A stretch of DNA of 64,000 nt from Pseudaquabacterium terrae (GTDB lineage Bacteria > Pseudomonadota > Gammaproteobacteria > Burkholderiales > Burkholderiaceae_C): the NCBI RefSeq assembly GCF_013266755.1, contig NZ_JABRWJ010000001.1, forward strand, positions 124,001-188,000, given 5' to 3'. The notes beneath the pieces are model-generated. The model searched no databases. It saw only the letters and a list, made by a program, of their open reading frames with translations, and was not told where the DNA came from. Each line of letters starts with the position of its first letter. Position 1 is the first letter of the stretch. This document shows positions 1-64,000 of this stretch, piece by piece. The position numbers and the translations under genes are program-made.

Positions 1-371
1 TGCCCCTGCCCCGGCCCAGCGCCGACACCCGCGTGCTGATCGCGGCGGCCGTGCGCGCGCTGCGCAGCATCCATCGCCCCGGCTTCAACTACGTCAAGGC
101 GGGCGTGATGCTGGTCGACCTGCAGCCGGAGGGCCAGCCGGACGCGACGCCGGATCTGTTCGGCTTCGATCCGCCGACCGACGCACCGCAGCGCAGCGCC
201 GAGAAGCTGATGACCGCGCTCGATGCGCTGAACCAGCGCTTCGGGCGCGATGCCGTCACCGTCGCCAGCGCGGCACGCCACGGCGGACCCAGCGCGCACG
301 CCTCGCGGCAGGAGCGGCGCTCGCCGCGCTACACGACGCGGCTCGACGAGATCGCCACGGCGCGCGCGTAG
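1..371 (+). CDS. umuC: UmuC-type Y-family DNA polymerase, C-terminal end (partial)
   Basis: This is the 3' end of a gene that begins upstream of the window; the reading frame is open from base 3 to the TAG at 369-371. The visible 122 or so residues match the C-terminal tail of error-prone polymerase V catalytic subunits (the DUF4113 region): a RPGFNYVKAGVML segment, then LMTALDALNQRFG, then the terminal RQERRSPRYTTRLDE block. The family carries out SOS-induced translesion synthesis with UmuD'. The catalytic palm is outside the window, so activity cannot be judged, and an adjacent umuD would lie upstream and is not visible. Downstream is an unrelated thioredoxin-type gene after a 51-base gap. 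Confidence 0.85.
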   Translation, partial: PLPRPSADTRVLIAAAVRALRSIHRPGFNYVKAGVMLVDLQPEGQPDATPDLFGFDPPTDAPQRSAEKLMTALDALNQRFGRDAVTVASAARHGGPSAHASRQERRSPRYTTRLDEIATARA

Positions 372-422
372 CCCTGCCACTACGATCGGCTCTCGAAACG
401 TTGACCCCGGACCAGAAAGACG

Positions 423-1469
423 ATGCACATCACCCGACGACTGCTCGCACGGCTGCATGCCTGCCTCGCCCTGCTCGCCCTGGCATCGCTGCTGCTCGCC
501 GCCGGCCCGGCAGCGGCGCAGTTCACGCCGTCACCGCATGCCATCGACATCCCGCGCTGGTTCTCCAACAGCCTGCTCGACTTCAAGGACGAGATCCCGG
601 AGGCGGCCCGCGAGGGCAAGCGCGTGCTGGTCTACTTCGGCCAGGACGGCTGCCCTTACTGCAAGGCGCTGATGAAGGCCAGCTTCGGGCCCGGTGCGAT
701 CACCGACAAGACGCGCAAGCACTTCGTCGCCATCGCGATCAACATCTGGGGCGATGCCGACGTCACCTGGATCGACGGCACGAAGACCACCGAGAAGGCG
801 CTGGCGCGGATGCTCAAAGTGCAGTTCACGCCCACGCTGCTGTTCTTCGAGACCGACGGCAAGCTGGTGCTGCGCCTGAACGGCTACCTGCCGCCCGAGC
901 GCTTCACGCACGTGCTGGACTACGTGATCCAGCGCCGCGACCGCGAGCAATCGCTGGCCGAGTACCTCAGCGCCCAGATGAAGGAGCCCGAGATCGCCGT
1001 CGACGGCCCGCGCCCCTACCTGATGCGCAACCCCGCCAACCTGGCGCGCGCCGGCCGCGGCCGGCCGCTGGCGGTGCTGTTCGAGTCCCCGTCGTGCAAG
1101 GCCTGCGCCGAGATGCACGCCGAGGCCTTCGCGCGCCCGTCGCTGCGCAGCCTGCTCGGCGGCTTCGACGTGGCGCGGTTGCTGCCCGGCGCGCCCGCCA
1201 CGCTCATCACGCCCGACGGCCGCCGCACCGAGACGCGCAGCTGGGCCCGCGACCTGAACATCATGCTGTACCCGACGGTGGTCTTCTTCGACGCGCAGGG
1301 CCGCGAGGCCTTCCGCTTCGATGGCCACATGCGGCCGTTCCACATCGAGAGTGCGTTCGACTACGTCGCCAGCGGCGCGCACGCCCGCGAGCCGCAGTTC
1401 CAGCGCTTCGTGCAGGCGCGTGCCGAGAAGCTGCGCGAGCAAGGCAAGGCCGTGGATCTGTGGCGTTAG
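423..1469 (+). CDS. Periplasmic protein with two thioredoxin-like domains
   Basis: A 348-residue protein with an N-terminal signal peptide (basic start MHITRR, hydrophobic stretch about 12-28, likely cleavage after AAA near residue 32). The first thioredoxin fold has a CPYC motif (Cys77/Cys80) and a downstream FTPT cis-proline loop near residue 137. The second has a CKAC motif (Cys225/Cys228) and a YPTV cis-proline loop. Tandem thioredoxin folds with CxxC motifs occur in SoxW-like and DsbD-C-like thiol oxidoreductases; here they would act on periplasmic disulfides. The substrate is unknown, since no sox or cytochrome c biogenesis gene is adjacent. The start is the ATG that gives the signal peptide, with an AGAAAG sequence just upstream. 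Confidence 0.8.
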   Translation: MHITRRLLARLHACLALLALASLLLAAGPAAAQFTPSPHAIDIPRWFSNSLLDFKDEIPEAAREGKRVLVYFGQDGCPYCKALMKASFGPGAITDKTRKHFVAIAINIWGDADVTWIDGTKTTEKALARMLKVQFTPTLLFFETDGKLVLRLNGYLPPERFTHVLDYVIQRRDREQSLAEYLSAQMKEPEIAVDGPRPYLMRNPANLARAGRGRPLAVLFESPSCKACAEMHAEAFARPSLRSLLGGFDVARLLPGAPATLITPDGRRTETRSWARDLNIMLYPTVVFFDAQGREAFRFDGHMRPFHIESAFDYVASGAHAREPQFQRFVQARAEKLREQGKAVDLWR

Positions 1470-1501
1470 CAGGTTCCTGACGAGGCCGCTGCCGGGCCCG
1501 G

Positions 1502-2911
1502 TCACTCCGGCCACTGCACCCGCGCGTCGAGCCCCTGCACCGCCCCGTCGGCGGCGACACGATTGACGAGCTCGATGCGTGCCTGCATCGACTGCGCAAT
1601 CTCCAGGCAGATCGACAGCCCGAGTCCGCTGCCGCCAATGCCGTGCGCGGCCGCAAACGGTTGGAACAGCCACGCGCGCATGTCCTCGCTGATGCCCGGG
1701 CCGCTGTCCCAGACGGTCAGCTCGGCGCCCTGCGCTGCGTCGTGGCGCAATCGGATGCCCAGCGCACCGCCGGCCGGGGTGTGGCGGATCGCATTGCTCA
1801 GCAGGTTGCGCACCAGCTCGCCGGCCATCCAGCCGTTGCCGCGCACGATCACCGCGCTGCCGGTGTCGAGCGAACAGTCGATGTGCTTGGCGGCCAGCAG
1901 CGGCGACATCTCGATCACCGCTTCCTGCGCGATCTGATTCATGTCCAGCGGCTGCGCCTGCTCGGCACTGCGCATCGTTTCCAGCCGCACCTTGTTGAGC
2001 AACTGATTGGCCAGGTGCGTCGTGCGGTCGACGGTGCGCAGCATCTCCGGCAGCACCACCTCCACCGGCGCATCACCGCCCATGGCGGACTGCAATTGCG
2101 TCTTCAATACCGTCATCGGCGTGCGCAATTGGTGCGACGCGTCGGCGATCAATCGCTGCTGCTGCAGCAGCATCTGGCGCTGGCGCAGGAACAGCGCATT
2201 CATCTCGTCGATCACCGGCTCCAGCTCCTCCGGCCCATGCGTCGTCAGCGCGCTGGTGGCTTCCGCGCTGCGCTGCTTCAGCTCGTTGCCCAGCGCGGCC
2301 AGCGGCCGCAGCGCCTGGCGCACCACGGCCCAGATCGTCGCTGCGATCACCAGCATCAGCACCGCCTGGCGGACCAGCATGCTCTGCAGCAAGGTCGCGG
2401 CCGAGGCCTGGCGCGCCTCCAGCGTCTCGCCCACCAGCACCAGCGCCACGCCCTGCCCCTGCGAGGTCTCGATCGGCTGGTACAGCGCCGTCACCTGCAC
2501 CGGCTTGCCGTCGACATCGGCGCGAAAGCTCTGCCGCAGTTCGCGCGGCGCGCTCGCTGCCGTCGCGGGCGGCGGCGGCAGCTCGGCGTCCCCCGCGACA
2601 TGGCGGCCGTCGAAGCCGATCACGCGGTAGAAGACGCGGCTGCCGCCGGCGCCTTCGAGCGCCTCGATCATCGCCAGCGGCACGCTGACGCTCAGCACGT
2701 CGCGCTCGACGCGCAGCAGGTCGCCGATCTGCTGCGCGGTGGCCTGCAGCAGCCGGTCATGTGCGGCGGCGGTGGTGCGCAGCGTGCTGTCGTAGAGGCT
2801 CGCGACGTCGATCGCCATCAGCAGCGCGATCGGCCCCAGCGTGGCCGCCAGCAGGTAACGCTTGAGGTTGGCGGGGCGCTTCACCGCCTCACGCCGCCGC
2901 CTTCGGCGCAT
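1502..2911 (-). CDS. Sensor histidine kinase, TctE/QseC-like, with 2CSK_N-type sensor domain
   Basis: An inner-membrane kinase of up to 469 residues. TM1 lies near residues 18-38, followed by a periplasmic domain of the 2CSK_N kind, TM2 near 183-200, then the dimerisation/phosphoacceptor helix with DASHQLRTPM (His260 numbered from 2911). The ATPase domain has the N box LVRNLLSNAIRHTPAGG and the G box WDSGPGI. It overlaps the upstream response-regulator gene by 23 bases if the ATG at 2911 is used; a GTG at 2884, 5 bases past the regulator stop, is an alternative start, and neither has a strong ribosome-binding site. TctE-type kinases sense carboxylates or similar small anions. Here the partner genes across the divergent promoter encode a PhnD-type transporter, so the signal is probably its ligand (inference). 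Confidence 0.9.
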   Translation of the reverse strand: MRRRRRREAVKRPANLKRYLLAATLGPIALLMAIDVASLYDSTLRTTAAAHDRLLQATAQQIGDLLRVERDVLSVSVPLAMIEALEGAGGSRVFYRVIGFDGRHVAGDAELPPPPATAASAPRELRQSFRADVDGKPVQVTALYQPIETSQGQGVALVLVGETLEARQASAATLLQSMLVRQAVLMLVIAATIWAVVRQALRPLAALGNELKQRSAEATSALTTHGPEELEPVIDEMNALFLRQRQMLLQQQRLIADASHQLRTPMTVLKTQLQSAMGGDAPVEVVLPEMLRTVDRTTHLANQLLNKVRLETMRSAEQAQPLDMNQIAQEAVIEMSPLLAAKHIDCSLDTGSAVIVRGNGWMAGELVRNLLSNAIRHTPAGGALGIRLRHDAAQGAELTVWDSGPGISEDMRAWLFQPFAAAHGIGGSGLGLSICLEIAQSMQARIELVNRVAADGAVQGLDARVQWPE

Positions 2912-3563
2912 CGCACAGCAGGTAGCCGACGCCGCGCAAGGTCATGATCTCGACGCCGGTGCCGGCGAGCTTGCGGCGCAGGCGGTGCACGATGACTTCC
3001 AGCGCATCGGGCTGCACGGTCTCGCCGGCGGCGAAGACCAGCGCGAACAACCGGTCGCGCGTGACACCGTGGCCGGGCCGCGCGATCAGCGCCTTCAAAA
3101 GGGCGCTCTCGCGCGGCGACAGATCCAGCGGCTTGGTCTCGTGCAGGAAGATGCCGGCGCGCTTGTCATAGCGCAGCGCGCCGCAGGCCAGTTCGTCGCT
3201 GCTGCCGCCGCGGCGCACCAGCGCGCGCAGGCGCGCCTCGAGCTCGTCGAGGTCGAAGGGCTTGGCCAGGTAGTCGTCGGCGCCGGCATTCAGCCCGACG
3301 ATGCGGTCACCCACGGCGCCGCGCGCGGTGAGCACCAGCACCGGCGTCCAGTCCTCGTGGTTGCGCAGGCGCTGCAGCACGCGCAGGCCGTCGATGCCGG
3401 GGATCGACAGGTCGAGCAGGATGGCGTCGAAATCGTGGTGCCGCGTCAGGTTCAGCGCCTCGACACCATCGATGCAGACGACCACCTCGAAGCCGCGGCG
3501 AAAGAGCGCGCGCGTCAGCGCGCCGGAGAGGTCGAGGTCGTCCTCGACGAGCAGGATCTTCAT
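2889..3563 (-). CDS. OmpR/PhoB-family response regulator (TctD-like)
   Basis: A 224-residue DNA-binding response regulator. The receiver domain occupies about 1-115, with the acidic pocket VEDD at 7-9, phosphoacceptor Asp51 in LLDLSIPG and conserved Lys101 in LAKPF. A winged-helix domain with LSPRESALLKAL and the terminal VGYLL follows. It is transcribed with, and overlaps, the histidine kinase gene. Divergently, 163 bases away, starts the PhnD-type transporter operon, and the gap carries four hexamers spaced 11 bp. That is the architecture expected for OmpR/PhoB-family dimers, which bind direct repeats one helical turn apart. I infer that this protein is the regulator of that promoter and of the second array near 8121-8159. 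Confidence 0.92.
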   Translation of the reverse strand: MKILLVEDDLDLSGALTRALFRRGFEVVVCIDGVEALNLTRHHDFDAILLDLSIPGIDGLRVLQRLRNHEDWTPVLVLTARGAVGDRIVGLNAGADDYLAKPFDLDELEARLRALVRRGGSSDELACGALRYDKRAGIFLHETKPLDLSPRESALLKALIARPGHGVTRDRLFALVFAAGETVQPDALEVIVHRLRRKLAGTGVEIMTLRGVGYLLCDAPKAAA

Positions 3564-3621
3564 GCCCGCAAGCGTGCGCCAAAGCGACGCGCCGGCTCGC
3601 CAGGGAAAGCCCGATGCAAAT

Positions 3622-3665
3622 CGAAAGGCAGCCGAAAGCCTGTGGCAATGGTCTCGAAAGAACCC
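3622..3665 (+). promoter_or_regulatory. Four 11-bp-phased CGAAAG-like hexamers upstream of the PhnD operon
   Basis: Hexamers begin at 3622 (CGAAAG), 3633 (CGAAAG), 3644 (GGCAAT, degenerate) and 3655 (CGAAAG), each exactly 11 bases apart. A plausible -10 element, TAGAGT, lies at 3691-3696, and the array ends just before the expected -35 position. This is the layout of a class II activator-dependent promoter bound by an OmpR/PhoB-type regulator. The first hexamer is 105 bases before the phnD-like ATG. An array of the same phase and position occurs at 8121-8164. Confidence 0.65.
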
Positions 3666-3726
3666 GCCCCACGGACCGGGCCGCGCTCCCTAGAGTGCAG
3701 CCATCCCGAACCGCAGGAGACAACGC

Positions 3727-4716
3727 ATGATCCGCACCCTCGCCGCCGCCGCGCTCTGCGCTGCAGCCCTCATCGCCCCGGCCCATGCGCAGGATGTCTG
3801 CGCCAACCGCGGCGACCTCGACGCGCAGTACTGCGATCTGAACAAGGACCTGACCGCCGACCCGCCCGCCGAAGCCGCGCGGCTGAAGGTGCCGAACACG
3901 CTGGTCTTCACCTACACGCCGGTCGAGGACCCGGCCGTCTACGAGAAGGCCTTCAAGCCCTTCACCGATCACCTGGCGCAATGCACCGGCAAGCGGGTGC
4001 TGTACTACCAGGTGCAGTCGAATGCGGCCGAGATCGAGGCGATGCGCGCGGGCCGGTTGCACGTCGCCGGCTTCTCGACCGGGCCGACGGCTTTCGCAGT
4101 CAACATCGCCGGCGCGGTGCCCTTCGCCGTCAAGGGTTATGCCGACCGCTACCAGGGCTACCAGCTGCTGCTGATCGTGCGCAAGGACAGCCCGTTCCAG
4201 AAGCCGGCGGACCTGAAGGGCAAGAAGCTCGCGCACACCTCGCCGTCGTCGAACTCGGGGCACATGGCGCCGCTGGCGCTGTTCCCGAAACAGGGGCTGG
4301 TGCCGGAGAAGGACTACCGCATCGTCTTCTCGGGCAAGCACGACCAGTCGGTGATGGGCGTGATGAGCGGCGACTACGACGCCGCTGCGGTGGCCTCCGA
4401 TGTCTTCGAGCGCATGGCGCGCCGCGGCGAGGTGAAGGAAGACGACTTCCGCATCCTCTACCGCAGCGAGAAGTTCCCGACCTCGTCCTTCGCCTATGCG
4501 CACGACCTCGAGCCCAGCTTCCGCGACAAGATGCTGAAGTGCTTCTACGACTACCGCTTCACGCCGGAGATGCAGAAGGCCTTCGACGGCGCCGACCGCT
4601 TCACGCCCATCACCTACCAGAAGGATTTCGCGATCGTGCGCCACGTCGCCGAAGCGGCGGGCGAGAAGTTCAACCGCGCGGCCTATGAACGCGAAGCCGC
4701 CAAGGCCAAGAAGTGA
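3727..4716 (+). CDS. phnD: PhnD-family ABC transporter substrate-binding protein 1
   Basis: A 329-residue periplasmic binding protein with a classic signal peptide (hydrophobic 4-16, cleavage after AHA at about residue 21). It shows the type 2 periplasmic-binding fold features of the PhnD/PtxB/AioX family: [16 protein letters not shown], then [15 protein letters not shown], then the SNSGH loop that caps an oxyanion, then [28 protein letters not shown] ribosome-binding site precedes the ATG. It is the first gene of an operon with an ATPase and two permeases. Family ligands are phosphonate, phosphite, phosphate or arsenite. None of the phosphonate catabolic genes (phnF-P, phnWX) is present, so the ligand is undetermined. 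Confidence 0.85.
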
Positions 4717-4723
4717 GCCAAGC

Positions 4724-5491
4724 ATGCATGCACTCGACATCCGCGGCCTGAGCAAGGCCTACACGCCGGGCAAGCCGGTGCTCAAGGGCATCGACCTGCA
4801 TATACAAGGCGCCGGGCTGACGGCGATCATCGGCCCCTCGGGCACCGGCAAGTCGACGCTCCTGCGTTGCATCAACCGGCTCGTCGACCCGAGCGCGGGC
4901 TCGATCTGCCTGCACTCGCGCGGCGAGCGCATCGAGTTGAGCGCGCTCAGTGGCCGCGCGCTGCGCCACAGCCGTCGCCGCATCGGCATGGTGTTCCAGG
5001 AATACAACCTGGTCGAGCGGCTGACGGTGATGGAGAACCTGCTGACCGGGCGGCTCGGCTACGTCGGCGCGTGGAATGCGTGGCGGCGGCACTTTCCGCA
5101 CGAGGACATTGCGCGTGCGTTCGCGCTGCTGGAGACGGTGGGGCTGGCGGGCTTCGCGAACCAGCGCGCCGATGCGCTCTCGGGCGGCCAGCGCCAGCGC
5201 GTGGGCATTGCACGCGCCTTGATGCAGCAGCCCGACGTGCTGCTGGCCGACGAGCCGACCTCGTCGCTCGACCCGAAGACGTCGGTCGAGATCATGACGC
5301 TGCTGCGCGACTTGGGGCGTGCGCAGCACGTGCCGGTGATCGTCAACATCCACGACGTCGAACTGGCGCGGCGTTTTGCCGACCGCATCGTCGGCATGTC
5401 CGGCGGCGGCATCGTCTACGACGGTGATCCGGCCGGCCTGACCGATGCGCTGCTGCAGACGATCTACGGTGGTGAGTCATGGTTGCAGTGA
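4724..5491 (+). CDS. phnC: PhnC-like ABC transporter ATP-binding protein
   Basis: A cytoplasmic ATPase of about 255 residues that drives import by the adjacent permeases. Walker A is [11 protein letters not shown], the Q loop is [11 protein letters not shown], the ABC signature is [15 protein letters not shown], Walker B with the catalytic Glu is [11 protein letters not shown], and the switch His is in [10 protein letters not shown]. These are typical of the PhnC subfamily. I chose the ATG at 4724, 7 bases after the binding-protein stop; an in-frame ATG at 4685 would start inside the preceding gene. The 3' end overlaps the first permease by 13 bases, which indicates translational coupling. 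Confidence 0.88.
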
Positions 5492-6267
5492 GTGCGCCGT
5501 CGACTCCCTTTCGGGCCAGCGCCGCAAGCCGCGCGGCGCTGCTCGGCGTCGCGCTCTATGCGCTGTATGCGCTGAGCCGGCTCGAGGTCTCGTGGCCGCG
5601 ATTCCTGACCGGCCTCGACCAGGGCGCACGGCTGCTCGGCAAGATGTTCCCGCCCGATCTGCGCAAGGGCGACATCCTGTTCTCGGGCATGGTCGAGAGC
5701 CTGCAGATTGCCGTGCTGGCCTCGCTGCTCGGCATCCTGATCAGCCTGCCGCTGGGCCTGCTGGGCGCGCGCAACCTGATGCCCGCGGGCGTCAGCTGGA
5801 CGGCGCGCGGCGTCGTCGCGCTGTGCCGCTCGCTGCATCCGGTGATCGTCGCGATCCTGTTCGTCAAGGCGGTCGGCTTCGGCGCGCTGGCCGGCGTGCT
5901 GGCGCTCACCGTCGGCTCGATCGGCTTCATCGGCAAGCTCTTCGCAGAGGCGATCGAGGAGATCTCGCCCAAGCAGGTGGAAGCGGTGCGCGCCACCGGC
6001 GCGTCGTTCGCCAACGTCGTGCTGTTCGGCGTGCTGCCGCAGGTGCTGTCGCGCTTCGTCGGCTTCGCCACCTACCAACTCGATTCGAACCTGCGCAATT
6101 CGACGATGGTCGGCATCGTCGGCGCCGGTGGCATCGGCGGCGCGCTGTTCGCGGCCTTCCAGCGTTTCGACTACGGCTTCGTGTTCACGATCCTCGCGAC
6201 CATCGTCGCGCTGATCCTGTGCGCGGAGCTGCTGACCCAACAGGTGAAAAAGGTGTTCCATGTCTGA
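5479..6267 (+). CDS. phnE: PhnE-like ABC transporter permease 1
   Basis: A 262-residue inner-membrane permease with a first TM helix near residues 18-34 and a membrane core containing about five further helices. It carries the permease coupling segment that contacts the ATPase, around [25 protein letters not shown], as in PhnE. The glycine-rich [14 protein letters not shown] motif near the end is also characteristic of PhnE/MetI-like permeases. The start overlaps the ATPase gene and the stop overlaps the second permease by 8 bases. The two permease genes presumably form a heterodimer rather than the PhnE homodimer of E. coli. Confidence 0.88.
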
Positions 6268-7081
6268 AGCGGCCCTGCCGCCACACACGCTGGGCGCGCC
6301 GCAGTGGCAGCGGCACACGCCCGCGCAGCGCTGGCTGCGCTGGACGGTGTGGTTCGTGATCGTGCTCGCCGCGGCGCTGTCGCTGCGCCACATCGAGATC
6401 GTTCCGGAGTTCCTGGCCGATGCGCCGGCGCAGATGGGCGACCTGGTGCAGCGCATGTGGCCGCCCGACTGGCGCCACTACCCGAAAGGCATCCACGATG
6501 CGCTGGTCGAGACGCTGCACATCGCGACGCTCGGCACGCTGCTGTCGCTGCTGCTGGCGGTGCCGTTCGGCCTGATGGTGGCACCGAACCTGACGCGCCA
6601 CCGCGGGCTGAACTTCTTTGCACGGCTGGTGCTGGTGTCCTCGCGCTCGGTCAATTCGCTGGTCTGGGCGTTGCTCTTCGTCGCGGTCTTCGGGCCCGGC
6701 GCGCTGGCCGGTGCGCTGGCGATCGGCTTTCGCTCAATCGGCTTCGTCGGCAAGCTGCTCGGCGAGGCGATCGAGCAATCACCACGCGGGCCGATCGAGG
6801 CGCTGGAAGCCGCCGGCGCCGGCTGGTGCGCGCGCATCGGCTACGGTTATTGGCCGCAATTGAAGCCGGCGTTCTGGTCGATCGTGTTATTGCGCTGGGA
6901 CATCAACGTGCGTGAATCGGCGGTGCTCGGTCTGGTCGGCGCCGGTGGCATCGGCATGGTGCTGGACACCGCGATGAACCTGTTTCAATGGGACCGCGTC
7001 GCCGCGGTGCTGCTGGCGATCTTCACGGTCGTGGTGATGGCCGAGGTGGTGGTGACGCAGGTGCGGCAGCGCGTGCTGTAA
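6260..7081 (+). CDS. phnE: PhnE-like ABC transporter permease 2
   Basis: A 273-residue paralogue of the preceding permease. After a hydrophilic N terminus come a TM helix near 30-48 and a MetI-like core with the coupling segment GKLLGEAIEQSPRGPIEALEAAGAG and the conserved VLGLVGAGGIGMVLDTAM block. It is the last gene of the phnD-phnC-phnE-phnE-like operon; a GC-rich hairpin follows its stop codon. Paired PhnE proteins are known in phosphite-type and phosphonate-type importers, so the duplication does not identify the substrate. Confidence 0.88.
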   Translation: MSEAALPPHTLGAPQWQRHTPAQRWLRWTVWFVIVLAAALSLRHIEIVPEFLADAPAQMGDLVQRMWPPDWRHYPKGIHDALVETLHIATLGTLLSLLLAVPFGLMVAPNLTRHRGLNFFARLVLVSSRSVNSLVWALLFVAVFGPGALAGALAIGFRSIGFVGKLLGEAIEQSPRGPIEALEAAGAGWCARIGYGYWPQLKPAFWSIVLLRWDINVRESAVLGLVGAGGIGMVLDTAMNLFQWDRVAAVLLAIFTVVVMAEVVVTQVRQRVL

Positions 7082-7096
7082 CACGTGCCGCTTGGA

Positions 7097-7133
7097 GCGG
7101 CCGGCGGAGGGAGAGGGTTACTTCGCCGGCCGC
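7097..7133. terminator. GC-rich hairpin between convergent genes
   Basis: Perfect 10-base arms (GCGGCCGGCG at 7097-7106 and its complement at 7124-7133) enclose a 17-base purine-rich loop. The structure spans the gap between the convergent phnE-like stop (7081) and the end of the opposite-strand binding-protein gene (7118), so its right arm lies inside that gene's last codons. No U-tract follows, so function as an intrinsic terminator is an inference from position. Confidence 0.4.
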
Positions 7134-8098
7134 GCCGCACTGTCATAGGCCTTGCGGTCGAAACGTTCGCCGACACCTTCGGCCACCTGGCGCACGATCG
7201 CCCAGTCGCGCTGGTAGCGCACCGGCACGAATCGATCGGCCTGCTGGAATTCACGCCGCATGTCGTCGGCGAAGCGGTAGTCGTAGAAGCATTTCAGCAG
7301 CTTGTCGCGCAATGCGGGCTCGAGGTCGTGCGCATAGGCCACCGCTTCGGTCGGAAACGGCGCGCTCTCATAGAGCACGCGCAATTCGGTGCCGCGCAAT
7401 TGGCCGCGGCGCTGCATGCGCTGCAGCACGTCGGACGCCACGGCGGCGGCGTCGTATTCGCCGCGCACGACGCCGAGGATCGAATGGTCGTGCTTGCCGG
7501 AGTAGACGATGCGGTAGTCGTCGCCGGGCACCAGCCCCTGCGCCGGGAACAGCGCGCGCGGCGCGAGATTGCCGGAATTGGAGGTTGGCGAGGTGTGCGC
7601 GACACGCTGGCCTTTCAAATCGCCCGGCTTCTGGAATGCGCTGTCCTTGCGCACGATCAGCATCAGCTTGTAGCCCTGCGCGCCTTGCGCATCACCCTTC
7701 ACGGCGAACGGCACGGCGCCGGCGATGTTGACGGCAAACGCCGTCGGCCCGGTCGAGAACCAGGCCACCTGCACGCGGCCGCTGCGCATCGCCTCGATCT
7801 GCGCGGCATTGCTCTGCACCGGGAAATAGACGACACGACGGCCGACGCATTGCGACAGGTGCGCGGTCAGCGGGCGCAGCAGGCGCTCGTACAGCGTGGG
7901 CTCCTCGATCGGCGTGTAGGTGAAGGCAATGGTGTGCGGCGCGCGCCAGCGCCGGCGATCGGCGGGCGGATCGGCCACCAGGTCGCGATCGGCATCGCAA
8001 TACGGCGCATCGAGGTCGCCGCGGTGGCGGCATTCGTCAGCGGCGAATGCGCCGGTGATTGCGCCGAGCAGCAGCCCCAACGTGACGAAGTGCCGCAC
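7118..8098 (-). CDS. PhnD-family substrate-binding protein 2
   Basis: A periplasmic binding protein of about 326 residues, closely related to the one at 3727-4716. The mature part begins ADECRHRGDLDAPYCD and shares [30 protein letters not shown], the TSPTSNSGN anion loop and [17 protein letters not shown] chose the GTG at 8098 because it places a hydrophobic signal peptide (VTLGLLLGAITGAFA) at the N terminus; reading further upstream would run through the divergent promoter. It has no ATPase or permease of its own, so it probably shares the transporter encoded at 4724-7081 or acts as a sensor component. The 8099-8222 gap holds a four-hexamer array 23-61 bases upstream of its start. Confidence 0.8.
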   Translation of the reverse strand: MRHFVTLGLLLGAITGAFAADECRHRGDLDAPYCDADRDLVADPPADRRRWRAPHTIAFTYTPIEEPTLYERLLRPLTAHLSQCVGRRVVYFPVQSNAAQIEAMRSGRVQVAWFSTGPTAFAVNIAGAVPFAVKGDAQGAQGYKLMLIVRKDSAFQKPGDLKGQRVAHTSPTSNSGNLAPRALFPAQGLVPGDDYRIVYSGKHDHSILGVVRGEYDAAAVASDVLQRMQRRGQLRGTELRVLYESAPFPTEAVAYAHDLEPALRDKLLKCFYDYRFADDMRREFQQADRFVPVRYQRDWAIVRQVAEGVGERFDRKAYDSAARPAK

Positions 8099-8120
8099 AC
8101 GCGCAAATCCCGAGTGCTTC

Positions 8121-8164
8121 TGAAATGAATCCGAAAGGTCTTCGACAGCCGGCTGCAAGCGCGG
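8121..8164 (+). promoter_or_regulatory. Second four-hexamer, 11-bp-phased array upstream of PhnD-like gene 3
   Basis: Hexamers begin at 8121 (TGAAAT), 8132 (CGAAAG), 8143 (CGACAG) and 8154 (TGCAAG), again exactly 11 bases apart and on the same strand as those at 3622-3665. The first hexamer is 102 bases from the ATG at 8223 (105 in the first array). A TACGCT -10-like element lies 70 bases after the array start (69 in the first array). The shared geometry argues for the same OmpR-family regulator at both promoters. The divergent binding-protein gene starting at 8098 may also be affected. Confidence 0.6.
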
Positions 8165-8222
8165 ACCAGACAGCACGGGCCTGGCTGGCCTACGCTGGGG
8201 CATCGGTGTGCAGGAGCAGGTC

Positions 8223-9143
8223 ATGAGCACAAGTTTCCAGAGGCACGGACTCGGCATTCTGCTGGCCACCCTGTGCGCGTCATCATACGGGCCGACCGCC
8301 GATGCGGCGACCCCGCGCACGCGCCTCGCAGTGGCCTTCCCGAAGACCTACAACCGCGTCGAGACGGCGATGCTCTACGGCGGCTACCTGAAGCGGCTGG
8401 CGCAGTGCGCCAACGTCGAGCTGGTGAACCTGCGCGGCGAGCCGGTGAGCGAGCGCTTCGATGCGCTGGACCTGCTGCCCGAGAGCGAGCTCGTCACCCA
8501 CATGCGCACCGGCCGGCTGCAGCTGGCGCAGTTCTTCACCGGGCTGGTGCCGGCGGCGATCGACGAAGGCCAGGGCGAGGCCTTCGCGGTGCGCGGCGAC
8601 ACCACGAGCGGCCGCTACGGCTCGTACCGGCTGCACCTGATCGTGCGCGCCGACAGCAGCTACCTGCGGCCGCCCGACCTCACCGGCACGCGCATCGCGC
8701 ACTCGTCGGTGCGCTCGAACTCCGGCAACCTGGCGCCGCGCGCGCTGTTCCCGGCCATCGGCCTGGTGCCCGAGCGCGACTATGAGGTGGTCTACTCCGG
8801 CAACCACGAGCGCTCGATCGTCGGCACCTTCTACGGCTTCTGGAAAGGCGCGGCCGTGGCCAGCGACCAGTTCGAACGCATGGTGCGCAAGGGCGAGATC
8901 AAGCCGCAGGACTTTCGCGTGCTGTGGGCCAGCGAGCCCTTTCCGGTCGAGGCGATGGTGATGAGCCGCCAGCTCGCGCCCGACGTGCAGCAGCGCGTGC
9001 GCCAGTGCACCTACGGCTACCGCTTTCCGGCCAAGGCCAGCAGCCTGCTCGACGGCGCCGATGGCTTCGTGCCGATCGATGCCGAACGCGCCTTCGCCGG
9101 CGTGCGCCTGGTGCTCGAGCGCACCAGGGCCTCGACACGGTGA
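8223..9143 (+). CDS. PhnD-family substrate-binding protein 3
   Basis: A 306-residue binding protein with a signal peptide (LGILLATLCASSYGPTADA). It is more divergent than the other two PhnD-like proteins but keeps the same plan: RTGRLQLAQFFTG, the SSVRSNSGN anion-binding loop, LFPAIGLVPERDYEVVYSGNHERS and the CTYGYRFP end. An AGGAG at 8212-8216 selects the ATG at 8223 over the GTG at 8208. The next gene, a methyl-accepting chemotaxis protein, begins only 38 bases downstream in the same direction. That suggests this binding protein delivers its ligand to a chemoreceptor rather than to a permease (inference). Confidence 0.8.
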   Translation: MSTSFQRHGLGILLATLCASSYGPTADAATPRTRLAVAFPKTYNRVETAMLYGGYLKRLAQCANVELVNLRGEPVSERFDALDLLPESELVTHMRTGRLQLAQFFTGLVPAAIDEGQGEAFAVRGDTTSGRYGSYRLHLIVRADSSYLRPPDLTGTRIAHSSVRSNSGNLAPRALFPAIGLVPERDYEVVYSGNHERSIVGTFYGFWKGAAVASDQFERMVRKGEIKPQDFRVLWASEPFPVEAMVMSRQLAPDVQQRVRQCTYGYRFPAKASSLLDGADGFVPIDAERAFAGVRLVLERTRASTR

Positions 9144-9181
9144 TCGCGCGGTGATCACGCGCTGAATCGAGGAGAGCCGCG

Positions 9182-10789
9182 ATGCGACTGCCGTTCCGCC
9201 TGCCCTTCCCACCCTTCCCCCGCTTCACGCTGCTGTTGCGGCTGAGACTCGCGCAGCGCCTGGCGCTCGGCTTCGGCCTCGTGCTGGCGCTGCTCGCAGT
9301 GCTGCTCGGCGTCGCGCTGATGACGATGGACCGCATGGCCGCGCGCACGACGGTCATCGTCGAGGTGCAAAACCAGCGCATCGCCTTGGCCGGCGAGATG
9401 ATCCGCGCGGTCGACGAGGTGTCGATCACGCTGCGCAACCTGGTGCTGATCCCGTGGGTCGACGAGCTGCCGAGCGAGGTCACGCGGATGAAGAAGGCGC
9501 TGTCGCGCTACGACGCCGCGCGGCGCGCCTTCATTGCGCTGGCTGGCAACGAGGCCACCGATGCAACGGTGGCCAAGCACCTGGCCGCACTCGAGCTCGC
9601 CGAGCGCGATGCGCGGCCGATCGGCGAGCAGGTCGCGCAGCTCGCGCTGGCCGACAAGAAAGACGATGCAACGACGCTGGTGACGCTGGAGCTGCGCCAG
9701 GTGCAATCCGCGTGGGTCGCGCAGATCGACGAGCTGCGCGCGCGGGAGGTCGCGCGCAGCACGCAGGCGCAGGCCTTCAGCCAGCGCGCCTACCGCAGCG
9801 CCGCCGGCGGGCTGCTCGGGCTCTCGCTGCTGGCGCTGCTGATCGGCGGCGCCGCGGCGTGGTCGATCTCGCGCAGCGTGACGCGGCCGATCGCGCAAGC
9901 CGTGGCGGTGGCCGAGCGCATCGCCGGCGGCGACCTGTCGGTGCCGATCGTCAGCACGGCACGCGACGAGACCGGCCAGCTGCTCGCCGCGCTGGCGCGC
10001 ATGCAGGCGGCGCTGGCGGCGCTGGTCGGCGAAGTACGCGGCACCACCGACCACGTTGCCGGCGCGAGCCGCGAGATGGCCGGCGGCAGCCGCGACCTGT
10101 CGCAGCGCACCGAGCTCGCCGCGGCACGGCTGCAGCACACCGCGTCGACGACGCAGCAGCTCGCCGGCGCGCTCGGCGCGTCGGCGCGCACCGCGCAGGA
10201 GGCGCACGCGCTGGCCAGCGGCGCCTCGCAAGTGGCGCTGCGCGGCGGCGAGGCGATGCGCAGCGTGATGGGGCGCATGGCGACGATCAGCACCTCGTCG
10301 CGCCGCATCGCCGACATCAGCGGCGTGATCGATGCGATCGCCTTCCAGACGCATCTGCTGGCCTTGAATGCCGCCGTCGAGGCGGCGCGCGCCGGTGACG
10401 CCGGCCGCGGCTTCGCGGTCGTCGCCGGCGAGGTGCGTGAGCTCGCACAGCGCTGCGGCCAGGCGGCGCAGCAGATCAAGGGCCTGACCGAGGACTCGGC
10501 CGGCGAAGTGCGCGCCGGCCTGCAGACCGCCGAGCAGGCGCGCGCGACGATGGATCACATCGTCGCCGCGGTCGAGCGCGTGCTCGCCGGCGTCGGCACG
10601 ATCAGCACGGCGGCGCAGCAGCAGAGCGCCGGCTTGGCCGACGTGAGCCGCGCGGTCAACGAGCTCGATCAGATGACGCAGCAGAACGCGGCGCTGGTCG
10701 AGCAGACGGCGGCCGCGGCGGCGGCGCTGCAGGAGCAGGCGGACCGGCTGGGGGATCGGGTGGCGGTGTTTCGAACCAACGCGCCATGA
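9182..10789 (+). CDS. Methyl-accepting chemotaxis protein
   Basis: A 535-residue chemoreceptor. TM1 is near residues 27-47, a periplasmic four-helix-bundle-like sensor domain runs to about 200, and TM2 is near 205-226. A HAMP domain starting at [12 protein letters not shown] follows, then a long coiled signalling domain whose hairpin tip reads [21 protein letters not shown] followed by [17 protein letters not shown], where CheA and CheW dock. No C-terminal pentapeptide tether for CheR is visible. A GAGGAGAGCC ribosome-binding site precedes the ATG. Its coupling to a PhnD-type binding protein suggests indirect ligand sensing through that protein. The 3' end overlaps the convergent GGDEF/EAL gene by 134 bases. 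Confidence 0.93.
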
Positions 10790-13478
10790 CGCCGGCCGAA
10801 TGCTCACCGACGAGCAGCCGCACGCAATCGTCCGCCGTCATCGGCTTGGCGAAGTAGAAGCCCTGCACTTCGTCGCACTGGTGCGCGCGCAGGAAGTCGA
10901 GCTGCTCGCGCGTCTCGACGCCTTCGGCCACGACCTTCAGCTTCAGCCGGTGCGCGAGCTCGATGATGGCGACGGTGATCGCCGCGTCGTCGGCATCGAC
11001 GGTGACGTCGCGCACGAAGGTGCGGTCGATCTTCAGCGTGTCGAGCGCGAAGCGCTTCAGGTGGCTCAGGCTCGAGTAGCCGGTGCCGAAATCGTCGACC
11101 GACAGGCGCACGCCGAAAGAGCGCAGGTTGCGCAGCGTGCGCGCAGCCGCCTCGGGGTCGCTCATCAGCATCGATTCGGTCAGCTCGAGCTCGATCAGGC
11201 CGGCGTCGATGCCGCTCGCGCGCACCAGCGCGCCGATCGTCGCGTCGAGCTCGCGCTGCTGGAACTGCCGCGCCGACAGGTTGATCGCCACCGGCCGCAC
11301 CGCCATGCCCGCGGCCTGCCAGGCGGCCAGCTGCTCGCAGACCGTGCGCACGACCCATTCGCCGACCGGGATGATCAGGCCCGTCTCTTCGAGGCTCGGA
11401 ATGAAGCGCAGCGGCGGCACCAGGCCGCGCACCGGATGCTGCCAGCGCAGCAGCGCCTCGAAGCCGGCGAGCGCGCCGGTGGCCAGGCAGATCTTCGGCT
11501 GGTACTGCAGAACAAACTCACGCCGCTCCAGCGCGCCGCGCAATTCGGTCTGCAATTGCAGGCGTTCCGGCGCCTGCTCGTTCATCGCCGGCAGGTAGCC
11601 CTGGCTCGCGTTGCGGCCCTGCTCCTTGGCGCGGTACATCGCCGTGTCGGCATTGCGCAGCAGCAGGTCGGCCTCGTCGCCATCACGCGGATAGAGCGCG
11701 ATGCCGATGCTGGCCGACACGTGCACCGCCTGGCCGTCGAGCACGAAGGGGCGCGACAGCGCGGCGATGATCTTCTGCGCAACGTGCGCGGCATCGTCGG
11801 CATGCGTGAGCTGCGACAGCACGGCGGCGAATTCGTCGCCGCCGAGCCGGGCCACGGTGTCGCTTGCGCGCACGCACTCCTTCAGGCGCTGCGCGGCCTG
11901 GATCAGCAGCTCGTCGCCGGCCTTGTGGCCCAACGTGTCGTTGACCATCTTGAAGCGGTCGAGGTCGATGAACAGCACGGCGCCGATCCAGCCATGGCGC
12001 TGCGCCTGCGCCAGCGCCTGGCCGAGGCGGTCCATCAGCAGCGAGCGGTTCGGCAGGCCGGTCAGCGGATCGAACTGCGCCAGCCAGGTCAGCCGCACCT
12101 CGGTGCGGTGGCGGTCCATCGCGGTGGCCAGCGCATTGGCCAGGCTTTGCAGGAAGGCGTGACTCTCGCGCGGGAACTCGCGCTGTGAATCCGCGAGCGC
12201 GGCGAGCACGCCGTAGTCGCCGTCACGGCCACTGATCGGCGCCTCGATCGCGCTGCTGGCGCCCTGCAGCTGCGGCAATTCGCCCTCCGATACCGGCGCG
12301 AGGGCGCCGTCCGACACCGGCGCGAAGGCGCCCTCCGACGCCTGCGGGCGCAGCAGCACGTCGCAGCGGTCCACGCCGAGCCCGGCGGCCGCGGCCTTGC
12401 TGGCCTGCTCGAGCAGCGCCTCGAGCCCGACGTTGGCCAGCGCCTGCTGGCCGAACGCGGCGATCAGCCCCTGCTGCAGCGCCTGGCGCTCGAAGCGCGC
12501 CTCGCTCTCGCGCAGGCTGTCCTCGCGCTGCTTGCGCTGCAGGAACAGGCCGATCTGGCCGCCGATCACGCTGAAGGCCTCGAGCAGCCGCGGCTCGGGC
12601 TCGCGCACGACGCGGCTGACGAAGGACATCACGCCGATGCCCCGCCCCTGCGAGATCACCGGGAACATCGACGCGCCGTGCAGGTTCAGCCCCGGCCCGA
12701 GCTGCGCCTGCAGCACATGCTTGCGCTGCGTCAGGTCGGCCACCCACAGCGGCTGCCCCGTGGCCCAGGCGCGGCCGACCATGCCGGCGCCGGCGGCGAA
12801 CACCGCCCCTTCGCTGGACTGCATGTGCGGCCCGAGCAGGCTGCCCGGCACGCACCACGACGCCGCGAAGCGCAGCACGCCGGCCGCGTCATCGGCGCGC
12901 CAGTAGCGGCCGTACTCCCAGCCCTCGGTCTCGCAGATCGCCTGGATCACGGTCTTCAGCGCCACGCCGACATCGTCGGCATCGGCCAGGCAGCGCGCCA
13001 CCGCATGCTCCAGGCGCAGCAGGCTCTCCTCGCGCGTGCGCTCGGTGATGTCGCGGGCGATGCCGCGGTAGCCGCGGAAACGGCCCTGCTCGTCGACGAT
13101 CGGGCGGCCGCTGATGCTGACGACGTGCAGCCCGCCGCCGTCGTCACGGCGCTGGTAGCGCAGGTCGTGGAACGGCAGCCGCGCCGCCTGCGCCGCACGC
13201 TGGGCGAAGCGGACCTCGTCGCTCATCGTCGCCCCGGGCAGCTGCCACGGCGCCAGGCCGGCGTGCCGCCCGTCGTGCCAGACCGGGGCCGCCGATTCGG
13301 CACCGGTGCAGGCGATGAAACGCAGCGCCGCGTCCTGCTCCCAGTACCAGTCGCAGGCCATCGCCGTCAGGTCGCGGAACCGCGCCTCGCTGTCGCGCAG
13401 CGAGTGCAGGACCCCGTGCAGCGGCGCGGCGTCCGGGTCAGGCGGCGGGGGGCCCTGGGCGGGCAGGCACGAGCTCAT
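10656..13478 (-). CDS. PAS/GAF/GGDEF/EAL c-di-GMP signalling protein
   Basis: A soluble signalling protein of about 940 residues. A PAS domain (about 25-150, ending in the PAC-like [14 protein letters not shown]) is followed by a GAF domain (about 165-310), a second GAF-like region (about 345-460), GGDEF (about 470-635; catalytic GGDEF intact near residue 546) and EAL (about 650-890; EALLRW motif near 671, [10 protein letters not shown] loop present). Both catalytic signatures look complete, so it may synthesise and degrade c-di-GMP. I chose the ATG at 13478; a TTG at 13490 sits too close to the AAGGAG at 13493-13498. The proline-rich C-terminal tail is encoded antisense to the end of the chemoreceptor gene. 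The upstream tctC-like gene ends 24 bases before the start, so the two may be co-transcribed. Confidence 0.92.
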
Positions 13479-13502
13479 CCGAGGCGGCAACTCCTTCGCC
13501 GC

Positions 13503-14507
13503 CTATTCGACGCTGATGCGGCGCTCCTTGATGATGCGGGCCCAACGAGCGCGGTCTCTGGCGACAAATTCGGCAAAATCTGCAGCTGTGTGGGCCCGCA
13601 CCGGCTCGGCGCCGAAGCCGGCCAGCCGTTCGCGGACCTCGTTCATCCGCAGCACCGCGCCGAGCTCGGCGTTGAGCCGGCTGACCAGCGCCGGGGGTAG
13701 GCCCTTCGGGCCGTAGAGGCCGAACCAGGTCGTCGCCTCGTAACCCGGCAGCCCCGATTCGGCGACGGTGCGCACGCCCGGCACCAGCGCGCTGGGCGCT
13801 GCGCTGGTGATGGCCAGCGCCTTCAGCTTGCCGTCGCGCACATGGGGCAGGCCCGACACCACACTCTCGAACACCATGTGCACCTGCCCGGCCAGCAGGT
13901 CGTTGATCGCGAACGACGTACCGCGGTACGGGATGTGCGTGACGAAGACGCCGGCCTGCGCCTTGAAGGCCTCGGTCATCAGGTGGACGATGGTGCCGTT
14001 GCCGCTCGAACCGTAGTTCAGCTGGCCCGGCCGCGCTTTCGCGTAGGCGATCAGCTCGCCCATCGAGCTCACCGGCAGCGTCGACGGCACCAGCACCAGG
14101 CTCGGTGCCTGGGCGAGTTGCAGGATCGGCGTGAAGTCGGTGTCGGCGCGGTACGGCAGCTTCGGGTTCAGCTCGGGTCCGATGGCGTGCGTGCTGCTGG
14201 TGGCCAGCAGCAGCGTGTAGCCGTCGGGCGCCGCGCGCGCCACCTCGGCCGAGCCGATCGACCCGCCCGCGCCGGCCCGGTTGTCGACCAGCACGGTCTG
14301 GCCGAGCCGCTGCGACAGCTTGTCGACCGTGGCGCGCGCGATCAGGTCGGTGGCACCCCCGGCAGGAAACGGCACGATCAGCCGGATCGGTCGGTTCGGA
14401 TAGTCGGCCTGCGCCCGCGCCGGTGCGGCGCACGCTGCCAGCGCCGCCATGCCGAGCAGCAGGCGGCCGGCGGCGCGGCGGCCGCCCGTCTTGATCGTTA
14501 TCGGCAC
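13503..14507 (-). CDS. Bug/TctC-family tripartite tricarboxylate-type solute-binding protein
   Basis: A 334-residue periplasmic binding protein. The signal peptide ends near residue 33 (PARAQA), and the mature start DYPNRPIRLIVPFPAGGATD is the hallmark of the Bug family that is greatly expanded in Burkholderiales. The GTG at 14507 follows a strong GGAGGAGG sequence by 6 bases, which decides the start. The permease genes tctA and tctB are absent, as is usual for orphan Bug proteins. Its position at the end of a meta-cleavage cluster suggests it binds an aromatic acid or ring-cleavage dicarboxylate (inference). It lies 105 bases downstream of the ketopantoate-reductase-like gene. Confidence 0.9.
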   Translation of the reverse strand: MPITIKTGGRRAAGRLLLGMAALAACAAPARAQADYPNRPIRLIVPFPAGGATDLIARATVDKLSQRLGQTVLVDNRAGAGGSIGSAEVARAAPDGYTLLLATSSTHAIGPELNPKLPYRADTDFTPILQLAQAPSLVLVPSTLPVSSMGELIAYAKARPGQLNYGSSGNGTIVHLMTEAFKAQAGVFVTHIPYRGTSFAINDLLAGQVHMVFESVVSGLPHVRDGKLKALAITSAAPSALVPGVRTVAESGLPGYEATTWFGLYGPKGLPPALVSRLNAELGAVLRMNEVRERLAGFGAEPVRAHTAADFAEFVARDRARWARIIKERRISVE

Positions 14508-14612
14508 GTTGGGCCTCCTCCTGCGTCGGCGAGCTCGCGCTTCGGGTGGCGGCCATTGTGCGCCGCTGCTGCCAGGGCCATCAACTGCCGCCTGGAGTAC
14601 GCGGCCCTTGTC

Positions 14613-15605
14613 TCAATGTTCGGCCGGCGGATACAGCCCGCGCACGCGACCGAACAGGCGCGCCAGGCCGAGCAAGGCGCTGGTGTGCGGTGTCGGCACA
14701 CCCAACCGCGCGCCGATCTCGACCACCGCGCCGACGATCGCATCGAGCTCGAGCGCGCGGCCCGCCTCGACGTCCTGCAGCATCGAGGGCTTGAAGGCAC
14801 CGAGCTTCGCGGTGACCGCGTGGCGGTCTTCCGGCGTCTGCGCGATCGGGCAGCCGATGCGCGCGCCGATGGCAGCGGCTTCGCGCATCGCCGCCGAGCA
14901 GAAGCTGCGCAGCAGCGGGTCGGCGAGCACCTGGTCGACCGTCGCGCCGGTCAGCGCGGCCACCGGGTTCATCGTCAGGTTGCCCCAGAGCTTGTACCAG
15001 ATGTCGTAACGGACATCGGCCGAATGCGTGAGCTCGAAACCGGCGTGGGCGAGCAGATCGGCGACGCCTTGCGCACGCGGACTGCGGCCGCCGGTGGGCT
15101 CGCCGACGATCAGGCCGTGGCCCATGCGGTGTTGCACCCGGCCGGGCTCCGGCGACGAGGTGCTGGCATGCACGACGCAGCCGATCAGCTGCTCGAACGG
15201 GATCGCGCGAGCGATCAGGCCGCCGGGGTCGACGCTCGCCAGCGGGGTTTCGCCGATGCCCGGCTGGCGCTGGCAGAACCACCACGGCACGCCGTTCATC
15301 GCCGGCAGCACGAGCGTCTCGGGCCCGAGCAGCGGCGCGATGCTCGCCGCGACCTCCGCGAGGGCCGGACCCTTGACGGCGATGACCACCAGGTCCTGCG
15401 CCCCGAGCTCGGCTGCGCGGTCGCTGGCGCGCGCGGGCGCCGCGATGCGCTGGCCGTTGATGTCGAGCCGCCAGCCGTGCGTGCGCAGTGCGTTCAGCGT
15501 CGCGCCGCGGGCGAGCGCCGACACCTCGGCGCGTCCGGCCGCCGCGAGCCGCGTGCCGATGAAGCCGCCGATCGCGCCGGCGCCGGCGATGCAGACCTTC
15601 GTCAT
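14613..15605 (-). CDS. panE: 2-dehydropantoate 2-reductase (ketopantoate reductase family)
   Basis: A 330-residue NADPH-dependent reductase of the PanE/ApbA family. The Rossmann motif GAGAIGGFIG is at residues 8-17. The conserved VKGPALAEVAASIAPLLG strand-helix segment and the catalytic-lysine region DIWYKLWGNLTMNPVAALTG follow. The ATG at 15605 overlaps the stop codon of the upstream gene (ATGA), so it is part of the meta-cleavage operon. In that setting it may reduce a 2-oxo acid arising from ring cleavage rather than ketopantoate (inference). The family is known for such off-pathway members. Confidence 0.85.
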   Translation of the reverse strand: MTKVCIAGAGAIGGFIGTRLAAAGRAEVSALARGATLNALRTHGWRLDINGQRIAAPARASDRAAELGAQDLVVIAVKGPALAEVAASIAPLLGPETLVLPAMNGVPWWFCQRQPGIGETPLASVDPGGLIARAIPFEQLIGCVVHASTSSPEPGRVQHRMGHGLIVGEPTGGRSPRAQGVADLLAHAGFELTHSADVRYDIWYKLWGNLTMNPVAALTGATVDQVLADPLLRSFCSAAMREAAAIGARIGCPIAQTPEDRHAVTAKLGAFKPSMLQDVEAGRALELDAIVGAVVEIGARLGVPTPHTSALLGLARLFGRVRGLYPPAEH

Positions 15606-16549
15606 TCGTGTCCTCGCTGCGCCCTGGCTGCGCGCAGGTTGTCCTTCAGGTATTCGGCCACGCGGGAGTCGTTGCCGAGCGCGACTCGCCGCACCTCGGG
15701 GCTGTCGGTGGGCGCATGGCCGACGTTCAACGCCGCCGCGCGCGGCGCCTCGATGGCCGTCACCGTGCCCATCAACCGGCCCAGGCCGGTGATCTCGCAC
15801 TCGACCACATCCCCCGGATCGACGGAACGCGAATGGCAGGGCGTGCCCATCAGGATGACGTCACCGGGCAGCAGCGTGATGTGGCGCGCGATGTCGGCAA
15901 TCACGTAATGCGGGCCCCAGATCGTCTCGTCGCCGATGTGCGCCTGCTGCACGATGCGGCCGTTCACGAAGGTGCGCAGCGTCTGCTCGAACAGGTTGAC
16001 GCCACGCACCAGCCCCGGGCCGATCGGCAGCAGCGTGTCGGCACCCTTGACGCGCAGCATCGAGCCCTGGTCGGTGTCGCGGAAGTCCTGCAGGCCCATG
16101 TCGAGCGCGGGGCAGAAGCCTTCGATGAAGTCCCAGGCCTCGTCGGGCGTAGCGTTGCGGCAGGTGCGGCCGATCACCACTGCGTATTCACCCTCGTAAT
16201 TGAGGTAGCTGCAATCGGCGGGTTTGAGGATCTGGCCGCGGTGGCCGTTCAGGGCCGTCGTCGGTTTCATGAAATAGGTCGGCGTCGCGGTCGGCTTCGG
16301 CGCGTTGCGCGTCTCGATGCTGCGCGAGCTGTACGAGATGTGTACCGCGATGATCTTGCTCGGCGTCACCGGGGGCAGATAACTCGCTTGTTCAGCGTCG
16401 ATCAAACGGCCGTCGTCCAGCCGCAGCTGCGTCGTGTCGTCCTGCATCGTGCCCCAGAACGCGCTGCCGCCGATCAGCACGCGGCGGCGCTCGATGCGCG
16501 GGCCGCGCATCACCGCGGGCAGCTCGCGCAGCGGAAACTCGAAATTCAT
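15602..16549 (-). CDS. Fumarylacetoacetate hydrolase-family protein (HpaG-like isomerase/decarboxylase)
   Basis: A 315-residue protein with a single C-terminal FAH domain (about 85-300) after an N-terminal cap. Visible features are SKIIAVHISYSSR, the metal-binding NYEGEYAVVIGR segment and DVILMGTPCHSRSVDPGDVVECEITGLG near the end. In homoprotocatechuate pathways this family isomerises or decarboxylates the ring-cleavage product (HpaG/HpcE role). It is coupled by ATGA overlaps both to the dioxygenase gene upstream and to the panE-like gene downstream. It is one FAH domain long rather than the two-domain HpaG fusion, so either a separate subunit or a different substrate is possible. Confidence 0.85.
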   Translation of the reverse strand: MNFEFPLRELPAVMRGPRIERRRVLIGGSAFWGTMQDDTTQLRLDDGRLIDAEQASYLPPVTPSKIIAVHISYSSRSIETRNAPKPTATPTYFMKPTTALNGHRGQILKPADCSYLNYEGEYAVVIGRTCRNATPDEAWDFIEGFCPALDMGLQDFRDTDQGSMLRVKGADTLLPIGPGLVRGVNLFEQTLRTFVNGRIVQQAHIGDETIWGPHYVIADIARHITLLPGDVILMGTPCHSRSVDPGDVVECEITGLGRLMGTVTAIEAPRAAALNVGHAPTDSPEVRRVALGNDSRVAEYLKDNLRAARAQRGHE

Positions 16550-17421
16550 GCGCCTGCTCCCGCAAACCAGATGTGGACGTTGCCGGTGCCGCGCGCGTTC
16601 TCGTAGTCCGACAGCACCTCGCCCTGGGCCGTGCAGGCGGCCCCACCGAGCGCGCCCAGCATCTGCAGGTAGTGCGCGCCGAACGCCTCCCAGGGCAGCT
16701 GGCGGTACTCGTCATTCCAGCGCTCGAGGATTGCGGCGTGGCGGCCTTGCTGCATCAGCGCGATCGCACCCTTGTCGCTCGTGACGTTCTCGGGCCGCGA
16801 GACATTGCTCTCATGAAAGATGCGCGGATGATTCGGCTTCCAGTCGATGTTGTTGAACTTGTGGCTCAAGGCGCCCGAGGCCAGCAGCAGCACGCGCAGG
16901 CCGCTGCGGCGAATGGCTTCGCCGATCACCTCGCCCGACTTCAGGAAATGCGGCCAGTCGCAGTTCTGGCACGCGCTGACGCTGAGCACCGGCGTGTCGC
17001 TCAATTCGAAGCGCAGCTGCTTGACCAGGTTGATCGTCGGGTAGTGGCGGCCGAGGCCCGGATGGCTGATCGCACGGTTGTAGCCGCCCTGCTCGCGCGA
17101 CACCGCTTCGATCTGGAACGCCAGCGCCGGATGGCCGCGGTAGTCGTACGGCACACCGTGCAGGTACCAGGGCATTTCCTCGGACACGTACATGCCGCTG
17201 TAGCGCGCGCCGGCGTCGACCAGGTGATAGCCGGTCGTGAACCAGTGCGTGTCGAAGACGATCACGACATCGGCCCGCGCGAGCTCGATGCGCTCACGCA
17301 GCCGCGCATAACCCGCAATCAGATCGGAGTCTTCGCCCGCACCCTGCAGGCGGCGGAACTCCTCGCATTGCATCAGGCCCGGATGGTGCGAGACCAGCGC
17401 GGCGCCGACGATCTGTCCCAT
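16546..17421 (-). CDS. hpaD: Class III extradiol ring-cleavage dioxygenase (3,4-dihydroxyphenylacetate 2,3-dioxygenase-like)
   Basis: A 291-residue LigB-superfamily enzyme. Iron-ligand candidates are the paired His in LVSHHPG near residues 12-13 and the His in SGALSHKFNN; the VVIVFDTHWFTTGYHLV segment and the end TGNVHIWFAGAG resemble HpaD of enterobacteria. It would open a catechol ring between C2 and C3 of a side-chain-substituted catechol such as homoprotocatechuate. It is the third gene of the operon, 11 bases after the aldehyde dehydrogenase. No hydroxylase (HpaBC) that would make the substrate is in the window, so homoprotocatechuate itself is an inference. Confidence 0.82.
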   Translation of the reverse strand: MGQIVGAALVSHHPGLMQCEEFRRLQGAGEDSDLIAGYARLRERIELARADVVIVFDTHWFTTGYHLVDAGARYSGMYVSEEMPWYLHGVPYDYRGHPALAFQIEAVSREQGGYNRAISHPGLGRHYPTINLVKQLRFELSDTPVLSVSACQNCDWPHFLKSGEVIGEAIRRSGLRVLLLASGALSHKFNNIDWKPNHPRIFHESNVSRPENVTSDKGAIALMQQGRHAAILERWNDEYRQLPWEAFGAHYLQMLGALGGAACTAQGEVLSDYENARGTGNVHIWFAGAGA

Positions 17422-17432
17422 GTCGAAAATCC

Positions 17433-18905
17433 TTATCGATGGCTGAAGCTGGCGCGGAAGGGTTTCTTCGGCAGGATGACGTCCTTGACGTCGCAGAAGA
17501 ACTCGAAGCTCCAGTCGCCGCCTTCGCGGCCTATGCCTGAGCGCTTGATGCCGCCGAACGGCGCGGCGAGATCCCGGATGCCGAAGCTGTTGACCCAGAT
17601 GAAGCCGGTGCGCACGCGCTCGGCCACCGCCGCCGCATGCGCCGTCTCGCCGTAGCAGACGCCGCCCAGGCCGTAGTCGGTGCCGTTGGCCAGCGCGATC
17701 GCCTCGTCGTCGCTGGCGAAGGTCTGCAGCGTCAGCACCGGGCCGAAGACTTCGTGCTGCACGATCTCGCTCGCCTGCGCCACGTTCGTCAGCAGCGTCG
17801 GCTGGTAGTACTGCGCGCCGAACGGATGGCGCTGGCCGCCCCACAGCAGCTCGGCCCCGCCTTGCAGGGCGCGCGACACGAAGCCCTCGATGCGCTCGAC
17901 CTGGCGCGGGTGGATGATCGGCCCGACCTCGGTTCCTTCGTCGCGTGGATCGCCGATCATCAGCTTCTCGACGGTGCCGCGCAGCGCCGCGACGAAGGCC
18001 TCGGCGATGCGCTGGTGCACCAGCAGGCGCGTGCCCGCCAGGCAGACCTGGCCGGCATTGCGGTACATCAGCGCAGCGGTCGCGGCGGCGTTGTGAAGGT
18101 CGGCGTCGTCGAGCACGATGAACGGGCTCTTGCCGCCGAGCTCGAGGCTGCAGGGCACGAGGTTGGCGCCGGCCGCCTGCGCGATCCATTTCGCGGTCGG
18201 CACGCTGCCGGTGAACGAGATGCGGGCGATGCGCGGATCGCTGACCAGCTTCGCGCCGGTGTTCGCGCCGCTGCCCTGCACGACGTTGAAGACGCCCGGC
18301 GGCAGCCCCGCGGCGTCGGCCGCATCGGCCAGCAGCGAGCAGGTCAGCGGCGCCCACTCCGGCGGCTTCAGGATGCAGGTGTTGCCCGCTGCCAGCGCCG
18401 GCCCGAGCTTCCAGGTCGACAGCATCAGCGGTGCATTCCACGGCGTGATGATCACGGCGACGCCGGCCGGATCGTGGCGCACGCGGTGCTCGGCCTGCTC
18501 GGTGTGCAGCGTGCGGTCCTGCAGCCGCAGCGCATGCTCGGCGAACCAGCGGATGTTCTGCACCGCGCGCGGCACCACGCCATGGCGCATGCGCGACAGC
18601 AGCACGCCGGCATCGTTGCTCTCGAGCAGGCAGAAGGCATCGGCGCGGCGGCCGATCTCGTCGGCGAAGCGGTCGAGGAAGGGCTTGCGCTCAGCGGCGC
18701 TCAATCCGCTCCACGCGGGGAAAGCACGCTGCGCGGCGCTGATCGCCGCGTCGACATGCTGTGCGTTGCCTTCGCACACCGAGCCCAGCACCGCCTGGTC
18801 GATCGGCGAGCACAGCACGAAGTGTTCGTCCGATCCGACGCGGCGGCCGTCGATGTAATGGTCGGGCGAGACGGCGAAACCGGCAACGTCGAGCATTCGG
18901 TTCAT
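17433..18905 (-). CDS. hpaE: Aldehyde dehydrogenase (5-carboxymethyl-2-hydroxymuconate semialdehyde dehydrogenase-like)
   Basis: A 490-residue NAD(P)-dependent aldehyde dehydrogenase. The cofactor/catalytic framework is intact: ITPWNAPLMLSTWKLGPALAAGN, the FTGSVPTAKWI Rossmann turn, the general-base Glu in LELGGKSP, and the catalytic Cys in RNAGQVCLAG. Sequence style and context match HpaE, which oxidises the semialdehyde made by the adjacent dioxygenase. It begins 25 bases after the hydratase gene and ends 11 bases before hpaD. The ATG at 18905 was chosen; another ATG lies three codons later. Confidence 0.88.
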   Translation of the reverse strand: MNRMLDVAGFAVSPDHYIDGRRVGSDEHFVLCSPIDQAVLGSVCEGNAQHVDAAISAAQRAFPAWSGLSAAERKPFLDRFADEIGRRADAFCLLESNDAGVLLSRMRHGVVPRAVQNIRWFAEHALRLQDRTLHTEQAEHRVRHDPAGVAVIITPWNAPLMLSTWKLGPALAAGNTCILKPPEWAPLTCSLLADAADAAGLPPGVFNVVQGSGANTGAKLVSDPRIARISFTGSVPTAKWIAQAAGANLVPCSLELGGKSPFIVLDDADLHNAAATAALMYRNAGQVCLAGTRLLVHQRIAEAFVAALRGTVEKLMIGDPRDEGTEVGPIIHPRQVERIEGFVSRALQGGAELLWGGQRHPFGAQYYQPTLLTNVAQASEIVQHEVFGPVLTLQTFASDDEAIALANGTDYGLGGVCYGETAHAAAVAERVRTGFIWVNSFGIRDLAAPFGGIKRSGIGREGGDWSFEFFCDVKDVILPKKPFRASFSHR

Positions 18906-18930
18906 GGTGAAGGACTCTTGCAATCTGCTA

Positions 18931-19734
18931 TCAGACAAAACGCACGGAGATCGAGCCGAGCGGGCCGTAGTCGGCGTGGAACACGTCGCCCGCCGCGCAG
19001 GCCACCGGGCGCGTGAACGAGCCGCCGAGCACGATCTCGCCGGCGGCCAGCCCTTCGCCGTGCGCATCGAGCTTGTTCGCCAGCCAGGCGACGCCGTTGG
19101 CCGGGTGGTTCAGCACCGCGGCGCCGAGCCCCGATTCCTCGATCACGCCGTTCTTGTGCAGCAGCGCGCCGGCCCAGCGCCAGTCCACCGCATCGGGCCG
19201 CATCGGCCGGCCGCCGAGCACGATGCCGGCATTGGCCGCGTTGTCGGCGATCGTGTCGAGCACCTTGCGCGGCGCCTTCGTCACGCGGTCGAACTGCTCG
19301 ATGCGCGCGTCGATCAGCTCCAGCGCCGGCATCACCCAGTCGGTGGCGGCCAGCACGTCGAGCAGCGTGTGGCGCGGGCCTCTCAGCGGCCGGCCGAGGA
19401 TGAACGCGAACTCGACTTCGAGGCGCGGCACGATGAAACGCGCGGCCTCGACCTCGCCGCCGTCCTTCAGCAGCATGTCGTCGAGCAGCGTGCCGTAATC
19501 CGGCTCGGTGATCTGCGAGGCGATCTGCATCGCGCGCGAAGTCAGCCCGATCTTGTGGCCGATCACGTGGCGGTCGGCGGTGCGCTCCAGCGCCATCCAG
19601 GCGCGCTGGATCGCGTAGCTGTCGGCCATCGTCATGTCCGGATGGCGCTTCGAGAAGTGCTCGAGCTGCTCGCGCGTGTCGCGGGCCTGGCGCAGTTCGT
19701 GCGCCAGGGCGGCGTGAAGGGAGGTGTCCAGCAT
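18931..19734 (-). CDS. hpaH: 2-oxo-hept-4-ene-1,7-dioate hydratase (HpaH-like)
   Basis: A 267-residue hydratase of the MhpD/HpaH family that adds water to the dienol product of meta-cleavage after the isomerase step. Characteristic segments are [25 protein letters not shown] near residues 78-102, [14 protein letters not shown], and the C-terminal [13 protein letters not shown] and [18 protein letters not shown]. It is the first gene of the operon, divergent from a LysR regulator with an 82-base gap carrying a perfect palindrome. HpaF-like and aldolase (HpaI) genes, needed to finish the pathway, are not in the window. Confidence 0.88.
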
Positions 19735-19791
19735 CGGGCCAGTGTCGGTGCCGGCCGCACCACGGCACAAGCAATCGATTCGACGCAATCT

Positions 19792-19806
19792 TCAAGCGCA
19801 GCTTGA
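19792..19806. promoter_or_regulatory. Candidate LysR operator between lysR-type gene and meta-cleavage operon
   Basis: TCAAGC-GCA-GCTTGA is a perfect inverted repeat with 6-base arms, centred in the 82-base gap between the divergent starts at 19734 and 19817. It lies 11 bases before the regulator ATG, where it could serve autoregulation, and about 58 bases upstream of the hydratase start, where activators of this family bind. It resembles the interrupted dyads bound by LysR proteins, although its arms span 15 rather than the usual 13 bases. Confidence 0.55.
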
Positions 19807-19816
19807 TAATCAGGCG

Positions 19817-20770
19817 ATGCCCTTGACCCGCTTCACGCTGCGCCAGCTCGAAGCCTTCGACGCGGTCGCCGACCTGCACGGTTTCAGCGCCGCGGCCGAG
19901 CGGCTGGGCCTGAGCGCGCAGGCGGTGAGCCAGCTGGTGGCCGAGCTGGAGGCGGTGCTCGGCTTTCGCCTCTTCGACCGCACGACGCGCCGCGTCAGCC
20001 TGAGCAGCGCCGGGCGTGACTTTGCCGCCTCGGCGCAGACGGTGCTGCGCCACGCCGCCGCCGCCGAGACCGCCGCCGCCGACGTGCGCAACCGCGCCGC
20101 CGGCAGCGTGCGCGTCGGCGCGCCGCTGGTGCTGGCGGCCACCGCGCTGCCCGCGGCGATCAAGGCCTACGCGGCGCTGCGGCCGAAGGTCGCGGTGCGC
20201 ATCCGCGACATGCCGGTCGAGCGGCTGGTCGACGCGGTCGCCGCCGGCGACGTGGACCTGGGGCTCGGACCGGACCGCGCGACCGGCTCCGACGTGGCCG
20301 CCGAAGACCTGTTCGACAGCCCCTGGGTGCTGTGGTGCGCGCCGACCCATCCGCTCGCGCGATTGCGCCAGGTGCGCTGGCGCGAGTTGGCCGAGCACCC
20401 ACTCGTCGCCGCCGGCCGCGACCACGAGCGCAACGTCGCGCAAATGCGCGCCAACGCGCCGGAGGAGTCGCGCATCACGCCGGTCGACATCGTCGACAAC
20501 ATCTCCACCGCGCTCGGCATTGCCGCGCAGGGGCTGGCCGCGACGCTCGCGCCGGCCTACGTCGGCGTGCTGGCGCAGACGCTGGGCCTGGAGATGCGGC
20601 GCGTGATCGATCCGGAGACGGTGCGCAAGGTGTGCCTGTATCGGCCGCTCGGGCGCACGCTGTCGCCGGCGGCCGAAGGCTTCGCGGAGCACCTGGCGCT
20701 GTGGGTGGCCGGCTGGGGCAAGGCCAAGCCCTCGGCACGCAGCGCGCAGCGGCGCCGTGCCATCATCTGA
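19817..20770 (+). CDS. LysR-family transcriptional regulator
   Basis: A 317-residue regulator. The N-terminal winged HTH (residues about 5-64) reads TLRQLEAFDAVADLHGFSAAAERLGLSAQAVSQLVAELE, followed by a linker helix and a type 2 periplasmic-binding-fold effector domain with VDLGLGPDR and the DSPWVLWCAPTHPLAR block. It is divergent from the meta-cleavage operon and is most likely its activator, with a ring-cleavage intermediate or the aromatic substrate as effector (inference from position). A tellurite-resistance-like gene follows after 5 bases and may be read through. Confidence 0.9.
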   Translation: MPLTRFTLRQLEAFDAVADLHGFSAAAERLGLSAQAVSQLVAELEAVLGFRLFDRTTRRVSLSSAGRDFAASAQTVLRHAAAAETAAADVRNRAAGSVRVGAPLVLAATALPAAIKAYAALRPKVAVRIRDMPVERLVDAVAAGDVDLGLGPDRATGSDVAAEDLFDSPWVLWCAPTHPLARLRQVRWRELAEHPLVAAGRDHERNVAQMRANAPEESRITPVDIVDNISTALGIAAQGLAATLAPAYVGVLAQTLGLEMRRVIDPETVRKVCLYRPLGRTLSPAAEGFAEHLALWVAGWGKAKPSARSAQRRRAII

Positions 20771-20775
20771 CGACG

Positions 20776-21261
20776 ATGCTGAAGTCCCTGAAAGACCTGT
20801 TCGACAGCCTGCTGCCCGCCACACCCCAGGCCGACCCGCGCGCCGCCGAACACGCGCTGCAGCTCGCCACCGCGGTGATGCTGGTCGAAGTGATGCGCGC
20901 CGACGCGAGCTTTCACGCCGGTGAGCGCGAAGCGGTGCTGGCGGCGCTGCGCGACAAGTTCGCGCTCGGCGGCGACGAAGCGCAGCGCCTGGCGGAACTC
21001 GCGGAGACCACCGCGCAGCAGGCCACCGACCTGTTCGCCTTCACCTCGCGCATCAACGAGCGCTTCGAGATGCCGCAGAAGCTGTTGATGATCGAACACA
21101 TGTGGCGCGTCGCCTATGCCGACGGCCATCTCGCCGACCACGAGCGCCACGTGCTGTGGCGCATCGCCGACCTGCTGCATGTGCCGCAAGGCGCGTACGT
21201 GCATGCGCGGATGCGGGCGCAGGCGGCAACAAACGAGCAGGGTGCACGCGGCCAAGCGTAG
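20776..21261 (+). CDS. TerB-family protein
   Basis: A 161-residue all-helical protein with the TerB/DjlA-N fold. VMLVEVMRADASFHAGEREAVLAAL near residues 36-60 and the second copy-like segment MWRVAYADGHLADHERHVLWRIADLLHVP contain the paired acidic metal-binding residues of the family. TerB proteins are cytoplasmic or membrane-associated and are linked to tellurite and other stress responses, though single copies outside ter operons have no fixed role. No other ter gene is nearby. It starts 5 bases after the LysR stop. Confidence 0.85.
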   Translation: MLKSLKDLFDSLLPATPQADPRAAEHALQLATAVMLVEVMRADASFHAGEREAVLAALRDKFALGGDEAQRLAELAETTAQQATDLFAFTSRINERFEMPQKLLMIEHMWRVAYADGHLADHERHVLWRIADLLHVPQGAYVHARMRAQAATNEQGARGQA

Positions 21262-21264
21262 TAG

Positions 21265-21276
21265 GATGTACACATC
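21265..21276. promoter_or_regulatory. Candidate ParD operator
   Basis: GATGT-AC-ACATC is a perfect 5-base inverted repeat 16 bases upstream of the antitoxin ATG, overlapping a TAGGAT sequence (21262-21267) that could be the -10 element. Antitoxins of this ribbon-helix-helix type bind such short palindromes to autoregulate their operon. The function is inferred from position. Confidence 0.45.
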
Positions 21277-21292
21277 AGCGCACGGAGTTGCC

Positions 21293-21535
21293 ATGTCCAC
21301 GACGATGACGATCCGCCTCGAGGACGAGGTCAAGGAGCGACTCGACCGCTTGGCCGAATCCACGCAACGCAGCAAGTCATTCCTCGCTGCCGAGGCGATT
21401 CGAGAGTTCGTCGAGAACAACGAGTGGCAGATCGCAGAAATCCACGCCGCATTGGGTGAAGCCGATGCCGGTGACTTTGCCAGCGACAAGGACGTCGCGA
21501 CACTCGCCAAAAAGTGGAGAGTGAATGCGGGTTAG
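21293..21535 (+). CDS. parD: ParD-like ribbon-helix-helix antitoxin
   Basis: An 80-residue antitoxin. The N-terminal RHH DNA-binding domain reads MTIRLEDEVKERLDRLAESTQRSKSFLAAEAIREFVE, and the C-terminal part (WQIAEIHAALGEADAGDFASDKDV) is the acidic toxin-neutralising segment typical of type II ParD/CopG antitoxins. A CGGAG ribosome-binding site lies at 21282-21286. The stop overlaps the toxin start by 11 bases, so the pair is translationally coupled with the antitoxin first. Confidence 0.9.
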   Translation: MSTTMTIRLEDEVKERLDRLAESTQRSKSFLAAEAIREFVENNEWQIAEIHAALGEADAGDFASDKDVATLAKKWRVNAG

Positions 21536-21809
21536 GTGGCTGCGCACGGCGCTGCGCAACCTCGACGATGAGGCTCTCTACATCGCCACCGATGACCCGC
21601 AGGCGGCTCGCTTGGTCGTCGAACGCGTCCTGTCAGCCGTTGCAACGCTTGCCGAGCAGCCCGGCATCGGCCGGCCGGGCCGCGTGCCCGGAATGCGCGA
21701 GCTCGTCGTGCTGAATACCCGCTTCATCGTTCCGTACCGCGTGCGCGGCGACAGCGTGGAGGTGCTGCGCGTGTTCCACACATCGCGCAGGCTTCCGAAG
21801 CGCTGGTAG
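21525..21809 (+). CDS. parE: RelE/ParE-family toxin
   Basis: A 94-residue toxin of the RelE/ParE fold. Visible are the N-terminal helix WLRTALRNLDDEALYIATDDPQAA, the central HPQIGRPGR-like segment EQPGIGRPGRVPGMRELVV and the C-terminal strands FIVPYRVRGDSVEVLRVFHTSRRLP, which are conserved in ParE. Members either block gyrase (ParE) or cleave ribosome-bound mRNA (RelE), and sequence alone does not settle which. It forms a type II module with the overlapping RHH antitoxin and looks intact. Confidence 0.9.
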   Translation: MRVRWLRTALRNLDDEALYIATDDPQAARLVVERVLSAVATLAEQPGIGRPGRVPGMRELVVLNTRFIVPYRVRGDSVEVLRVFHTSRRLPKRW

Positions 21810-21822
21810 GTGGCTCCCCGCC

Positions 21823-22545
21823 ATGACGGGACTCGGCCGCGGACCTGACGGGCGCATGACGCGGCAAGGGCTGCTGCTGGTGGCAGCAGCAGTTGTGTCG
21901 CCGGCAGACCTCGCCGCCGACAGCCAATGCTTCGGCACCGTCGCCAACGGTCGGCTCGAACGCGGCGTCCAGCTGCCGCCGAGCGGGAAGAACTTCAGCG
22001 CCTACAGCACGCTGGCCGTGGCAACCGGACGCACGCACGTTCACTCGAACGTTGCCGAGATCGTCACCGCGGCCTATGCCGCGCTGCAAGCTGAGCAGCC
22101 GACGACGGTGTTCGTCTACGGCGAAACCGGCTGGCCATCGGGCGGACGCTTCCGGCCGCACCGCACGCATCAGAACGGCCTGTCGGTCGACTTCTTCGTG
22201 CCGGTGCGCAACCAGCAGGGCCGATCGGTGCCGTTGCCGACCGGTCCGAGCAATCGCTTCGGCTACGACATCGAGTTTGATGCCGAGGGGCGCTTCGGCG
22301 AATACGTGATCGACTTTCCCGCGCTTGCCGAGCACCTGGTCCAGCTGCACGTCGCGGCACGGGCGCGCGGCGTGCAGCTGGCACTCGTGATCCTCGATCC
22401 GCGCTACCTGCCCCGCCTCTTCGCGACGCCGCGCGGCGCGATGCTGCAACGCACCTTGCCGTTCAAGAAGGGAGCGGCCTGGGTGCGGCACGACGAGCAC
22501 TACCACGTCGACTTCGCGCTGCCTTGCAAGCCGGCCCTCAGCTGA
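21823..22545 (+). CDS. MepA-like penicillin-insensitive murein endopeptidase
   Basis: A protein of up to 240 residues of peptidase family M74. The zinc ligands appear as HxxGxxxD in THQNGLSVDFFVP (near residues 121-133) and as the HYH cluster in RHDEHYHVDFALPC near the C terminus. The family cleaves D-Ala-mesoDAP crosslinks in peptidoglycan in the periplasm. A signal peptide is present only if translation starts at the internal ATG near 21856 (MTRQGLLLVAAAVVSPADLAA); the first ATG at 21823 adds 11 residues. The 13-base spacing from the toxin stop is probably coincidental. It is slightly shorter than E. coli MepA. Confidence 0.8.
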   Translation: MTGLGRGPDGRMTRQGLLLVAAAVVSPADLAADSQCFGTVANGRLERGVQLPPSGKNFSAYSTLAVATGRTHVHSNVAEIVTAAYAALQAEQPTTVFVYGETGWPSGGRFRPHRTHQNGLSVDFFVPVRNQQGRSVPLPTGPSNRFGYDIEFDAEGRFGEYVIDFPALAEHLVQLHVAARARGVQLALVILDPRYLPRLFATPRGAMLQRTLPFKKGAAWVRHDEHYHVDFALPCKPALS

Positions 22546-22613
22546 CGATGCTACGCACTCGCAGGCACAACGCTTGCCCAACGTAAGCCCTCGTAAGACG
22601 CCGGAGGGAAACC

Positions 22614-22871
22614 ATGCAGTACCCGTCGACCTCTGCCGCCGAGCCGCAGGCGGTGCTCAGCTTCGTGAATGGCGATGTCTGGGTCGGCCGACCTGACCTT
22701 CCGGGCGGGCGCCGCTTCCGCAGCGTCTTCGGCCACGTGGTCGAGGTGCTCGACGACGGTCGGGTCCGGCGCGTCGGCGCCCAGCTGAGCTACGCGCAGC
22801 CGTGGCTGCTGGTGAATGCGCCGCTGGAGCGCGTGATCGAGCGCGCATTGGGAAGCGATCCGGAGGGTTGA
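22614..22871 (+). CDS. Hypothetical small protein
   Basis: An 85-residue protein that I do not recognise. A GGAGGG sequence (about 22602-22607) precedes the ATG at a usable distance, and codon use resembles the neighbours. The sequence predicts a beta-rich N-terminal half (AVLSFVNGDVWVGRPDLPGG, then HVVEVLDDGRVRRVGAQLSY) and a C-terminal helix. There is no signal peptide or membrane segment. The stop overlaps a TTGACA sequence upstream of the MerR-type regulator. Confidence 0.6.
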   Translation: MQYPSTSAAEPQAVLSFVNGDVWVGRPDLPGGRRFRSVFGHVVEVLDDGRVRRVGAQLSYAQPWLLVNAPLERVIERALGSDPEG

Positions 22872-22930
22872 CAGATACTGTGGGACCGGGCGGCGGCGAA
22901 TCCGCATGCGCCCTGACGAGAGCCCCACCC

Positions 22931-23383
22931 ATGCGCATCGGCGACCTCGCGAACGCCACCGGCACCCCTGTCGAGACGATCCGCTACTACGAGCGCGAGG
23001 GCCTGCTGCCGCCGCCGCGGCGAGCCGACAACAACTACCGCATGTATTTGCCGCTGCATGCCGAACGGCTGGCCTTCATCCGGCAGTGCCGCAACCTGGA
23101 CATGACGCTCGACGAGGTGCGCACACTGCTGCGCCTGCGTGACGCACCGGGCGAGGATTGCGGCGAGGTCAATGCGCTGCTCGACGAGCACATCGAACAC
23201 GTGAGCCATCGCATCCGCGAGCTGCGGCGCCTGCAGCAGGACCTGAAGGCGCTGCGCGCGCGCTGCAGCGCGGCGCACGCGGTGGCCGACTGCGGCATCC
23301 TGAACGAGCTGGACGCCACCAGCGCAGCAACGGCCCGCGGCGACGCGACACCGCCGCGCAGGCACGTGCGCGGAGCGCATTGA
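22931..23383 (+). CDS. MerR-family Cd/Pb-responsive regulator (CadR/PbrR-like)
   Basis: A 150-residue regulator. The winged HTH MRIGDLANATGTPVETIRYYEREGLLP is followed by a dimerisation helix and a metal-binding region with Cys in EDCGEVNALLDEH (about 77), Cys in LRARCSAAH (about 113) and Cys in VADCGILNEL (about 121). That three-cysteine pattern is diagnostic of CadR/PbrR proteins, which activate Cd/Zn/Pb efflux ATPases by distorting the promoter. A His-containing tail follows. No efflux pump or ZIP gene lies on either side, so its target is elsewhere or is itself. Confidence 0.85.
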   Translation: MRIGDLANATGTPVETIRYYEREGLLPPPRRADNNYRMYLPLHAERLAFIRQCRNLDMTLDEVRTLLRLRDAPGEDCGEVNALLDEHIEHVSHRIRELRRLQQDLKALRARCSAAHAVADCGILNELDATSAATARGDATPPRRHVRGAH

Positions 23384-23399
23384 GGCGGCCGGCCGCCGC

Positions 23400-24290
23400 C
23401 TACCGCGCCGCGAGATAGGCCGAATACAAGGGCCAGCTCAAGTCCCGCAGCGCCTCGCGCCGCTGCACCACCGCATGATGCTCGCCCTCGCGCTCGAGCC
23501 CGAGCAGTTCCAGCAGCAGCCGCAGCGCGCGTTCCGGTGCGCTGTCCTGCGCGGGCGGGGCGCCGGCCAGGCCGGGCTCCAGGTCCGGCCGGTCGATCAG
23601 CAGCCAGGCCGGGAACCAGGCCAGGTCGCTCTCGTCGCCTTCACCGTCGAAGGCCGCGGCGAAGCGGCGCACCAGCTGGCACAGCAGCGGGTCGGGCACG
23701 GTGCGGCGCGCCAGGTCGGCCAGCGCCGACGGCGCCAGCCACGCGAGCTCGGCGACGATCGGCCAGCAGGCCCCCAGGCCGTAGGCATGCAGCCGCGCTT
23801 CGGCCATCCACGCCAGGGCCTGCGGGCGGCGGTGCCAGCCCTCGATCGTGGCCACCGCACTGGCCGCGGCCTTCCAGTCGCGCGCGCGCAGCCACAGCGG
23901 CGCCGGGTGATCGAGCGGCCGCTCGGGCTGGAACTTCAGCATCTCGGCGCGCTGCGCCAGGTCGCGCCACAGCGGCGCGAGCCAGTCGGCGGCTTCCTTG
24001 CCGAACACCCGGGTGGCGGCGGGCGCGATGCGCTCTTCGATTTCGCGCCGCGCGGCAGCGAGCGCGTCGTGGTCGAGCAGCATCTCGTGGCTGCATGGCA
24101 GCAGTGTGTCGGTCAGCAGCCGCAGCGCCGGCAGCGCCGCGTCGTGCGCAAACTCCTGCGCCAGCTGCTCGCAGGCATGCTGCGCTGCACCAGCATCACG
24201 CCGATCGATCGCATGCTGCACGTCATTGCGCAGCGCAACATCGCGACTGTGCTCGAAGATATCCAACTGCGTCGGCCGCTCGAATGTCAC
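23400..24290 (-). CDS. Conserved-looking hypothetical cytoplasmic protein
   Basis: A 296-residue protein that I cannot assign. Translation starts at the GTG at 24290, 7 bases after an excellent AAGGGGGG ribosome-binding site. It is predicted to be almost entirely helical and rich in Ala, Leu and Trp, with repeated motifs such as LAPLWRDLAQRAEML, LWLRARDWKAAASAV, LAWMAEARLHAYGL and LAWFPAWLLIDRPDL that look like helical-repeat (TPR/HEAT-like) packing. It has no signal peptide or membrane helix. It is convergent with the MerR gene, 16 bases apart. Confidence 0.65.
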   Translation of the reverse strand: MTFERPTQLDIFEHSRDVALRNDVQHAIDRRDAGAAQHACEQLAQEFAHDAALPALRLLTDTLLPCSHEMLLDHDALAAARREIEERIAPAATRVFGKEAADWLAPLWRDLAQRAEMLKFQPERPLDHPAPLWLRARDWKAAASAVATIEGWHRRPQALAWMAEARLHAYGLGACWPIVAELAWLAPSALADLARRTVPDPLLCQLVRRFAAAFDGEGDESDLAWFPAWLLIDRPDLEPGLAGAPPAQDSAPERALRLLLELLGLEREGEHHAVVQRREALRDLSWPLYSAYLAAR

Positions 24291-24408
24291 GTTAGGCCCC
24301 CCTTGTGACGTCGAGGCGGCGCCGCGTGGTCGACGCGGACCGCCGGAGTGGGAAACGCATGCTACCCAAACTGGTGCGCCGTGACGTAAACCACGCGCCC
24401 GATAGGCG

Positions 24409-25590
24409 TTACAGGTTGCGCGCGATGACCTCTCGCATGATCTCGTTGGTGCCGCCGTAGATGCGCTGCACGCGGGCATCGGCATACATGCGGGCGACCA
24501 TCGTCTCGGTCATGTAGCCGTAGCCGCCCCACAGCTGCAGCAGCTCGTCGAGCACGCGGCCCTGCGTCTCCGAGCCCCACAGCTTGGCCATCGAGGCGGT
24601 GGCGGTGTCCAGCGTGCCGGCGACGATCTGCTCGACGCAGCGATCGATGAAGGCGCGGCCGACCAGGATCTGCGTCGCCGCGTCGGCGAGCTTGAAGCGC
24701 GTGTTCTGGTAGGCGGCGATCGGCTGCCCGAAGGCCTGGCGCTCGCGCACGTAGGCCAGCGTTGCCTCGTAGGCGCCTTCCATGCCCGCCAGCGCCGCGA
24801 CGCCGATCAGCAGCCGCTCGTACGGCAGGTCGCTCATCAACTGGAAGAAGCCCTGGCCGGGCGCGCCGCCGAGCAGGTTGGCGGCCGGCACGCGCACGTC
24901 GTCGAAGAACAGCTCCGAGGTGTCCTGCGCTTTCATGCCGAGCTTGTCGAGCAGCCGGCCGACGCGAAAGCCGCGGCAGCCGGACTCCAGCCCCGGATCG
25001 TCGGCGGACGCGCGTTCGGTGTCGACGATCAGGATCGACGTGCCGCGCGCACCCTGGGTCGGATCGGTCTTGCAGACCACCAGCACGACGCCGGCCAGGT
25101 AGCCGTTGCTGATGAAGGTCTTGCTGCCGTTGAGCAGGTAGTGCTCGCCGCGCAGCTCGGCGCGCGCGCGCACGCCCTGCAGGTCGGAGCCGGCGCCCGG
25201 CTCGGTCATCGCGATCGCGCCGACCAGCTCGCCGCGCGCCAGCCGCGGCAGGTAGTGCCGCTTCTGCGCCTCGGTGCCGTGGTTCAGGAAGTAGTGCGCG
25301 ACGATCGAGTGCACGGAGGTGCTCATGCCGGTCAGCGCGCGGCGCGCCATCTCCTCGTCGAACACCGCCTCGTGGCGGAAGTCGCCGCCGGCGCCGCCGT
25401 GCTCGGCCGGGACGTCGGTGCACAGGAATCCGAGCTCGCCGGCGCGGCGCCAGATCGCATGCCCGACGTGGCCGCGCCGGCGCGCCGCCTCGTCGCCGGG
25501 CAGCACCTCGGCCTCGATGAAGCGGACCACCGAGTCGCGAAAGGCCTCCAGGTCCGGGTCGCTCCACGAGCGCGTGAATTGCAGCGGCAT
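24409..25590 (-). CDS. Acyl-CoA dehydrogenase (long-chain/isovaleryl type)
   Basis: A 393-residue flavoenzyme that introduces the alpha-beta double bond into acyl-CoA. Signatures are IAMTEPGAGSDLQGVRARAE (FAD/substrate loop), the central beta domain with SKTFISNGYLAG, QNTRFKLADAATQILVGRAF, and the terminal RIYGGTNEIMREVIARNL. In the last motif Gly replaces the catalytic Glu of medium-chain enzymes. The Glu in GAYEATLAYVRERQAFG aligns with the catalytic position of long-chain/isovaleryl members, so a branched or long substrate is likely (inference). A GGGAGGTG sequence precedes the ATG. It has no beta-oxidation neighbours. Confidence 0.9.
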   Translation of the reverse strand: MPLQFTRSWSDPDLEAFRDSVVRFIEAEVLPGDEAARRRGHVGHAIWRRAGELGFLCTDVPAEHGGAGGDFRHEAVFDEEMARRALTGMSTSVHSIVAHYFLNHGTEAQKRHYLPRLARGELVGAIAMTEPGAGSDLQGVRARAELRGEHYLLNGSKTFISNGYLAGVVLVVCKTDPTQGARGTSILIVDTERASADDPGLESGCRGFRVGRLLDKLGMKAQDTSELFFDDVRVPAANLLGGAPGQGFFQLMSDLPYERLLIGVAALAGMEGAYEATLAYVRERQAFGQPIAAYQNTRFKLADAATQILVGRAFIDRCVEQIVAGTLDTATASMAKLWGSETQGRVLDELLQLWGGYGYMTETMVARMYADARVQRIYGGTNEIMREVIARNL

Positions 25591-25680
25591 GGCCTCGCAC
25601 CTCCCGCGCGGTGATCGCGCTGAAGTGCGAGCTTAAGCCCCCTGACGCCTCGACCGCCCGGCCGGGCGGACCGCCAACCC

Positions 25681-26187
25681 TCACGCAGCCGGTACGCGCA
25701 GCACCTGGCCCGGATAGATCTTGTCCGGATCCTTGAGCATCGGCTTGTTGGCCTCGAAGATCTTCATGTAGGCGTTGGCATCGCCATACATCTGCTTGGC
25801 GATCTTCGACAGCGTGTCACCCGCGTTGACGGTGTACAGGCGCGACGGCGGCTCGGTCGGCGCGGTGGCCGTTTCCTGGGCGACGGTCAATTCATCGCGC
25901 ACGAGCTCGACGCCGTCGATGTTGCCGCAGGACAGCACGACCTTCTCGCGCGTCGCCTGATCGGGCACTTCGCCGCGCACCTCGACCGTGCCGCTGGGGC
26001 CGTCGAAGCTGACCTGCAGGTCCTTGACCTGCAGTTTCTGCAGGCGGATGTACTCGGCGATCGAGCGCGCGGCATTGGCGCTCATGCCGCCGCCGGAGGG
26101 CGCTGCCTCCGCGGCCGGCGCCGCTTGCGCTTCCTTGCCGCCGAACAGCTTCTCGCCAGCGTTTCTGAGGAACTTGAAGAGGCTCAT
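25681..26187 (-). CDS. BON and LysM domain protein (Kbp/YgaU-like)
   Basis: A 168-residue protein with a BON domain (about 38-100, SIAEYIRLQKLQVKDLQVSFD through VVLSCGNIDGVELVRDEL) and a C-terminal LysM domain (about 117-167, YTVNAGDTLSKIAKQMYGD through IYPGQVLRVP). This is the layout of E. coli Kbp/YgaU, a cytoplasmic potassium-binding protein, with an added Ala/Pro linker near 20-35. There is no signal peptide. It is divergent from the DUF4139 gene with a 152-base gap. A GGAGA ribosome-binding site precedes the ATG. Confidence 0.88.
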   Translation of the reverse strand: MSLFKFLRNAGEKLFGGKEAQAAPAAEAAPSGGGMSANAARSIAEYIRLQKLQVKDLQVSFDGPSGTVEVRGEVPDQATREKVVLSCGNIDGVELVRDELTVAQETATAPTEPPSRLYTVNAGDTLSKIAKQMYGDANAYMKIFEANKPMLKDPDKIYPGQVLRVPAA

Positions 26188-26339
26188 GCGGGGTCTCCGG
26201 AGTCAGTCGTTCGTGAACACAGGCGGAGGGCAACCGGCGTGCCCGTCGCAGTGCAGCCCGGCCATCGTTAACCCCGGTCCCGCGACTCCCACGTGCAAGC
26301 AGGGAGCCCACCCCGGCTTGCCTTCAAACGGGAGAACCC

Positions 26340-27788
26340 ATGCCAACGGCCTCCACGCTGCCCTTCGCGCTCGGCGCCCTTGCGGCGCTCGCCATCGCCC
26401 TGCCCGCGGCAGGCGCCGTGCCTGAGCGCCGCAGCACGCTCGACGACCAGCAATCGATCGCCGTGACGATCTACAACGAGAACCTGGCGCTGGTGAAGGA
26501 CGTGCGCAGCGTCGTGCTCGATGCCGGCGCGAACAGCCTGGCGCTGCGCGATGTCAGCGCACAGATGCAGCCGAAGACCGCGCTGCTGCGCGGCCTGACC
26601 TTTCCCGGCGGCTTCGAGTTGCTGGAGCAGAACTTCGACTTCGACCTGCTGACGCCGGCCAAGCTGCTCGAGAAGTACGTCGGCCGCAAGGTCGGCATCG
26701 TCAGGATCCATCCGACCACCGGTGCCGAGACGGTCGAGAGCGCGCAGGTGCTGAGCGCCGCGCAAGGCCTGGTGCTGAAGATCGGCGAGCGCATCGAGAC
26801 CGGTGCGCCCGGGCGCATCGTCTTCGACGGCGTGCCGCCGAACCTGCGCGACCGGCCGACGCTGGTGACGCAGCTGCAGAACAAGCGCCCCGGCGCGCAG
26901 ACGGTGGAGCTGTCGTACCTGACCGGCGGCCTGTCGTGGCAGGCCGACTACGTGGCCGAACTGAGCGCCGACGATGCGACGCTCGATCTCAACGGCTGGG
27001 TGTCGCTGACCAACCGCAGCGGTACGAGTTATCCGAACGCCCGGCTGCGGCTCGTCGCCGGCGATGTCAACCGCGTCAGGGAGGAGCTGCGCGTCGCCAA
27101 GGATGCGATGCGGCAAGTCGCCGCGGCCCCGGCGGCCACCGGGATGGCGCAGGAGTCTTTGTTCGAATACCACCTGTACACGCTGGGCCGCGCGACGACG
27201 ATCGCCGACAACCAGACCAAGCAGGTCGCGCTGCTCAGCGCCGCCGGCGTGCCGGTGCGCAAGGAGCTGCTGCTGTCGGGCCTCGGCCACTACTACAGCG
27301 ACAGCGTCGGCGAGATCGGCAAGAAGCTGAAGGTCGGCGTCTTCGTCGAGTTCGCTAACCGCGAAAGCGCACGGCTCGGCCTGCCGCTGCCCAAGGGCGT
27401 GGTGCGCGTCTACAAGCGCGACAGTGGCGGCCATGCGCAGTTCATCGGCGAGGACCGCATCGACCACACGCCGAAGAACGAGACCGTGCGACTCAAGCTG
27501 GGGGATGCCTTCGACGTCACGGCCGACAAGGGTCAGACCGACTTCAAGCGCCGCGAGCCGACCAACAAGGCCAGCTACGTGTTCGAGAGCGCCTACGAGA
27601 TCGTGCTGCGCAATGCCAAGGCCGAGAGCGTCGAGGTCACCGTGCGCGAGCCGGTGCCGGGCGACTGGACGATGCTGCAGGAGTCTCATCGCCATGCCAA
27701 GGTCGCGGCCGGCACCGCCGACTGGAAGATCAGCGTGCCGGCGGGCGGCAGCACGACGCTGAAGTACCGGGTTCTGGTGCGTTATTGA
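26340..27788 (+). CDS. DUF4139 domain-containing exported protein
   Basis: A 482-residue protein with a signal peptide (hydrophobic 8-22, cleavage near AGA at about 25). The body is beta-rich and matches DUF4139 proteins: YNENLALVKDVRSVVLDAG near the N terminus, LSYLTGGLSWQADYVAELS in the middle, WVSLTNRSGTSYPNARLRLVAGDVN, and the C-terminal ESYEIVLRN-like and VREPVPGDWTMLQES strands. The function of the family is unknown; related metazoan and bacterial proteins adhere to surfaces or are secreted. A GGGAGAACCC precedes the ATG. Confidence 0.85.
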   Translation: MPTASTLPFALGALAALAIALPAAGAVPERRSTLDDQQSIAVTIYNENLALVKDVRSVVLDAGANSLALRDVSAQMQPKTALLRGLTFPGGFELLEQNFDFDLLTPAKLLEKYVGRKVGIVRIHPTTGAETVESAQVLSAAQGLVLKIGERIETGAPGRIVFDGVPPNLRDRPTLVTQLQNKRPGAQTVELSYLTGGLSWQADYVAELSADDATLDLNGWVSLTNRSGTSYPNARLRLVAGDVNRVREELRVAKDAMRQVAAAPAATGMAQESLFEYHLYTLGRATTIADNQTKQVALLSAAGVPVRKELLLSGLGHYYSDSVGEIGKKLKVGVFVEFANRESARLGLPLPKGVVRVYKRDSGGHAQFIGEDRIDHTPKNETVRLKLGDAFDVTADKGQTDFKRREPTNKASYVFESAYEIVLRNAKAESVEVTVREPVPGDWTMLQESHRHAKVAAGTADWKISVPAGGSTTLKYRVLVRY

Positions 27789-27805
27789 CGCGGCCACCGA
27801 AGCCG

Positions 27806-27979
27806 TCAGGGCAACTGGCCGGGCCGGGATGCCTCATCTGCCGGCACCGATTGTTCCTGGCGCGGCCGCGTGGCCCGCGGCGGCGCGAAGGGCGGCGGAA
27901 AGCCGACGAAGGCGAGGAAGATCAGGATCGGAATCAGGCAATAGAACAGCGGCCGTTTCCAGTACAGGTCGATCCTCAT
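27806..27979 (-). CDS. Small membrane protein (57 residues)
   Basis: This short reading frame starts at the ATG at 27979 with a GAGG 6 bases upstream. The peptide begins MRIDLYWKRPLFYCLIPILI, continues with FLAFVGFPPPFAPP and ends in a charged, proline-rich tail. It has one convincing transmembrane helix (about residues 10-27) with a basic cytoplasmic start, which is typical of single-span small proteins. It is convergent with DUF4139, 17 bases apart. I do not recognise a family. Existence is supported by the ribosome-binding site, the hydrophobic pattern and the neat fit in the gap. Confidence 0.5.
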   Translation of the reverse strand: MRIDLYWKRPLFYCLIPILIFLAFVGFPPPFAPPRATRPRQEQSVPADEASRPGQLP

Positions 27980-28063
27980 CGTCCTCGCAACGTGGGTGCG
28001 GCGCGGTCGTCTTCAAGGGGATCGAGAACAAGCCCGGGTTTGCCCCCGAAGCGGCAGACACGG

Positions 28064-28609
28064 CTAGAGGCAACCGTCGGCCGCCGGCGGATCCGCTTCA
28101 CCATAACGAAAGCGCACGAGGGGGCTGCGCGCCGCCGCAAGCGTCAGGACGAAGGCGTGCCCATAACTCGTCTCGCACAGGGACGGCAGCGCCGGTCCGC
28201 CGAGCGCGGCGATGATCGCGGGCACGGTATCGCCGTGTCCGACGACGAGCACCGTTCCGCCTTTCGCCCGCACGGCCTGCACCACTTCGACGACATGGGC
28301 CGCGCCTTCGCCGCGCCGCACGGCGATCACCTGCGGCTCGATGCCGAGCAGGCGCGCCAGCGGCCGCGCGGTCTGCTGCGTGCGGCGGTAGTGCGTCGTG
28401 ATGATCGCGCTCACGCCGGCTGATTCGAGCGCCTTGGCCAGCAGCGCGGCGCGCTGCTCGCCGGCGGGCGACAGCGCCACGTCGCCCGCCGGCTCGGCAG
28501 CCTTGTCCGCATGGCGCACGAGGATCACGAGCGAAGGCTCGGCCGCTGCGGTCGTCGTGATCAGGGCCGCGGCGGCCAACGCAACGATGCGCGAATGCGG
28601 TGCTGTCAT
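28064..28609 (-). CDS. Secreted histidine phosphatase-superfamily protein
   Basis: A 181-residue protein with a signal peptide (IVALAAAALITTTAAA, cleavage near residue 23). The phosphohistidine motif is RHADKA in place of RHGET, followed by LSPAGEQRAALLAKALESAG, the TTHYRRTQQTARPLA motif and a second catalytic His in VVGHGDTVPAIIAALGG. The full catalytic set (Arg-His, Arg, His) is present. Periplasmic members dephosphorylate small phosphate esters. The gene follows the DUF4124/glutaredoxin gene by 12 bases on the same strand and may be co-transcribed. Confidence 0.87.
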   Translation of the reverse strand: MTAPHSRIVALAAAALITTTAAAEPSLVILVRHADKAAEPAGDVALSPAGEQRAALLAKALESAGVSAIITTHYRRTQQTARPLARLLGIEPQVIAVRRGEGAAHVVEVVQAVRAKGGTVLVVGHGDTVPAIIAALGGPALPSLCETSYGHAFVLTLAAARSPLVRFRYGEADPPAADGCL

Positions 28610-28621
28610 GCGGACTCCGTT

Positions 28622-29092
28622 CTATCGGCCACCTGCCAGCGCGAACTCGTAAGCCTCGGGCGAAAACCCCTGGATCTTCTGGCCGTTGACGAGCAGCAGC
28701 GGCACGCCGCGGCCGCCGCCCGCCTGCGCAAAGGCGGCCTTGCCGTCCGGCGTGTCGATGTCGATCTCCTGGTACGAGACACCCTTGCCGGCCAGGAAAG
28801 CCTTGGCCTTCCTGCAGTAGCCGCACCAGGCCGCCGAATACAGCACGAGCCCGTTCGTCGGCGGCAGCGCCGACTGCTTCATCCGCTTGAGCTGTTCGAC
28901 GTACGACAGCGTGGCGGCCGGCACCGCGCTGCTCGGCAGGTTCTCGAATTGCAGCGTCTTGTCGACGCGGCCCTCCGCCGGCGGCCGGTCGCTGTAGACG
29001 ACCTTTCCGTCCGGGCCGATCGACTTGTAGAGGGTCTGGGCGTGCGCGGCCGAAAGCCAAACGATGAGAAAGAGCGCCAGCGCGGTTTTCAT
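28622..29092 (-). CDS. DUF4124 and glutaredoxin domain periplasmic protein
   Basis: A 156-residue protein. The signal peptide ends at AHA (about residue 18). A DUF4124 segment follows (TLYKSIGPDGKVVYSDRPP, about 20-40), then a glutaredoxin domain (about 80-156) with the redox motif CGYC in YSAAWCGYCRKA, the GVPLLLVNGQKIQGF cis-proline loop and a closing helix. It is likely a periplasmic thiol-disulfide exchange protein, but its partner is unknown. The start at 29092 gives the signal peptide and follows GGGAGGTCC. Confidence 0.87.
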   Translation of the reverse strand: MKTALALFLIVWLSAAHAQTLYKSIGPDGKVVYSDRPPAEGRVDKTLQFENLPSSAVPAATLSYVEQLKRMKQSALPPTNGLVLYSAAWCGYCRKAKAFLAGKGVSYQEIDIDTPDGKAAFAQAGGGRGVPLLLVNGQKIQGFSPEAYEFALAGGR

Positions 29093-29159
29093 GGACCTCC
29101 CGAAGGCATCGTTGGAACCACGCTCCACAATGGCGCAATCCCCTGCCGGAGTCTGCCCC

Positions 29160-29444
29160 ATGTGCCGGAACATCAGGACGCTGTTCAACTTCGACCCGCC
29201 CGCCACCGAGCTGGAAATCCGCGACGCATCGCTGCAGTTCGTTCGCAAGCTGAGCGGCTTCAATGTGCCGTCGAAGGCCAACGAAGCCGCCTTCGAGCGC
29301 GCGGTCGAGGAAGTCGCGGCGAGCGCACGCGCGCTGATCCGTTCGCTGGTCACGTCGGCCGAGCCGCGCAATCGCGAGATCGAAGCGGCGAAGGCCAAGG
29401 CGCGGGCGGCCGAGCGCTTCGCGCATCCGGTCGACGGCCCCTGA
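29160..29444 (+). CDS. DUF2277 domain-containing protein
   Basis: A 94-residue cytoplasmic protein beginning MCRNIRTLFNFDPPATELEI, then LQFVRKLSGFNVPSKANEAAF and LVTSAEPRNREIEAAKAKARAAERF. This is nearly the full consensus of the widely distributed DUF2277 family, whose function is unknown. The CRNI start, with a cysteine at position 2, is a family constant. It fixes the start at 29160, 8 bases after a GGAG, rather than the ATG at 29130. Confidence 0.9.
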   Translation: MCRNIRTLFNFDPPATELEIRDASLQFVRKLSGFNVPSKANEAAFERAVEEVAASARALIRSLVTSAEPRNREIEAAKAKARAAERFAHPVDGP

Positions 29445-29451
29445 CGCGCAA

Positions 29452-31413
29452 TCACAGCGTCCGCGTATCGATCCAGTCCACCCGCCCGGTGCGGCGCTGC
29501 ACTTCGCGCACCATGTGCTGCGTGCCGCCCGGCCCGTCGCCGCCGCCGCCGTTCCACAGCGCGATCAGCCGCACCTTGTCGAGCCCGAAGGCCAGCGCGG
29601 TGTGCAGCAGCCACAGGTTGCAGCGCTCGAAGGCATCGACGCCGTCCGGCGGCGCGCCGAGCTCCTGCGGCGCGGCGCGCGGCGGGCGGGTCGGCTCGAT
29701 CTGCGCAGCCACCGCCCGGTATCGGGTCAACCATTCGGGCCCGCTCGGCGTAACCGATTTCTGCAGGAACTCCGGCTCGGCGAACGGCAGCAGCAGCTGC
29801 ACCTTCAGCCCGCGCTGCTGCGCGGCTTCGAGGAACAGCAGGTCGCCGCCGGCCGCGCCTTGCGTCAGCGCGAGGTCCTCCGGCCCGGCGCCGAGCGCGT
29901 CGAGCGCCGCGGCAATGCGCTGCCCCGCGATACCGACCTTGGCCTGTGGAAAACGCGGCGTCTCGCGCTCCGGCGCATCGACGATGTGGCCCGAGAACAG
30001 GATCACCTGGCGCGGCCGCCACGCCGCTTGCGGCGCCTGCAGCCGCTGCAGCGCACGCTCGAAGGTCTCGATGCCGGCGGCGACTTCGTCCGGGCGGACA
30101 TTCAGTGACGCGAGCAGGCGCAGGTTGGCGAGCGTCGACTGCAGCGCGAAGGCATCACCATCGAGCAGGCGGATCGCTTCCTTGTAGGCCGCGCGCACGC
30201 GCTCGGGCGATTCGACCAGCACCGCCAGATCGCCCAGCGTCGCCGCGGACCAGAAGTCGCGCTGCGCCTGGTGCGCATTCCACGCCGCCCAGCGCACGCC
30301 GCCGGCCAGCGCGGCCTGCTCGACGTCGAAATCGGGCTGGCCGGTGAGGTGGCGGTGCAGGTGCATCAAGGTCAGCGCATTGATGCCCGAGTAGTAGTGG
30401 TTCGCGTCGGCGCAGAAGCCGCGCCGGTAGCTGTCGATGGCCGCGCGCAGCAGCGCGTCCTCGTAGGCCGCGTCGTCGATCTGCTGCTGCGGCGACGAGC
30501 CGTCGCGCCGCCAGGCAGCGACCCAGGCATCCTTGTCGACGCGGCCGAGCCCGCCCCAGGTCTCGGCATCGGCCGGGTGGTCGGCGAGGATGCGGCGGTA
30601 CTGGTCGCGCGCCTCGTCGGCCCGACCCAGGCGCTGCAGGCACAGGCCCTTCATGCGCCGCGCGGCCAGGTTGGCCGGCTCGACGTTGAGGCAGCGCGTG
30701 AACTGCTCGAGCGCAAAGTCGAAGTGCTCCAGCCGCCGCAGCGCATCGCCGGCAGCGAAGAAGGCTTCGGCGCGCAGCGCGACCACCGGCATCTCGTCGG
30801 CCAGCACCAGCAGGTCGCCCGGGCAGCGGCGCCGCCGCGCCTGCTGCAACTGGTCGAGCCAGGCCTCGTGCATCTGCCAGAACGCGGTGGCATCGCCGAC
30901 CTTCAGCTGCTTCCAGCCCGGCTCCTGCAGGTTCGGCACCAGCTGGTACACCGGGCTGATCTTGCGGCCATGCCACGACTCGAGCGTGCGCCGCGCCATC
31001 TCGGCGATCGCTGCGCGCTCGGCCTCGAGCCGCGCCGGATCGGGCGCACCGTCGCGCAGGCTGTAGCGCAGCTTGCGGTCGGTATAGATGTCGAACGGCT
31101 GCGTCGAGCGCGGCCCCTGCACCAGCAGCACGCCGCGCGCCCGCAGCGCATGGCGCACGCCGAGCTCGTACCAGACATTCGGGTTGTCCAGCGTCAGGTC
31201 GGCGAGCACCAGGTCGGCGATCAGCAGCTCCTGGAACATGTCGCTGCGGATGTCGCCGGCGCGCTGTTCCTGGTCGGCACGCTTCACGTCGAGGCCGGCG
31301 GCTTCGAGTGCCGGCTGGATCAGCTCGGCGAAGATCCGGTCGAAGTCGATCGGCTGGCCGTCGGCGCCGGGCTTGGTGCCGAAGGGCATCGCGACGAAGG
31401 CGTGGAGTTTCAT
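29452..31413 (-). CDS. Deoxyribosyltransferase-like / TPR / SLOG-like protein (DUF4071 type)
   Basis: A 653-residue cytoplasmic protein. The N-terminal domain (about 1-140) starts KLHAFVAMPFG and has IFAELIQPALEAAGLDVKRADQ and LIADLVLADLTLDNPNVWYELGVRHA, which resemble nucleoside 2-deoxyribosyltransferase/TIR-like Rossmannoid folds. A TPR region follows (about 200-300). The C-terminal third (about 490-653) reads VILFSGHIVDAPERETPRFP, then TQGAAGGDLLFLEAA, and ends GGDGPGGTQHMV; it resembles SLOG nucleotide-binding domains and the TRAFs-binding/DUF4071 region of MAP3K-like proteins. Such combinations are proposed to sense or process nucleotide signals in conflict systems. No partner gene is obvious here. 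Confidence 0.7.
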   Translation of the reverse strand: MKLHAFVAMPFGTKPGADGQPIDFDRIFAELIQPALEAAGLDVKRADQEQRAGDIRSDMFQELLIADLVLADLTLDNPNVWYELGVRHALRARGVLLVQGPRSTQPFDIYTDRKLRYSLRDGAPDPARLEAERAAIAEMARRTLESWHGRKISPVYQLVPNLQEPGWKQLKVGDATAFWQMHEAWLDQLQQARRRRCPGDLLVLADEMPVVALRAEAFFAAGDALRRLEHFDFALEQFTRCLNVEPANLAARRMKGLCLQRLGRADEARDQYRRILADHPADAETWGGLGRVDKDAWVAAWRRDGSSPQQQIDDAAYEDALLRAAIDSYRRGFCADANHYYSGINALTLMHLHRHLTGQPDFDVEQAALAGGVRWAAWNAHQAQRDFWSAATLGDLAVLVESPERVRAAYKEAIRLLDGDAFALQSTLANLRLLASLNVRPDEVAAGIETFERALQRLQAPQAAWRPRQVILFSGHIVDAPERETPRFPQAKVGIAGQRIAAALDALGAGPEDLALTQGAAGGDLLFLEAAQQRGLKVQLLLPFAEPEFLQKSVTPSGPEWLTRYRAVAAQIEPTRPPRAAPQELGAPPDGVDAFERCNLWLLHTALAFGLDKVRLIALWNGGGGDGPGGTQHMVREVQRRTGRVDWIDTRTL

Positions 31414-31479
31414 GGTGGCTGCCGAAGGGCGCCACCGACTATACGGCGGGCCCCGGACGGGGCCTGCCGCCGCAGCGCC

Positions 31480-32040
31480 TCAGGGCTTCGTGTAGACCAG
31501 GTCCAGCGCCGAGAACGGCAGCGTGTCGGTGAAGCGGAAGTCCGTGCCGTTCCCGCTGAAGGCGGCGAACTGGATCGTGGTGGTGGCGCTCGATCCCGAC
31601 GGGCGCGTCGTCACTTCGACGCGATCGGCGCTGCCGGTGAAGTTGTCCATGCTGCCCGTCGGTGTTCCGACGTCGGACGTGCCCAGCACCTTGATGGAGA
31701 CCGTCGCCGTCAACGGCGGAAAGCTCGCGCTCGGCCAGGGCGTCATGCAGTTCGTGTCGCTGTACTGGCGCTGCTCGACGGTCCCGCTGGCCGTTGCCCC
31801 GCTGGCGTTGGTGATGCGATAGGTGTTGCGCACCGTACGCACGACGGTGGATCCGAGGGTCGTGCCGCAGCCGGAGGCCCAGGTGCCGATGTAGTCGCTG
31901 GTCCGCCCGTTGGATGCGGACAGCACCGTCGGACTGGGCAGGCTGGGTTTGGTGGTGGTGGTCGATTCACTGTCGCCACCGCCGCCGCAAGCACTGAGCA
32001 ATGCAGCGGCGCCCGCAATCATCAGGCGAGCCTTCATCAT
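31480..32040 (-). CDS. Putative lipoprotein, hypothetical
   Basis: A 186-residue protein with a lipoprotein signal peptide: MMKARLMIAGAAALLSAC, with the lipobox LSAC at residues 15-18, followed by a Gly/Ser/Thr-rich linker (GGGGDSESTTTTKPS). The mature part is rich in Thr, Ser and aromatic beta-strand sequence, with two cysteines (SGCGTT and TNCMTP) that may form a disulfide. No family is recognised. A GGAGGAATTCC ribosome-binding site precedes the tandem ATGs at 32040 and 32037. It is probably anchored to the outer membrane. Confidence 0.75.
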   Translation of the reverse strand: MMKARLMIAGAAALLSACGGGGDSESTTTTKPSLPSPTVLSASNGRTSDYIGTWASGCGTTLGSTVVRTVRNTYRITNASGATASGTVEQRQYSDTNCMTPWPSASFPPLTATVSIKVLGTSDVGTPTGSMDNFTGSADRVEVTTRPSGSSATTTIQFAAFSGNGTDFRFTDTLPFSALDLVYTKP

Positions 32041-32157
32041 GTTGGAATTCCTCCCTCGTTGAACGCGACATGTTATGGCGTGCCCAACCCGGCACTCGGC
32101 GAAAAGTCCGGAAAAATTTCACCCAACTCCCGGCTGCGCGCAATCGCGCGCCGCGGA

Positions 32158-32853
32158 TCAACCGCGCGCGTCCGATCGCGGCTGAGTGATCCATTCGCCG
32201 ATGGCATCGGCCAATGCCTGCAGCACCTGCGCATCGTTGCGCCCCGACTTCACGCGCACGTGGAACGCGTGGTCGGCATCGTCGAACCACTGCAGCGTCG
32301 CGCGCTCGCCGAGCGACTGCGCAACCTCGCCGATCAGCGCCGCGTCGGCCAGCTCGTCGCGCGTGCCTTGCAGGAACAACATGGGGACCTGCACGGCCGC
32401 CAGGTGCTCGGCACGCTGCTTCGAGGGTGCGCCGGCCGGGTGCAGCGGAAAGCCGACGAAGGCCAGCCCGCGCACGCCTGCGAGCGGCGCCGCGGCCTGC
32501 GCCTGCGAGCTCATGCGGCCACCGAAGGACTTGCCGCCGGCGATCAAGGGCAGCCCCGGAAGCCGCCGCGCCGCTGCGGCCACCGCCGCGCGCACCGCCG
32601 CCTGCGCCAGCGCCGGCGGATCGACGCGCTTGCTGCCGCGCTCCATGTACGGGAACTGGTAGCGCAGCGTCGCGATGGCGCGCTCGGCGAGCGCAGCGGC
32701 CAGCGCCGTCATGAACGCATGCGTCATGCCGGCGCCGGCACCATGGCCGAGCACATAACATGCTTTTGACGCGGCCGGCACCTGCAGCAGCGCGGAGACC
32801 TCGCCGCCGCCGGGCACTTCGAAGCGCAGCGCTTCAGCGTCGGCGACGCTCAC
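32158..32853 (-). CDS. Alpha/beta hydrolase (Tex30/KANL3-like)
   Basis: A 231-residue alpha/beta hydrolase. The oxyanion/turn motif is YVLGHGAGAGMTHAFM, the nucleophile elbow is GGKSFGGRMSSQ, and the acid/base region is LFLQGTRDELAD with DDADHAFHV near the C terminus. That completes a Ser-Asp-His triad as in Tex30/KANL3-like dienelactone-hydrolase relatives. The substrate is unknown. Translation begins at the GTG at 32853, overlapping the stop of the upstream MerR/TPR gene (GTGA), so it is the third gene of the ku operon. Confidence 0.85.
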   Translation of the reverse strand: MSVADAEALRFEVPGGGEVSALLQVPAASKACYVLGHGAGAGMTHAFMTALAAALAERAIATLRYQFPYMERGSKRVDPPALAQAAVRAAVAAAARRLPGLPLIAGGKSFGGRMSSQAQAAAPLAGVRGLAFVGFPLHPAGAPSKQRAEHLAAVQVPMLFLQGTRDELADAALIGEVAQSLGERATLQWFDDADHAFHVRVKSGRNDAQVLQALADAIGEWITQPRSDARG

Positions 32854-33695
32854 GGCTGCAAACGCCGGTAGGCGCTGTAGTGGCGCAAGGCGCCTTGCAT
32901 CTGGCCGAGCTCCTCGTGCAGCCGCGCGGCGTTGAAATGCGCGTCGGCGAAGTCGGGCGCCAGCGCCAGGCAGGCGTTGTAGGCAGCCAGCGCGTCGAAG
33001 GGCCGGCCGTCGTCCTCCAGCGCGACGGCGCGGTTGAAGTGCAGCAGCGGCGCGTCGGGCGCGGCGGCGAGCGCGGCGTCGTAGACGGCCAGCGCATCGG
33101 CGTGGCGACCCTGTTCTGACAACAGCACGCCCAGGTTCAGCGTCGCGTTGACATGCGCGGGGGCCAACACCAGCGCGCGACGGTAGGCGGCCTCGGCGGC
33201 GGCGGGATCGCTCGCTTCGACCCCGTCGGCACGCGCGAACCAGGTTTCGGCATCGTCGGCTTGCGGCGCCACGCCGGCCGCCGGCTCGGTGCGTTCGAGG
33301 AACGCGACCGTGCCCTGCCCGGCCGCAGCCACCTCGAAATCGATCAGGAATTGCCCGTTCTCGGCATTCCACGACGCGTGGCCCTCGCGCACCGCGACGT
33401 CACTGCCGACCGCGGTGATGCGCAGACCGGACAGCGGCACCTCCAGCGGCAGCCGCGCCTTCAGCTGCTTGAGCGAATTGATCACGCGGCGCGCCGGAAC
33501 GCGCGCGGCACGCAACTGGTACGCCGTGCGCAGCAGCACCACGTCCTGGAACGTAAAGCGGTATTCGTTGCGCGCGCCGCGCTGCGGGGCGACGAAGCCG
33601 GCCTCGATCAAGCCGGTGATGACACTGCGGCCGAGGCCGAGCATCTCCTCGATGCGCTTGAGGGTGTAGGGCGCGTCGGGGAGCGTCGTGGTCAC
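32850..33695 (-). CDS. MerR-like HTH and TPR fusion protein
   Basis: A 281-residue protein. The N-terminal MerR-type winged HTH (about 8-80) reads YTLKRIEEMLGLGRSVITGLIEAGFV and FQDVVLLRTAYQLRAARVPARRVINSLKQL. A beta-rich linker follows, then three or four TPR units (about 160-280: AEAAYRRALVLAPAHVNATL, ALAVYDAALAAAPDAPLLHF, ALAAYNACLALAPDFADAHF). It starts with a GTG at 33695 that overlaps the Ku stop (GTGA) and ends overlapping the hydrolase start. Its tight coupling to Ku suggests a role connected with end joining or its regulation (inference). Confidence 0.82.
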   Translation of the reverse strand: MTTTLPDAPYTLKRIEEMLGLGRSVITGLIEAGFVAPQRGARNEYRFTFQDVVLLRTAYQLRAARVPARRVINSLKQLKARLPLEVPLSGLRITAVGSDVAVREGHASWNAENGQFLIDFEVAAAGQGTVAFLERTEPAAGVAPQADDAETWFARADGVEASDPAAAEAAYRRALVLAPAHVNATLNLGVLLSEQGRHADALAVYDAALAAAPDAPLLHFNRAVALEDDGRPFDALAAYNACLALAPDFADAHFNAARLHEELGQMQGALRHYSAYRRLQP

Positions 33696-34642
33696 TTCCG
33701 CGCGCGGGCACGCGCCGGCGCGGCCACCGCCTCTTCAACCACCGCCGGCGCGCGCTTGGCGGCCTTGCGCTCCTTCAGTGCGCCGCTGGGGATCGCCGCC
33801 ACGGTCTCCACCGCCTTCACGGCCGGCGCAGCGGCCTTGGCCGCCGGCGCCTTCGCGCGCTTGGCATCGCCGCCGCCCAGGCTGGCGCGCAGCGCTTCCA
33901 TCAGGTCGATGACCTGCGCGCCCTCGTGCGCCTCGGCGCGTTCGGAGGCGACGATGTGCTTGCCGGAGATCTTCTCGTCGATGGCCGCGAGGATGCGCAG
34001 CTTCTCCTCGTCCTTGAACTCCGCCGGGTCGTAGCTGTCCTGCGAGATCTGCTCGATCAGCTGCAGCGCGAGGTTCAATTCCGCCGCCGTAACGTCGACC
34101 GGCTCGATGTTCAGGTCCTTCAGCGAGCGCACTTCCTCGGCGTACAGCAGCTGTTGCAGCACCAGGCCGTCTTCCTGCGCGCGCACCTGCACGACGTACT
34201 GCTTGGCCTTCCAGCTCCAGCGCGCGAGCGCGCAGCGGCCGCTCTTGCGCATCGCCGCCATCAGCAGCGCATAGGGTTTGCCGCCGCGCTTGTCGGGCGA
34301 CAGGAAGTACGCCTTGTCGTAGTACAGCGGGTCGACCGACTTCTCGGGCACGAAGGCCACGATCTCGATCACGTGCGTCGAGGCCTCTTCCAACGCCTTC
34401 AGCTCCTCGGGCTGGAAGATCACGAAGCGGTCCTTCTCGAACTCGTAGCCCTTGACCATCTCGGCCCGCTCGACCACCTTGCCGTCCTTGTCGGATACGT
34501 ACTGCTGCTTCAGGCGCGAGCCGTCCTTGGCCAGCAGGTTGAAGCGCACGGTCGACGCCGACTCGGTCGCCGAATACAGCTTCACCGGAATCGACACCAG
34601 GCCGAAGCTGAGCGTCAGGGAGGCGATGGAACGTGCGGCCAT
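33692..34642 (-). CDS. ku: Ku homodimer DNA end-binding protein (non-homologous end joining)
   Basis: A 316-residue bacterial Ku. The core (about 1-250) has MAARSIASLTLSFGLVSIPVKLYSAT, the FVPEKSVDPLYYDKAYFLSPDKRGGKPYALL barrel segment and LNLALQLIEQISQDSYDPAEFKDE. A Lys/Ala-rich basic tail follows, as in the extended Ku proteins that contact DNA and recruit LigD. An AGGAG lies 7 bases before the ATG at 34642. It is the first gene of a three-gene operon with GTGA overlaps. The partner ligase LigD is 17 kb away in this window. Confidence 0.95.
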   Translation of the reverse strand: MAARSIASLTLSFGLVSIPVKLYSATESASTVRFNLLAKDGSRLKQQYVSDKDGKVVERAEMVKGYEFEKDRFVIFQPEELKALEEASTHVIEIVAFVPEKSVDPLYYDKAYFLSPDKRGGKPYALLMAAMRKSGRCALARWSWKAKQYVVQVRAQEDGLVLQQLLYAEEVRSLKDLNIEPVDVTAAELNLALQLIEQISQDSYDPAEFKDEEKLRILAAIDEKISGKHIVASERAEAHEGAQVIDLMEALRASLGGGDAKRAKAPAAKAAAPAVKAVETVAAIPSGALKERKAAKRAPAVVEEAVAAPARARARK

Positions 34643-34791
34643 GGGATGCTCCTCGGGCGGCGCGGGCGGAAGGGCCCCGGACGCCGGCTTGTCGGCCGCA
34701 GCATACGGGCTCACCGGGCGGCTGAAAAGTCAAGACGCCTTCGCGACGGTCCTGCGCAGCCCGTGGCGTGGCGCGTTGTCCACGCTTTGGG

Positions 34792-36057
34792 CTATGCGGA
34801 CGCGTCGAACACCGGCCAGCGCTCGACCACCTGGCCCTCGTCGACCACCGCCAGCGCGCCGAACTGCAGCAGCACCGCCTCGCTCTGGCGCGGGCGCAGG
34901 AACAGCCAGTCGCCGGGTTGGAGTGCCGCGCTCGGCGAGGCCACCAGCACCTGCTGGTTCGATGACGGCCCGTACAGGCCGCTCGGCGCCACGCCCGGTG
35001 GCGACACCGGGTCGGCGAGCCAGTGGCCGCCGTGCATCGCGAAGGCGCGGCGCTGGTTGATGTCCCAGGCACGCGCGGCGCCGGCGATCCACTCGACGCC
35101 GCGCGGCAGCCGGAAGTCGCCCAGGTCCTTCAGCACCGGCGTGGCGATGAAGGCCGCCGGCTGCAATGCGGCGAGCGAGGGTTTGTCGAAGTCGCTCGGC
35201 TTGACCGCCGCCGAGCCAACCGACAGCTCGTTGGCGCTGCTCGTCGGATCGTGCAGCTGGAAGGTCGGCGAGCCGGCGGCATTCAGCGTCCACGGCGCCG
35301 CCGGCTCGCCCAGGCGCTGCCGGGCCAGCGCCAGCAGCGCCGCATAACGCCGCTGGCTTTCAGCCTGCGCGCCCGAGCGCGCGCCGGGAAGGTCGGGGAT
35401 CGCGGCCAGGTGCGCGTCGTAGCCCATCAGGCCGCTGAACTGCAGCAGCGGCTCGCTCTTCAGCACGTCGAGCAAGGCCGCGAAGCCGGCTTCGTCCTCG
35501 ACACCGCCGCGATGCAGGCCGACGTCGATCTCGATGTTGATGCGCAGCGGCAGGCCGCGCTGCTGCGCCAGCGCGCGGTACTCGGCCAGGCGCTGCGCGC
35601 TGTCGACCAGCCACTCGATGCGCCGCGGCGCCGCGCTGTCGCCGCGCAGCGCGTCGAGCGCCCAGGCCGCGGCCGAGGCCGGCAGCGGCTTGCCGAGCAG
35701 CAGCTGCACCGCCGGGCGCTGCGCGGCGATCAGCGCGAGCTGCGGGGCGTTGAAGAGCATCGCGCGGTCACTCTTCCATTCGGCCAGCGCCGCATCGATC
35801 AACGCCAGCGACGGCAGCGACTTGACGACGACGCGCAGCGGGTGCTGCGCGCGCTGGCGAATCGCCGCCAGGTTGGCGCGCAGCCGGGTGCGGTCGATCA
35901 CCAGCGTCGGCTGCGCGGGCAACCCGGCCAGCGCGGTGGCCAGGCGCTGGAAGTAGCTGTCGTGCGCGCCGCCGCGGTCACCCGGGCGCGCCAGCCCGGC
36001 GGCCACCAGCGCGGCGGCAGCGCCGCCGATCAGCCACGTACGACGTTGGATCGCCAT
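34792..36057 (-). CDS. PLP-dependent alanine racemase/D-threonine aldolase-family protein (DSD1-like), exported
   Basis: A 421-residue protein with a twin-arginine-like signal (QRRTWLIGGAAAALVAAGLA). The fold-type III PLP barrel starts TLVIDRTRLRANLAAIRQRA and has the Schiff-base Lys in LRVVVKSLPSLAL (about residue 79) and the barrel segment INIEIDVGLHRGG. The C-terminal part resembles the metal-binding domain of D-threonine aldolase/D-serine dehydratase. It would cleave or dehydrate a D-hydroxyamino acid in the periplasm. It follows the FAD oxidase gene by 4 bases and shares its operon. Confidence 0.82.
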   Translation of the reverse strand: MAIQRRTWLIGGAAAALVAAGLARPGDRGGAHDSYFQRLATALAGLPAQPTLVIDRTRLRANLAAIRQRAQHPLRVVVKSLPSLALIDAALAEWKSDRAMLFNAPQLALIAAQRPAVQLLLGKPLPASAAAWALDALRGDSAAPRRIEWLVDSAQRLAEYRALAQQRGLPLRINIEIDVGLHRGGVEDEAGFAALLDVLKSEPLLQFSGLMGYDAHLAAIPDLPGARSGAQAESQRRYAALLALARQRLGEPAAPWTLNAAGSPTFQLHDPTSSANELSVGSAAVKPSDFDKPSLAALQPAAFIATPVLKDLGDFRLPRGVEWIAGAARAWDINQRRAFAMHGGHWLADPVSPPGVAPSGLYGPSSNQQVLVASPSAALQPGDWLFLRPRQSEAVLLQFGALAVVDEGQVVERWPVFDASA

Positions 36058-36061
36058 CGCT

Positions 36062-37462
36062 TCAGCCTCCTTCGAACAAGCGCCGCAGGTACGGATTCAA
36101 CAGGCGCCCGTCCGGATCGAGCTCGCGCCGCAGCGCATTGAAGTCCCGCCAGCGCGGATACAGCGCGGCCAGTTCCGCCGCGCTGCGGTCATGCAACTTG
36201 CCCCAGTGCGGCCGGCCGCCGTGGCGGCGGAACACGACGCCGAGCTCGCCGACCAGGTACTGCCACGGCTCGTCGTGCGCAGCGTGCACGGCGATCGAGC
36301 AGCTGTCGCGGCGGTGGAACGGCGACAGCCATGCCTCGTCGCCCTTCACGTAGCGGAACTCGATCGGAAAGTAGGCCTCGTTGCGCCGCTCGATCGCCGC
36401 CAGCACCTCGCGCAGGCAGTTGATGCCGGCTTCGCGCGGCACATGCGCCTCGCTCTCGTTGAACAGCGTCGGCCGCACCGTCGCCAACAGGCGCCACGAC
36501 CAGTCGGTCGCCTCTTCGCGCTGGTCGGCGTCGATCAGCTTGGCCGCAAGCCAACGGCGCAGGCCGGGCCGGCGGCCGGCCCAGTCGCGCAGGCGCCGCA
36601 GATCCCGCAGCACGTCCTCGTCGGCCGAGTGGCCGCGCGGCGCCGGCGCTTCGCTCACCTCGTCGTGCACGATCACCGCGCCGTAGCCGGTGAAGGGCAG
36701 CAGATAACACTCGAAGTGACGGTGGCGCTCGGCCAGCGCCGGCGCTTCGTCGAGCAGCGCGGCGGTCGGCCGCAGCCAGACGCGGCGCTTGAGCACATGG
36801 CGCGCCCGCACGCGCAGCGTCATCTCGGTGATCACACCAAGTGCGCCGAGCGAGACCTGCGCGGCGGCGAAGAGCTCGGGCCGCTCGCTGCGGCTGCAGG
36901 CCAGGCGCTCGCCGCGCGCGCTGATCAGCGTCAGTGCCTCGATCTGCGCATGCAGCGCCGACAGCGTCGCGCCGGTGCCGTGCGTGCCGGTGGCGCAGGC
37001 GCCGGCCAGCGTCTGCGTATCGATGTCCGGCAGGTTGTGCAGCGCCAGCCCCTGCGCGTGCAGCGCCTGCGAGACCAGCGCCAGCCGCGTGCCGGCGCCG
37101 AAACGCGCCGTCGCCGCGGCCGCATCGATGGCGCGCGCGCCGCTGAAATGGTCGAGCGACAGCAGCGTGCCTTCGCTCGGCACCAGCGCGCTGAACGAAT
37201 GGCCGGCGCCGACGCAGCGCAGCGGCGCCGGGCCGCGGCGCAGCGTGTCGGCCAGCGCGGCTTCGTCGGCCGGGGCCTGCCAGGCGCGCGCCTGGCACTG
37301 CTCCAGGCCCGACCAGTTGCGCCAGCGCGGCGGCAGCGCGGTCGGCGCGACCGGCGTGCGGACCGGCACCGCGGCCGGTGCGGCGAGCGCCGGCAGCGGA
37401 CGCAACCCGGCGGCGATGCCGGCCGCGCCGAGCCCGGTGAGGAAACCGCGGCGGCCGCTCAT
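36062..37462 (-). CDS. FAD-linked sugar-lactone oxidase (D-arabinono-1,4-lactone/L-gulonolactone oxidase-like), Tat-exported
   Basis: A 466-residue flavoprotein with a twin-arginine signal (GRRGFLTGLGAAGIAAG, cleavage near ALA at 27). The FAD-binding PCMH/VAO domain has LRCVGAGHSFSALVPSEGTLLSL and the QTLAGACATGTHGTGATLSAL pyrophosphate loop. The C-terminal ALO domain ends with HWGKLHDRSAAELAALYPRWRDF, the HWxK signature of the aldonolactone oxidases. The electron acceptor would be oxygen or a cytochrome. It is the first gene of an operon with the PLP protein and is divergent from a tetR-type gene. A shared 15-bp operator-like site lies 28 bases upstream. Confidence 0.88.
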   Translation of the reverse strand: MSGRRGFLTGLGAAGIAAGLRPLPALAAPAAVPVRTPVAPTALPPRWRNWSGLEQCQARAWQAPADEAALADTLRRGPAPLRCVGAGHSFSALVPSEGTLLSLDHFSGARAIDAAAATARFGAGTRLALVSQALHAQGLALHNLPDIDTQTLAGACATGTHGTGATLSALHAQIEALTLISARGERLACSRSERPELFAAAQVSLGALGVITEMTLRVRARHVLKRRVWLRPTAALLDEAPALAERHRHFECYLLPFTGYGAVIVHDEVSEAPAPRGHSADEDVLRDLRRLRDWAGRRPGLRRWLAAKLIDADQREEATDWSWRLLATVRPTLFNESEAHVPREAGINCLREVLAAIERRNEAYFPIEFRYVKGDEAWLSPFHRRDSCSIAVHAAHDEPWQYLVGELGVVFRRHGGRPHWGKLHDRSAAELAALYPRWRDFNALRRELDPDGRLLNPYLRRLFEGG

Positions 37463-37489
37463 CGCCGCCCCTCGTCGTCGCGCATATCC

Positions 37490-37504
37490 ATAGTGATAAC
37501 TACC
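37490..37504. promoter_or_regulatory. Candidate TetR operator, copy 1
   Basis: ATAGTGATAACTACC in the 83-base gap between the divergent oxidase (37462) and tetR-type (37546) genes contains the inverted repeat TAGT-GATA-ACTA. Twelve of its 15 bases match the site at 40728-40742 in front of the TonB receptor, with the same spacing to the start codon (28 versus 30 bases). It probably represses both divergent genes (inference). Confidence 0.6.
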
Positions 37505-37545
37505 ATTTCAATCGAATCCCGGCGCACCACAATGCCAGCGTATCC

Positions 37546-38220
37546 ATGGCAACGACCCGCCCGCGCCGCCGCAGCGCTGCCCCGCCCGCCGCCGGCCCCG
37601 ACCTCGAGGCCAAGGCGCGCCCGCGCCAGGAGCGCGCGCAGGACACCTTCGAACGCATCCTCGCGGTCACCGCCGAGCTGCTGGGCGAGCTCGGCATCGA
37701 GCGGCTGTCGACCAACCTCGTCTGCGAGCGCGCCGGCCTGACGCCGCCGGCGCTGTACCGCTATTTCCCGAACAAGTACGCGCTGCTGCGCGAGCTCGGC
37801 GAGCGGTTGATGGCGGTGCAGAACGAGCTGCTCGCCGCCTGGGCGACGCCGCAGACGATGAAGCTGCCGCGGCCGGCCTTCGAGCGCAGCGTGCTGGTGC
37901 TGTTCGCGCAGACGCTGGAGCTGACGCAGCAGGCCCCGGGCGGCGTGTGGATCACGCGCGCGCTGCGCGCGGTGCCGGCGCTGCAGGAGGTGCGCATCGG
38001 ATCGCACCGCCAGGTCACCGGCCTGATCGAGGCGGCCTTCATGAGCGCCTGGCCCGAGGCGGACCGCGAGCGCGTTCGCGTGCTCGCGCGGCTGTCGGTC
38101 GAGGCCTCGTACGCGACGACCGAGATGCTGTTCGACGACCCCGCGCTCGATGCGCAGGCGGTCGGCACGACGCTGGCGTCGATGATCGCGAGCCAGGTGG
38201 TGGTGGTGCGGCGCGGCTGA
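37546..38220 (+). CDS. TetR-family transcriptional regulator
   Basis: A 224-residue regulator. A basic, disordered N terminus (about 1-28) is followed by a TetR HTH (about 30-80: RAQDTFERILAVTAELLGELGIERLSTNLVCERAGLTPPALYRYFPNKYALL) and a helical ligand-binding domain. It is divergent from the oxidase/PLP-protein operon and convergent with the TonB receptor gene. The repeated operator-like site at 37490 and 40728 makes it the likely common regulator of both. A REP-like hairpin follows its stop codon. Confidence 0.92.
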   Translation: MATTRPRRRSAAPPAAGPDLEAKARPRQERAQDTFERILAVTAELLGELGIERLSTNLVCERAGLTPPALYRYFPNKYALLRELGERLMAVQNELLAAWATPQTMKLPRPAFERSVLVLFAQTLELTQQAPGGVWITRALRAVPALQEVRIGSHRQVTGLIEAAFMSAWPEADRERVRVLARLSVEASYATTEMLFDDPALDAQAVGTTLASMIASQVVVVRRG

Positions 38221-38249
38221 GCAGCCGGCGCCGGGCCGCTCCCAAGCCG

Positions 38250-38293
38250 GCTGAGCGCCCCTCGGGGGCCGCGAACGCAGTGAGCTGGGGGCA
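38250..38293. repeat. REP-like hairpin element between convergent genes
   Basis: In the 81-base gap between the convergent tetR-type and TonB-receptor genes, GCCCC-TCG-GGGGC (38257-38269) forms a stem. It is followed by CGCGAACGCAGTGAGC and a second G5-C block (38287-38292) that could pair alternatively with the C tract. This sequence style matches short interspersed elements that I recall from intergenic regions of Burkholderiales genomes. It could act as a bidirectional terminator. Only one copy is seen in this window. Confidence 0.45.
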
Positions 38294-38301
38294 GACATTC
38301 G

Positions 38302-40698
38302 TCAGATCGACGCCCGCAGCTCGAGCAGCACGCTGCGCGGCGGTGTCAGCGTCACGTACGGCGTGCCGAGGCCTTCGCTGAGGGTCCACAGCCGCGTGAC
38401 GTAGCGCTTGTCGAGCAGGTTGTTGGCGATCAGCGCGACGCCGAAGCGGCCGTCGGCCGAGTCCCAGCCGAGCCGGCCATCGAGCCGCTCGCGCGCACCG
38501 CCGACGCGGAACGCCGGCGTCTCCAGGCAGGTGCCCTGAACGCGTGTATCGGCATTGCAGCGCCGCGCGCCGGTGTAGGCCGCCGACAGGCGCGCCGAGA
38601 ACTGCCCGCCGGCCAGCGGCCAGCGCCCTTCGACACCGCCAGCGGCGGAAAGGCGCGGCGTGCCGGTCGCGACGCCCGCGGCGTTGCTGCCGTCGGGCGC
38701 TTGATGGCGGCGGTAGGTCTGATTGATCCATTCGGCGCTGCCGAAGAAGCGCCACGCGCGGCTCGGCGCCCACTGGCCCTCGACATCCAGGCCGGTCGCC
38801 CGCTGGTCGCTGACCGTCACCTGGTAGGCCGGGATGCCGGCCTGGTTCGCCGAGGGCACGAGGTCCAGCGTCTGCAGGTTCGTGAAGCGGTAGTGGAACA
38901 GCGCGGCGTTCAACAGCACGCCCTGCGCCGGCCAGCCGCCCTTGAGCCCGAGCTCGACGTTGACCACCTTCTCCGGCTCGTAGCGGCCGTTGACCGCCAG
39001 GCCGTTGAAGCCGCCGGCCTGGTAGCCGCGCGTCCACGATGCGTAGCCCATCCAGTCGCGGCCGAGCTGCTGGTCGAGCACCAGGCGCGGGCTGGCATCG
39101 GTCCAGCGCCGCTCGACCTGCACCGGCGCGGCTTCGGCGCCGCGGCTGTCGAGCAGCTGGCTCTGGCGCATCACGGCCTGCAGGGCGCCGGCCTCTTCGG
39201 GCGTCAGCGCGCCGGCCTCGACCAGCCCGGGGAAGAAGCCCGCCGCGTCCAGTGCATCGAGCTGCGCATCGAGTCCCGGCGCCCGGCGCGGCGGGCTGGA
39301 CCACGAGAAGCGCTTGTGGTCGCGCGTCAGCCTCAAGCCGGCGGTCAGGCGCGTCGCCGGCGTCCATTGCCAGATCACGTCGCCGTACAGGGCTGCGGCG
39401 CGGTTGCGTGCGCGGTTGTGCATCGCCTCGTTCCACGGCTGGCCGAGCAGATCGATGCCTTCGAGGCCGAGCAACTGCGACAGCAGGTTGACGGTGCTGA
39501 ACGCGGGCAGCCCGGCGACGTTGCCGAACAGCGTGTCGAGCGAGCTCGTGTTGGTCAGGATGTCGCTGGTCTGCTCGGCCCGTTCGGAGAAGAAGCTCAA
39601 GCCCGCGACCCAGTCGAACGCGCCGCGTTTGCCGGCGAGGCGGAATTCCTGCTGCCAGGTGGTATTGGCCTCGATGTTGGCCGTTTCAAGCCGTGTTTCG
39701 AAGCGGCGCGTGCCGTCGTTGTCCTGGCGATTGAGCGAGCGGAAGTGCCGCCCGGCGGTGGTCGACGAGAAATCGGCCCAGCCGAGCGCGTGGTGGATGC
39801 GCAGCGTTGCGCCGTCGAAGTCACGCGCCTCGCGGTTGCCCTCGACATCGCTGTAGAGCGGCGCACGCAACGGATCGAGGTGGCGCGCCGGGTCTGCGGG
39901 AAACGGCGGCGCACTGCCCGCGGGCGGCTCGGCGACGATGCCGAAGGCCGGGCGCGCGCGCTGATCGAGCTTCTCGTGCTCCAGCGTCAAGGTCGCGCTG
40001 GTCGCATCGCTCGGGCTCCAGCGCAGCGCGATGCGCGCGCCCCAGGCGTCGTCGCCGCCCTCGCGCTGGCCGCTGCCGGCATCGCGCGCCCAGCCGTTCG
40101 AGCGCTGGGCCACCGCGCTCATGCGCAGCGCGAAGTTTTCGCCGAGCGGCTGGTTCAGCATCGCCTGCGCCTGCCGCGCGCCGTGGTTGCCGGCGCGCAC
40201 CAGGCCGTTGGCGGCGAAGGCGGCGGCCGGTGCGTTGGTGATCACCGAGATCGCGCCGCCCGCGCTGTTGCGGCCGAACAGCGTGCCCTGCGGGCCCTTG
40301 AGCACCTCGATGCGCTTCAGGTCGTTGAAGTTCAGCAGCGCGCCGCCGGTCTTGCCGGTGTAGACGCCGTCGACGTAGAAGCCGACCGGGCTGTCGGTGC
40401 CGATCAGGAAGTCTTCGGTGCCGATGCCGCGCAGCGAGAACATCGGCTGCGTCGCTTGCGTGTTGTCGATCGTGAAGCCCGGCAGGTAGCCGTTCAGGTC
40501 GGCCAGGTTGCTGGCGCCGAGCTTGCGCACCTCGTCGGGCGACAGCACCTGCATCGAGATCGGCACCGTCTGCGCCTGCTGGCTGCGGCTTTGGGCGGTG
40601 ACGATCACCTGCTCGGGCGCCTGCGCCCAGGCGATGCCGGACGGCAGGGCAAGCAGCCCCAAGGCGATCCGCGACAGGCGCGGGCGAAACCGGGTCAT
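38302..40698 (-). CDS. TonB-dependent outer-membrane receptor
   Basis: A 798-residue receptor. The signal peptide ends near AWA (about residue 25). A TonB-box-like EQVIVTAQSRSQ segment and the plug domain (about 40-165: VPISMQVLSPDEVRKLGASNLADL, FSLRGIGTED, IEVLKGPQGTLFGRNSAGGAIS) are followed by a beta barrel with aromatic-rich strands. The final residues ELRASI lack the usual terminal Phe. The plug sequence is of the IroN/FyuA-like COG1629 type often used for xenobiotics, terpenoids or sugars rather than siderophores. GGAGGAG precedes the ATG. A putative TetR site lies 30 bases upstream. Confidence 0.93.
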   Translation of the reverse strand: MTRFRPRLSRIALGLLALPSGIAWAQAPEQVIVTAQSRSQQAQTVPISMQVLSPDEVRKLGASNLADLNGYLPGFTIDNTQATQPMFSLRGIGTEDFLIGTDSPVGFYVDGVYTGKTGGALLNFNDLKRIEVLKGPQGTLFGRNSAGGAISVITNAPAAAFAANGLVRAGNHGARQAQAMLNQPLGENFALRMSAVAQRSNGWARDAGSGQREGGDDAWGARIALRWSPSDATSATLTLEHEKLDQRARPAFGIVAEPPAGSAPPFPADPARHLDPLRAPLYSDVEGNREARDFDGATLRIHHALGWADFSSTTAGRHFRSLNRQDNDGTRRFETRLETANIEANTTWQQEFRLAGKRGAFDWVAGLSFFSERAEQTSDILTNTSSLDTLFGNVAGLPAFSTVNLLSQLLGLEGIDLLGQPWNEAMHNRARNRAAALYGDVIWQWTPATRLTAGLRLTRDHKRFSWSSPPRRAPGLDAQLDALDAAGFFPGLVEAGALTPEEAGALQAVMRQSQLLDSRGAEAAPVQVERRWTDASPRLVLDQQLGRDWMGYASWTRGYQAGGFNGLAVNGRYEPEKVVNVELGLKGGWPAQGVLLNAALFHYRFTNLQTLDLVPSANQAGIPAYQVTVSDQRATGLDVEGQWAPSRAWRFFGSAEWINQTYRRHQAPDGSNAAGVATGTPRLSAAGGVEGRWPLAGGQFSARLSAAYTGARRCNADTRVQGTCLETPAFRVGGARERLDGRLGWDSADGRFGVALIANNLLDKRYVTRLWTLSEGLGTPYVTLTPPRSVLLELRASI

Positions 40699-40727
40699 GG
40701 CGGGATCTCCTCCGTTGCGGAGGAAAT

Positions 40728-40742
40728 ATAGCGATGACTATC
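40728..40742. promoter_or_regulatory. Candidate TetR operator, copy 2
   Basis: ATAGCGATGACTATC sits 30 bases upstream of the TonB-receptor start and overlaps a TATATT sequence on the minus strand that could be its -10 element. It matches the site at 37490-37504 at 12 of 15 positions and shares the flanking ATTT on the + strand side. Occupancy here would block transcription. Confidence 0.6.
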
Positions 40743-40797
40743 TATTTGCCCTTCAGGGGTTTCCCCCGAGGCGGCCCGATCCGCCAGCGCTTGCGCA

Positions 40798-41007
40798 CTA
40801 GCGCCTGCGCTTGCGCGTCTTGACCGGCGCCGGCATGAGGCCTGCCGTCCAGATGTCGAAAATGTCCCGCGTGGCCTTCGTGATCGCGGTCGTGGTCTGG
40901 CGTTTGGCCTGTGCCGCGGCATGGCCGCGCAGCGAGCCGGCGGCCGCGTTGGCCCCGCTGAGCCACATGCTCATGAAGGGGTTCTTCTTCAACCATGGAT
41001 TGGCCAT
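40798..41007 (-). CDS. Small basic hypothetical protein
   Basis: A 69-residue protein beginning MANPWLKKNPFMSMWLSGAN, then an Ala-rich helix with AAAQAKRQTTTAITKATRDIFDIW, and a strongly basic end (TRKRRR). I cannot name a family. The amphipathic helix and basic tail would suit a membrane-surface or nucleoid-associated role (inference). The start at 41007 follows AGGAAC; an in-frame ATG at 41061 would add an unlikely 18 residues. It is on the same strand as the TonB receptor, upstream of it. Confidence 0.6.
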   Translation of the reverse strand: MANPWLKKNPFMSMWLSGANAAAGSLRGHAAAQAKRQTTTAITKATRDIFDIWTAGLMPAPVKTRKRRR

Positions 41008-41247
41008 GTCGGTTCCTGTTTCAAAAACGGAGCGTCCACGGTACGGGAGGCGGTTCGGCACGCCGGTGGTCGTGCGCCGCGAGCGGCTGTGGTCCCGGTC
41101 CTACGCTGGGCACGCCGTTCGCAGGCGGCCCTGACAGCACCGCATCGCCGGTAACGCGCGCCTGAGCGCGCCGCGGCCCGCTTCAGCATTGCATTCATGA
41201 CGAGGCACACCCCTTGCCAAGTCCCCCCGCGACGATGTCGATTCATC

Positions 41248-41259
41248 CATTCCGGAATG
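41248..41259. promoter_or_regulatory. Palindrome upstream of the KGG protein gene
   Basis: CATTCCGGAATG is a perfect 12-base palindrome 30 bases upstream of the KGG-protein ATG, inside the longest gap of the window (41008-41289). Apart from this and probable divergent promoters I see nothing else in the gap. An operator role is only suggested by symmetry and position. Confidence 0.35.
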
Positions 41260-41289
41260 AACGGCCATCCTCGGATTCAGGAGTTGGAA

Positions 41290-41808
41290 ATGGCGCAAGG
41301 AAATCAGGGCAGTCGAGGCGGCAACAATCAGGGCGGCGCCAAGGGCGCCGGCAGTCAGGCCAAGAACCAGGACAGCAAGGGCAGCGACCGCAGCAGCGGC
41401 AGTGGCGACTCACCGTCCGGCACCTCGGGCCAGGGGTTCGCGGGCATGGACGACGAGAAGCAACGCGCCATTGCTTCTCAGGGCGGCAAGGCCGCTCACG
41501 CCAGCGGCAACGCGCACGAGTTCACCTCCGAAGAAGCGCGCGAAGCCGGTGCCAGGAGCCGCGGCAGCCAAGGCGGCCAGGAGGAAGACGCCAGCGAAGC
41601 CAGCAACAAGACCGGCAAGGGCAACGAGGCCGGCAAAGGCAGCGAGGCCGGCAAGGGCAGCGAGGCCGGCAAGGGCAGCGAGGCCGGCAAGGGCAGCGAG
41701 GCCGGCAAGGGCAGCGAGGCCGGCAAGGCGAGCAAGGGTGAAGCCGGCAAGAGCGGCGGCGGGTCTGCCCAGCAGGGCGGCCGCGGGTCCGGCAGCGGCA
41801 GCCGCTGA
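41290..41808 (+). CDS. KGG-motif general stress protein with hexapeptide repeats
   Basis: A 172-residue, strongly hydrophilic, disordered protein. The central KGG-type domain (about 52-100: GFAGMDDEKQRAIASQGGKAAH, then EFTSEEAREAGARSRG) is shared with Con-10/GsiB-like stress proteins thought to protect against desiccation or starvation. It is preceded by a Gly/Asn/Gln-rich arm and followed by six tandem EAGKGS-type hexapeptides. An AGGAG 6 bases upstream selects the ATG at 41290 over the ATG at 41257. A strong bidirectional terminator follows. Confidence 0.85.
   Translation: MAQGNQGSRGGNNQGGAKGAGSQAKNQDSKGSDRSSGSGDSPSGTSGQGFAGMDDEKQRAIASQGGKAAHASGNAHEFTSEEAREAGARSRGSQGGQEEDASEASNKTGKGNEAGKGSEAGKGSEAGKGSEAGKGSEAGKGSEAGKASKGEAGKSGGGSAQQGGRGSGSGSR
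41620..41727 (+). repeat. 18-bp coding tandem repeat in the KGG protein
   Basis: Six tandem 18-base units encode GNEAGK followed by five GSEAGK. Most units are identical at DNA level, with occasional synonymous or single-base changes at the left end. Recent unit duplication by slippage is likely, and unit number should vary between strains. Confidence 0.9.
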
Positions 41809-41835
41809 GTCGACCTCGCTGCAGCCTGAGTAAAA

Positions 41836-41863
41836 AAGGCCCGCAGCACACGCTGCGGGCCTT
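41836..41863. terminator. Bidirectional intrinsic terminator
   Basis: AAGGCCCGCAGC (41836-41847) and its exact complement (41852-41863) form a 12-bp stem with a 4-base ACAC loop. An A-run (41832-41837) lies on the left and a CTTTT tract (41870-41874) on the right. It therefore serves both the KGG gene from the left and the convergent Lys/Ser-rich gene from the right. It is the clearest terminator in the window. Confidence 0.85.
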
Positions 41864-41880
41864 GGCACCTCTTTTGACTT

Positions 41881-42048
41881 CTACTTGCTCGCGCTGCGTG
41901 TCGACTTCTTCTCGCCACCCTGGCTGCTTCGCTTGCTCGAGGCCTGCGCCTGGCCGTTCGACGACTTGGCGTCGCTCTTCTTGGCGGCAGCGCGGTCGGA
42001 CGTGCTGCGCGAACGGCTGTCGGAACTCTTCGATTTCTTCGTTGCCAT
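41881..42048 (-). CDS. Small Lys/Ser-rich protein (55 residues)
   Basis: The peptide MATKKSKSSDSRSRSTSDRA continues with AAKKSDAKSSNGQAQASSKRSSQGGEKKSTRSASK. It is basic and low in complexity, with no hydrophobic core. An AGGAG lies 7 bases before the ATG at 42048, and a strong terminator follows the stop. Composition resembles small histone-H1-like or stress-associated proteins of betaproteobacteria, but no family can be named. It is convergent with the KGG stress gene. Confidence 0.65.
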   Translation of the reverse strand: MATKKSKSSDSRSRSTSDRAAAKKSDAKSSNGQAQASSKRSSQGGEKKSTRSASK

Positions 42049-42192
42049 GTTGAAACTCCTGATGTGCCCTCGGGGGTGGTCGCCGTTCTGACGACTGGCG
42101 TTGCGTCGACTGTGCGTCAACGCGCAGCGGCGCCACCTCGGAGGGGAACAGGGATGGACGTCGGACAGTGCCGCGTCCCTTGGCTGCAAGAC

Positions 42193-43464
42193 TCAGCCGG
42201 AATAGGCCCGCAGGTCCTCGCACAAGCGCTCCAGCACCTGCGCATCGGCCTCCGGCAGCGTGCCCGCGCGCAGCCGCGCCGCGCGCTCGATGGCCTGCAG
42301 GCGGAAGAACAGCTCGTCCTCCACCGCCTCGACCTCGGCCGTGTCGTGCGCGTTGCCCAGGGCATCGGCGCTCCACAGGCCGCTGGCATACCAGCCGGTG
42401 CGCAGCCGGCCGAGCAGGTGCTGCGCGAGGCCGAGCGCATCGGCCAGCGCCGGCGCTTTCGCCTCGCCCTTGGCCGCGGCCACGCCGTCCTGCGCGGCCT
42501 CCAGCGCCGCGTCCAGCCGGGCCAGGCGCATGCGCACGTCGGCGGTCTTCAGCGCCGGGTGCAGTTCGGGTTCGCAGCGTGCGGCCTCGGCGATGCGGCC
42601 GACCCAGCCGAGATCGAACTCGCCGGGCACGACGCGCAGCGCCACGCTGATGCGTGCCAGGTACGGCCGCTCGCCGCGCAGCACGGCCAGCGCCGCCTCG
42701 GTCACCGCCAGCAGGCGGCCGAGCGGCGACACCGCGTCGCGCTGCAAGCCGTGCGGATACCCCGAGCCATCGAGCCGTTCATGGTGCTCGCCGATCGCGC
42801 GCGCCATCGCCGCCGGGTAGTTGGTGAGCTGCGTCAGCAGCAGTTGGCCGACATGCGGGTGCACGACCAGGTGCTGGTAGCTTTGCACGTCGAGGACCCG
42901 GTCGGCATCGGCTTCGCCGTGGTGCGGCGCGATGTACATCTCGCCCAGGTCGTGCAGCAGGCCGCACAGCATCGCCAGCCGCAGCTCGGCGGTGGAGCCG
43001 CCCTGCGCCGCCATCAGCGCACCGGCCAGCGCCATGCCCTGCAGCGCGTGCTCGAAGCTCTCGGGCCGCGACGCCTGGCCGGCCGTCAGCAGCAGCTGCA
43101 CCACCGAGTGCAGCGGCAGCTGCGGCACCTCGCGCTCGAGCCGGGCCGCGTGCGGGCGCAGCAGCGCGGCCAGCGGCGTCGTGCCCTCCACCAGCCGGCG
43201 CAGGCCTTGCACCAGCGTCTGCGTGGTCACGCCGTCTTCGGCGAGCAGGCAGCTTTCGAGCGGGTTGCGCAGCTGGCGGTCGAGCAGCTTGCGTTGCAGC
43301 GTGGCGGACACCGGCTGGTCGCGCGCCCACAGCTTGGTGCCGGAGAGGTCGAAGATGTCGCGCGACGCGATGATGCTCTTCGTCTGGCTGGCTTCGAGGA
43401 TCGTCGCCAGCGCATGCGGGTTGGCGGTGGCGAAGGCGGCCGGCTGGCGGGCGGGCTGGTTCAT
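42193..43464 (-). CDS. HD-GYP domain phosphohydrolase
   Basis: A 423-residue cytoplasmic protein. The HD-GYP core (about 145-300) has GLLHDLGEMYIAPHH, HPHVGQLLLTQL and the GYP signature HHERLDGSGYPHGL, all needed for c-di-GMP phosphodiesterase activity. It is preceded by an all-helical N-terminal region and followed by a long helical C-terminal region without a receiver domain. With the GGDEF/EAL protein at 10.7-13.5 kb it is one of two c-di-GMP-type genes here. The ATG at 43464 was chosen. It is 149 bases downstream of hsdM on the same strand. Confidence 0.88.
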   Translation of the reverse strand: MNQPARQPAAFATANPHALATILEASQTKSIIASRDIFDLSGTKLWARDQPVSATLQRKLLDRQLRNPLESCLLAEDGVTTQTLVQGLRRLVEGTTPLAALLRPHAARLEREVPQLPLHSVVQLLLTAGQASRPESFEHALQGMALAGALMAAQGGSTAELRLAMLCGLLHDLGEMYIAPHHGEADADRVLDVQSYQHLVVHPHVGQLLLTQLTNYPAAMARAIGEHHERLDGSGYPHGLQRDAVSPLGRLLAVTEAALAVLRGERPYLARISVALRVVPGEFDLGWVGRIAEAARCEPELHPALKTADVRMRLARLDAALEAAQDGVAAAKGEAKAPALADALGLAQHLLGRLRTGWYASGLWSADALGNAHDTAEVEAVEDELFFRLQAIERAARLRAGTLPEADAQVLERLCEDLRAYSG

Positions 43465-43613
43465 GGCGCTTAAGCTCCTGAGGGCTCTGGGACACCTTCG
43501 TCTTCGGCGTGCCCGGAGCGCGCTGAACCGGCGATTGGTGACGGTTGGAAACCGCCGAGGCTCGCCCGCGCGATCCCTGCCCGCGAACGGCGCGCGGGTG
43601 TCCCGGGATGAGC

Positions 43614-45089
43614 TCAGCGCTTCACCGCCAGCTCGTCGGCCACGGCCTGAAAGGCTTCGAGCGCCGCCTGAAGGTTCTCGACGATTTCGGCGGCGATGAC
43701 GTCTGGCGTCGGCAGGCTGTCTACGTCGTCCAGGCTCTCGTCCTTCAGCCAGAAGATGTCCAGGTTCAGCTTGTCGCGCTTCAGCAGATCTTCGACCTGG
43801 AACGTCTTGAAGCGCTCGGTCTCGCGCCGCTTGCCCATCTGCCCCACCTGGTAGCACGCCACGAAGTCCTGCAGGTCGCTGGTCTGCAGCGGGTTCTTCT
43901 TCAGGGTGAAGTGCAGGTTGGTGCGGAAGTCGTAGATCCACAGTGCCTTGGTGTTCGGCTTGCCATCGGCCCGCGGAGGCCGCTTGTCGAAGAACAGCAC
44001 GTTGGCCTTCACCCCCGGCTTGTAGAAGATGCCGGTGGGCAGGCGCAGCAGGGTGTGGAAGTCGAACTGCTCCAGCAGCCGCCGCCGGATGCCTTCACCC
44101 GCACTGCCGGCCTCGAACAGCACGTTGTCGGGCAGCACCACGCCGGCGCGTCCGCTGCTGCTCATCACCGTCATGATGTGCTGCATGAAGTTGAGCTGCT
44201 TGTTGCCGGTGGTGAACTTGAAGTCCTCGCGCTCGTAGTCCTCGCGCTCGGTGTCGACCTCGCCGTCTTCGCCGATCACCTTGTAGCTGCTCTTCTTGCC
44301 GAAGGGCGGGTTGGTAAGGATCACCTCGTAGCGCTCGCCGGGGTCGGCGGCCAGCGCGTCGGTGCTGCGGATCGGGCTCTCGCCGTTGCCGATGCCGTGC
44401 AGGTAGAGGTTCATCGCGCACAGGCGCACCACCTCGTCGACGATGTCGTTGCCGCTGAAGGTCTGTTCGCGCAGGCGGCGCTGCGCGGTGCGGTCGCGCG
44501 CCTGCGCCCCGCCGTGCTCCTTCATGTACTCGTAGGCGGACAGCAGGAAGCCGCCGGTGCCGCAGGCCGGATCGTGCACGGTGTCGCCGATGCGGGGGCT
44601 CAGCACGTGCACCATGGCCTGGATCAGCGGGCGCGGCGTGAAGTACTGGCCCGCACCGCTCTTCACCTCGGCGGCGTTGCGCTCCAGCAGGCCTTCGTAG
44701 ATGGCGCCCTTCACGTCGACGCCGATGCCGATCCATGTCTCGGCGTCGATCAGCGACACCACGCGCTTCAACTTCGCCGGGTCGGTGAGCTTGTTCTGCG
44801 CGCCGCGGAAGATGGTGCCGATCAGGCCCTTCTCGCGGGCCAGCGCTTCGAGCGCGTGGCGGTACTGGATTTCCAGGTCGTCGCCGGCCAGCGGCGCCAG
44901 CTTGTCCCAGCGCCACGCGGCAGGGATGGTGCTGGGCTCTCCCAGCAGCCCGGCGCGCTCCTGGTCCATCTTCAGGAACAGCAGGAAGGTGATCTGCTCG
45001 ACGTAGTCGCCGTAGCCGATGCCCTGGTCGCGCAGGACGTGGGCGTAGTTCCAGACTTTGCTGACGAGGGCGGTGTGGTCGGTGCTCAT
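43614..45089 (-). CDS. hsdM: Type I restriction-modification DNA methyltransferase subunit
   Basis: A 491-residue N6-adenine methyltransferase. The helical HsdM_N domain (about 1-125) starts TALVSKVWNYAHVLRDQGIGYGDYVEQITFLLFLKM. The SAM motif I is HDPACGTGGFLLSAYEYM, preceded by GQYFTPRPLIQAMV, and the catalytic motif IV is ILTNPPFGKKS, which is intact. With HsdS it methylates the recognition site; with HsdR it forms the restriction complex. It is the last gene of the operon, after the AlbA_2-type gene, and has its own 106-base upstream gap with inverted repeats, so separate transcription is possible. Confidence 0.95.
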   Translation of the reverse strand: MSTDHTALVSKVWNYAHVLRDQGIGYGDYVEQITFLLFLKMDQERAGLLGEPSTIPAAWRWDKLAPLAGDDLEIQYRHALEALAREKGLIGTIFRGAQNKLTDPAKLKRVVSLIDAETWIGIGVDVKGAIYEGLLERNAAEVKSGAGQYFTPRPLIQAMVHVLSPRIGDTVHDPACGTGGFLLSAYEYMKEHGGAQARDRTAQRRLREQTFSGNDIVDEVVRLCAMNLYLHGIGNGESPIRSTDALAADPGERYEVILTNPPFGKKSSYKVIGEDGEVDTEREDYEREDFKFTTGNKQLNFMQHIMTVMSSSGRAGVVLPDNVLFEAGSAGEGIRRRLLEQFDFHTLLRLPTGIFYKPGVKANVLFFDKRPPRADGKPNTKALWIYDFRTNLHFTLKKNPLQTSDLQDFVACYQVGQMGKRRETERFKTFQVEDLLKRDKLNLDIFWLKDESLDDVDSLPTPDVIAAEIVENLQAALEAFQAVADELAVKR

Positions 45090-45104
45090 GGATGGGAGGC
45101 GCCG

Positions 45105-45190
45105 GAGAAAACAATGCCCGGCATAAGTGTTTGACGCGAAAGGGATTTCCCGATCTATCCGGGTTGTTTTCTCACGCTGCGGAAAACAAC
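45105..45190. promoter_or_regulatory. Repeated GAAAACAA motif upstream of hsdM
   Basis: GAGAAAACAA (45105-45114) recurs as the exact inverted TTGTTTTCTC at 45164-45173, with flanking CCCGG and CCGGG that extend the dyad. A third, direct GGAAAACAAC follows at 45181-45190. The block is AT-rich compared with its surroundings and lies between the AlbA_2-type gene and hsdM. It is a plausible promoter/operator of hsdM, or alternatively a large hairpin with a 49-base loop. Confidence 0.45.
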
Positions 45191-45195
45191 GGGGG

Positions 45196-47095
45196 TCAGG
45201 GCGGGGGCAGTGTCGGCACCCGTGCCGTGTAGCGCTGCTCGGGGTGTTTTTCCATGCTCGGAATCGTGAAGGCCAGCAGGCCCTGGGCCACCATCGGACT
45301 GAGCAACTCCTTGACCAGATGCTTGTGGTCACGACGCCCCAGCAGGCTCGCCAGCTCGCGGGCGCTGTGCGGCTTCCAGCTGCACAGGTCGAGCACCAAC
45401 TGATGCAGCACGGCTTGTCGGGGCCGGGTGCCCGGCGCGGGCAGGCGCCGGGCGAGCTCTGTGGGCATGGGTGCCCGTGCCTGGGGGGTTTGTCGGCTGA
45501 GCTGGGGGGTTTGTGCGCCGGGCTGGGGGGTTTGTCGATCTGCCTGGGGGGTTTGTGCGCCGGGCTGGGGGGTGTGGGAGGCCTCGGGCGCCGGCGCCGC
45601 GCGCAGGAAGCCAGGGCCGGGCACGTAGTAGGTGCGGCTGCCGCTGCCCTTCATGGCCAGCAGGCCCAGGTCGCGCAGCCGGCGCAGGTTGGACCGAGGC
45701 GTTGAGCGTGTCGGTGCGGTTGACGTTGCGGTAGGCCGCGTTGTCGATGGCGCCCAGCTCGCGCACGACCACCAGCGCGCGGGCCTCCTCGTCGGACAGC
45801 GTCTCCGCCGTCAACGCGCGCAACCAGGCCAGGTCGTCCGGCCCCAGGAAGTGGTGGAACAGGAAGGTGGCCACGAACTGGTCGGGCCGGCGGGTGGATT
45901 CGAAGGTCGGCGGCAGCAGGTCGTGCGCCTGCATCAGCTCCCGCATCGCGCGGATGCCGCTGCCCTTGGTCTCGGCCACGTTCACTTCGTGCAGCACGGC
46001 GGCGATGCGCGGGTTGCGGGTCTCGCTGCCCGGCTCGCCGAGCTGCTCCTCGGCCTTGATCGAGTGCCCCGGGTTGCGCACCTCCAGCCGGTTGGCATAC
46101 CGGATGATCTGGATCGCGCCGTGGATGCGGTAGCTGCGGTGCATCACCGCGTTGACGATGGCCTCGCGGATCACGCGCAACGGCAGCGCCGGTTCATCCT
46201 CGCGAGCAAGTGCGCCTTCAGGCAGCGAGAAGGACTGCATCAACTCGTCGCGCACCGCACCTTCGGCACGCCGGATGGCCGCCAGCAGCGGGGCGCGGAC
46301 CTCCAGCGTGTCGAAGCGATGTTCGGGGTCTTCCACCCATTGCCGGCCCGGCACGCGGATGTAGTCGATGCGCATCATCGGAAAGCAGCGCCGCAGTGCC
46401 GGCCCGGTGCCGAACAGCAGCAGCCCGGCCACCGTGGGGCGCAGTTCGTCACCCTGCCGCACCGCCGCGCTCAAGGATCGCAGCAGCTCCTCGTCGCTCC
46501 AGGCCAGTTCATCGGCACTGGGATTGGCCCGTTCGCGCAGGCGCCGGTACTCCTGCACGGCGGAGGGGTCGATATCGGAGAGGTCGGTGTCGGGCAGCAC
46601 CGCGCCGTCGAAGGTCTCGATCTGGTGGCCGGCGTACAGCGCCACCAGGTCGTCCTCGCTGCCTTGCTGGTCGGTGGAGCCCACCCGGCGGAAGGCCCCG
46701 CGGGGCAGGCCCAGGCGCGAGAGGTAGACCGGCTTCTCCGCCGCCGCGGCCTCGGGCACGAACACCACCAGCACGGTCTTGCCGCGCACGGTCTCGACCG
46801 AGATGCGGGGCCGCACCGGCCGGTTGAGCATGCTGGCGCATTGGCTGGCCAGTTCGGACTGCAGCTTGTCCGGGTCGGCCACGCCTGTTACGCGATAGGA
46901 GGTACCGAACAGATCCTGCGGATCGCGTTCCACGCCGAGCAGCAGGTGACCGCCGCTCAGCCCGGGTTCGTTGGAGAAGGCCACCACCGTCTCCATCACC
47001 GAGCGGTCGATCTGCGACGCGCGCTTGGCCTCGATGCGGTGGGACTCGTCAACGGCCAGCAGTTCCTGCAGCAGGTCTTCGGCGGTGCGGGTCAT
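45196..47095 (-). pseudogene. Schlafen AlbA_2 / HATPase_c_4 protein in RM operon, apparent frameshift
   Basis: Read from the ATG at 47095, the protein has an N-terminal AlbA_2 domain (SHRIEAKRASQIDRSVMETVVAFSN, with the E-x-K signature; about 15-130) and an HATPase_c_4 region (LPLRVIREAIVNAVMHRSYRIHG, then KGSGIRAMRELM; about 300-420). The winged-helix end then breaks. Near 45692 one extra base shifts the frame, and the expected NLRRLRDLGLLAMKGSGSRTYY continues in the next frame to a stop at 45196. With the base removed the product would be 632 residues; as written it runs out of frame to 45329 (588 residues). It overlaps hsdS by ATGA. It may be a genuine lesion, programmed shifting or a sequence error. 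Confidence 0.8.
45481..45577. repeat. 21-bp G-rich tandem repeat
   Basis: Five copies of CTGGGGGGTTTGT (the last ends GTGTG) start at 45481, 45502, 45523, 45544 and 45565, exactly 21 bases apart on the + strand. On the coding strand they encode QTPQ plus three variable residues in the shifted C-terminal frame of the AlbA_2-type gene. The G6 runs could form G-quadruplexes and are candidate slippage sites. Confidence 0.85.
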
Positions 47096-48585
47096 GCGGT
47101 GATGACCTTGGATCGCGTTCGTGGCGCGCGGCGGGGAGTTGTGGCCGAGGTGTCCGCGGCCTGCTCGGCAAGGCGGGCGAGCAGAGCGGAGGCGGGTTCG
47201 TCGGTGGGGTCTTGGGGGACGAGTTGGCCGGAGAAGGCGGCCTTCAGCACCGCTTGTCGCAGCACAGCCGCCGCACCAGCGCTGGTCTCGTATTGCGCCG
47301 ACAAAGCCGCGAGGCGCGAGAGCTCGACGTCCACGACTTCAGCAATGTGAAGCTGCTCGCTCAATGGTGGAAGCGGTACGACGACAGAACGCAAATCTTC
47401 AAGGCTCAATCCTGGCTTGCCGGCACCATAGGCGGCCTCAACCAACTGCGCGCGCCCATTTGCCGAAGAAACCGTCCAGTAGTAGAGGTAGCGCGAGAGC
47501 GCTGGGATAACGGGTCGCACCAGCGCCACATGCTGGCTCACATAGGCATCCGCAAGGTCAATATCTATGCGGGCCGCCTTGGTGACGTTCGCGCCGGTAA
47601 TCGTGATCAGGATATCGTCGCGAGTGACCTTCGTGCGCAGGCCGTCGCTAACGCCCTCCAAATTCACAAACGCCACGTCGTCCAGTTCCAGCCTGTCATG
47701 CTTGATGTTCTGGGCCCGAATGAAGGTGGCTCCAGTTTCCGAGTAGAGGTCCTTCCAGCCGCGCGAGCCGCTGGTTACGAGAGTAGTCAACTGGTCTAAG
47801 GTGGCCCAGCACCAGCCCTCGGGCAGTTCCTCCAGGCCCGGGACGTTGGCATGCGCGGGCGCCGTTGGCTGGCGGGCACTGGCGCCCAGCGCCCTGCGTC
47901 TCATCTGCAGAACCTGCTCCAGCAGTGTGCCGCTTGGCTCCGTGGCATGCAGGTGCTGCGTTCGCCACATTCGCGTCAGCTCACCTGTGACGGCGGCCTT
48001 GAGGACGGACCGGCGGTAGCGCTCCACCAGCTTCTGCACGCGCTCCAGCGCGCGCTCACCTTCGTCGATCTCGCTGAAGAGCCCTTCGACTCTTGAAGCT
48101 ATGGCGTCGCAATTCGACGAGCCGAAGAGTGGCACCGTGGCTGCGACAAGCTTCGACGCGTTGATGTTCGAAATATTGGTGGTCGTCGAAGCAGCATTCC
48201 TGATGTGGGCTCTAAACGCAGGCGATCGCATCGCGTGAAAGACGTAGCGAGGATTGACGCCCGCCTTCGGTCGAACAACGGCGATGAATGTCCCGAAGGT
48301 CGCTTGGCGTGGCATCTGGGTGACAAGAGCGCACTTGCCCACGAGGTCGAGACTGTTCGACATGGAGATGAGGATGTCGCCGGCGCGCACAAACTGTTCC
48401 GGCGTTCGGACATAGCTCTCGTCAATGTGAAGCAGGTCTTCCCATTCCACGCTCTCCTGAACGTTTGTTGTGCGGAGGCATGCGATCAGTCCTGGCGCAG
48501 CTTCCTTGCGCTTTGCCGTGGTAGGAAAGGAAACGCCGCGAACTACGTCAACAAGCTGCTCGAGCGGAACGTCAACTGAGCTCAT
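47092..48585 (-). CDS. hsdS: Type I restriction-modification specificity subunit
   Basis: A 497-residue protein with the HsdS layout. The first target-recognition domain (about 1-165, with GDILISMSNSLDLVGKCALV) is followed by a helical spacer (RVQKLVERYRRSVLKAAVTGELT, about 190-215), a second recognition domain (about 250-410, with GWKDLYSETGATFIRAQNIKHDRLELDDVAFV) and a second helical spacer (VVPLPPLSEQLHIAEVVDVEL through RQAVLKAAFSGQLVPQD). Each half recognises one side of a bipartite site. The first recognition domain is visibly lower in GC than the surroundings, in keeping with horizontal exchange. It overlaps both hsdR and the next gene by ATGA. Confidence 0.95.
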   Translation of the reverse strand: MSSVDVPLEQLVDVVRGVSFPTTAKRKEAAPGLIACLRTTNVQESVEWEDLLHIDESYVRTPEQFVRAGDILISMSNSLDLVGKCALVTQMPRQATFGTFIAVVRPKAGVNPRYVFHAMRSPAFRAHIRNAASTTTNISNINASKLVAATVPLFGSSNCDAIASRVEGLFSEIDEGERALERVQKLVERYRRSVLKAAVTGELTRMWRTQHLHATEPSGTLLEQVLQMRRRALGASARQPTAPAHANVPGLEELPEGWCWATLDQLTTLVTSGSRGWKDLYSETGATFIRAQNIKHDRLELDDVAFVNLEGVSDGLRTKVTRDDILITITGANVTKAARIDIDLADAYVSQHVALVRPVIPALSRYLYYWTVSSANGRAQLVEAAYGAGKPGLSLEDLRSVVVPLPPLSEQLHIAEVVDVELSRLAALSAQYETSAGAAAVLRQAVLKAAFSGQLVPQDPTDEPASALLARLAEQAADTSATTPRRAPRTRSKVITA

Positions 48586-51365
48586 GCCACCAACACCTCA
48601 CTCAACTCATCCAACATCCCGTTCAACTCCATTCCAAACAATCGCCGCGCCGCCACCACCCCGCCCCAATCGCTGAACGGCTGGTCGCGGGTCAAGTCGG
48701 CCGGCGCAATTTCCACGTTCGCGGCCAGGTAGTCCTTGATCGCCTTCAGCCACGCCATCTGCTCGTCGCTGAAGACCTTGCCTGCCTTGATCTGCCGCCC
48801 GATCCACAGGTTGAAGCGCTGCTCCACGCGCGCCGCGTGCGGCTCCAGCACCTCCGCCTGGCCGGTGGCAAAGCGCACCAGGCTGATCAGGTCGGTCAGC
48901 ACCTTGTCGCTGGGCGCGCCGCGCACCAGCGCCGCGTTCAGCCGCTTGTAGGCTTGCCACACGTCGGCCGTCGTCAGGTGGTGCGGCGGGTCGGCGAGCT
49001 TGGCCGCCAGCTCGCGGATGCTGGCGTAGGTGAGGCGCCGCTTCGGGTAGGGCTGGCTGTAGAGGATCTGCAGCGCCAGCAACTCGTTCTTGTGCGTCTC
49101 GATGAAGGCCTTGAACGACGTGGTTCGTTTCTCGGCCTGGCCCTTGTCGTACTCCGCCACGTGCAGCGCATCGAGCGTGCCCTCGTCGATCACGATGTCG
49201 GTCTTCTTCTTGATCGCCTTGATCAGGTTGCGCAGATCAGGGTCGTCCAGTGGCGCGCAGGCGGTGTCGCGCAGATCGGCTTCCACGGCTTTCAGCTGCG
49301 CCGGCGTGGCGGTCTCGACGCTGCCGTGGCGCTGCATCACCGCCGCAGCGATGACCTCGGGCGTGATGGCGTCCAGCAGCCCGCGTGCCAGGGCCTTCAG
49401 GCTGGAACCCTGGGCCGCCTGTTCGATGCGCTGGCGGTCTTCGGTGTCGATCTGCCGGTCCAGTGCCGCCAGGCGTGCGGCCAGCGATGACAGCGCGTTC
49501 TCGTCGCGCCGGCCTTGCGCGATCTGGTCGATCAGCTTGTCGAAGGGCACCGTGCGCTTGCGCTCCATCGGCTGCGACAAGGTCTTCTTGCCCTCGGTCA
49601 CGCCGACCGCGTCGATAAGCACGAAGCGGGTCTTGGTCTGCGCGTCGGGCGTCACCTGCTGCAGGCTGGCGTCGTGGATGGTGCGCACGCCGCGGCCCTT
49701 CATCTGCTCGAAGTAGCTCTCGCTCTTCACGTCGCGCATGAAGATCAGGCATTCCACCGGCTTGATGTCGGTGCCGGTGGCGATCATGTCCACCGTGACG
49801 GCGATGCGCGGAAAGGGGTCCACGCGGAAGGCCTTGATCAGTTCCTTGGGCTTCTCGCTGGTCTGGTAGGTGATCTTCTTGGCGAAGTCGTTGCCCTGGC
49901 CGAAGACGTCCCAGCAGGCCTTGACGATCTCCTCGGCGTGGTGGTCGTCCTTGGCGAAGATCAGCGTCTTGGGCACCCACTGGCCGCTGCGGCCGGGGAA
50001 CAGCTCGGTGAAGAGCTTTTCGCGCCAGGTCTGCAGCACCAGGCGGATCTGGTCGGGCACGGTCACCGACGCGTCGAGGTCCTGCCGCACATAGGGCAGG
50101 TCGGCATCGAGCTGCTTGTAGCGCAGCACGCGGGTGCGGCGGTCGCGCACCGGCACGTGGTAGCTCGCGTCCACCGTGCCGCCCTGCTCCGTCACCTGCG
50201 TGCGAATGCGGTAGACCTCGAAGCCGACGTTCACCCCATCGACCACCGACTGCTCGTACGGGTACTCGGCCACCAGGTTGCGCTGGAAGAAGCCGAGCGT
50301 GTGCGCCGAGGGGGTGGCCGTCAGGCCGATGAGGTGCGCGTCGAAATACTCCAGCACCTGGCGCCACAGGCCGTAGATCGAGCGGTGGCATTCGTCGGTG
50401 ACGATGAAGTCGAAGTGCTCGACCGGGATCAGCGGGTTGTAGACCACCGGGCGCAGTTCGGCTTCGTCGTCCGCCTCGTTGTTCGGTCGGGCGTCGCCCC
50501 AGGTCTCGAATGCCGACCTCTCCTCGTCGGACTCGTCCAGTTCCTCGCCGCGCAGCATGGCGTACAGGCGCTGGATCGTGGTGATGACGACCTTGGCATC
50601 GGGATCGATGCGATTGCCGTGCAGGTGCTGGACGATGTAGGTCTTGTCGAACTTGTGCGCGGCCCCCGGTGGATCGAAGTTCTGGTACTCCTTGAGCGTC
50701 TGATCGCCCAGGTTGTTGCGGTCCACCAGGAACAGGATGCGTCGCGCCTTGGCGTGCTTGAGCAGCCGCCAACTGAAGTTGCAGGCGGTGAAGGTCTTGC
50801 CCGCACCGGTGGCCATCTGGATCAGCGAGCGTGGGCGGTCATTGGCCAGCGACGTGTCCAGGCCGGTGATGGCGTCGATCTGGCAGTCACGCAGGCCGGC
50901 CGCGTCCAGCGGCGGCATCTGGCGCAGGCGTTGCCGCAGCGTGTCGGCCTCGTTCAGCCAGGTGTGCAGCGTGGCCGGCTGGTGAAAGGCAAACACGCGA
51001 CGTGAGCGGGGCTTGGGGTCGCGGGTATCGCGGAAGTAGGTCTCGTCGCCGGTGGATTCGTAGTCGAACACCAGGCGGTCTGCCCAACGCGCCAAGTGAG
51101 CGGGCAGGTCCAGCATGTAGCGCGCCGCCTGCTCGGCGACGCCGCTGAGCGTGACGCCCGCCTTCTTGGCCTCGATCACACCACAGGCCTTACCACCGAC
51201 AAACAGCAGGTAATCGCACGGTCCGCTCGGCAAGGGGAATTCGCGCACCGCCACGCCTTCGGCGGCATGCCGGTTGAAGCCGACCATGTCCTGCACGGCC
51301 CAGCCGGCCGCCGTCAACAAGGTGTCGATGGCTGCTCGGGCTTGCGCTTCGGGTGCCAGGGCCAT
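48582..51365 (-). CDS. hsdR: Type I restriction enzyme helicase-nuclease subunit
   Basis: A 927-residue subunit. The N-terminal nuclease domain (about 1-120) has a PD-(D/E)xK-like core, CDYLLFVGGKACGVIEAKK. The SF2 translocase has motif I MATGAGKTFTACNF, motif II TDECHRSIYGLW (DECH), a motif III-like LIGLTATPSAHT and motif VI-type MKGRGVRTIHD. A helical C-terminal domain binds the methylase. ATP-driven translocation pulls DNA until cleavage at a distant site. It is the first structural gene of the operon, 11 bases after a small RHH protein gene, and all motifs look intact. Confidence 0.95.
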   Translation of the reverse strand: MALAPEAQARAAIDTLLTAAGWAVQDMVGFNRHAAEGVAVREFPLPSGPCDYLLFVGGKACGVIEAKKAGVTLSGVAEQAARYMLDLPAHLARWADRLVFDYESTGDETYFRDTRDPKPRSRRVFAFHQPATLHTWLNEADTLRQRLRQMPPLDAAGLRDCQIDAITGLDTSLANDRPRSLIQMATGAGKTFTACNFSWRLLKHAKARRILFLVDRNNLGDQTLKEYQNFDPPGAAHKFDKTYIVQHLHGNRIDPDAKVVITTIQRLYAMLRGEELDESDEERSAFETWGDARPNNEADDEAELRPVVYNPLIPVEHFDFIVTDECHRSIYGLWRQVLEYFDAHLIGLTATPSAHTLGFFQRNLVAEYPYEQSVVDGVNVGFEVYRIRTQVTEQGGTVDASYHVPVRDRRTRVLRYKQLDADLPYVRQDLDASVTVPDQIRLVLQTWREKLFTELFPGRSGQWVPKTLIFAKDDHHAEEIVKACWDVFGQGNDFAKKITYQTSEKPKELIKAFRVDPFPRIAVTVDMIATGTDIKPVECLIFMRDVKSESYFEQMKGRGVRTIHDASLQQVTPDAQTKTRFVLIDAVGVTEGKKTLSQPMERKRTVPFDKLIDQIAQGRRDENALSSLAARLAALDRQIDTEDRQRIEQAAQGSSLKALARGLLDAITPEVIAAAVMQRHGSVETATPAQLKAVEADLRDTACAPLDDPDLRNLIKAIKKKTDIVIDEGTLDALHVAEYDKGQAEKRTTSFKAFIETHKNELLALQILYSQPYPKRRLTYASIRELAAKLADPPHHLTTADVWQAYKRLNAALVRGAPSDKVLTDLISLVRFATGQAEVLEPHAARVEQRFNLWIGRQIKAGKVFSDEQMAWLKAIKDYLAANVEIAPADLTRDQPFSDWGGVVAARRLFGMELNGMLDELSEVLVA

Positions 51366-51376
51366 GGCTCGTCGGC

Positions 51377-51589
51377 TCAGCGCGCCTTGCGCTTGGCAGG
51401 CCCGGTAGTCGCTCGGCGGTCAGCCTCGGACTCATCAAGCGACAGGCCGAGGTAGGCGGCCAGGGCCAGGCGCAGGACATCGGAGCGAGATGGGATCGTC
51501 CCCAGCGAGGCGCGGAGCTCGATGCGCTTCTCGTCGATGGCACGTTCGAGGTGTTCGCTGACGCGGAGATTGAGCTGGGTTCGAGTCAT
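51377..51589 (-). CDS. Small ribbon-helix-helix DNA-binding protein preceding hsdR
   Basis: A 70-residue protein: TRTQLNLRVSEHLERAIDEKR forms the strand and first helix, and SRSDVLRLALAAYLGLSLDESEADRR the second helix, followed by a basic tail (PAKRKAR). This is the CopG/Arc/MetJ-like RHH fold. It ends 11 bases before hsdR. A perfect 12-bp palindrome sits 21 bases upstream of its start, so it may control the restriction operon much as C proteins do in type II systems (inference). Confidence 0.75.
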   Translation of the reverse strand: MTRTQLNLRVSEHLERAIDEKRIELRASLGTIPSRSDVLRLALAAYLGLSLDESEADRRATTGPAKRKAR

Positions 51590-51609
51590 GGGCAGGCGCG
51601 AGCCAGTGT

Positions 51610-51621
51610 AGCTTGCAAGCT
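51610..51621. promoter_or_regulatory. Palindromic operator candidate for the RM operon
   Basis: AGCTTGCAAGCT is a perfect 12-base palindrome in the 80-base gap between ligD and the RHH gene. The adjacent ACTG-GTAGA-CAGT (51628-51640) forms a second short dyad. It is placed where the small RHH protein could autoregulate the operon. Confidence 0.5.
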
Positions 51622-51669
51622 GCGCGTACTGGTAGACAGTCCGACGGGCTGGTTCGTGGACCAGGCCAT

Positions 51670-54321
51670 TCACCCGCCAGCACCCAGCCGCTTCAACGCC
51701 CTGGCCAGCGTCTGCCGCGATTTCCAGTAGCCCTGCCACGGATCCTCGCTGACGAAGGACAGGTGCTCGCGCGCATCGGCGATGGTCCAGTGCGCGCCAC
51801 TCTTGACCTCCGACAGCTGCTCCCAGGCGATCGGCATCGACACGCCGAGCCCCGGCCGCGAGCGCGCCGAATACGCAGTCGCGGTCGTCGCGCCGTGGCT
51901 GTTGCGCAGGTAGTCGACGAAGATCTTGCCGATGCGGTTCGCCGGGCCGCTCTTCGCGACGAAGCGGTTCGGGATCACGCGCGCCAGGTGCTGCACCACC
52001 GCCTGCGAGAAATCCTTCACGGTGTCCCAGTCGTGCTTCGGCGCCAGCGGCACGACCACGTGCAGGCCCTTGCCGCCGCTGGTCTTCAGCCACGCCTTCA
52101 GCCCCAGCTCCTCGAGCAGCCCGCGCACCAGCAGCGCGGCCTCGACCACGCGCGGCCAGCCGACGCCCTCGCCCGGATCGATGTCGAAGATCACGCGGTC
52201 CGGGTGCGCGATGTCGCGCACCTGCGCATTCCAGGTGTGGAACTCGATGACGTTCATCTGCGCGGCGCCGGCCAACGCGCGCGCGCTCGGCACTTCGAGC
52301 AGCGCCTGGTGGCCCGGCCACAGCGCCGGGTCCAGCGATTTCAGCTCCGGGATGCGCAGCTGCTCGGCATGCTTCTGGAAGAAGAGCTCGCCGGTCACCC
52401 CCTCGGGGCCGCGCACCAGCGAGCACGGGCGGCCCTTCAGGTGCGGCAGGATCCAGTCGGCAACGCTCTCGTAGTAGCGCACGAGGTCGAGCTTGGTCAG
52501 CCCGCTCGACGGATCGATCACCCGCTCCGGATGCGAGACCTTGACCTGGGTGCGCTGACGTCCATTGGGCGCGTCCACGTCGTTCGCCGCGGGCGCCGCC
52601 TTGCGGTCTCCGACCATGCGCACCACTTCGCGCCGCACCTGCGCGGCCGGCTTGTCGGCGCGCAGCCCCTCGAAGGTGGCGTGGCGGATCTGCTCGTCGG
52701 GTGTCCAGTCGGCAAAGCTGACTTCGGCGACGAGCTGCGGCTCGACCCAGCGCTCGAGCCCGGCATTGCGGCGTGACCAGCGGCCGCCCGGCGGCGCCGC
52801 ATCGCCGGCGAAGGGCGAGCCCTTGCGTTCCAGCGTCACCAGCGTCGCCTTCAGCTCGGCGGCGCTGCGCCCGTCCCAGCCGGTGCCGACGCTGCCGACG
52901 GGGATCAGCTTGCCGCGTTCGTCGTGAACGCCGAGCAGCAGGCTGCCGATCTCCGCCGCGTTGCGCGCGCCGCCGCGGTCGGTGAAGCCGCCGACGACGA
53001 ACTCCTGGCGCTGCCGCGTCTTCAGCTTCAGCCAGGTCTCGCTGCGGCGCGAGACGTAGGGCGCATCGGCGCGCTTGGCCATCAGGCCTTCCAGCCGCAG
53101 CTGGCGCGCCGACTGCAGCAGGCTCGCCGGGTCGGCATCGATGGCCGCGCTGAAGCGCAGCTTGCCGTCGTGCGCATCGTCGTCGTTGGCGCGCTGCAGC
53201 AGCTGCGCGAGCAACGCGCGGCGCTCGCGCAGCGGCACCGCGCGCAGGTCCCAGCCGTCGAGGTACGGCAGGTCGAACAGCAGGTAGACGATGGACTCCG
53301 AGCGGCGGTGATCGAAGGCGTTCTGCAGCGCGTTGAAGCTCGGCAGGCCGTCGTCGCCGAAGACGACCACCTCGCCGTCGAGCCAGGCCGAGTGAAGCTT
53401 CAACGCGCGCAGCGCCGCGGCGATGGCGGGCATCTTCGCGGTCCAGTCGTGGCCGCCGCGGGTGATCAGCGCCGGCTGGCCGCTCTGAATACGCGTCATC
53501 ACGCGGTAGCCGTCGAGCTTGACCTCGAACAGCCAGTCGCCGCGCGCCGGCAGCGCGGTGGCTGCGGTGGCCAGCTGCGGCGGCAGCTTGTCCGGCAGCG
53601 GCGCGCGCTTCGCACCGCTCAGCTCGCCGGGCGCGCGCGCCGCGCCGCTCTCGTCGACCAGCCCGCCGCCGCGGCCCGGCAGCGGCGCCGCATCGGCCGG
53701 CGGCAGCGGCTTGGCAACGACGCTGTCGGGCAGCGCACTGACGACGTCGTACTCGGCGCGCGGGCGCGCATGGGCATCGCGCTTCTTGAACAGGATCCAC
53801 GGCACCTGCTTCTCGCGCTTGCCCGCCGGCCTGTCGCCATGCACGTCGCGCTCGTCGTCCTTCTTCGCGATGCGCACCAGCTCCCAGCGGCCGGCGAGCT
53901 TCTGGCCATGCAGCGTGAAGACCAGCTTGCCCTCGGCCAGGCCCTGGTGCGGATCGCCCACCGGCGCCCAGGTGCCGCGGTCCCAGATGATGACGCGGCC
54001 GGCGCCGTACTGGCCGGCGGGGATCACGCCCTCGAACTGGTTGTACGAGATCGGATGGGCCTCGACCTGCACCGCCATGCGCTTGTCCTGCGGGTCGAAG
54101 CTCGGCCCCCGGGGCACCGCCCACGACAGCATCACGCCGTCGAGCTCGAGCCGGAAGTCGTAGTGCAGCCGCGTCGCATCGTGCTTCTGCACGACGAAGC
54201 ACAGCGCGCCCTCGCCCGCGCCCGACACCTCGCCGGCCGGCTCGGGCGTGCGCTCGAAATCGCGCTTGGCGCGGTAGGGCTTGAGCTGGTCGGCGCGGAC
54301 TTTCGCGGGGGGGCGGCTCAT
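51670..54321 (-). CDS. ligD: Multifunctional ATP-dependent DNA ligase LigD
   Basis: An 883-residue NHEJ ligase. The N-terminal 3'-phosphoesterase domain (about 30-190) has VQKHDATRLHYDFRLELDGVMLSWAVPRGPS. The ATP-dependent ligase domain (about 255-540) has the adenylated Lys268 in FEVKLDGYRVM. The C-terminal primase/polymerase domain (about 590-875) has FDIDPGEGVGWP with its catalytic acidic pair and the NSHGATTATAYSARSRPGLGVSMPI end. The order PE-Lig-Pol is that of Pseudomonas LigD. It processes and seals ends held by Ku (33692-34642). The gene is divergent from a small acidic protein gene, and the RM operon follows 80 bases downstream on the same strand. Confidence 0.95.
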   Translation of the reverse strand: MSRPPAKVRADQLKPYRAKRDFERTPEPAGEVSGAGEGALCFVVQKHDATRLHYDFRLELDGVMLSWAVPRGPSFDPQDKRMAVQVEAHPISYNQFEGVIPAGQYGAGRVIIWDRGTWAPVGDPHQGLAEGKLVFTLHGQKLAGRWELVRIAKKDDERDVHGDRPAGKREKQVPWILFKKRDAHARPRAEYDVVSALPDSVVAKPLPPADAAPLPGRGGGLVDESGAARAPGELSGAKRAPLPDKLPPQLATAATALPARGDWLFEVKLDGYRVMTRIQSGQPALITRGGHDWTAKMPAIAAALRALKLHSAWLDGEVVVFGDDGLPSFNALQNAFDHRRSESIVYLLFDLPYLDGWDLRAVPLRERRALLAQLLQRANDDDAHDGKLRFSAAIDADPASLLQSARQLRLEGLMAKRADAPYVSRRSETWLKLKTRQRQEFVVGGFTDRGGARNAAEIGSLLLGVHDERGKLIPVGSVGTGWDGRSAAELKATLVTLERKGSPFAGDAAPPGGRWSRRNAGLERWVEPQLVAEVSFADWTPDEQIRHATFEGLRADKPAAQVRREVVRMVGDRKAAPAANDVDAPNGRQRTQVKVSHPERVIDPSSGLTKLDLVRYYESVADWILPHLKGRPCSLVRGPEGVTGELFFQKHAEQLRIPELKSLDPALWPGHQALLEVPSARALAGAAQMNVIEFHTWNAQVRDIAHPDRVIFDIDPGEGVGWPRVVEAALLVRGLLEELGLKAWLKTSGGKGLHVVVPLAPKHDWDTVKDFSQAVVQHLARVIPNRFVAKSGPANRIGKIFVDYLRNSHGATTATAYSARSRPGLGVSMPIAWEQLSEVKSGAHWTIADAREHLSFVSEDPWQGYWKSRQTLARALKRLGAGG

Positions 54322-54424
54322 GCGCCATTCTGAAGCCGCCGTCCTACAGCCGCGAAGCCCTGCACCTACAGACAGCGCTGCGCCGGCTGCCTAGCCTCGG
54401 GCCATCGAATCAAGGAGACCGGAC

Positions 54425-54814
54425 ATGGCCAGCAGCAGCATCCAGGGCGGCATCCCGATTCAGCCGCGTGCCCGCGGCCACGATGTCGACGCGCTCGGCC
54501 CGAGCGACAGTTCCGACAGCGGCAGCGACGTGCAAGGGGAACAGCCGATGGCCACCGAGGCCGACAACCCCGGCGAGCTCGGCGGCGTGCCCTCGCACCG
54601 CGACAGCGCGAGCGATGCATCGGGCACCGGCGAACGCGCGACCGCCACCGGCAACGACGCGCGCGATGGCGCCGACCTGCTGCCCGATCGCATCATCGAC
54701 GGCGCGCCGCGCGATCCGGGCGAGACGCTCGACGCGGCGGACGAAACGGCGCAGCTGCCCGAGGACGACGATGCGGAAAGCGCCGAGGACGAGGACGAGC
54801 CGGAGGCCACGTGA
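54425..54814 (+). CDS. Acidic, disordered hypothetical protein
   Basis: A 129-residue protein rich in Asp, Glu, Ser, Gly and Ala with no hydrophobic segment. It contains GTGERATATGNDARDGADLL near residues 65-85 and a strongly acidic end (EDDDAESAEDEDEPEAT). An AAGGAGA ribosome-binding site precedes the ATG at 54425. I recognise no domain; similar acidic low-complexity proteins occur in Burkholderiales. It is divergent from ligD with a 103-base gap. Confidence 0.6.
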   Translation: MASSSIQGGIPIQPRARGHDVDALGPSDSSDSGSDVQGEQPMATEADNPGELGGVPSHRDSASDASGTGERATATGNDARDGADLLPDRIIDGAPRDPGETLDAADETAQLPEDDDAESAEDEDEPEAT

Positions 54815-54990
54815 CACGTCCTTGGGACATTAGCGTGCAGAAGTCACGACTCGTCACAGCCTCGCTGGCCAGTCGCTTCACGCTTCTTTACCGGGACTTC
54901 ACGCCGCGATGGTGAACGACCGATGCGCCGCCCCCGTTGTGTCGGGGAGCCCGCAATTCCGCCGGGCAAAGCCCCAAAAGGAGTACGGAC

Positions 54991-55464
54991 ATGAGCAAGA
55001 AGTGGATCGTCGCAGCGCTCGGCCTGGCCGGTGTGATGGCCGCCGGCGTCGCGCAGGCAGGGCACGGCAGCAACGTGCAGTGGTCGGTGTCGATCGGCCT
55101 TCCGCTGCCGGTCGTCGTGGTCCCGGCAACAACCGTGCGCTACCCCGGCTATCCGGTGGTCGGCCATGGCCACCACTACCAGGGCCACGCCTATCAAGGC
55201 CGCTACACGCCGACGCGCGGCGACCGCGACCGTGACGGCATCCCCAACCAGTTCGACCGCGTCTACAACCCGGCCTGGGACCGTGACGGCGACGGCGTGC
55301 CCAACCGCTACGACACCCGCTACACCCCGCGCTGGGATCGTGACGGCGATGGCGTGCCGAACCGGTACGACGACCGCGATGGACGTCGCTACGACGGCCG
55401 CTACGACAGCGACCGCGACGGCATCCCGAACCGCCGCGACCGCCACCCCGGCCGTCCGGGCTGA
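54991..55464 (+). CDS. Exported protein with DRDGDGVPNRYD calcium-binding-type repeats
   Basis: A 157-residue protein with a signal peptide (cleavage near AQA at about residue 23). A Gly/His/Tyr-rich stretch (about 60-75) is followed by five Asp-rich repeats: DRDRDGIPNQFD, DRDGDGVPNRYD twice, and DSDRDGIPNRRD with a shorter one. They match the thrombospondin type 3 calcium-binding consensus DxDxDGxxNxxD. Such repeats sit in periplasmic or outer-membrane proteins. An AAAGGAG ribosome-binding site precedes the ATG. In the preceding 176-base gap a small CCCCG/CGGGG hairpin (54932-54947) is the only structure seen. Confidence 0.75.
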   Translation: MSKKWIVAALGLAGVMAAGVAQAGHGSNVQWSVSIGLPLPVVVVPATTVRYPGYPVVGHGHHYQGHAYQGRYTPTRGDRDRDGIPNQFDRVYNPAWDRDGDGVPNRYDTRYTPRWDRDGDGVPNRYDDRDGRRYDGRYDSDRDGIPNRRDRHPGRPG

Positions 55465-55467
55465 TCG

Positions 55468-58400
55468 TCACGGGGCGCAGCCCTCGGACTGCGCCCACAT
55501 GCCGTCGACCGCCACGCCGGACAGGTGCCAGCCGAGCGGGTAGCGGATGCCGTCGGGCAGCAGGTCGAGCACGCGGGTCGGCGCGCGGGTCGTGCGCGCC
55601 GCCGCGCCGCCGAGGATCAGGCGCAGTGCGCGCACCGCCTGCGCCTGGCGCGCCTCGGCGAGCAGGCCGTTGGCGCCGATGCCGCTAACGTTCAGCACCG
55701 CGAGCGCCGGGCCGACCACGTCGACGAACAGCTCGGCGCGGTGACGGCACACCGGCCGCTCCGGGTGGTAGCCGCGGTCGGTCAGGTCGGAGCAGGCGCC
55801 GCGCGGCGGCGGCGCGACTTCATCGGCGCCGGGCGCCGGCCGCACGCCGGCCAGCGGGCACAGCTCCTCGCGTGCCGCCACCGGTTGCACACCGTTGCGA
55901 ATCATCAGCACCTGCGGCACCAGTCGCTCGCGCAGCCACTGGCGCTGGCCGGCGTCCATCGCCAGGCACTTGCGAAACAGCGCCGCATCACCGTCGTTGG
56001 CCTTCACCTCGAGACAGCGCGCCAGGCCCTGGATCACGTCCAGCGTGCTCTGCCCGCCACTGTTGTCGAAGTAACCGCCATCGGCCAGGTGGCCGCAGGT
56101 CTCGCGCCGCTCGCCCCCGGTGCCCAATTCGGGCGCCGACGCCGCCGTCTCGTGCGGCAGCGGATCGGCCACCCGCGTCAGGCAGCGCTGCTGCGGCGCG
56201 GTCAGCGCGCCGATGGCGTTGACGAACGGAAAGCGCGCCGCGTTGTGCGCCGCCGAGCCCAGCGGCAGGTCGCGGCCGGTGATGCGCAGCTGGTCCTTGG
56301 CGCCGCGGAACTGGCGCCAATCGATGCGCAGGTCGCTGGCCACCGCACGCTCGCCCGATTCGACCCAGGTCGCATTGAGCAGCAGGTAGGGCACATGCGG
56401 ACCTTCGGCGCGCGCCGCCGCGAGCTGCTCACGCGAGGCGATCAGGCCTTGCCGGAAACCCGGCACCGCCGCCTCCATCGCCTGCTCGAACCACGCCCCG
56501 CGCGACAGGAAGCCGCAGCCGGGCGTCGTGCACCAGCGCGTCGGCAGCACGCGCGCCAGCGCATCTTCGAACAGCCACGCCGACACCAGCGGCGCCAGCA
56601 GGTCGGTGCGCGCCAGCCGATCGAGGCATGCGGCACGCTGCGCCGGCTCCGCGCTGCAGGCGCGAAACGCCGCGGCGCCGATCGCGCCGCCCGAGACGCC
56701 GGAAATCGAGAAGGTGCGCGCGCCGAAGTGCGCATCGCTCTGCGCCAGGCGCTGCAGCACCAGCGCCGTCCACACCGCGGCGCGGATGCCGCCGCCTTCG
56801 GTCGAGACGAGATAGACGTCGAGGCTGCCGTCGGCGGCCAACGGGACGATCGGCCCGCAGGGTCCACCGCCCGCGGCCGGAGCGTTGCACAGCGCCGCGA
56901 GCCAGTCGGCGAGCGCGATGTCCAGCGTCGGCCGGTGCCAGTCGAGCCGCGCGCTGGTCGACCCGGCGTCGGGCCGGCGCGTGCTGGCGAAGTGGTCGGC
57001 CGCGGCGATCACCAGTGCGGTCGCCGCGAGCAGCAGCACCGGCGCCACGCCATCGCGCCAGCGCAGCCGCGCCGGCGTGCCCCCCGCCGGCACGGGAGGC
57101 GCCAGGCGCCGCACCAGCGCCATCACCCACGCGTAGGCGCCCCACAGCACCAGCGCCAGCCCGAGCGTGAAGGCCAGCATGCGCAGCGCGCCGGCCGGGG
57201 CGGCACCGGCGGGCTCGAGCGGCGGCCACGAAAGGTGGTTCGTCGTCCAGCCCAGCACGCCGAGCAGCCCGACCAGCGCGATCAACAGGCCGACCCACGG
57301 CACCGAACGCTGCACCTCCAGCAGCGACAGCCAGCCGAAGAAGCACAGCCACAGCGCGATCTCGAACAGCATCACCGCCAGGCTCATCGTCGGCACGTAG
57401 TCCTGCTGCCAGCCGAGCCAGCCGGGCGGGAACACGTCCACCAGCCGGCAGACCAGCATGCCGATGCCCAGCAGCACCGGCAGCCGGTGCGCCCCGATGC
57501 GCCCCGCCAGCTTGAACTTGCCGCCACTGGGCGTGGCGCCCTCCTTCGACGTGATGGGCTCCCAGAAACCCGCACGCGCACTCCATTCGCGCCAGTCGAT
57601 GCAGTCGTGGTAACGCGCTTGCGCGCTGCGGCTGCAGCGGCGCAGGAAGCCGAGCCCGGCCGCCAGCATGCCGACACCGAACACCAGCACCAAGGCAACC
57701 GGCCCCATCCAGCGCGGCGCCCCGGCGGCCTGGGCCATCACGCTGTCGCGGATCACGCCGCCGCACAGCACGACCATCAGCACTGCCGGCACGACGCCAA
57801 GCAAGCGCGCCCAGCCGGCGGCGAAACGATCCGCCGGCCCGGGCGGATCACCCAGCGGCGGCGTCGCGCTGTGCACGCTGCGCAGCAGGCAGACGCTGCG
57901 CGTCCACAACCAGCACGCGAACATCAGCAGCGCGATCGCCAGCGCACTGGCGATGGTGGCGAGTAGCGTGCCGAGCACCAGCAGCGCGCGCTGCGGCAGC
58001 GTGAACTCCGCCTCGCGAAAGGGCGCCGCGGCGATCGCGTAGAGCACGTCGCGGCCCTGGTCCATCACCACCGTCAGCGCGGCCACCAGCACCAGCGCCA
58101 GCAGCACGTAGCGGCTGCGCACGAAGCAGTCCCAGATGGCGCGGCGCAGCCGGGCGCGCTGATCCTGCGCCAGCGGCTGCCGCGCCGGCTGCAGCCGCAC
58201 GCCGAAGAGCCACGCCGCCAGCGTCAGCAAGGGCAGCAGCAGCGCCAGCGCGACGAGGCCGTTCTTGCCCTGGTGCGCCGCGCAGGCGAGCCGGCCGACG
58301 AAGGCCGGCCAGCCGCTCGCCGCGCCGAGGTCGCTGCACGCCGCGCTGGCATAGGCCAGCCCGAGCACCAGCGACAGCAGCAGCAACACGGCGGCCAGCG

Positions 58401-58995
58401 CGCGGCCGAGCCGACGCAGTGCCGCCCGCGCCGCCGCCGAGCGCAGCAACGCCAGCAGGCCAAAAGCCCCGCTGGCCAGCGCCAGCGTGCTGCCCCAGAG
58501 ACCGAAGCGCGCCAGGCCGAGGCTGTTCTCGAGCAGGTCGACCAGCACCAGCGCCGCCACCGGCAGCGCCAGCACGATCAGCAGCCAGCGCTCGATGGGC
58601 GACACCGCCTGCGGATCCCCATCGTCGGCCAGCGCGTCGGCCAGGCGCAGCGCGGCGGCGAACAGGAAACTCGCGTACACGGGCACGAAGAGCGCGCTGT
58701 CCAGGCCCAGGTACAGCAGCACCAGGCCGCTGCGCCCCGACGTGGCCCACAGCCTGAGCATCGCGTCGACCGGCCCGCCGCTGCCCGCCGGATCGGCCCA
58801 GCCCAGCCAGTCCTGCACACCGAAGCCGCTGGGCACGTGCAGCGTCGCGCCGAGCAGCCCGAGCGCCAGCGCGAAGGCCACCGTCGCGCTCGCCAGCCAC
58901 GCGGTGCCACGGCCGGTCGGCGGCGTGCGCAGCGTGTGCAGGAACCGATCGAACCAGGATCGCCGCTTCGTGACGCCCGCTGCCGCATCGTCCAT
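55468..58995 (-). CDS. Large membrane protein with C-terminal patatin-like phospholipase domain
   Basis: A 1175-residue protein. Roughly residues 30-690 contain many transmembrane helices in two or more clusters. The C-terminal part (about 715-1175) is a patatin-like lipase: oxyanion loop STEGGGIRAAVWTALVL, nucleophile elbow GVSGGAIGAAAF (Ser near 766) and the catalytic Asp in LADGGYFDNSGGQS (near 970). Patatin domains cleave acyl chains from phospholipids. Fusion to a polytopic membrane domain would fix it at the inner membrane, with the catalytic part probably cytoplasmic. It is convergent with the repeat-protein gene, 3 bases apart. Confidence 0.82.
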   Translation of the reverse strand: MDDAAAGVTKRRSWFDRFLHTLRTPPTGRGTAWLASATVAFALALGLLGATLHVPSGFGVQDWLGWADPAGSGGPVDAMLRLWATSGRSGLVLLYLGLDSALFVPVYASFLFAAALRLADALADDGDPQAVSPIERWLLIVLALPVAALVLVDLLENSLGLARFGLWGSTLALASGAFGLLALLRSAAARAALRRLGRALAAVLLLLSLVLGLAYASAACSDLGAASGWPAFVGRLACAAHQGKNGLVALALLLPLLTLAAWLFGVRLQPARQPLAQDQRARLRRAIWDCFVRSRYVLLALVLVAALTVVMDQGRDVLYAIAAAPFREAEFTLPQRALLVLGTLLATIASALAIALLMFACWLWTRSVCLLRSVHSATPPLGDPPGPADRFAAGWARLLGVVPAVLMVVLCGGVIRDSVMAQAAGAPRWMGPVALVLVFGVGMLAAGLGFLRRCSRSAQARYHDCIDWREWSARAGFWEPITSKEGATPSGGKFKLAGRIGAHRLPVLLGIGMLVCRLVDVFPPGWLGWQQDYVPTMSLAVMLFEIALWLCFFGWLSLLEVQRSVPWVGLLIALVGLLGVLGWTTNHLSWPPLEPAGAAPAGALRMLAFTLGLALVLWGAYAWVMALVRRLAPPVPAGGTPARLRWRDGVAPVLLLAATALVIAAADHFASTRRPDAGSTSARLDWHRPTLDIALADWLAALCNAPAAGGGPCGPIVPLAADGSLDVYLVSTEGGGIRAAVWTALVLQRLAQSDAHFGARTFSISGVSGGAIGAAAFRACSAEPAQRAACLDRLARTDLLAPLVSAWLFEDALARVLPTRWCTTPGCGFLSRGAWFEQAMEAAVPGFRQGLIASREQLAAARAEGPHVPYLLLNATWVESGERAVASDLRIDWRQFRGAKDQLRITGRDLPLGSAAHNAARFPFVNAIGALTAPQQRCLTRVADPLPHETAASAPELGTGGERRETCGHLADGGYFDNSGGQSTLDVIQGLARCLEVKANDGDAALFRKCLAMDAGQRQWLRERLVPQVLMIRNGVQPVAAREELCPLAGVRPAPGADEVAPPPRGACSDLTDRGYHPERPVCRHRAELFVDVVGPALAVLNVSGIGANGLLAEARQAQAVRALRLILGGAAARTTRAPTRVLDLLPDGIRYPLGWHLSGVAVDGMWAQSEGCAP

Positions 58996-59097
58996 GGTCG
59001 CTCCCTTTGCCCGTCAGCGGGCCGGGGACGACGGTACTCCAGACGCGGGATGCGGGCTACGGTGCGAGCACGGACGCAGGATCGAGGACGCGCCTGG

Positions 59098-61647
59098 TCA
59101 GACGCGCGCGGCCACGGGCCGGTCCTCGCTGTCGGGCTCGCTCGGCTCGGACGGCAGCGGCGCCGGCTGCGGCAGCTCACGCGGCGTCGACCAGCGCAGC
59201 ATCGGCGGCGGCGCGGCCGGTGACGGCTGCGGCGGGGGTGGCGGCACGGCCTGCTGCAGCGACGGCAGCGACGGCATCACCGGCGGCGCGTCCCGCGGCG
59301 ACAAGGGCGGCTGGATCGGCGGCGGCAGCGTCGGTGGTGGTGGCGGCGGCACAGACGGCAGCGGATGCAGCGCCGCCTGCAGCACCGGATCGCTCGACGC
59401 CGTGTCTTGCGGCAAGGGCTGCGCCCGCGGCAGCACCGGGAAGCGTTGGCGCATGTCGATCCAGCCGGCCTGGCCGCCGGCGCGCAGGAAGTCGCCCACG
59501 ATCAGCAGCGCATTGCGACCGCCCTGCCCCCAGTGGTTGCTGCGCATCGTCACGCGCTGGTCGTTGAAGCCGATCCACGCGCCGGCCACCAGCCCGGGCC
59601 GCATCGCGATGAACCAGCCGTCGGTGTTGCGCTGCGTCGTGCCGGTCTTGCCGGCCAGGTCGGCGCGCACGCCGAAGCGGCTGCGCACCCAGCCGCCGGT
59701 GCCGTAGTCGACCGCCTCGCGCAGGATGTCGACGAGCTCGAGCGCCTGGCCTTCGGTCAGCACGCGCTGCGGCTCGGAGACGAAGCGCGCGAGCTCCTGA
59801 CCCTGGCGATCGGTGATGTGACTGATCAGCACCGGGCGGCGCTTGACGCCGAGCGAGGCCAGCGTGCCGTAGGCGCCGGAGAGCTCGAGCAGCGTGACCG
59901 GGCTGGTGCCGAGCGCGAGCGAGGGCACCGGGTCGAGCTTCGCGCGTTCCAGCCCGAGCAGGCGCGCATAACGCACTACCGAGGCCACGCCGACCTGCTG
60001 CATCACCTGCGCGGTGATCGTGTTCTTCGAGCGCGCGAGGCCGGCGCGCAGCGTCAGCGGCTCGCCGGTGGCCTCGGTCATGTCGGTGGGCGACCAGACC
60101 GTGCCGTCACCGAGCCGGATCTGCACCAGCGTGTCGAAGTAGGTCTGCTCCGCCGGGATGCCCGCCAGCAATGCGGCGCCGTAGACGAAGGGCTTGAAGG
60201 TGGAGCCCGGCTGGCGCTGCGCCTGCGACACGTGGTCGAACTGGTCCAGCGCCGGATCGCGGCTGCCGACATAGGCCAGCACCGAGCCGCTCTTCGGATC
60301 GAGCGCGACGAAGCCGGCCTCGAGCCGTGTCTTCGCCAGCTTCGCGGCCTCCAGCGCCGCGCGGTCGGCGAGCCCGCGGCGCAGCGCCAACGCCTCGTCG
60401 ACACCGGCCGCGCGCGCCGCGCGATAGGCCGGCGTTTCACGGGCGAGTTCGGCAACCAGCGACGGCTGCTGCTGCCAGAAGTGCGCGAAGGCGCCCGGCA
60501 GCCGCGGCGGCTCGATGGCAGCACCCGTTGCCGCCGCGGCCTGCTCGGCCCCCGGCGGAGGCCCGGTGCGCAGCGCAGGGCGGCTCCATTCCTGGTCGGC
60601 CACCGCCTGCAGCAGCGCGGCCTGGCGCCGCAGCGCCTGCTCGGCGATGGTCTGCAGCCGGGTGTCGATGGTGGTGTGCACCGTCATGCCTTCGATCTGC
60701 AGGTCGGTCCCTTGCGCATCGGCCCAGTCGGCCAGCTGCTGGCGCACCAGGCGCACGAAATGCGGTGCGTGCGTCGGCCCCAGGTCGAGCCGCTGCACGC
60801 GCACGCCCAGCGGCTGCGCCGCGGCACGCGCACGCGTCGCCTCTTCGATGACGCCGGCGCGCGCCATCAGCGTCAGCACCAGGTCGCGGCGCTGGCGTGC
60901 GCGCTCGGGCGCCTGCTCCGGGTCGTAGCGCTTCGGGCCCTTGAGCATCGCCACCAGCAGCGCCGATTCGTGCAGCTCGAGCTCGTGCGCGGACTTCGAG
61001 AAATAGGTGCGCGCGGCCATCTCGATGCCGGTGACGCGGTACGGAAAGCGCACCTGGTTCAGGTACAGCGTCAGGATCTGGTCCTTGCTGTAGGCGCGCT
61101 CGATCTTGAACGCCAGCGTGATCTCGCGCAGCTTGCGCAACAGCGAACGCTGGCTGCCGATCTGCTGCGGGAACAGGTTGCGCGCGAGCTGCTGCGTCAG
61201 CGTCGATGCCCCCTGCAGGTCGCCTTGCAGCACGCTCCACGCCGCCGCGCAGAGGCGCCGGCCGTCGATGCCGCTGTGGCTGTAGAAGCGCTTGTCCTCG
61301 GTGGCCAGCAGCGCCTGCTTGAGCGTGGGCGCGATCTGCTCGAGCGTGCGCGGCGCGTGCAGCCGATCGCCGAGCGTGTCGATCAGCACGCCGTCGCTGG
61401 AGACGATGCGCGTCGGCAGCTCGGCGGCGCGCTCGGCGACGCTGATCGCATCGGGCGTCGTGCGCACCAGCCACCAGGCGGTCAAGGCGCCGAGCACGGC
61501 CAGCGGCAGCAGCAGCAGCGCGGCCCACAGCGCGATGCGTGCCGCACCCCGGCCCCAGCGCGATTCGCGCGGCCAGGGTTGGGAGCCGATCGACGGAACG
61601 GCGGGCGGGGAGTCGTCGTCGCGTGCGGAGGTGTCCATGGGCGCCAT
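59098..61647 (-). CDS. Bifunctional class A penicillin-binding protein (PBP1-like)
   Basis: An 849-residue peptidoglycan synthase. A short cytoplasmic N terminus and TM helix (about 36-61) precede the GT51 glycosyltransferase (about 95-270), with catalytic LLATEDKRFYSHSGIDGRRL and GASTLTQQLARNLF. The transpeptidase has SxxK in GSTFKPFVYGAALL, SxN in RSKNTI and KTG in AGKTGTTQRNTDGWF, all intact. A Pro-rich C-terminal tail of about 100 residues (PPPPPPTLPPPIQPPL) is unusual. The start could be the ATG at 61647 or 61638. The adjacent patatin gene is on the same strand downstream, 102 bases away. Confidence 0.92.
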   Translation of the reverse strand: MAPMDTSARDDDSPPAVPSIGSQPWPRESRWGRGAARIALWAALLLLPLAVLGALTAWWLVRTTPDAISVAERAAELPTRIVSSDGVLIDTLGDRLHAPRTLEQIAPTLKQALLATEDKRFYSHSGIDGRRLCAAAWSVLQGDLQGASTLTQQLARNLFPQQIGSQRSLLRKLREITLAFKIERAYSKDQILTLYLNQVRFPYRVTGIEMAARTYFSKSAHELELHESALLVAMLKGPKRYDPEQAPERARQRRDLVLTLMARAGVIEEATRARAAAQPLGVRVQRLDLGPTHAPHFVRLVRQQLADWADAQGTDLQIEGMTVHTTIDTRLQTIAEQALRRQAALLQAVADQEWSRPALRTGPPPGAEQAAAATGAAIEPPRLPGAFAHFWQQQPSLVAELARETPAYRAARAAGVDEALALRRGLADRAALEAAKLAKTRLEAGFVALDPKSGSVLAYVGSRDPALDQFDHVSQAQRQPGSTFKPFVYGAALLAGIPAEQTYFDTLVQIRLGDGTVWSPTDMTEATGEPLTLRAGLARSKNTITAQVMQQVGVASVVRYARLLGLERAKLDPVPSLALGTSPVTLLELSGAYGTLASLGVKRRPVLISHITDRQGQELARFVSEPQRVLTEGQALELVDILREAVDYGTGGWVRSRFGVRADLAGKTGTTQRNTDGWFIAMRPGLVAGAWIGFNDQRVTMRSNHWGQGGRNALLIVGDFLRAGGQAGWIDMRQRFPVLPRAQPLPQDTASSDPVLQAALHPLPSVPPPPPPTLPPPIQPPLSPRDAPPVMPSLPSLQQAVPPPPPQPSPAAPPPMLRWSTPRELPQPAPLPSEPSEPDSEDRPVAARV

Positions 61648-61799
61648 GGTGGCAAGCGGCGTGCGCGCCGTCGTTCGGGCGCCGCCGTGACCGCGTGTGG
61701 GTCCGCTCCTACAGCAGCAACAGTTGCATCCGGGGGTCGCGCCCCGGCGGGGCCTCGCTGCCTAGAATTCATCGCACTTCGCCGACCGATGAGGCTTGC

Positions 61800-63680
61800 A
61801 TGCCGAAGCTGGTCTGGGTCGCGCTGCCGCTGCTGGCCGCGCTGGTTTGGCTCACCGTGCAATGGCTGCGCCGGCGCCCGCCATCGCGCCTGGCGCTGAA
61901 CATCGTCTCGAGCCTGCTGCTGCTGGCCTACGTCGGCACCACCGCGAGCCTGGGCATCTTCTGGGTCGCCAACCAGCAGCTGCCGGTGTTCGACTGGCAC
62001 TACCTGTTCGGCTACGCGACCGTGCTGCTGGTCTCGCTGCACCTGGTGTTCAACCTGCCGCTGGTATGGCGCTGGCTGCGGCGCCCGACCGCCACGGCGC
62101 CGGCCGATGCCGCAGTGCGGGCCACCGCGCCTGCCCCGGCGCGCCGCGGTGCGCTGGCGCTGGCCGGCGCGGCGCTGGCGGCCGGCGTGGCCTTCGTGCT
62201 CGGGTTGCGTCATGGCCGCAGCGAGCTGCGGCTCGACGGCCCGGCGGGCGGCGGCAGCGCCCCCGCCGCCGCGGGCGACGACGCGCTGGCGCTGGTCGAG
62301 CGCTTCCACGCCTTCTCGTCGCATTCGCGCAGCGGCGTGCTGCTGCGCGCACCCAGCGTCGACTGGGGCGATCCACCCGCCCCTTTCAAGCGTTATGCGA
62401 ACGCGCCGCAGCGCCCACTGCCCCCGCCGCGGGCCGGCACGGGCGCGCCGTTCGACGTCGCGGCGCTCGGCACGCTGCTGTGGCACGTGGCCGGCGTCAC
62501 CGCCGAGCGCGGCACGCTGAAGCTGCGCGCGTCGCCCTCGTCGGGGGCCCTCTTCTCGACCGAGCTCTACGTCGTCGCGCACGCGGTGCCCGGGCTCGAT
62601 GCGGGCCTGTGGCACTACGACGCCGAGCGCCATGCGCTGGAGCGCCTGGCGCCGGCGCCGCCGGTCGACGCGGCCCTCGGCGCCCCCGGAGACACGATGC
62701 TGCACGGCGCCGCGGCGCTGGTGCTGGCCAGTGCGCTGTTCCGCCGCAGCGGCCACAAGTACCGCGACCGCACCTACCGCTACGTGCTGGCCGACCTCGG
62801 CCACGCGCTGGAGAACCTGGTGCAGGCGGCCGCCGCATTCGGCCTGCGCGCCGACTTCGTGCGCCGCTTCGACGAGGCGCAAGCGGCAGCGACGCTGGGG
62901 CTCGACGAAGCCGAGGAAGGCGTGCTGGCGCTGCTGGCGCTGCAGGACGGCGTGCGGCCGGCGCCGCCGCCGCTCGCGCCGTCCGCGCGGCCGTGGCGGA
63001 CGCCGCCGCTGCCGGCCGCGCAGGCGGAGCGGCTGGGTGTCACCGGCGCGCTGCACCGCGCGACCTCGCTGCGCGCGGCGCCGGCCCCGGCAGCCGCAGC
63101 GGCCGATCCACCGCCTGGCCCGGCGCGCGTGCCAGCGCTGCGGCCCGCCGTGCTGGCACTGATCGCGCAGCGCCGTTCGGTGCGGCGCTACGCGGCAACA
63201 CCGATAGCCCGTGAAGTGCTCGTCAGCGTCCTGAACGGCCTCGGCGCGCAAGCGCCCTGGTCAGCGGCCGTGCGCATCGACGTGGTCGTGCACGCGGTCG
63301 GCGGCCTCCAGCCCGGCGCCTACCGGGTCGACTCAGCCACGCAGCGGCTGCAGCCGCGCCGCGTGCCCGCCGCGCTGCGCGAGGCCGCGCGCGCCGCGGC
63401 GCTCGACCAGGACGTGATCGGCGACGCCGCGGTGGTCTTCGTGCTGTCGATCGAGCGCGCCGCCTTCGCCGCCGACCCCGCCGGCGCGGCGCGCGGCTAC
63501 CGCCATGCCTTCCTCGAAGCCGGGCGGATCGGCGAACGGCTGTACCTCGAAGCGCAGGCGCGCGGCCTCGGCGCCTGCGCGGTCGGCGCGTTCTACGACA
63601 CCGAGGCCGCCGCGCTGGTCGCGCTCGATCCGGCGCGCGAATGGATCGTGCACTTCGCAGCGCTCGGCGTTCCGGCGTGA
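61800..63680 (+). CDS. SagB-type nitroreductase-family protein with N-terminal membrane segment
   Basis: A 626-residue protein. An N-terminal membrane anchor (TM helices near 4-21, 33-53 and 58-80, with the His of WHYLFGYATVLLVSLHLVFN suggesting DUF4405-like haem or quinone contacts) and a possible fourth helix near 120-138 precede two FMN-dependent nitroreductase-like domains. The first (about 160-400) has FHAFSSHSRSGVL; the second (about 440-626) has IAQRRSVRRYAATPI and AGRIGERLYLEAQARGLG. SagB/ThcOx proteins oxidise azolines in peptides or reduce small molecules. No YcaO partner gene is seen here. GAGG lies 6 bases before the ATG. Confidence 0.75.
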   Translation: MPKLVWVALPLLAALVWLTVQWLRRRPPSRLALNIVSSLLLLAYVGTTASLGIFWVANQQLPVFDWHYLFGYATVLLVSLHLVFNLPLVWRWLRRPTATAPADAAVRATAPAPARRGALALAGAALAAGVAFVLGLRHGRSELRLDGPAGGGSAPAAAGDDALALVERFHAFSSHSRSGVLLRAPSVDWGDPPAPFKRYANAPQRPLPPPRAGTGAPFDVAALGTLLWHVAGVTAERGTLKLRASPSSGALFSTELYVVAHAVPGLDAGLWHYDAERHALERLAPAPPVDAALGAPGDTMLHGAAALVLASALFRRSGHKYRDRTYRYVLADLGHALENLVQAAAAFGLRADFVRRFDEAQAAATLGLDEAEEGVLALLALQDGVRPAPPPLAPSARPWRTPPLPAAQAERLGVTGALHRATSLRAAPAPAAAAADPPPGPARVPALRPAVLALIAQRRSVRRYAATPIAREVLVSVLNGLGAQAPWSAAVRIDVVVHAVGGLQPGAYRVDSATQRLQPRRVPAALREAARAAALDQDVIGDAAVVFVLSIERAAFAADPAGAARGYRHAFLEAGRIGERLYLEAQARGLGACAVGAFYDTEAAALVALDPAREWIVHFAALGVPA

Positions 63681-63681
63681 T

Positions 63682-64000
63682 TCAAGCCCACGGCGATTCG
63701 GGCTTCTCCGCCACCACCAGCGTGCGCGGCCGTGCGACCGACAGCGGCGCACCGTCGAAGCCGCCAAAGGCTTGCAGCACGCGGAAACCGTGCGCCATCA
63801 GCAGCGCGCGCAGCTCGGTGTAGGCATACAGCCGCACCGAGAACACGGTCTCGCGCATCCGGCCCCCGCGCAGGCAAGTCCGGCGGTCGGTCAGCCGGCC
63901 CGATTCGATGTCGAAGTGGAAGCGGTCGATCATCATGTCGCCGCCGTCGCGCTCGACGATGTTCACCGCCGGCGCGCGCAGCATGTACTCTCGCGTGCGC
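63682..64000 (-). CDS. SAM-dependent methyltransferase, C-terminal end (partial)
   Basis: This gene enters from beyond the right edge of the window, and the visible C-terminal 105 or so residues are in frame to the stop at 63682. FHFDIESGRLTDRRTCLRGGRMRETVFSVRLYAYTELRALLMAHGFRVLQAFGGFDGAPLSV is typical of the C-terminal lobe of class I SAM-dependent methyltransferases: a strand, then the Y-t-ElraLL-GF-V--fGgFdg-pl pattern, then a final R-lvvae strand. The SAM motifs lie outside the window, so the substrate is unknown. It is convergent with the nitroreductase-type gene with no gap to spare. Confidence 0.7.
   Translation of the reverse strand, partial: RTREYMLRAPAVNIVERDGGDMMIDRFHFDIESGRLTDRRTCLRGGRMRETVFSVRLYAYTELRALLMAHGFRVLQAFGGFDGAPLSVARPRTLVVAEKPESPWA

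Follow-up and report, generated by a model that had tools for sequence, protein, structure and literature searches.

The locus raised the question of why two promoters in the window, i.e., the complete 64-kb stretch of DNA that was analysed, carry the same array of four hexamers in 11-bp steps, and which regulator might use these arrays to control which genes. Two genes lie divergently to the first array on the minus strand. One encodes a TctE-like sensor histidine kinase (1502-2911), which has the domains expected of this kinase type, i.e., the periplasmic 2CSK_N, HisKA and HATPase_c. The other, as predicted, encodes an OmpR/PhoB-family response regulator that adjoins array 1 and is the proposed binder of both arrays (2889-3563); its domains Response_reg and Trans_reg_C (PF00072 and PF00486) both scored above the cut-off. 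The best NCBIfam model for this protein was the TctD equivalog NF012023, and because its 230 bits did not reach the cut-off of 337, it is called TctD-like. On the plus strand array 1 (3622-3660) is followed by the genes for the substrate-binding protein PhnD1 (3727-4716), a PhnC-type ATPase (4724-5491; NCBIfam ABC_phnC, 304 bits versus a cut-off of 266) and two PhnE-type permeases (5479-6267 and 6260-7081; NCBIfam PhnE, 266 and 284 bits versus a cut-off of 217). A second binding protein, PhnD2, which is 62-64% identical to PhnD1, is encoded on the minus strand (7118-8098, the start being taken as the GTG at 8098). Array 2 (8121-8159, plus strand) precedes the plus-strand genes for a third binding protein, PhnD3 (8223-9143; Pfam Phosphonate-bd), and for a chemoreceptor with the domains 4HB_MCP, HAMP and MCPsignal (9182-10789). 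Homologs of PhnD3 with 46-49% identity were found in 7 other genomes (399 searched).

The original prediction had described identical phasing and strand for both arrays, and all eight hexamers were indeed found as written, on the plus strand and in 11-bp steps: CGAAAG, CGAAAG, GGCAAT and CGAAAG start at 3622, 3633, 3644 and 3655 in array 1, and TGAAAT, CGAAAG, CGACAG and TGCAAG at 8121, 8132, 8143 and 8154 in array 2. The distances of 105 and 102 bases to a PhnD-type ATG were verified (ATGs at 3727 and 8223), as were the -10-like hexamers TAGAGT (3691-3696) and TACGCT (8191-8196), 69 and 70 bp past the respective array start. The proposed unit YGMAAK had to be given up. The arrays themselves deviate from it (GGCAAT, CGACAG), and a genome scan for three units of the form YGMAAK-N5 matched one other place and neither array. 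The better-fitting unit is [T/C/g]G[A/c][A/c]AG.

The window was scanned with a hexamer matrix that was derived from other genomes and excluded the window's own hexamers. On both strands of the 64 kb, array 2 (33.0 bits) and array 1 (31.1 bits) took ranks 1 and 2, the next non-overlapping place reached 10.0 bits, and none of the alternative phases (8, 9, 10, 12, 13 and 14) exceeded 17.5 bits. In a set of 60 first-order Markov windows, the best score per window was 8.7 bits at the median and 13.7 bits at the highest. The 8.04-Mb genome was searched with the profile R1, which was built on ten arrays, namely both arrays of the window and eight from relatives, so that the R1 scores of these ten are not independent. 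Array 1 (26.9 bits) and array 2 (25.6 bits) are the only two clear sites that R1 sees in its own genome, the next place having 13.1 bits among the 150 scored of 4466 first-look candidates. The count means two sites visible to R1, because scans with a stricter filter missed the loci L223, L227 and L229, in which the third array unit is TGAAGG. Just two clear genome sites therefore point to a small dedicated regulon, in agreement with the original prediction.

Ligand of the transporter

Glycerol phosphate is a building block of membrane lipids. The solved structure nearest to PhnD1 is that of GpxB (9lf9), which, according to the retrieved part of PMC12718374, binds glycerol-1-phosphate (G1P) or glycerol-3-phosphate (G3P). 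Eight of the nine ligand residues of GpxB are identical in PhnD1 (T111, G112, Y138, S168, N169, S170, H199 and R223) and the ninth, T247, is replaced by serine; at this position both PhnD2 and PhnD3 have glutamate. PhnD1 (159 bits), PhnD2 (153 bits) and PhnD3 (77 bits) did not reach the cut-off of 261 of the PhnD equivalog TIGR03431. The cut-off of 112 of the PhnT subfamily TIGR01098 was passed by PhnD1 (211 bits) and PhnD2 (197 bits) and missed by PhnD3 (96 bits). Together with the Pfam assignment, nearest structure and pocket residues characterize PhnD1 as a GpxB-like protein of the putative glycerol-phosphate type.

In the first ortholog set, which contains 11 loci with the regulator gene, a glpD homolog directly follows the gene for PhnE2 at six of them (L041, L077, L080, L081, L083, L084). 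The glpD cut-off of 360 was exceeded in L077, and glpD was still the best model for the homologs of L041 (308.6 bits) and L158 (339.2 bits), which stayed under it. Glycerophosphodiesterase genes occur in L041 and L113, so that seven of these 11 loci have one or the other gene type. In the Accumulibacter locus L158 an array lies upstream of the glpD homolog. These findings suggest that the main regulated genes may import glycerol phosphate rather than phosphonates. It counts against this reading that the glpD gene of the window genome is located elsewhere (G000:C53), where R1 shows no array. The phosphonate-type reading of the original prediction was not supported, in contrast to glycerol phosphate, which the GpxB structure, the pocket and the glp genes of relatives make the best-supported ligand of PhnD1.

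It is unlikely that the transporter carries a phosphonate or another phosphorus compound and that the glp genes of relatives are incidental. The scores of the PhnC and PhnE models above their cut-offs would agree with such a substrate, as would the altered pockets of several relatives despite their keeping regulator and array: L036 has P G M S N S H H D, the two copies in L113 have T G F S T S H Q N and T G V S N S H H D, Herbaspirillum has P at T111 and Q at T247, and L063 has Q at T247. However, PhnD1 falls short of the PhnD equivalog by 100 bits, GpxB is its closest structure, and the glp-type genes at seven of the 11 loci named above favor glycerol phosphate.

Arrays and regulator genes in relatives

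A lack of 11-base spacing in orthologous intergenic regions had been named as a result that would speak against the prediction; instead, the spacing and the regulator gene turned out to be conserved together. An array lies between the TctD-like regulator gene and the binding-protein gene at 14 of 14 loci that were found without using the array, i.e., 11 of the first ortholog set (window included) and three from a regulator search (L223, L227, L229), while L203-L205, which had been found by the array itself, were left out of this count. The phasing is strictly 11 bp at 13 of these loci and 11-10-11 at one (L077, to which the strict matrix gives 3.8 bits). Direct repeats with a spacing of about 11 bp, as expected of OmpR/PhoB-type operators, are kept in the orthologous promoters. 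The regulator gene is missing at 78 ortholog loci, of which 77 are distinct, as L035 and L111 are the same DNA; 72 of the 78 have at least 1200 upstream bases, sufficient to reveal a regulator gene. One of these loci, L104, carries a site that exceeds 20 bits, and it lies on the opposite strand. This minus-strand site (CGAAAG, CGAAAG, CGTAAG, TGATAG) scores 29.6 bits at a distance of 53 bp from the PhnD1 ATG, upstream of it, and its units point away from PhnD1; it was taken as chance or as another operator. The next best site without a regulator gene, in L044 (18.7 bits), is inside the first permease gene, and a site in Janthinobacterium (L145/L159, 17.6 bits), in apparent coding sequence before a cytochrome-like gene, was dropped as chance-like.

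In a tree, the regulator groups in a single clade with those of the 13 other array loci included in it, and because two paralogs also fall inside, the group needs three changes on the tree. Sister regulators that are not encoded beside this transporter have a two-hexamer site in five of five cases (17.9-21.0 bits versus a random 99% level of 13.0). Based on the co-occurrence with the regulator gene, the two-hexamer sites of the sisters and the spacing to the -10 box (see below), the four-unit array most likely represents two tandem dimer sites, predicted to be those of the adjacent regulator.

It appears improbable that the arrays chiefly serve a different TctD-like regulator of this cell (the paralog at G000:C55 or the one at G000:C45), or more than one, and that there is no dedicated regulon. 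The paralogs inside the regulator clade, L163 and L164, share a similar helix in the DNA-binding domain, which we take to be the DNA-reading one, and the paralog L163/L230 has two-hexamer sites of its own that are built of the array-type unit. However, the array accompanies the adjacent regulator gene at all 14 loci and is nearly absent from the 78 loci that lack it, the C55 paralog has sites of two units and not four, and the paralog at C45 (L164) has no such site in 320 upstream bases.

Promoter geometry and the predicted role of array 2

As -10 box we chose a TANNNT downstream of the array. Each of 11 loci has one TANNNT 55-110 bp past the array start, and L158 has the looser CATACT. The distance from array start to -10 was determined for 20 sites and was 68-70 bp in 12, 80 bp in one and 90-91 bp in seven of them; the 69 bp of array 1 recur in L036, L040, L041, L203-L205, L227 and L229. 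A phase test of these distances yielded P = 4.5e-5 for six lineages, with L223 (68 bp), L227 and L229 not in it, and P = 0.003 for the three distance classes alone. In a set of 12 promoters, the best -35 candidate agreed with the consensus at 2-4 of 6 letters. A PhoB box (TGTCAT-N5-TGTCAT), which characterizes promoters of the Pho regulon, was not found near either array at up to three mismatches; the best matches beside the arrays had 4 and 5 mismatches of 12, the same as random pieces.

These features bear on the sign of the regulation. In Pseudomonas aeruginosa, TctD counteracts PhoB at quadripartite sites (retrieved part of PMC4513871), and the regulator might similarly repress at the arrays. 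We regard this as quite improbable, since the arrays stop 30-52 bp upstream of the -10 box and leave it uncovered, the distance to it varies by whole turns among lineages, as expected of an activator, and neither array has a better-than-chance PhoB box beside it. That the arrays are a chance pattern chosen by eye, to which the imperfect units in each of them (GGCAAT, TGAAAT) might hint, can practically be dismissed, as the two top ranks with the window-free matrix and the conservation at all 14 loci rule out a chance origin.

The start of array 2 and the start codon of PhnD2 are 23 bp apart. On the minus strand no TANNNT is present from 8230 to 8099. The nearest weak minus-strand -10 for PhnD2, TTCATT (8129-8124), overlaps the first hexamer and spacer of array 2, and two more weak hexamers, at 8197 and 8173, are located past or within the distal end of the array 2 region. 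Because the candidate -10 boxes overlap array 2 or lie behind it, a bound regulator would cover or obstruct PhnD2 transcription, and array 2 should therefore serve PhnD3 and the chemoreceptor and hinder PhnD2. Of the originally predicted regulon of the transporter, all three binding proteins and the chemoreceptor, the membership of PhnD2 was thus not supported; the chemoreceptor belongs to it solely by operon inference, as its gene starts 38 bp past that of PhnD3.

Taken together, we consider the following explanation probable. Upon activity of the TctE-like kinase, the phosphorylated TctD-like regulator would occupy both head-to-tail dimer sites of an array. Bound upstream of a promoter that lacks a good -35 region, it would recruit RNA polymerase, and the whole-turn spacing to the -10 box would hold it on the same DNA face. 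At array 1 it would induce the GpxB-like ABC importer for glycerol phosphate (G3P/G1P), and at array 2 PhnD3 and the chemoreceptor, while PhnD2, being covered or blocked, would probably be lowered. It is tempting to speculate, though only tentatively, that one regulator switches glycerol-phosphate scavenging between binding proteins: the importer would be turned on via array 1, and PhnD3 and the chemoreceptor via array 2, with PhnD2 held down by the same dimers. The three paralogs might then divide transport, kinase sensing and chemotaxis among themselves, and half-site number (two in the sisters, four here) might set which of the promoters with a shared hexamer code each regulator of the subfamily controls.

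Implications and comparison with known systems

GpxB-type importers for G1P and G3P were described in 2025, and the retrieved part of that paper leaves their regulation to further work (PMC12718374). Among the matches listed from the open-access PMC literature, and in passages of PMC8041468, PMC4513871, PMC9602780 and PMC12718374, no operator was described through which a TctD-like regulator acts on a PhnT/GpxB transporter. If the proposed explanation is true, several beta-proteobacteria control relatives of GpxB by a TctDE-like system and a readable four-unit operator, so that the regulon would be predictable from sequence, and a recently described kind of importer gains a likely control switch. 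Furthermore, transporters labelled phosphonate importers may carry glycerol phosphates, and the natural promoters would present a case for half-site number and whole-turn spacing.

The pho boxes of PhoB and other OmpR/PhoB operators resemble the arrays in that the -10 box is preceded by direct repeats with a spacing of roughly one helical turn; the unit is YGAAAG here, in contrast to TGTCAT in pho boxes. The kinase BctE of Bordetella pertussis is presumably of the TctE type, as we also assume for the kinase of the window. In the BctC-BctE system, the binding protein of the transporter informs the kinase, which raises transporter expression (retrieved part of PMC9602780). Signalling from a binding protein to the kinase is only suggested for the present system, which has PhnD-type proteins, whereas a TctC-type binding protein and a tripartite transporter operate in B. 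pertussis. The GpxB transporter, as far as described in the retrieved part of PMC12718374, has a PhnT-family binding protein as well, with ligand residues mostly kept in PhnD1; the present locus differs in that a two-component system is encoded divergently and that it has two additional binding proteins, one of them beside a chemoreceptor. Like the present system, TctD/TctE of P. aeruginosa and other bacteria combines a kinase gene with a regulator of the OmpR/PhoB family, and a transporter that depends on a binding protein belongs to its small regulon. In P. aeruginosa, the TctD motif, as described in the retrieved part of PMC4513871, extends the PhoB box by 22 nt to a "quadripartite" site. 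It comprises two PhoB and two TctD half-sites, while the arrays have four half-sites of one kind. Arrays of the array-type unit were also found in L219 and L220 in the neighborhood of tctB (named by eye) and TctDE-like genes. It counts against the proposed explanation that the -10 geometry of such arrays in L219-L221 is different and that the units in L219 and L220 point away from tctB. A further difference to TctD/TctE is that the regulator of the window scores below the TctD equivalog cut-off and that its proposed target is a PhnT-type ABC importer.

Occurrence and conservation of the arrays

Reading of the sequence confirmed the eight hexamers of the original prediction at their claimed positions on the plus strand, with exact 11-base phasing (array 1 at 3622-3660, before the binding-protein gene PhnD1 at 3727..4716; array 2 at 8121-8159, between PhnD2 and PhnD3), and also the -10-like hexamers TAGAGT and TACGCT, 69 and 70 bases from the respective array starts. 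The formula YGMAAK proved to be a poor description of both arrays, and the unit is rather written [T/C/g]G[A/c][A/c]AG. All positions on both strands of the window were scored with a hexamer matrix built without the window's own hexamers. The two arrays were the top two places (33.0 bits at 8121, 31.1 bits at 3622), the next non-overlapping place reached 10.0 bits, and the highest score in 60 simulated windows was 13.7 bits with the same matrix. The R1 profile, derived from ten arrays including both of the window, picked out only these two in the window's genome, where it scored 150 of 4466 first-look candidates (26.9 and 25.6 bits, next 13.1). R1 arrays were present in at least 6 of 399 genomes of the family and at least 4 of 399 of the order, the window's genome being included in both counts. 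In ten relatives R1 recovered the transporter site. Two of them had one extra clear site each, which in Janthinobacterium (L157) precedes a porin gene, with TAGACT at 90, and in Accumulibacter (L158) a glpD homolog, with CATACT at 69.

The ortholog set comprised the best 80 of 562 close PhnD1 ortholog loci and 8 loci from further relatives, 89 loci with the window included (L035 and L111 are identical DNA). A divergent TctD-like regulator gene with its kinase gene was found beside PhnD1 in 11 of the 89, namely the window (regulator 2889..3563, kinase 1502..2911, both minus strand), L036, Xenophilus L040, the Rhodoferax MAG L041, Janthinobacterium L063, Accumulibacter L113 and the Herbaspirillum loci L077, L080, L081, L083 and L084. 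All 11 intergenic regions contained four hexamers, ten of them at 11-11-11 and L077 at 11-10-11. An array-independent search for the closest regulators in the 399 family genomes, own genome included, added three regulator-transporter loci (L223, L227, L229), all with four units and TGAAGG as the third. The array was thus present at 14 of 14 regulator-linked loci found without using it, five of which are closely related Herbaspirillum loci; L203-L205 were left out of this count because the array itself had been their search criterion. The predicted conservation of the spacing in orthologous intergenic regions was borne out, with strict 11-bp phase at 13 of the 14 loci. Of the ortholog loci that lack the regulator gene (78, of which 77 are distinct), L104 alone exceeded 20 bits, with an array-like site on the minus strand (6371-6409) close upstream of PhnD1; the second-best site (L044, 18.7 bits) lies within a permease gene.

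As a separate observation, locus L202 of a genome of the same genus (G013) harbours five YGAAAG-type hexamers in 11-bp steps at 5541-5590 (37.5 bits for four), followed at a distance of 166 bp by what by eye resembles a urease gamma subunit gene. The closest regulator-like matches, some 4 kb from the hexamers, are receiver domains with 33-36% identity. A simple tandem repeat of 11 bp may account for this stretch.

Promoter geometry and the regulator subfamily

In 20 array-promoter pairs, the array start was 68-70 (12 pairs), 80 (one) or 90-91 bases (seven) from the -10-like hexamer, the -10 boxes being predictions picked by a simple rule and not mapped start sites. The three distance classes are about one and two helical turns apart. 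The 10.5-bp periodicity had a P value of 4.5e-5 versus uniform placement when lineages were collapsed (n = 6 values), and of 0.003 on the three classes alone. A TTGACA match 15-19 bp before the -10 had at most four of six letters in all 12 promoters tested. Whole-turn distance classes together with a poor -35 are expected for an activator that needs to face RNA polymerase, which suggests activation by the regulator.

The regulator belongs to the OmpR/PhoB family, its best NCBIfam model being TctD with 230 bits, under the cut-off of 337, and the paired kinase carries a 2CSK_N domain. A tree of 26 regulators placed those of the 14 transporter loci (11 of the ortholog set and L203-L205) in one clade with the own-genome paralogs L163 and L164 (support 100/100). 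Eight further regulators ranked closest in the 399 family genomes. Five of them (L224, L225, L226, L228, L230) are not beside this transporter, and each of these sister regulators has an upstream two-hexamer YGAAAG-type site of 17.9-21.0 bits, compared with a 99% level of 13.0 bits for such sites in random 400-bp stretches. L225 and L230 have a second, weaker two-hexamer site in reverse orientation and a porin gene divergent from the regulator; the L157 porin is 46-47% identical to these porins. In other families of the order, four-unit arrays were found near TctDE-like and, by eye, tctB-like genes (L219 6291-6330, L220 6971-7010; same family, units directed away from tctB) and immediately before a TctDE-like regulator-kinase pair (L221 7341-7380), where the divergent gene encodes a 655-aa membrane-protein-like product. 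These three arrays do not share the -10 geometry of the transporter promoters. The simplest account is that regulators of this subfamily recognise YGAAAG-N5-YGAAAG as dimers; the transporter promoters would then contain two tandem dimer sites, to which the regulator is predicted to bind. Cross-talk with the paralogs L163 or L164 may also occur at the arrays.

Array 2 and the proposed chemoreceptor branch

PhnD2 (7118..8098, minus strand) starts with the GTG at 8098, with GGGA immediately upstream, and array 2 starts only 23 bases from this codon. TANNNT is absent from the minus strand between 8230 and 8099. Array 2 overlaps, with its first hexamer and spacer, the weak -10 hexamer closest to PhnD2 (TTCATT, 8129-8124), and two further weak ones (starts 8197 and 8173) lie on its far side. 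A regulator bound to array 2 would cover or obstruct PhnD2 transcription. This position argues against PhnD2 as a co-activated member of the proposed regulon of all three binding proteins, and array 2 should instead serve PhnD3 (8223..9143) and the chemoreceptor gene (9182..10789) and hinder PhnD2.

The chemoreceptor gene begins 38 bases past PhnD3, and the link between the two is supported by a locus of another genus (L209, 4056-11227), where a PhnD3 homolog is beside a chemoreceptor gene with a TctD/TctE-like pair nearby; a YGAAAG array is absent from L209. A role of the array 2 branch in chemotaxis seems plausible from the gene order. The window also contains, away from the arrays, a gene at 13503-14507 which from its sequence we take to encode a Bug/TctC-like binding protein. 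An analogy to BctC-BctE (PMC9602780) raises the idea that the kinase might be informed by one of the PhnD proteins.

The importer and its relation to known systems

The nearest solved structure to PhnD1 by sequence is GpxB (9lf9), aligned across some 300 residues with 254.6 bits, which in a profile search scored far above PtxB and PhnD. According to PMC12718374, both glycerol-1-phosphate and glycerol-3-phosphate are bound by GpxB with affinities of about 1-2.5 uM; of the nine ligand residues listed there, eight are identical in PhnD1 and T247 is replaced by S. Serine occupies this position in 86 of 108 aligned sequences, while PhnD2 and PhnD3 have E, and Herbaspirillum and L063 have Q. Herbaspirillum also has P at T111, and several pocket positions deviate in L036 and in both L113 copies. 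A glpD homolog directly follows the permease genes in 6 of the 11 regulator-linked loci of the ortholog set; two of the six were scanned, and the L077 homolog reached the glpD cut-off while the L041 homolog missed it. At L041 the first recognised gene behind the array encodes a glycerophosphodiester phosphodiesterase (Pfam), and at L113 such a gene lies downstream on the opposite strand. The own-genome glpD, located away from the window operon, had no array in the R1 scan. The kinship to GpxB, the pocket residues and the glp neighbours together point to a glycerol-phosphate importer, a reading that applies to the window operon and is not extended to the ligands of PhnD2 and PhnD3.

Two further observations were made at ortholog loci. 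L033, which has no regulator gene, has a 30% glpD-like match near PhnD1 (10004-11059), possibly another flavin oxidoreductase, and two or three consecutive binding-protein gene copies per operon occur in L052, L055, L062, L066, L089, L098 and others.

Among the literature matches listed, none described a four-unit operator on a GpxB-like importer with a chemotaxis branch; the arrays themselves are of a known kind, the direct-repeat operator of an OmpR/PhoB-family regulator.
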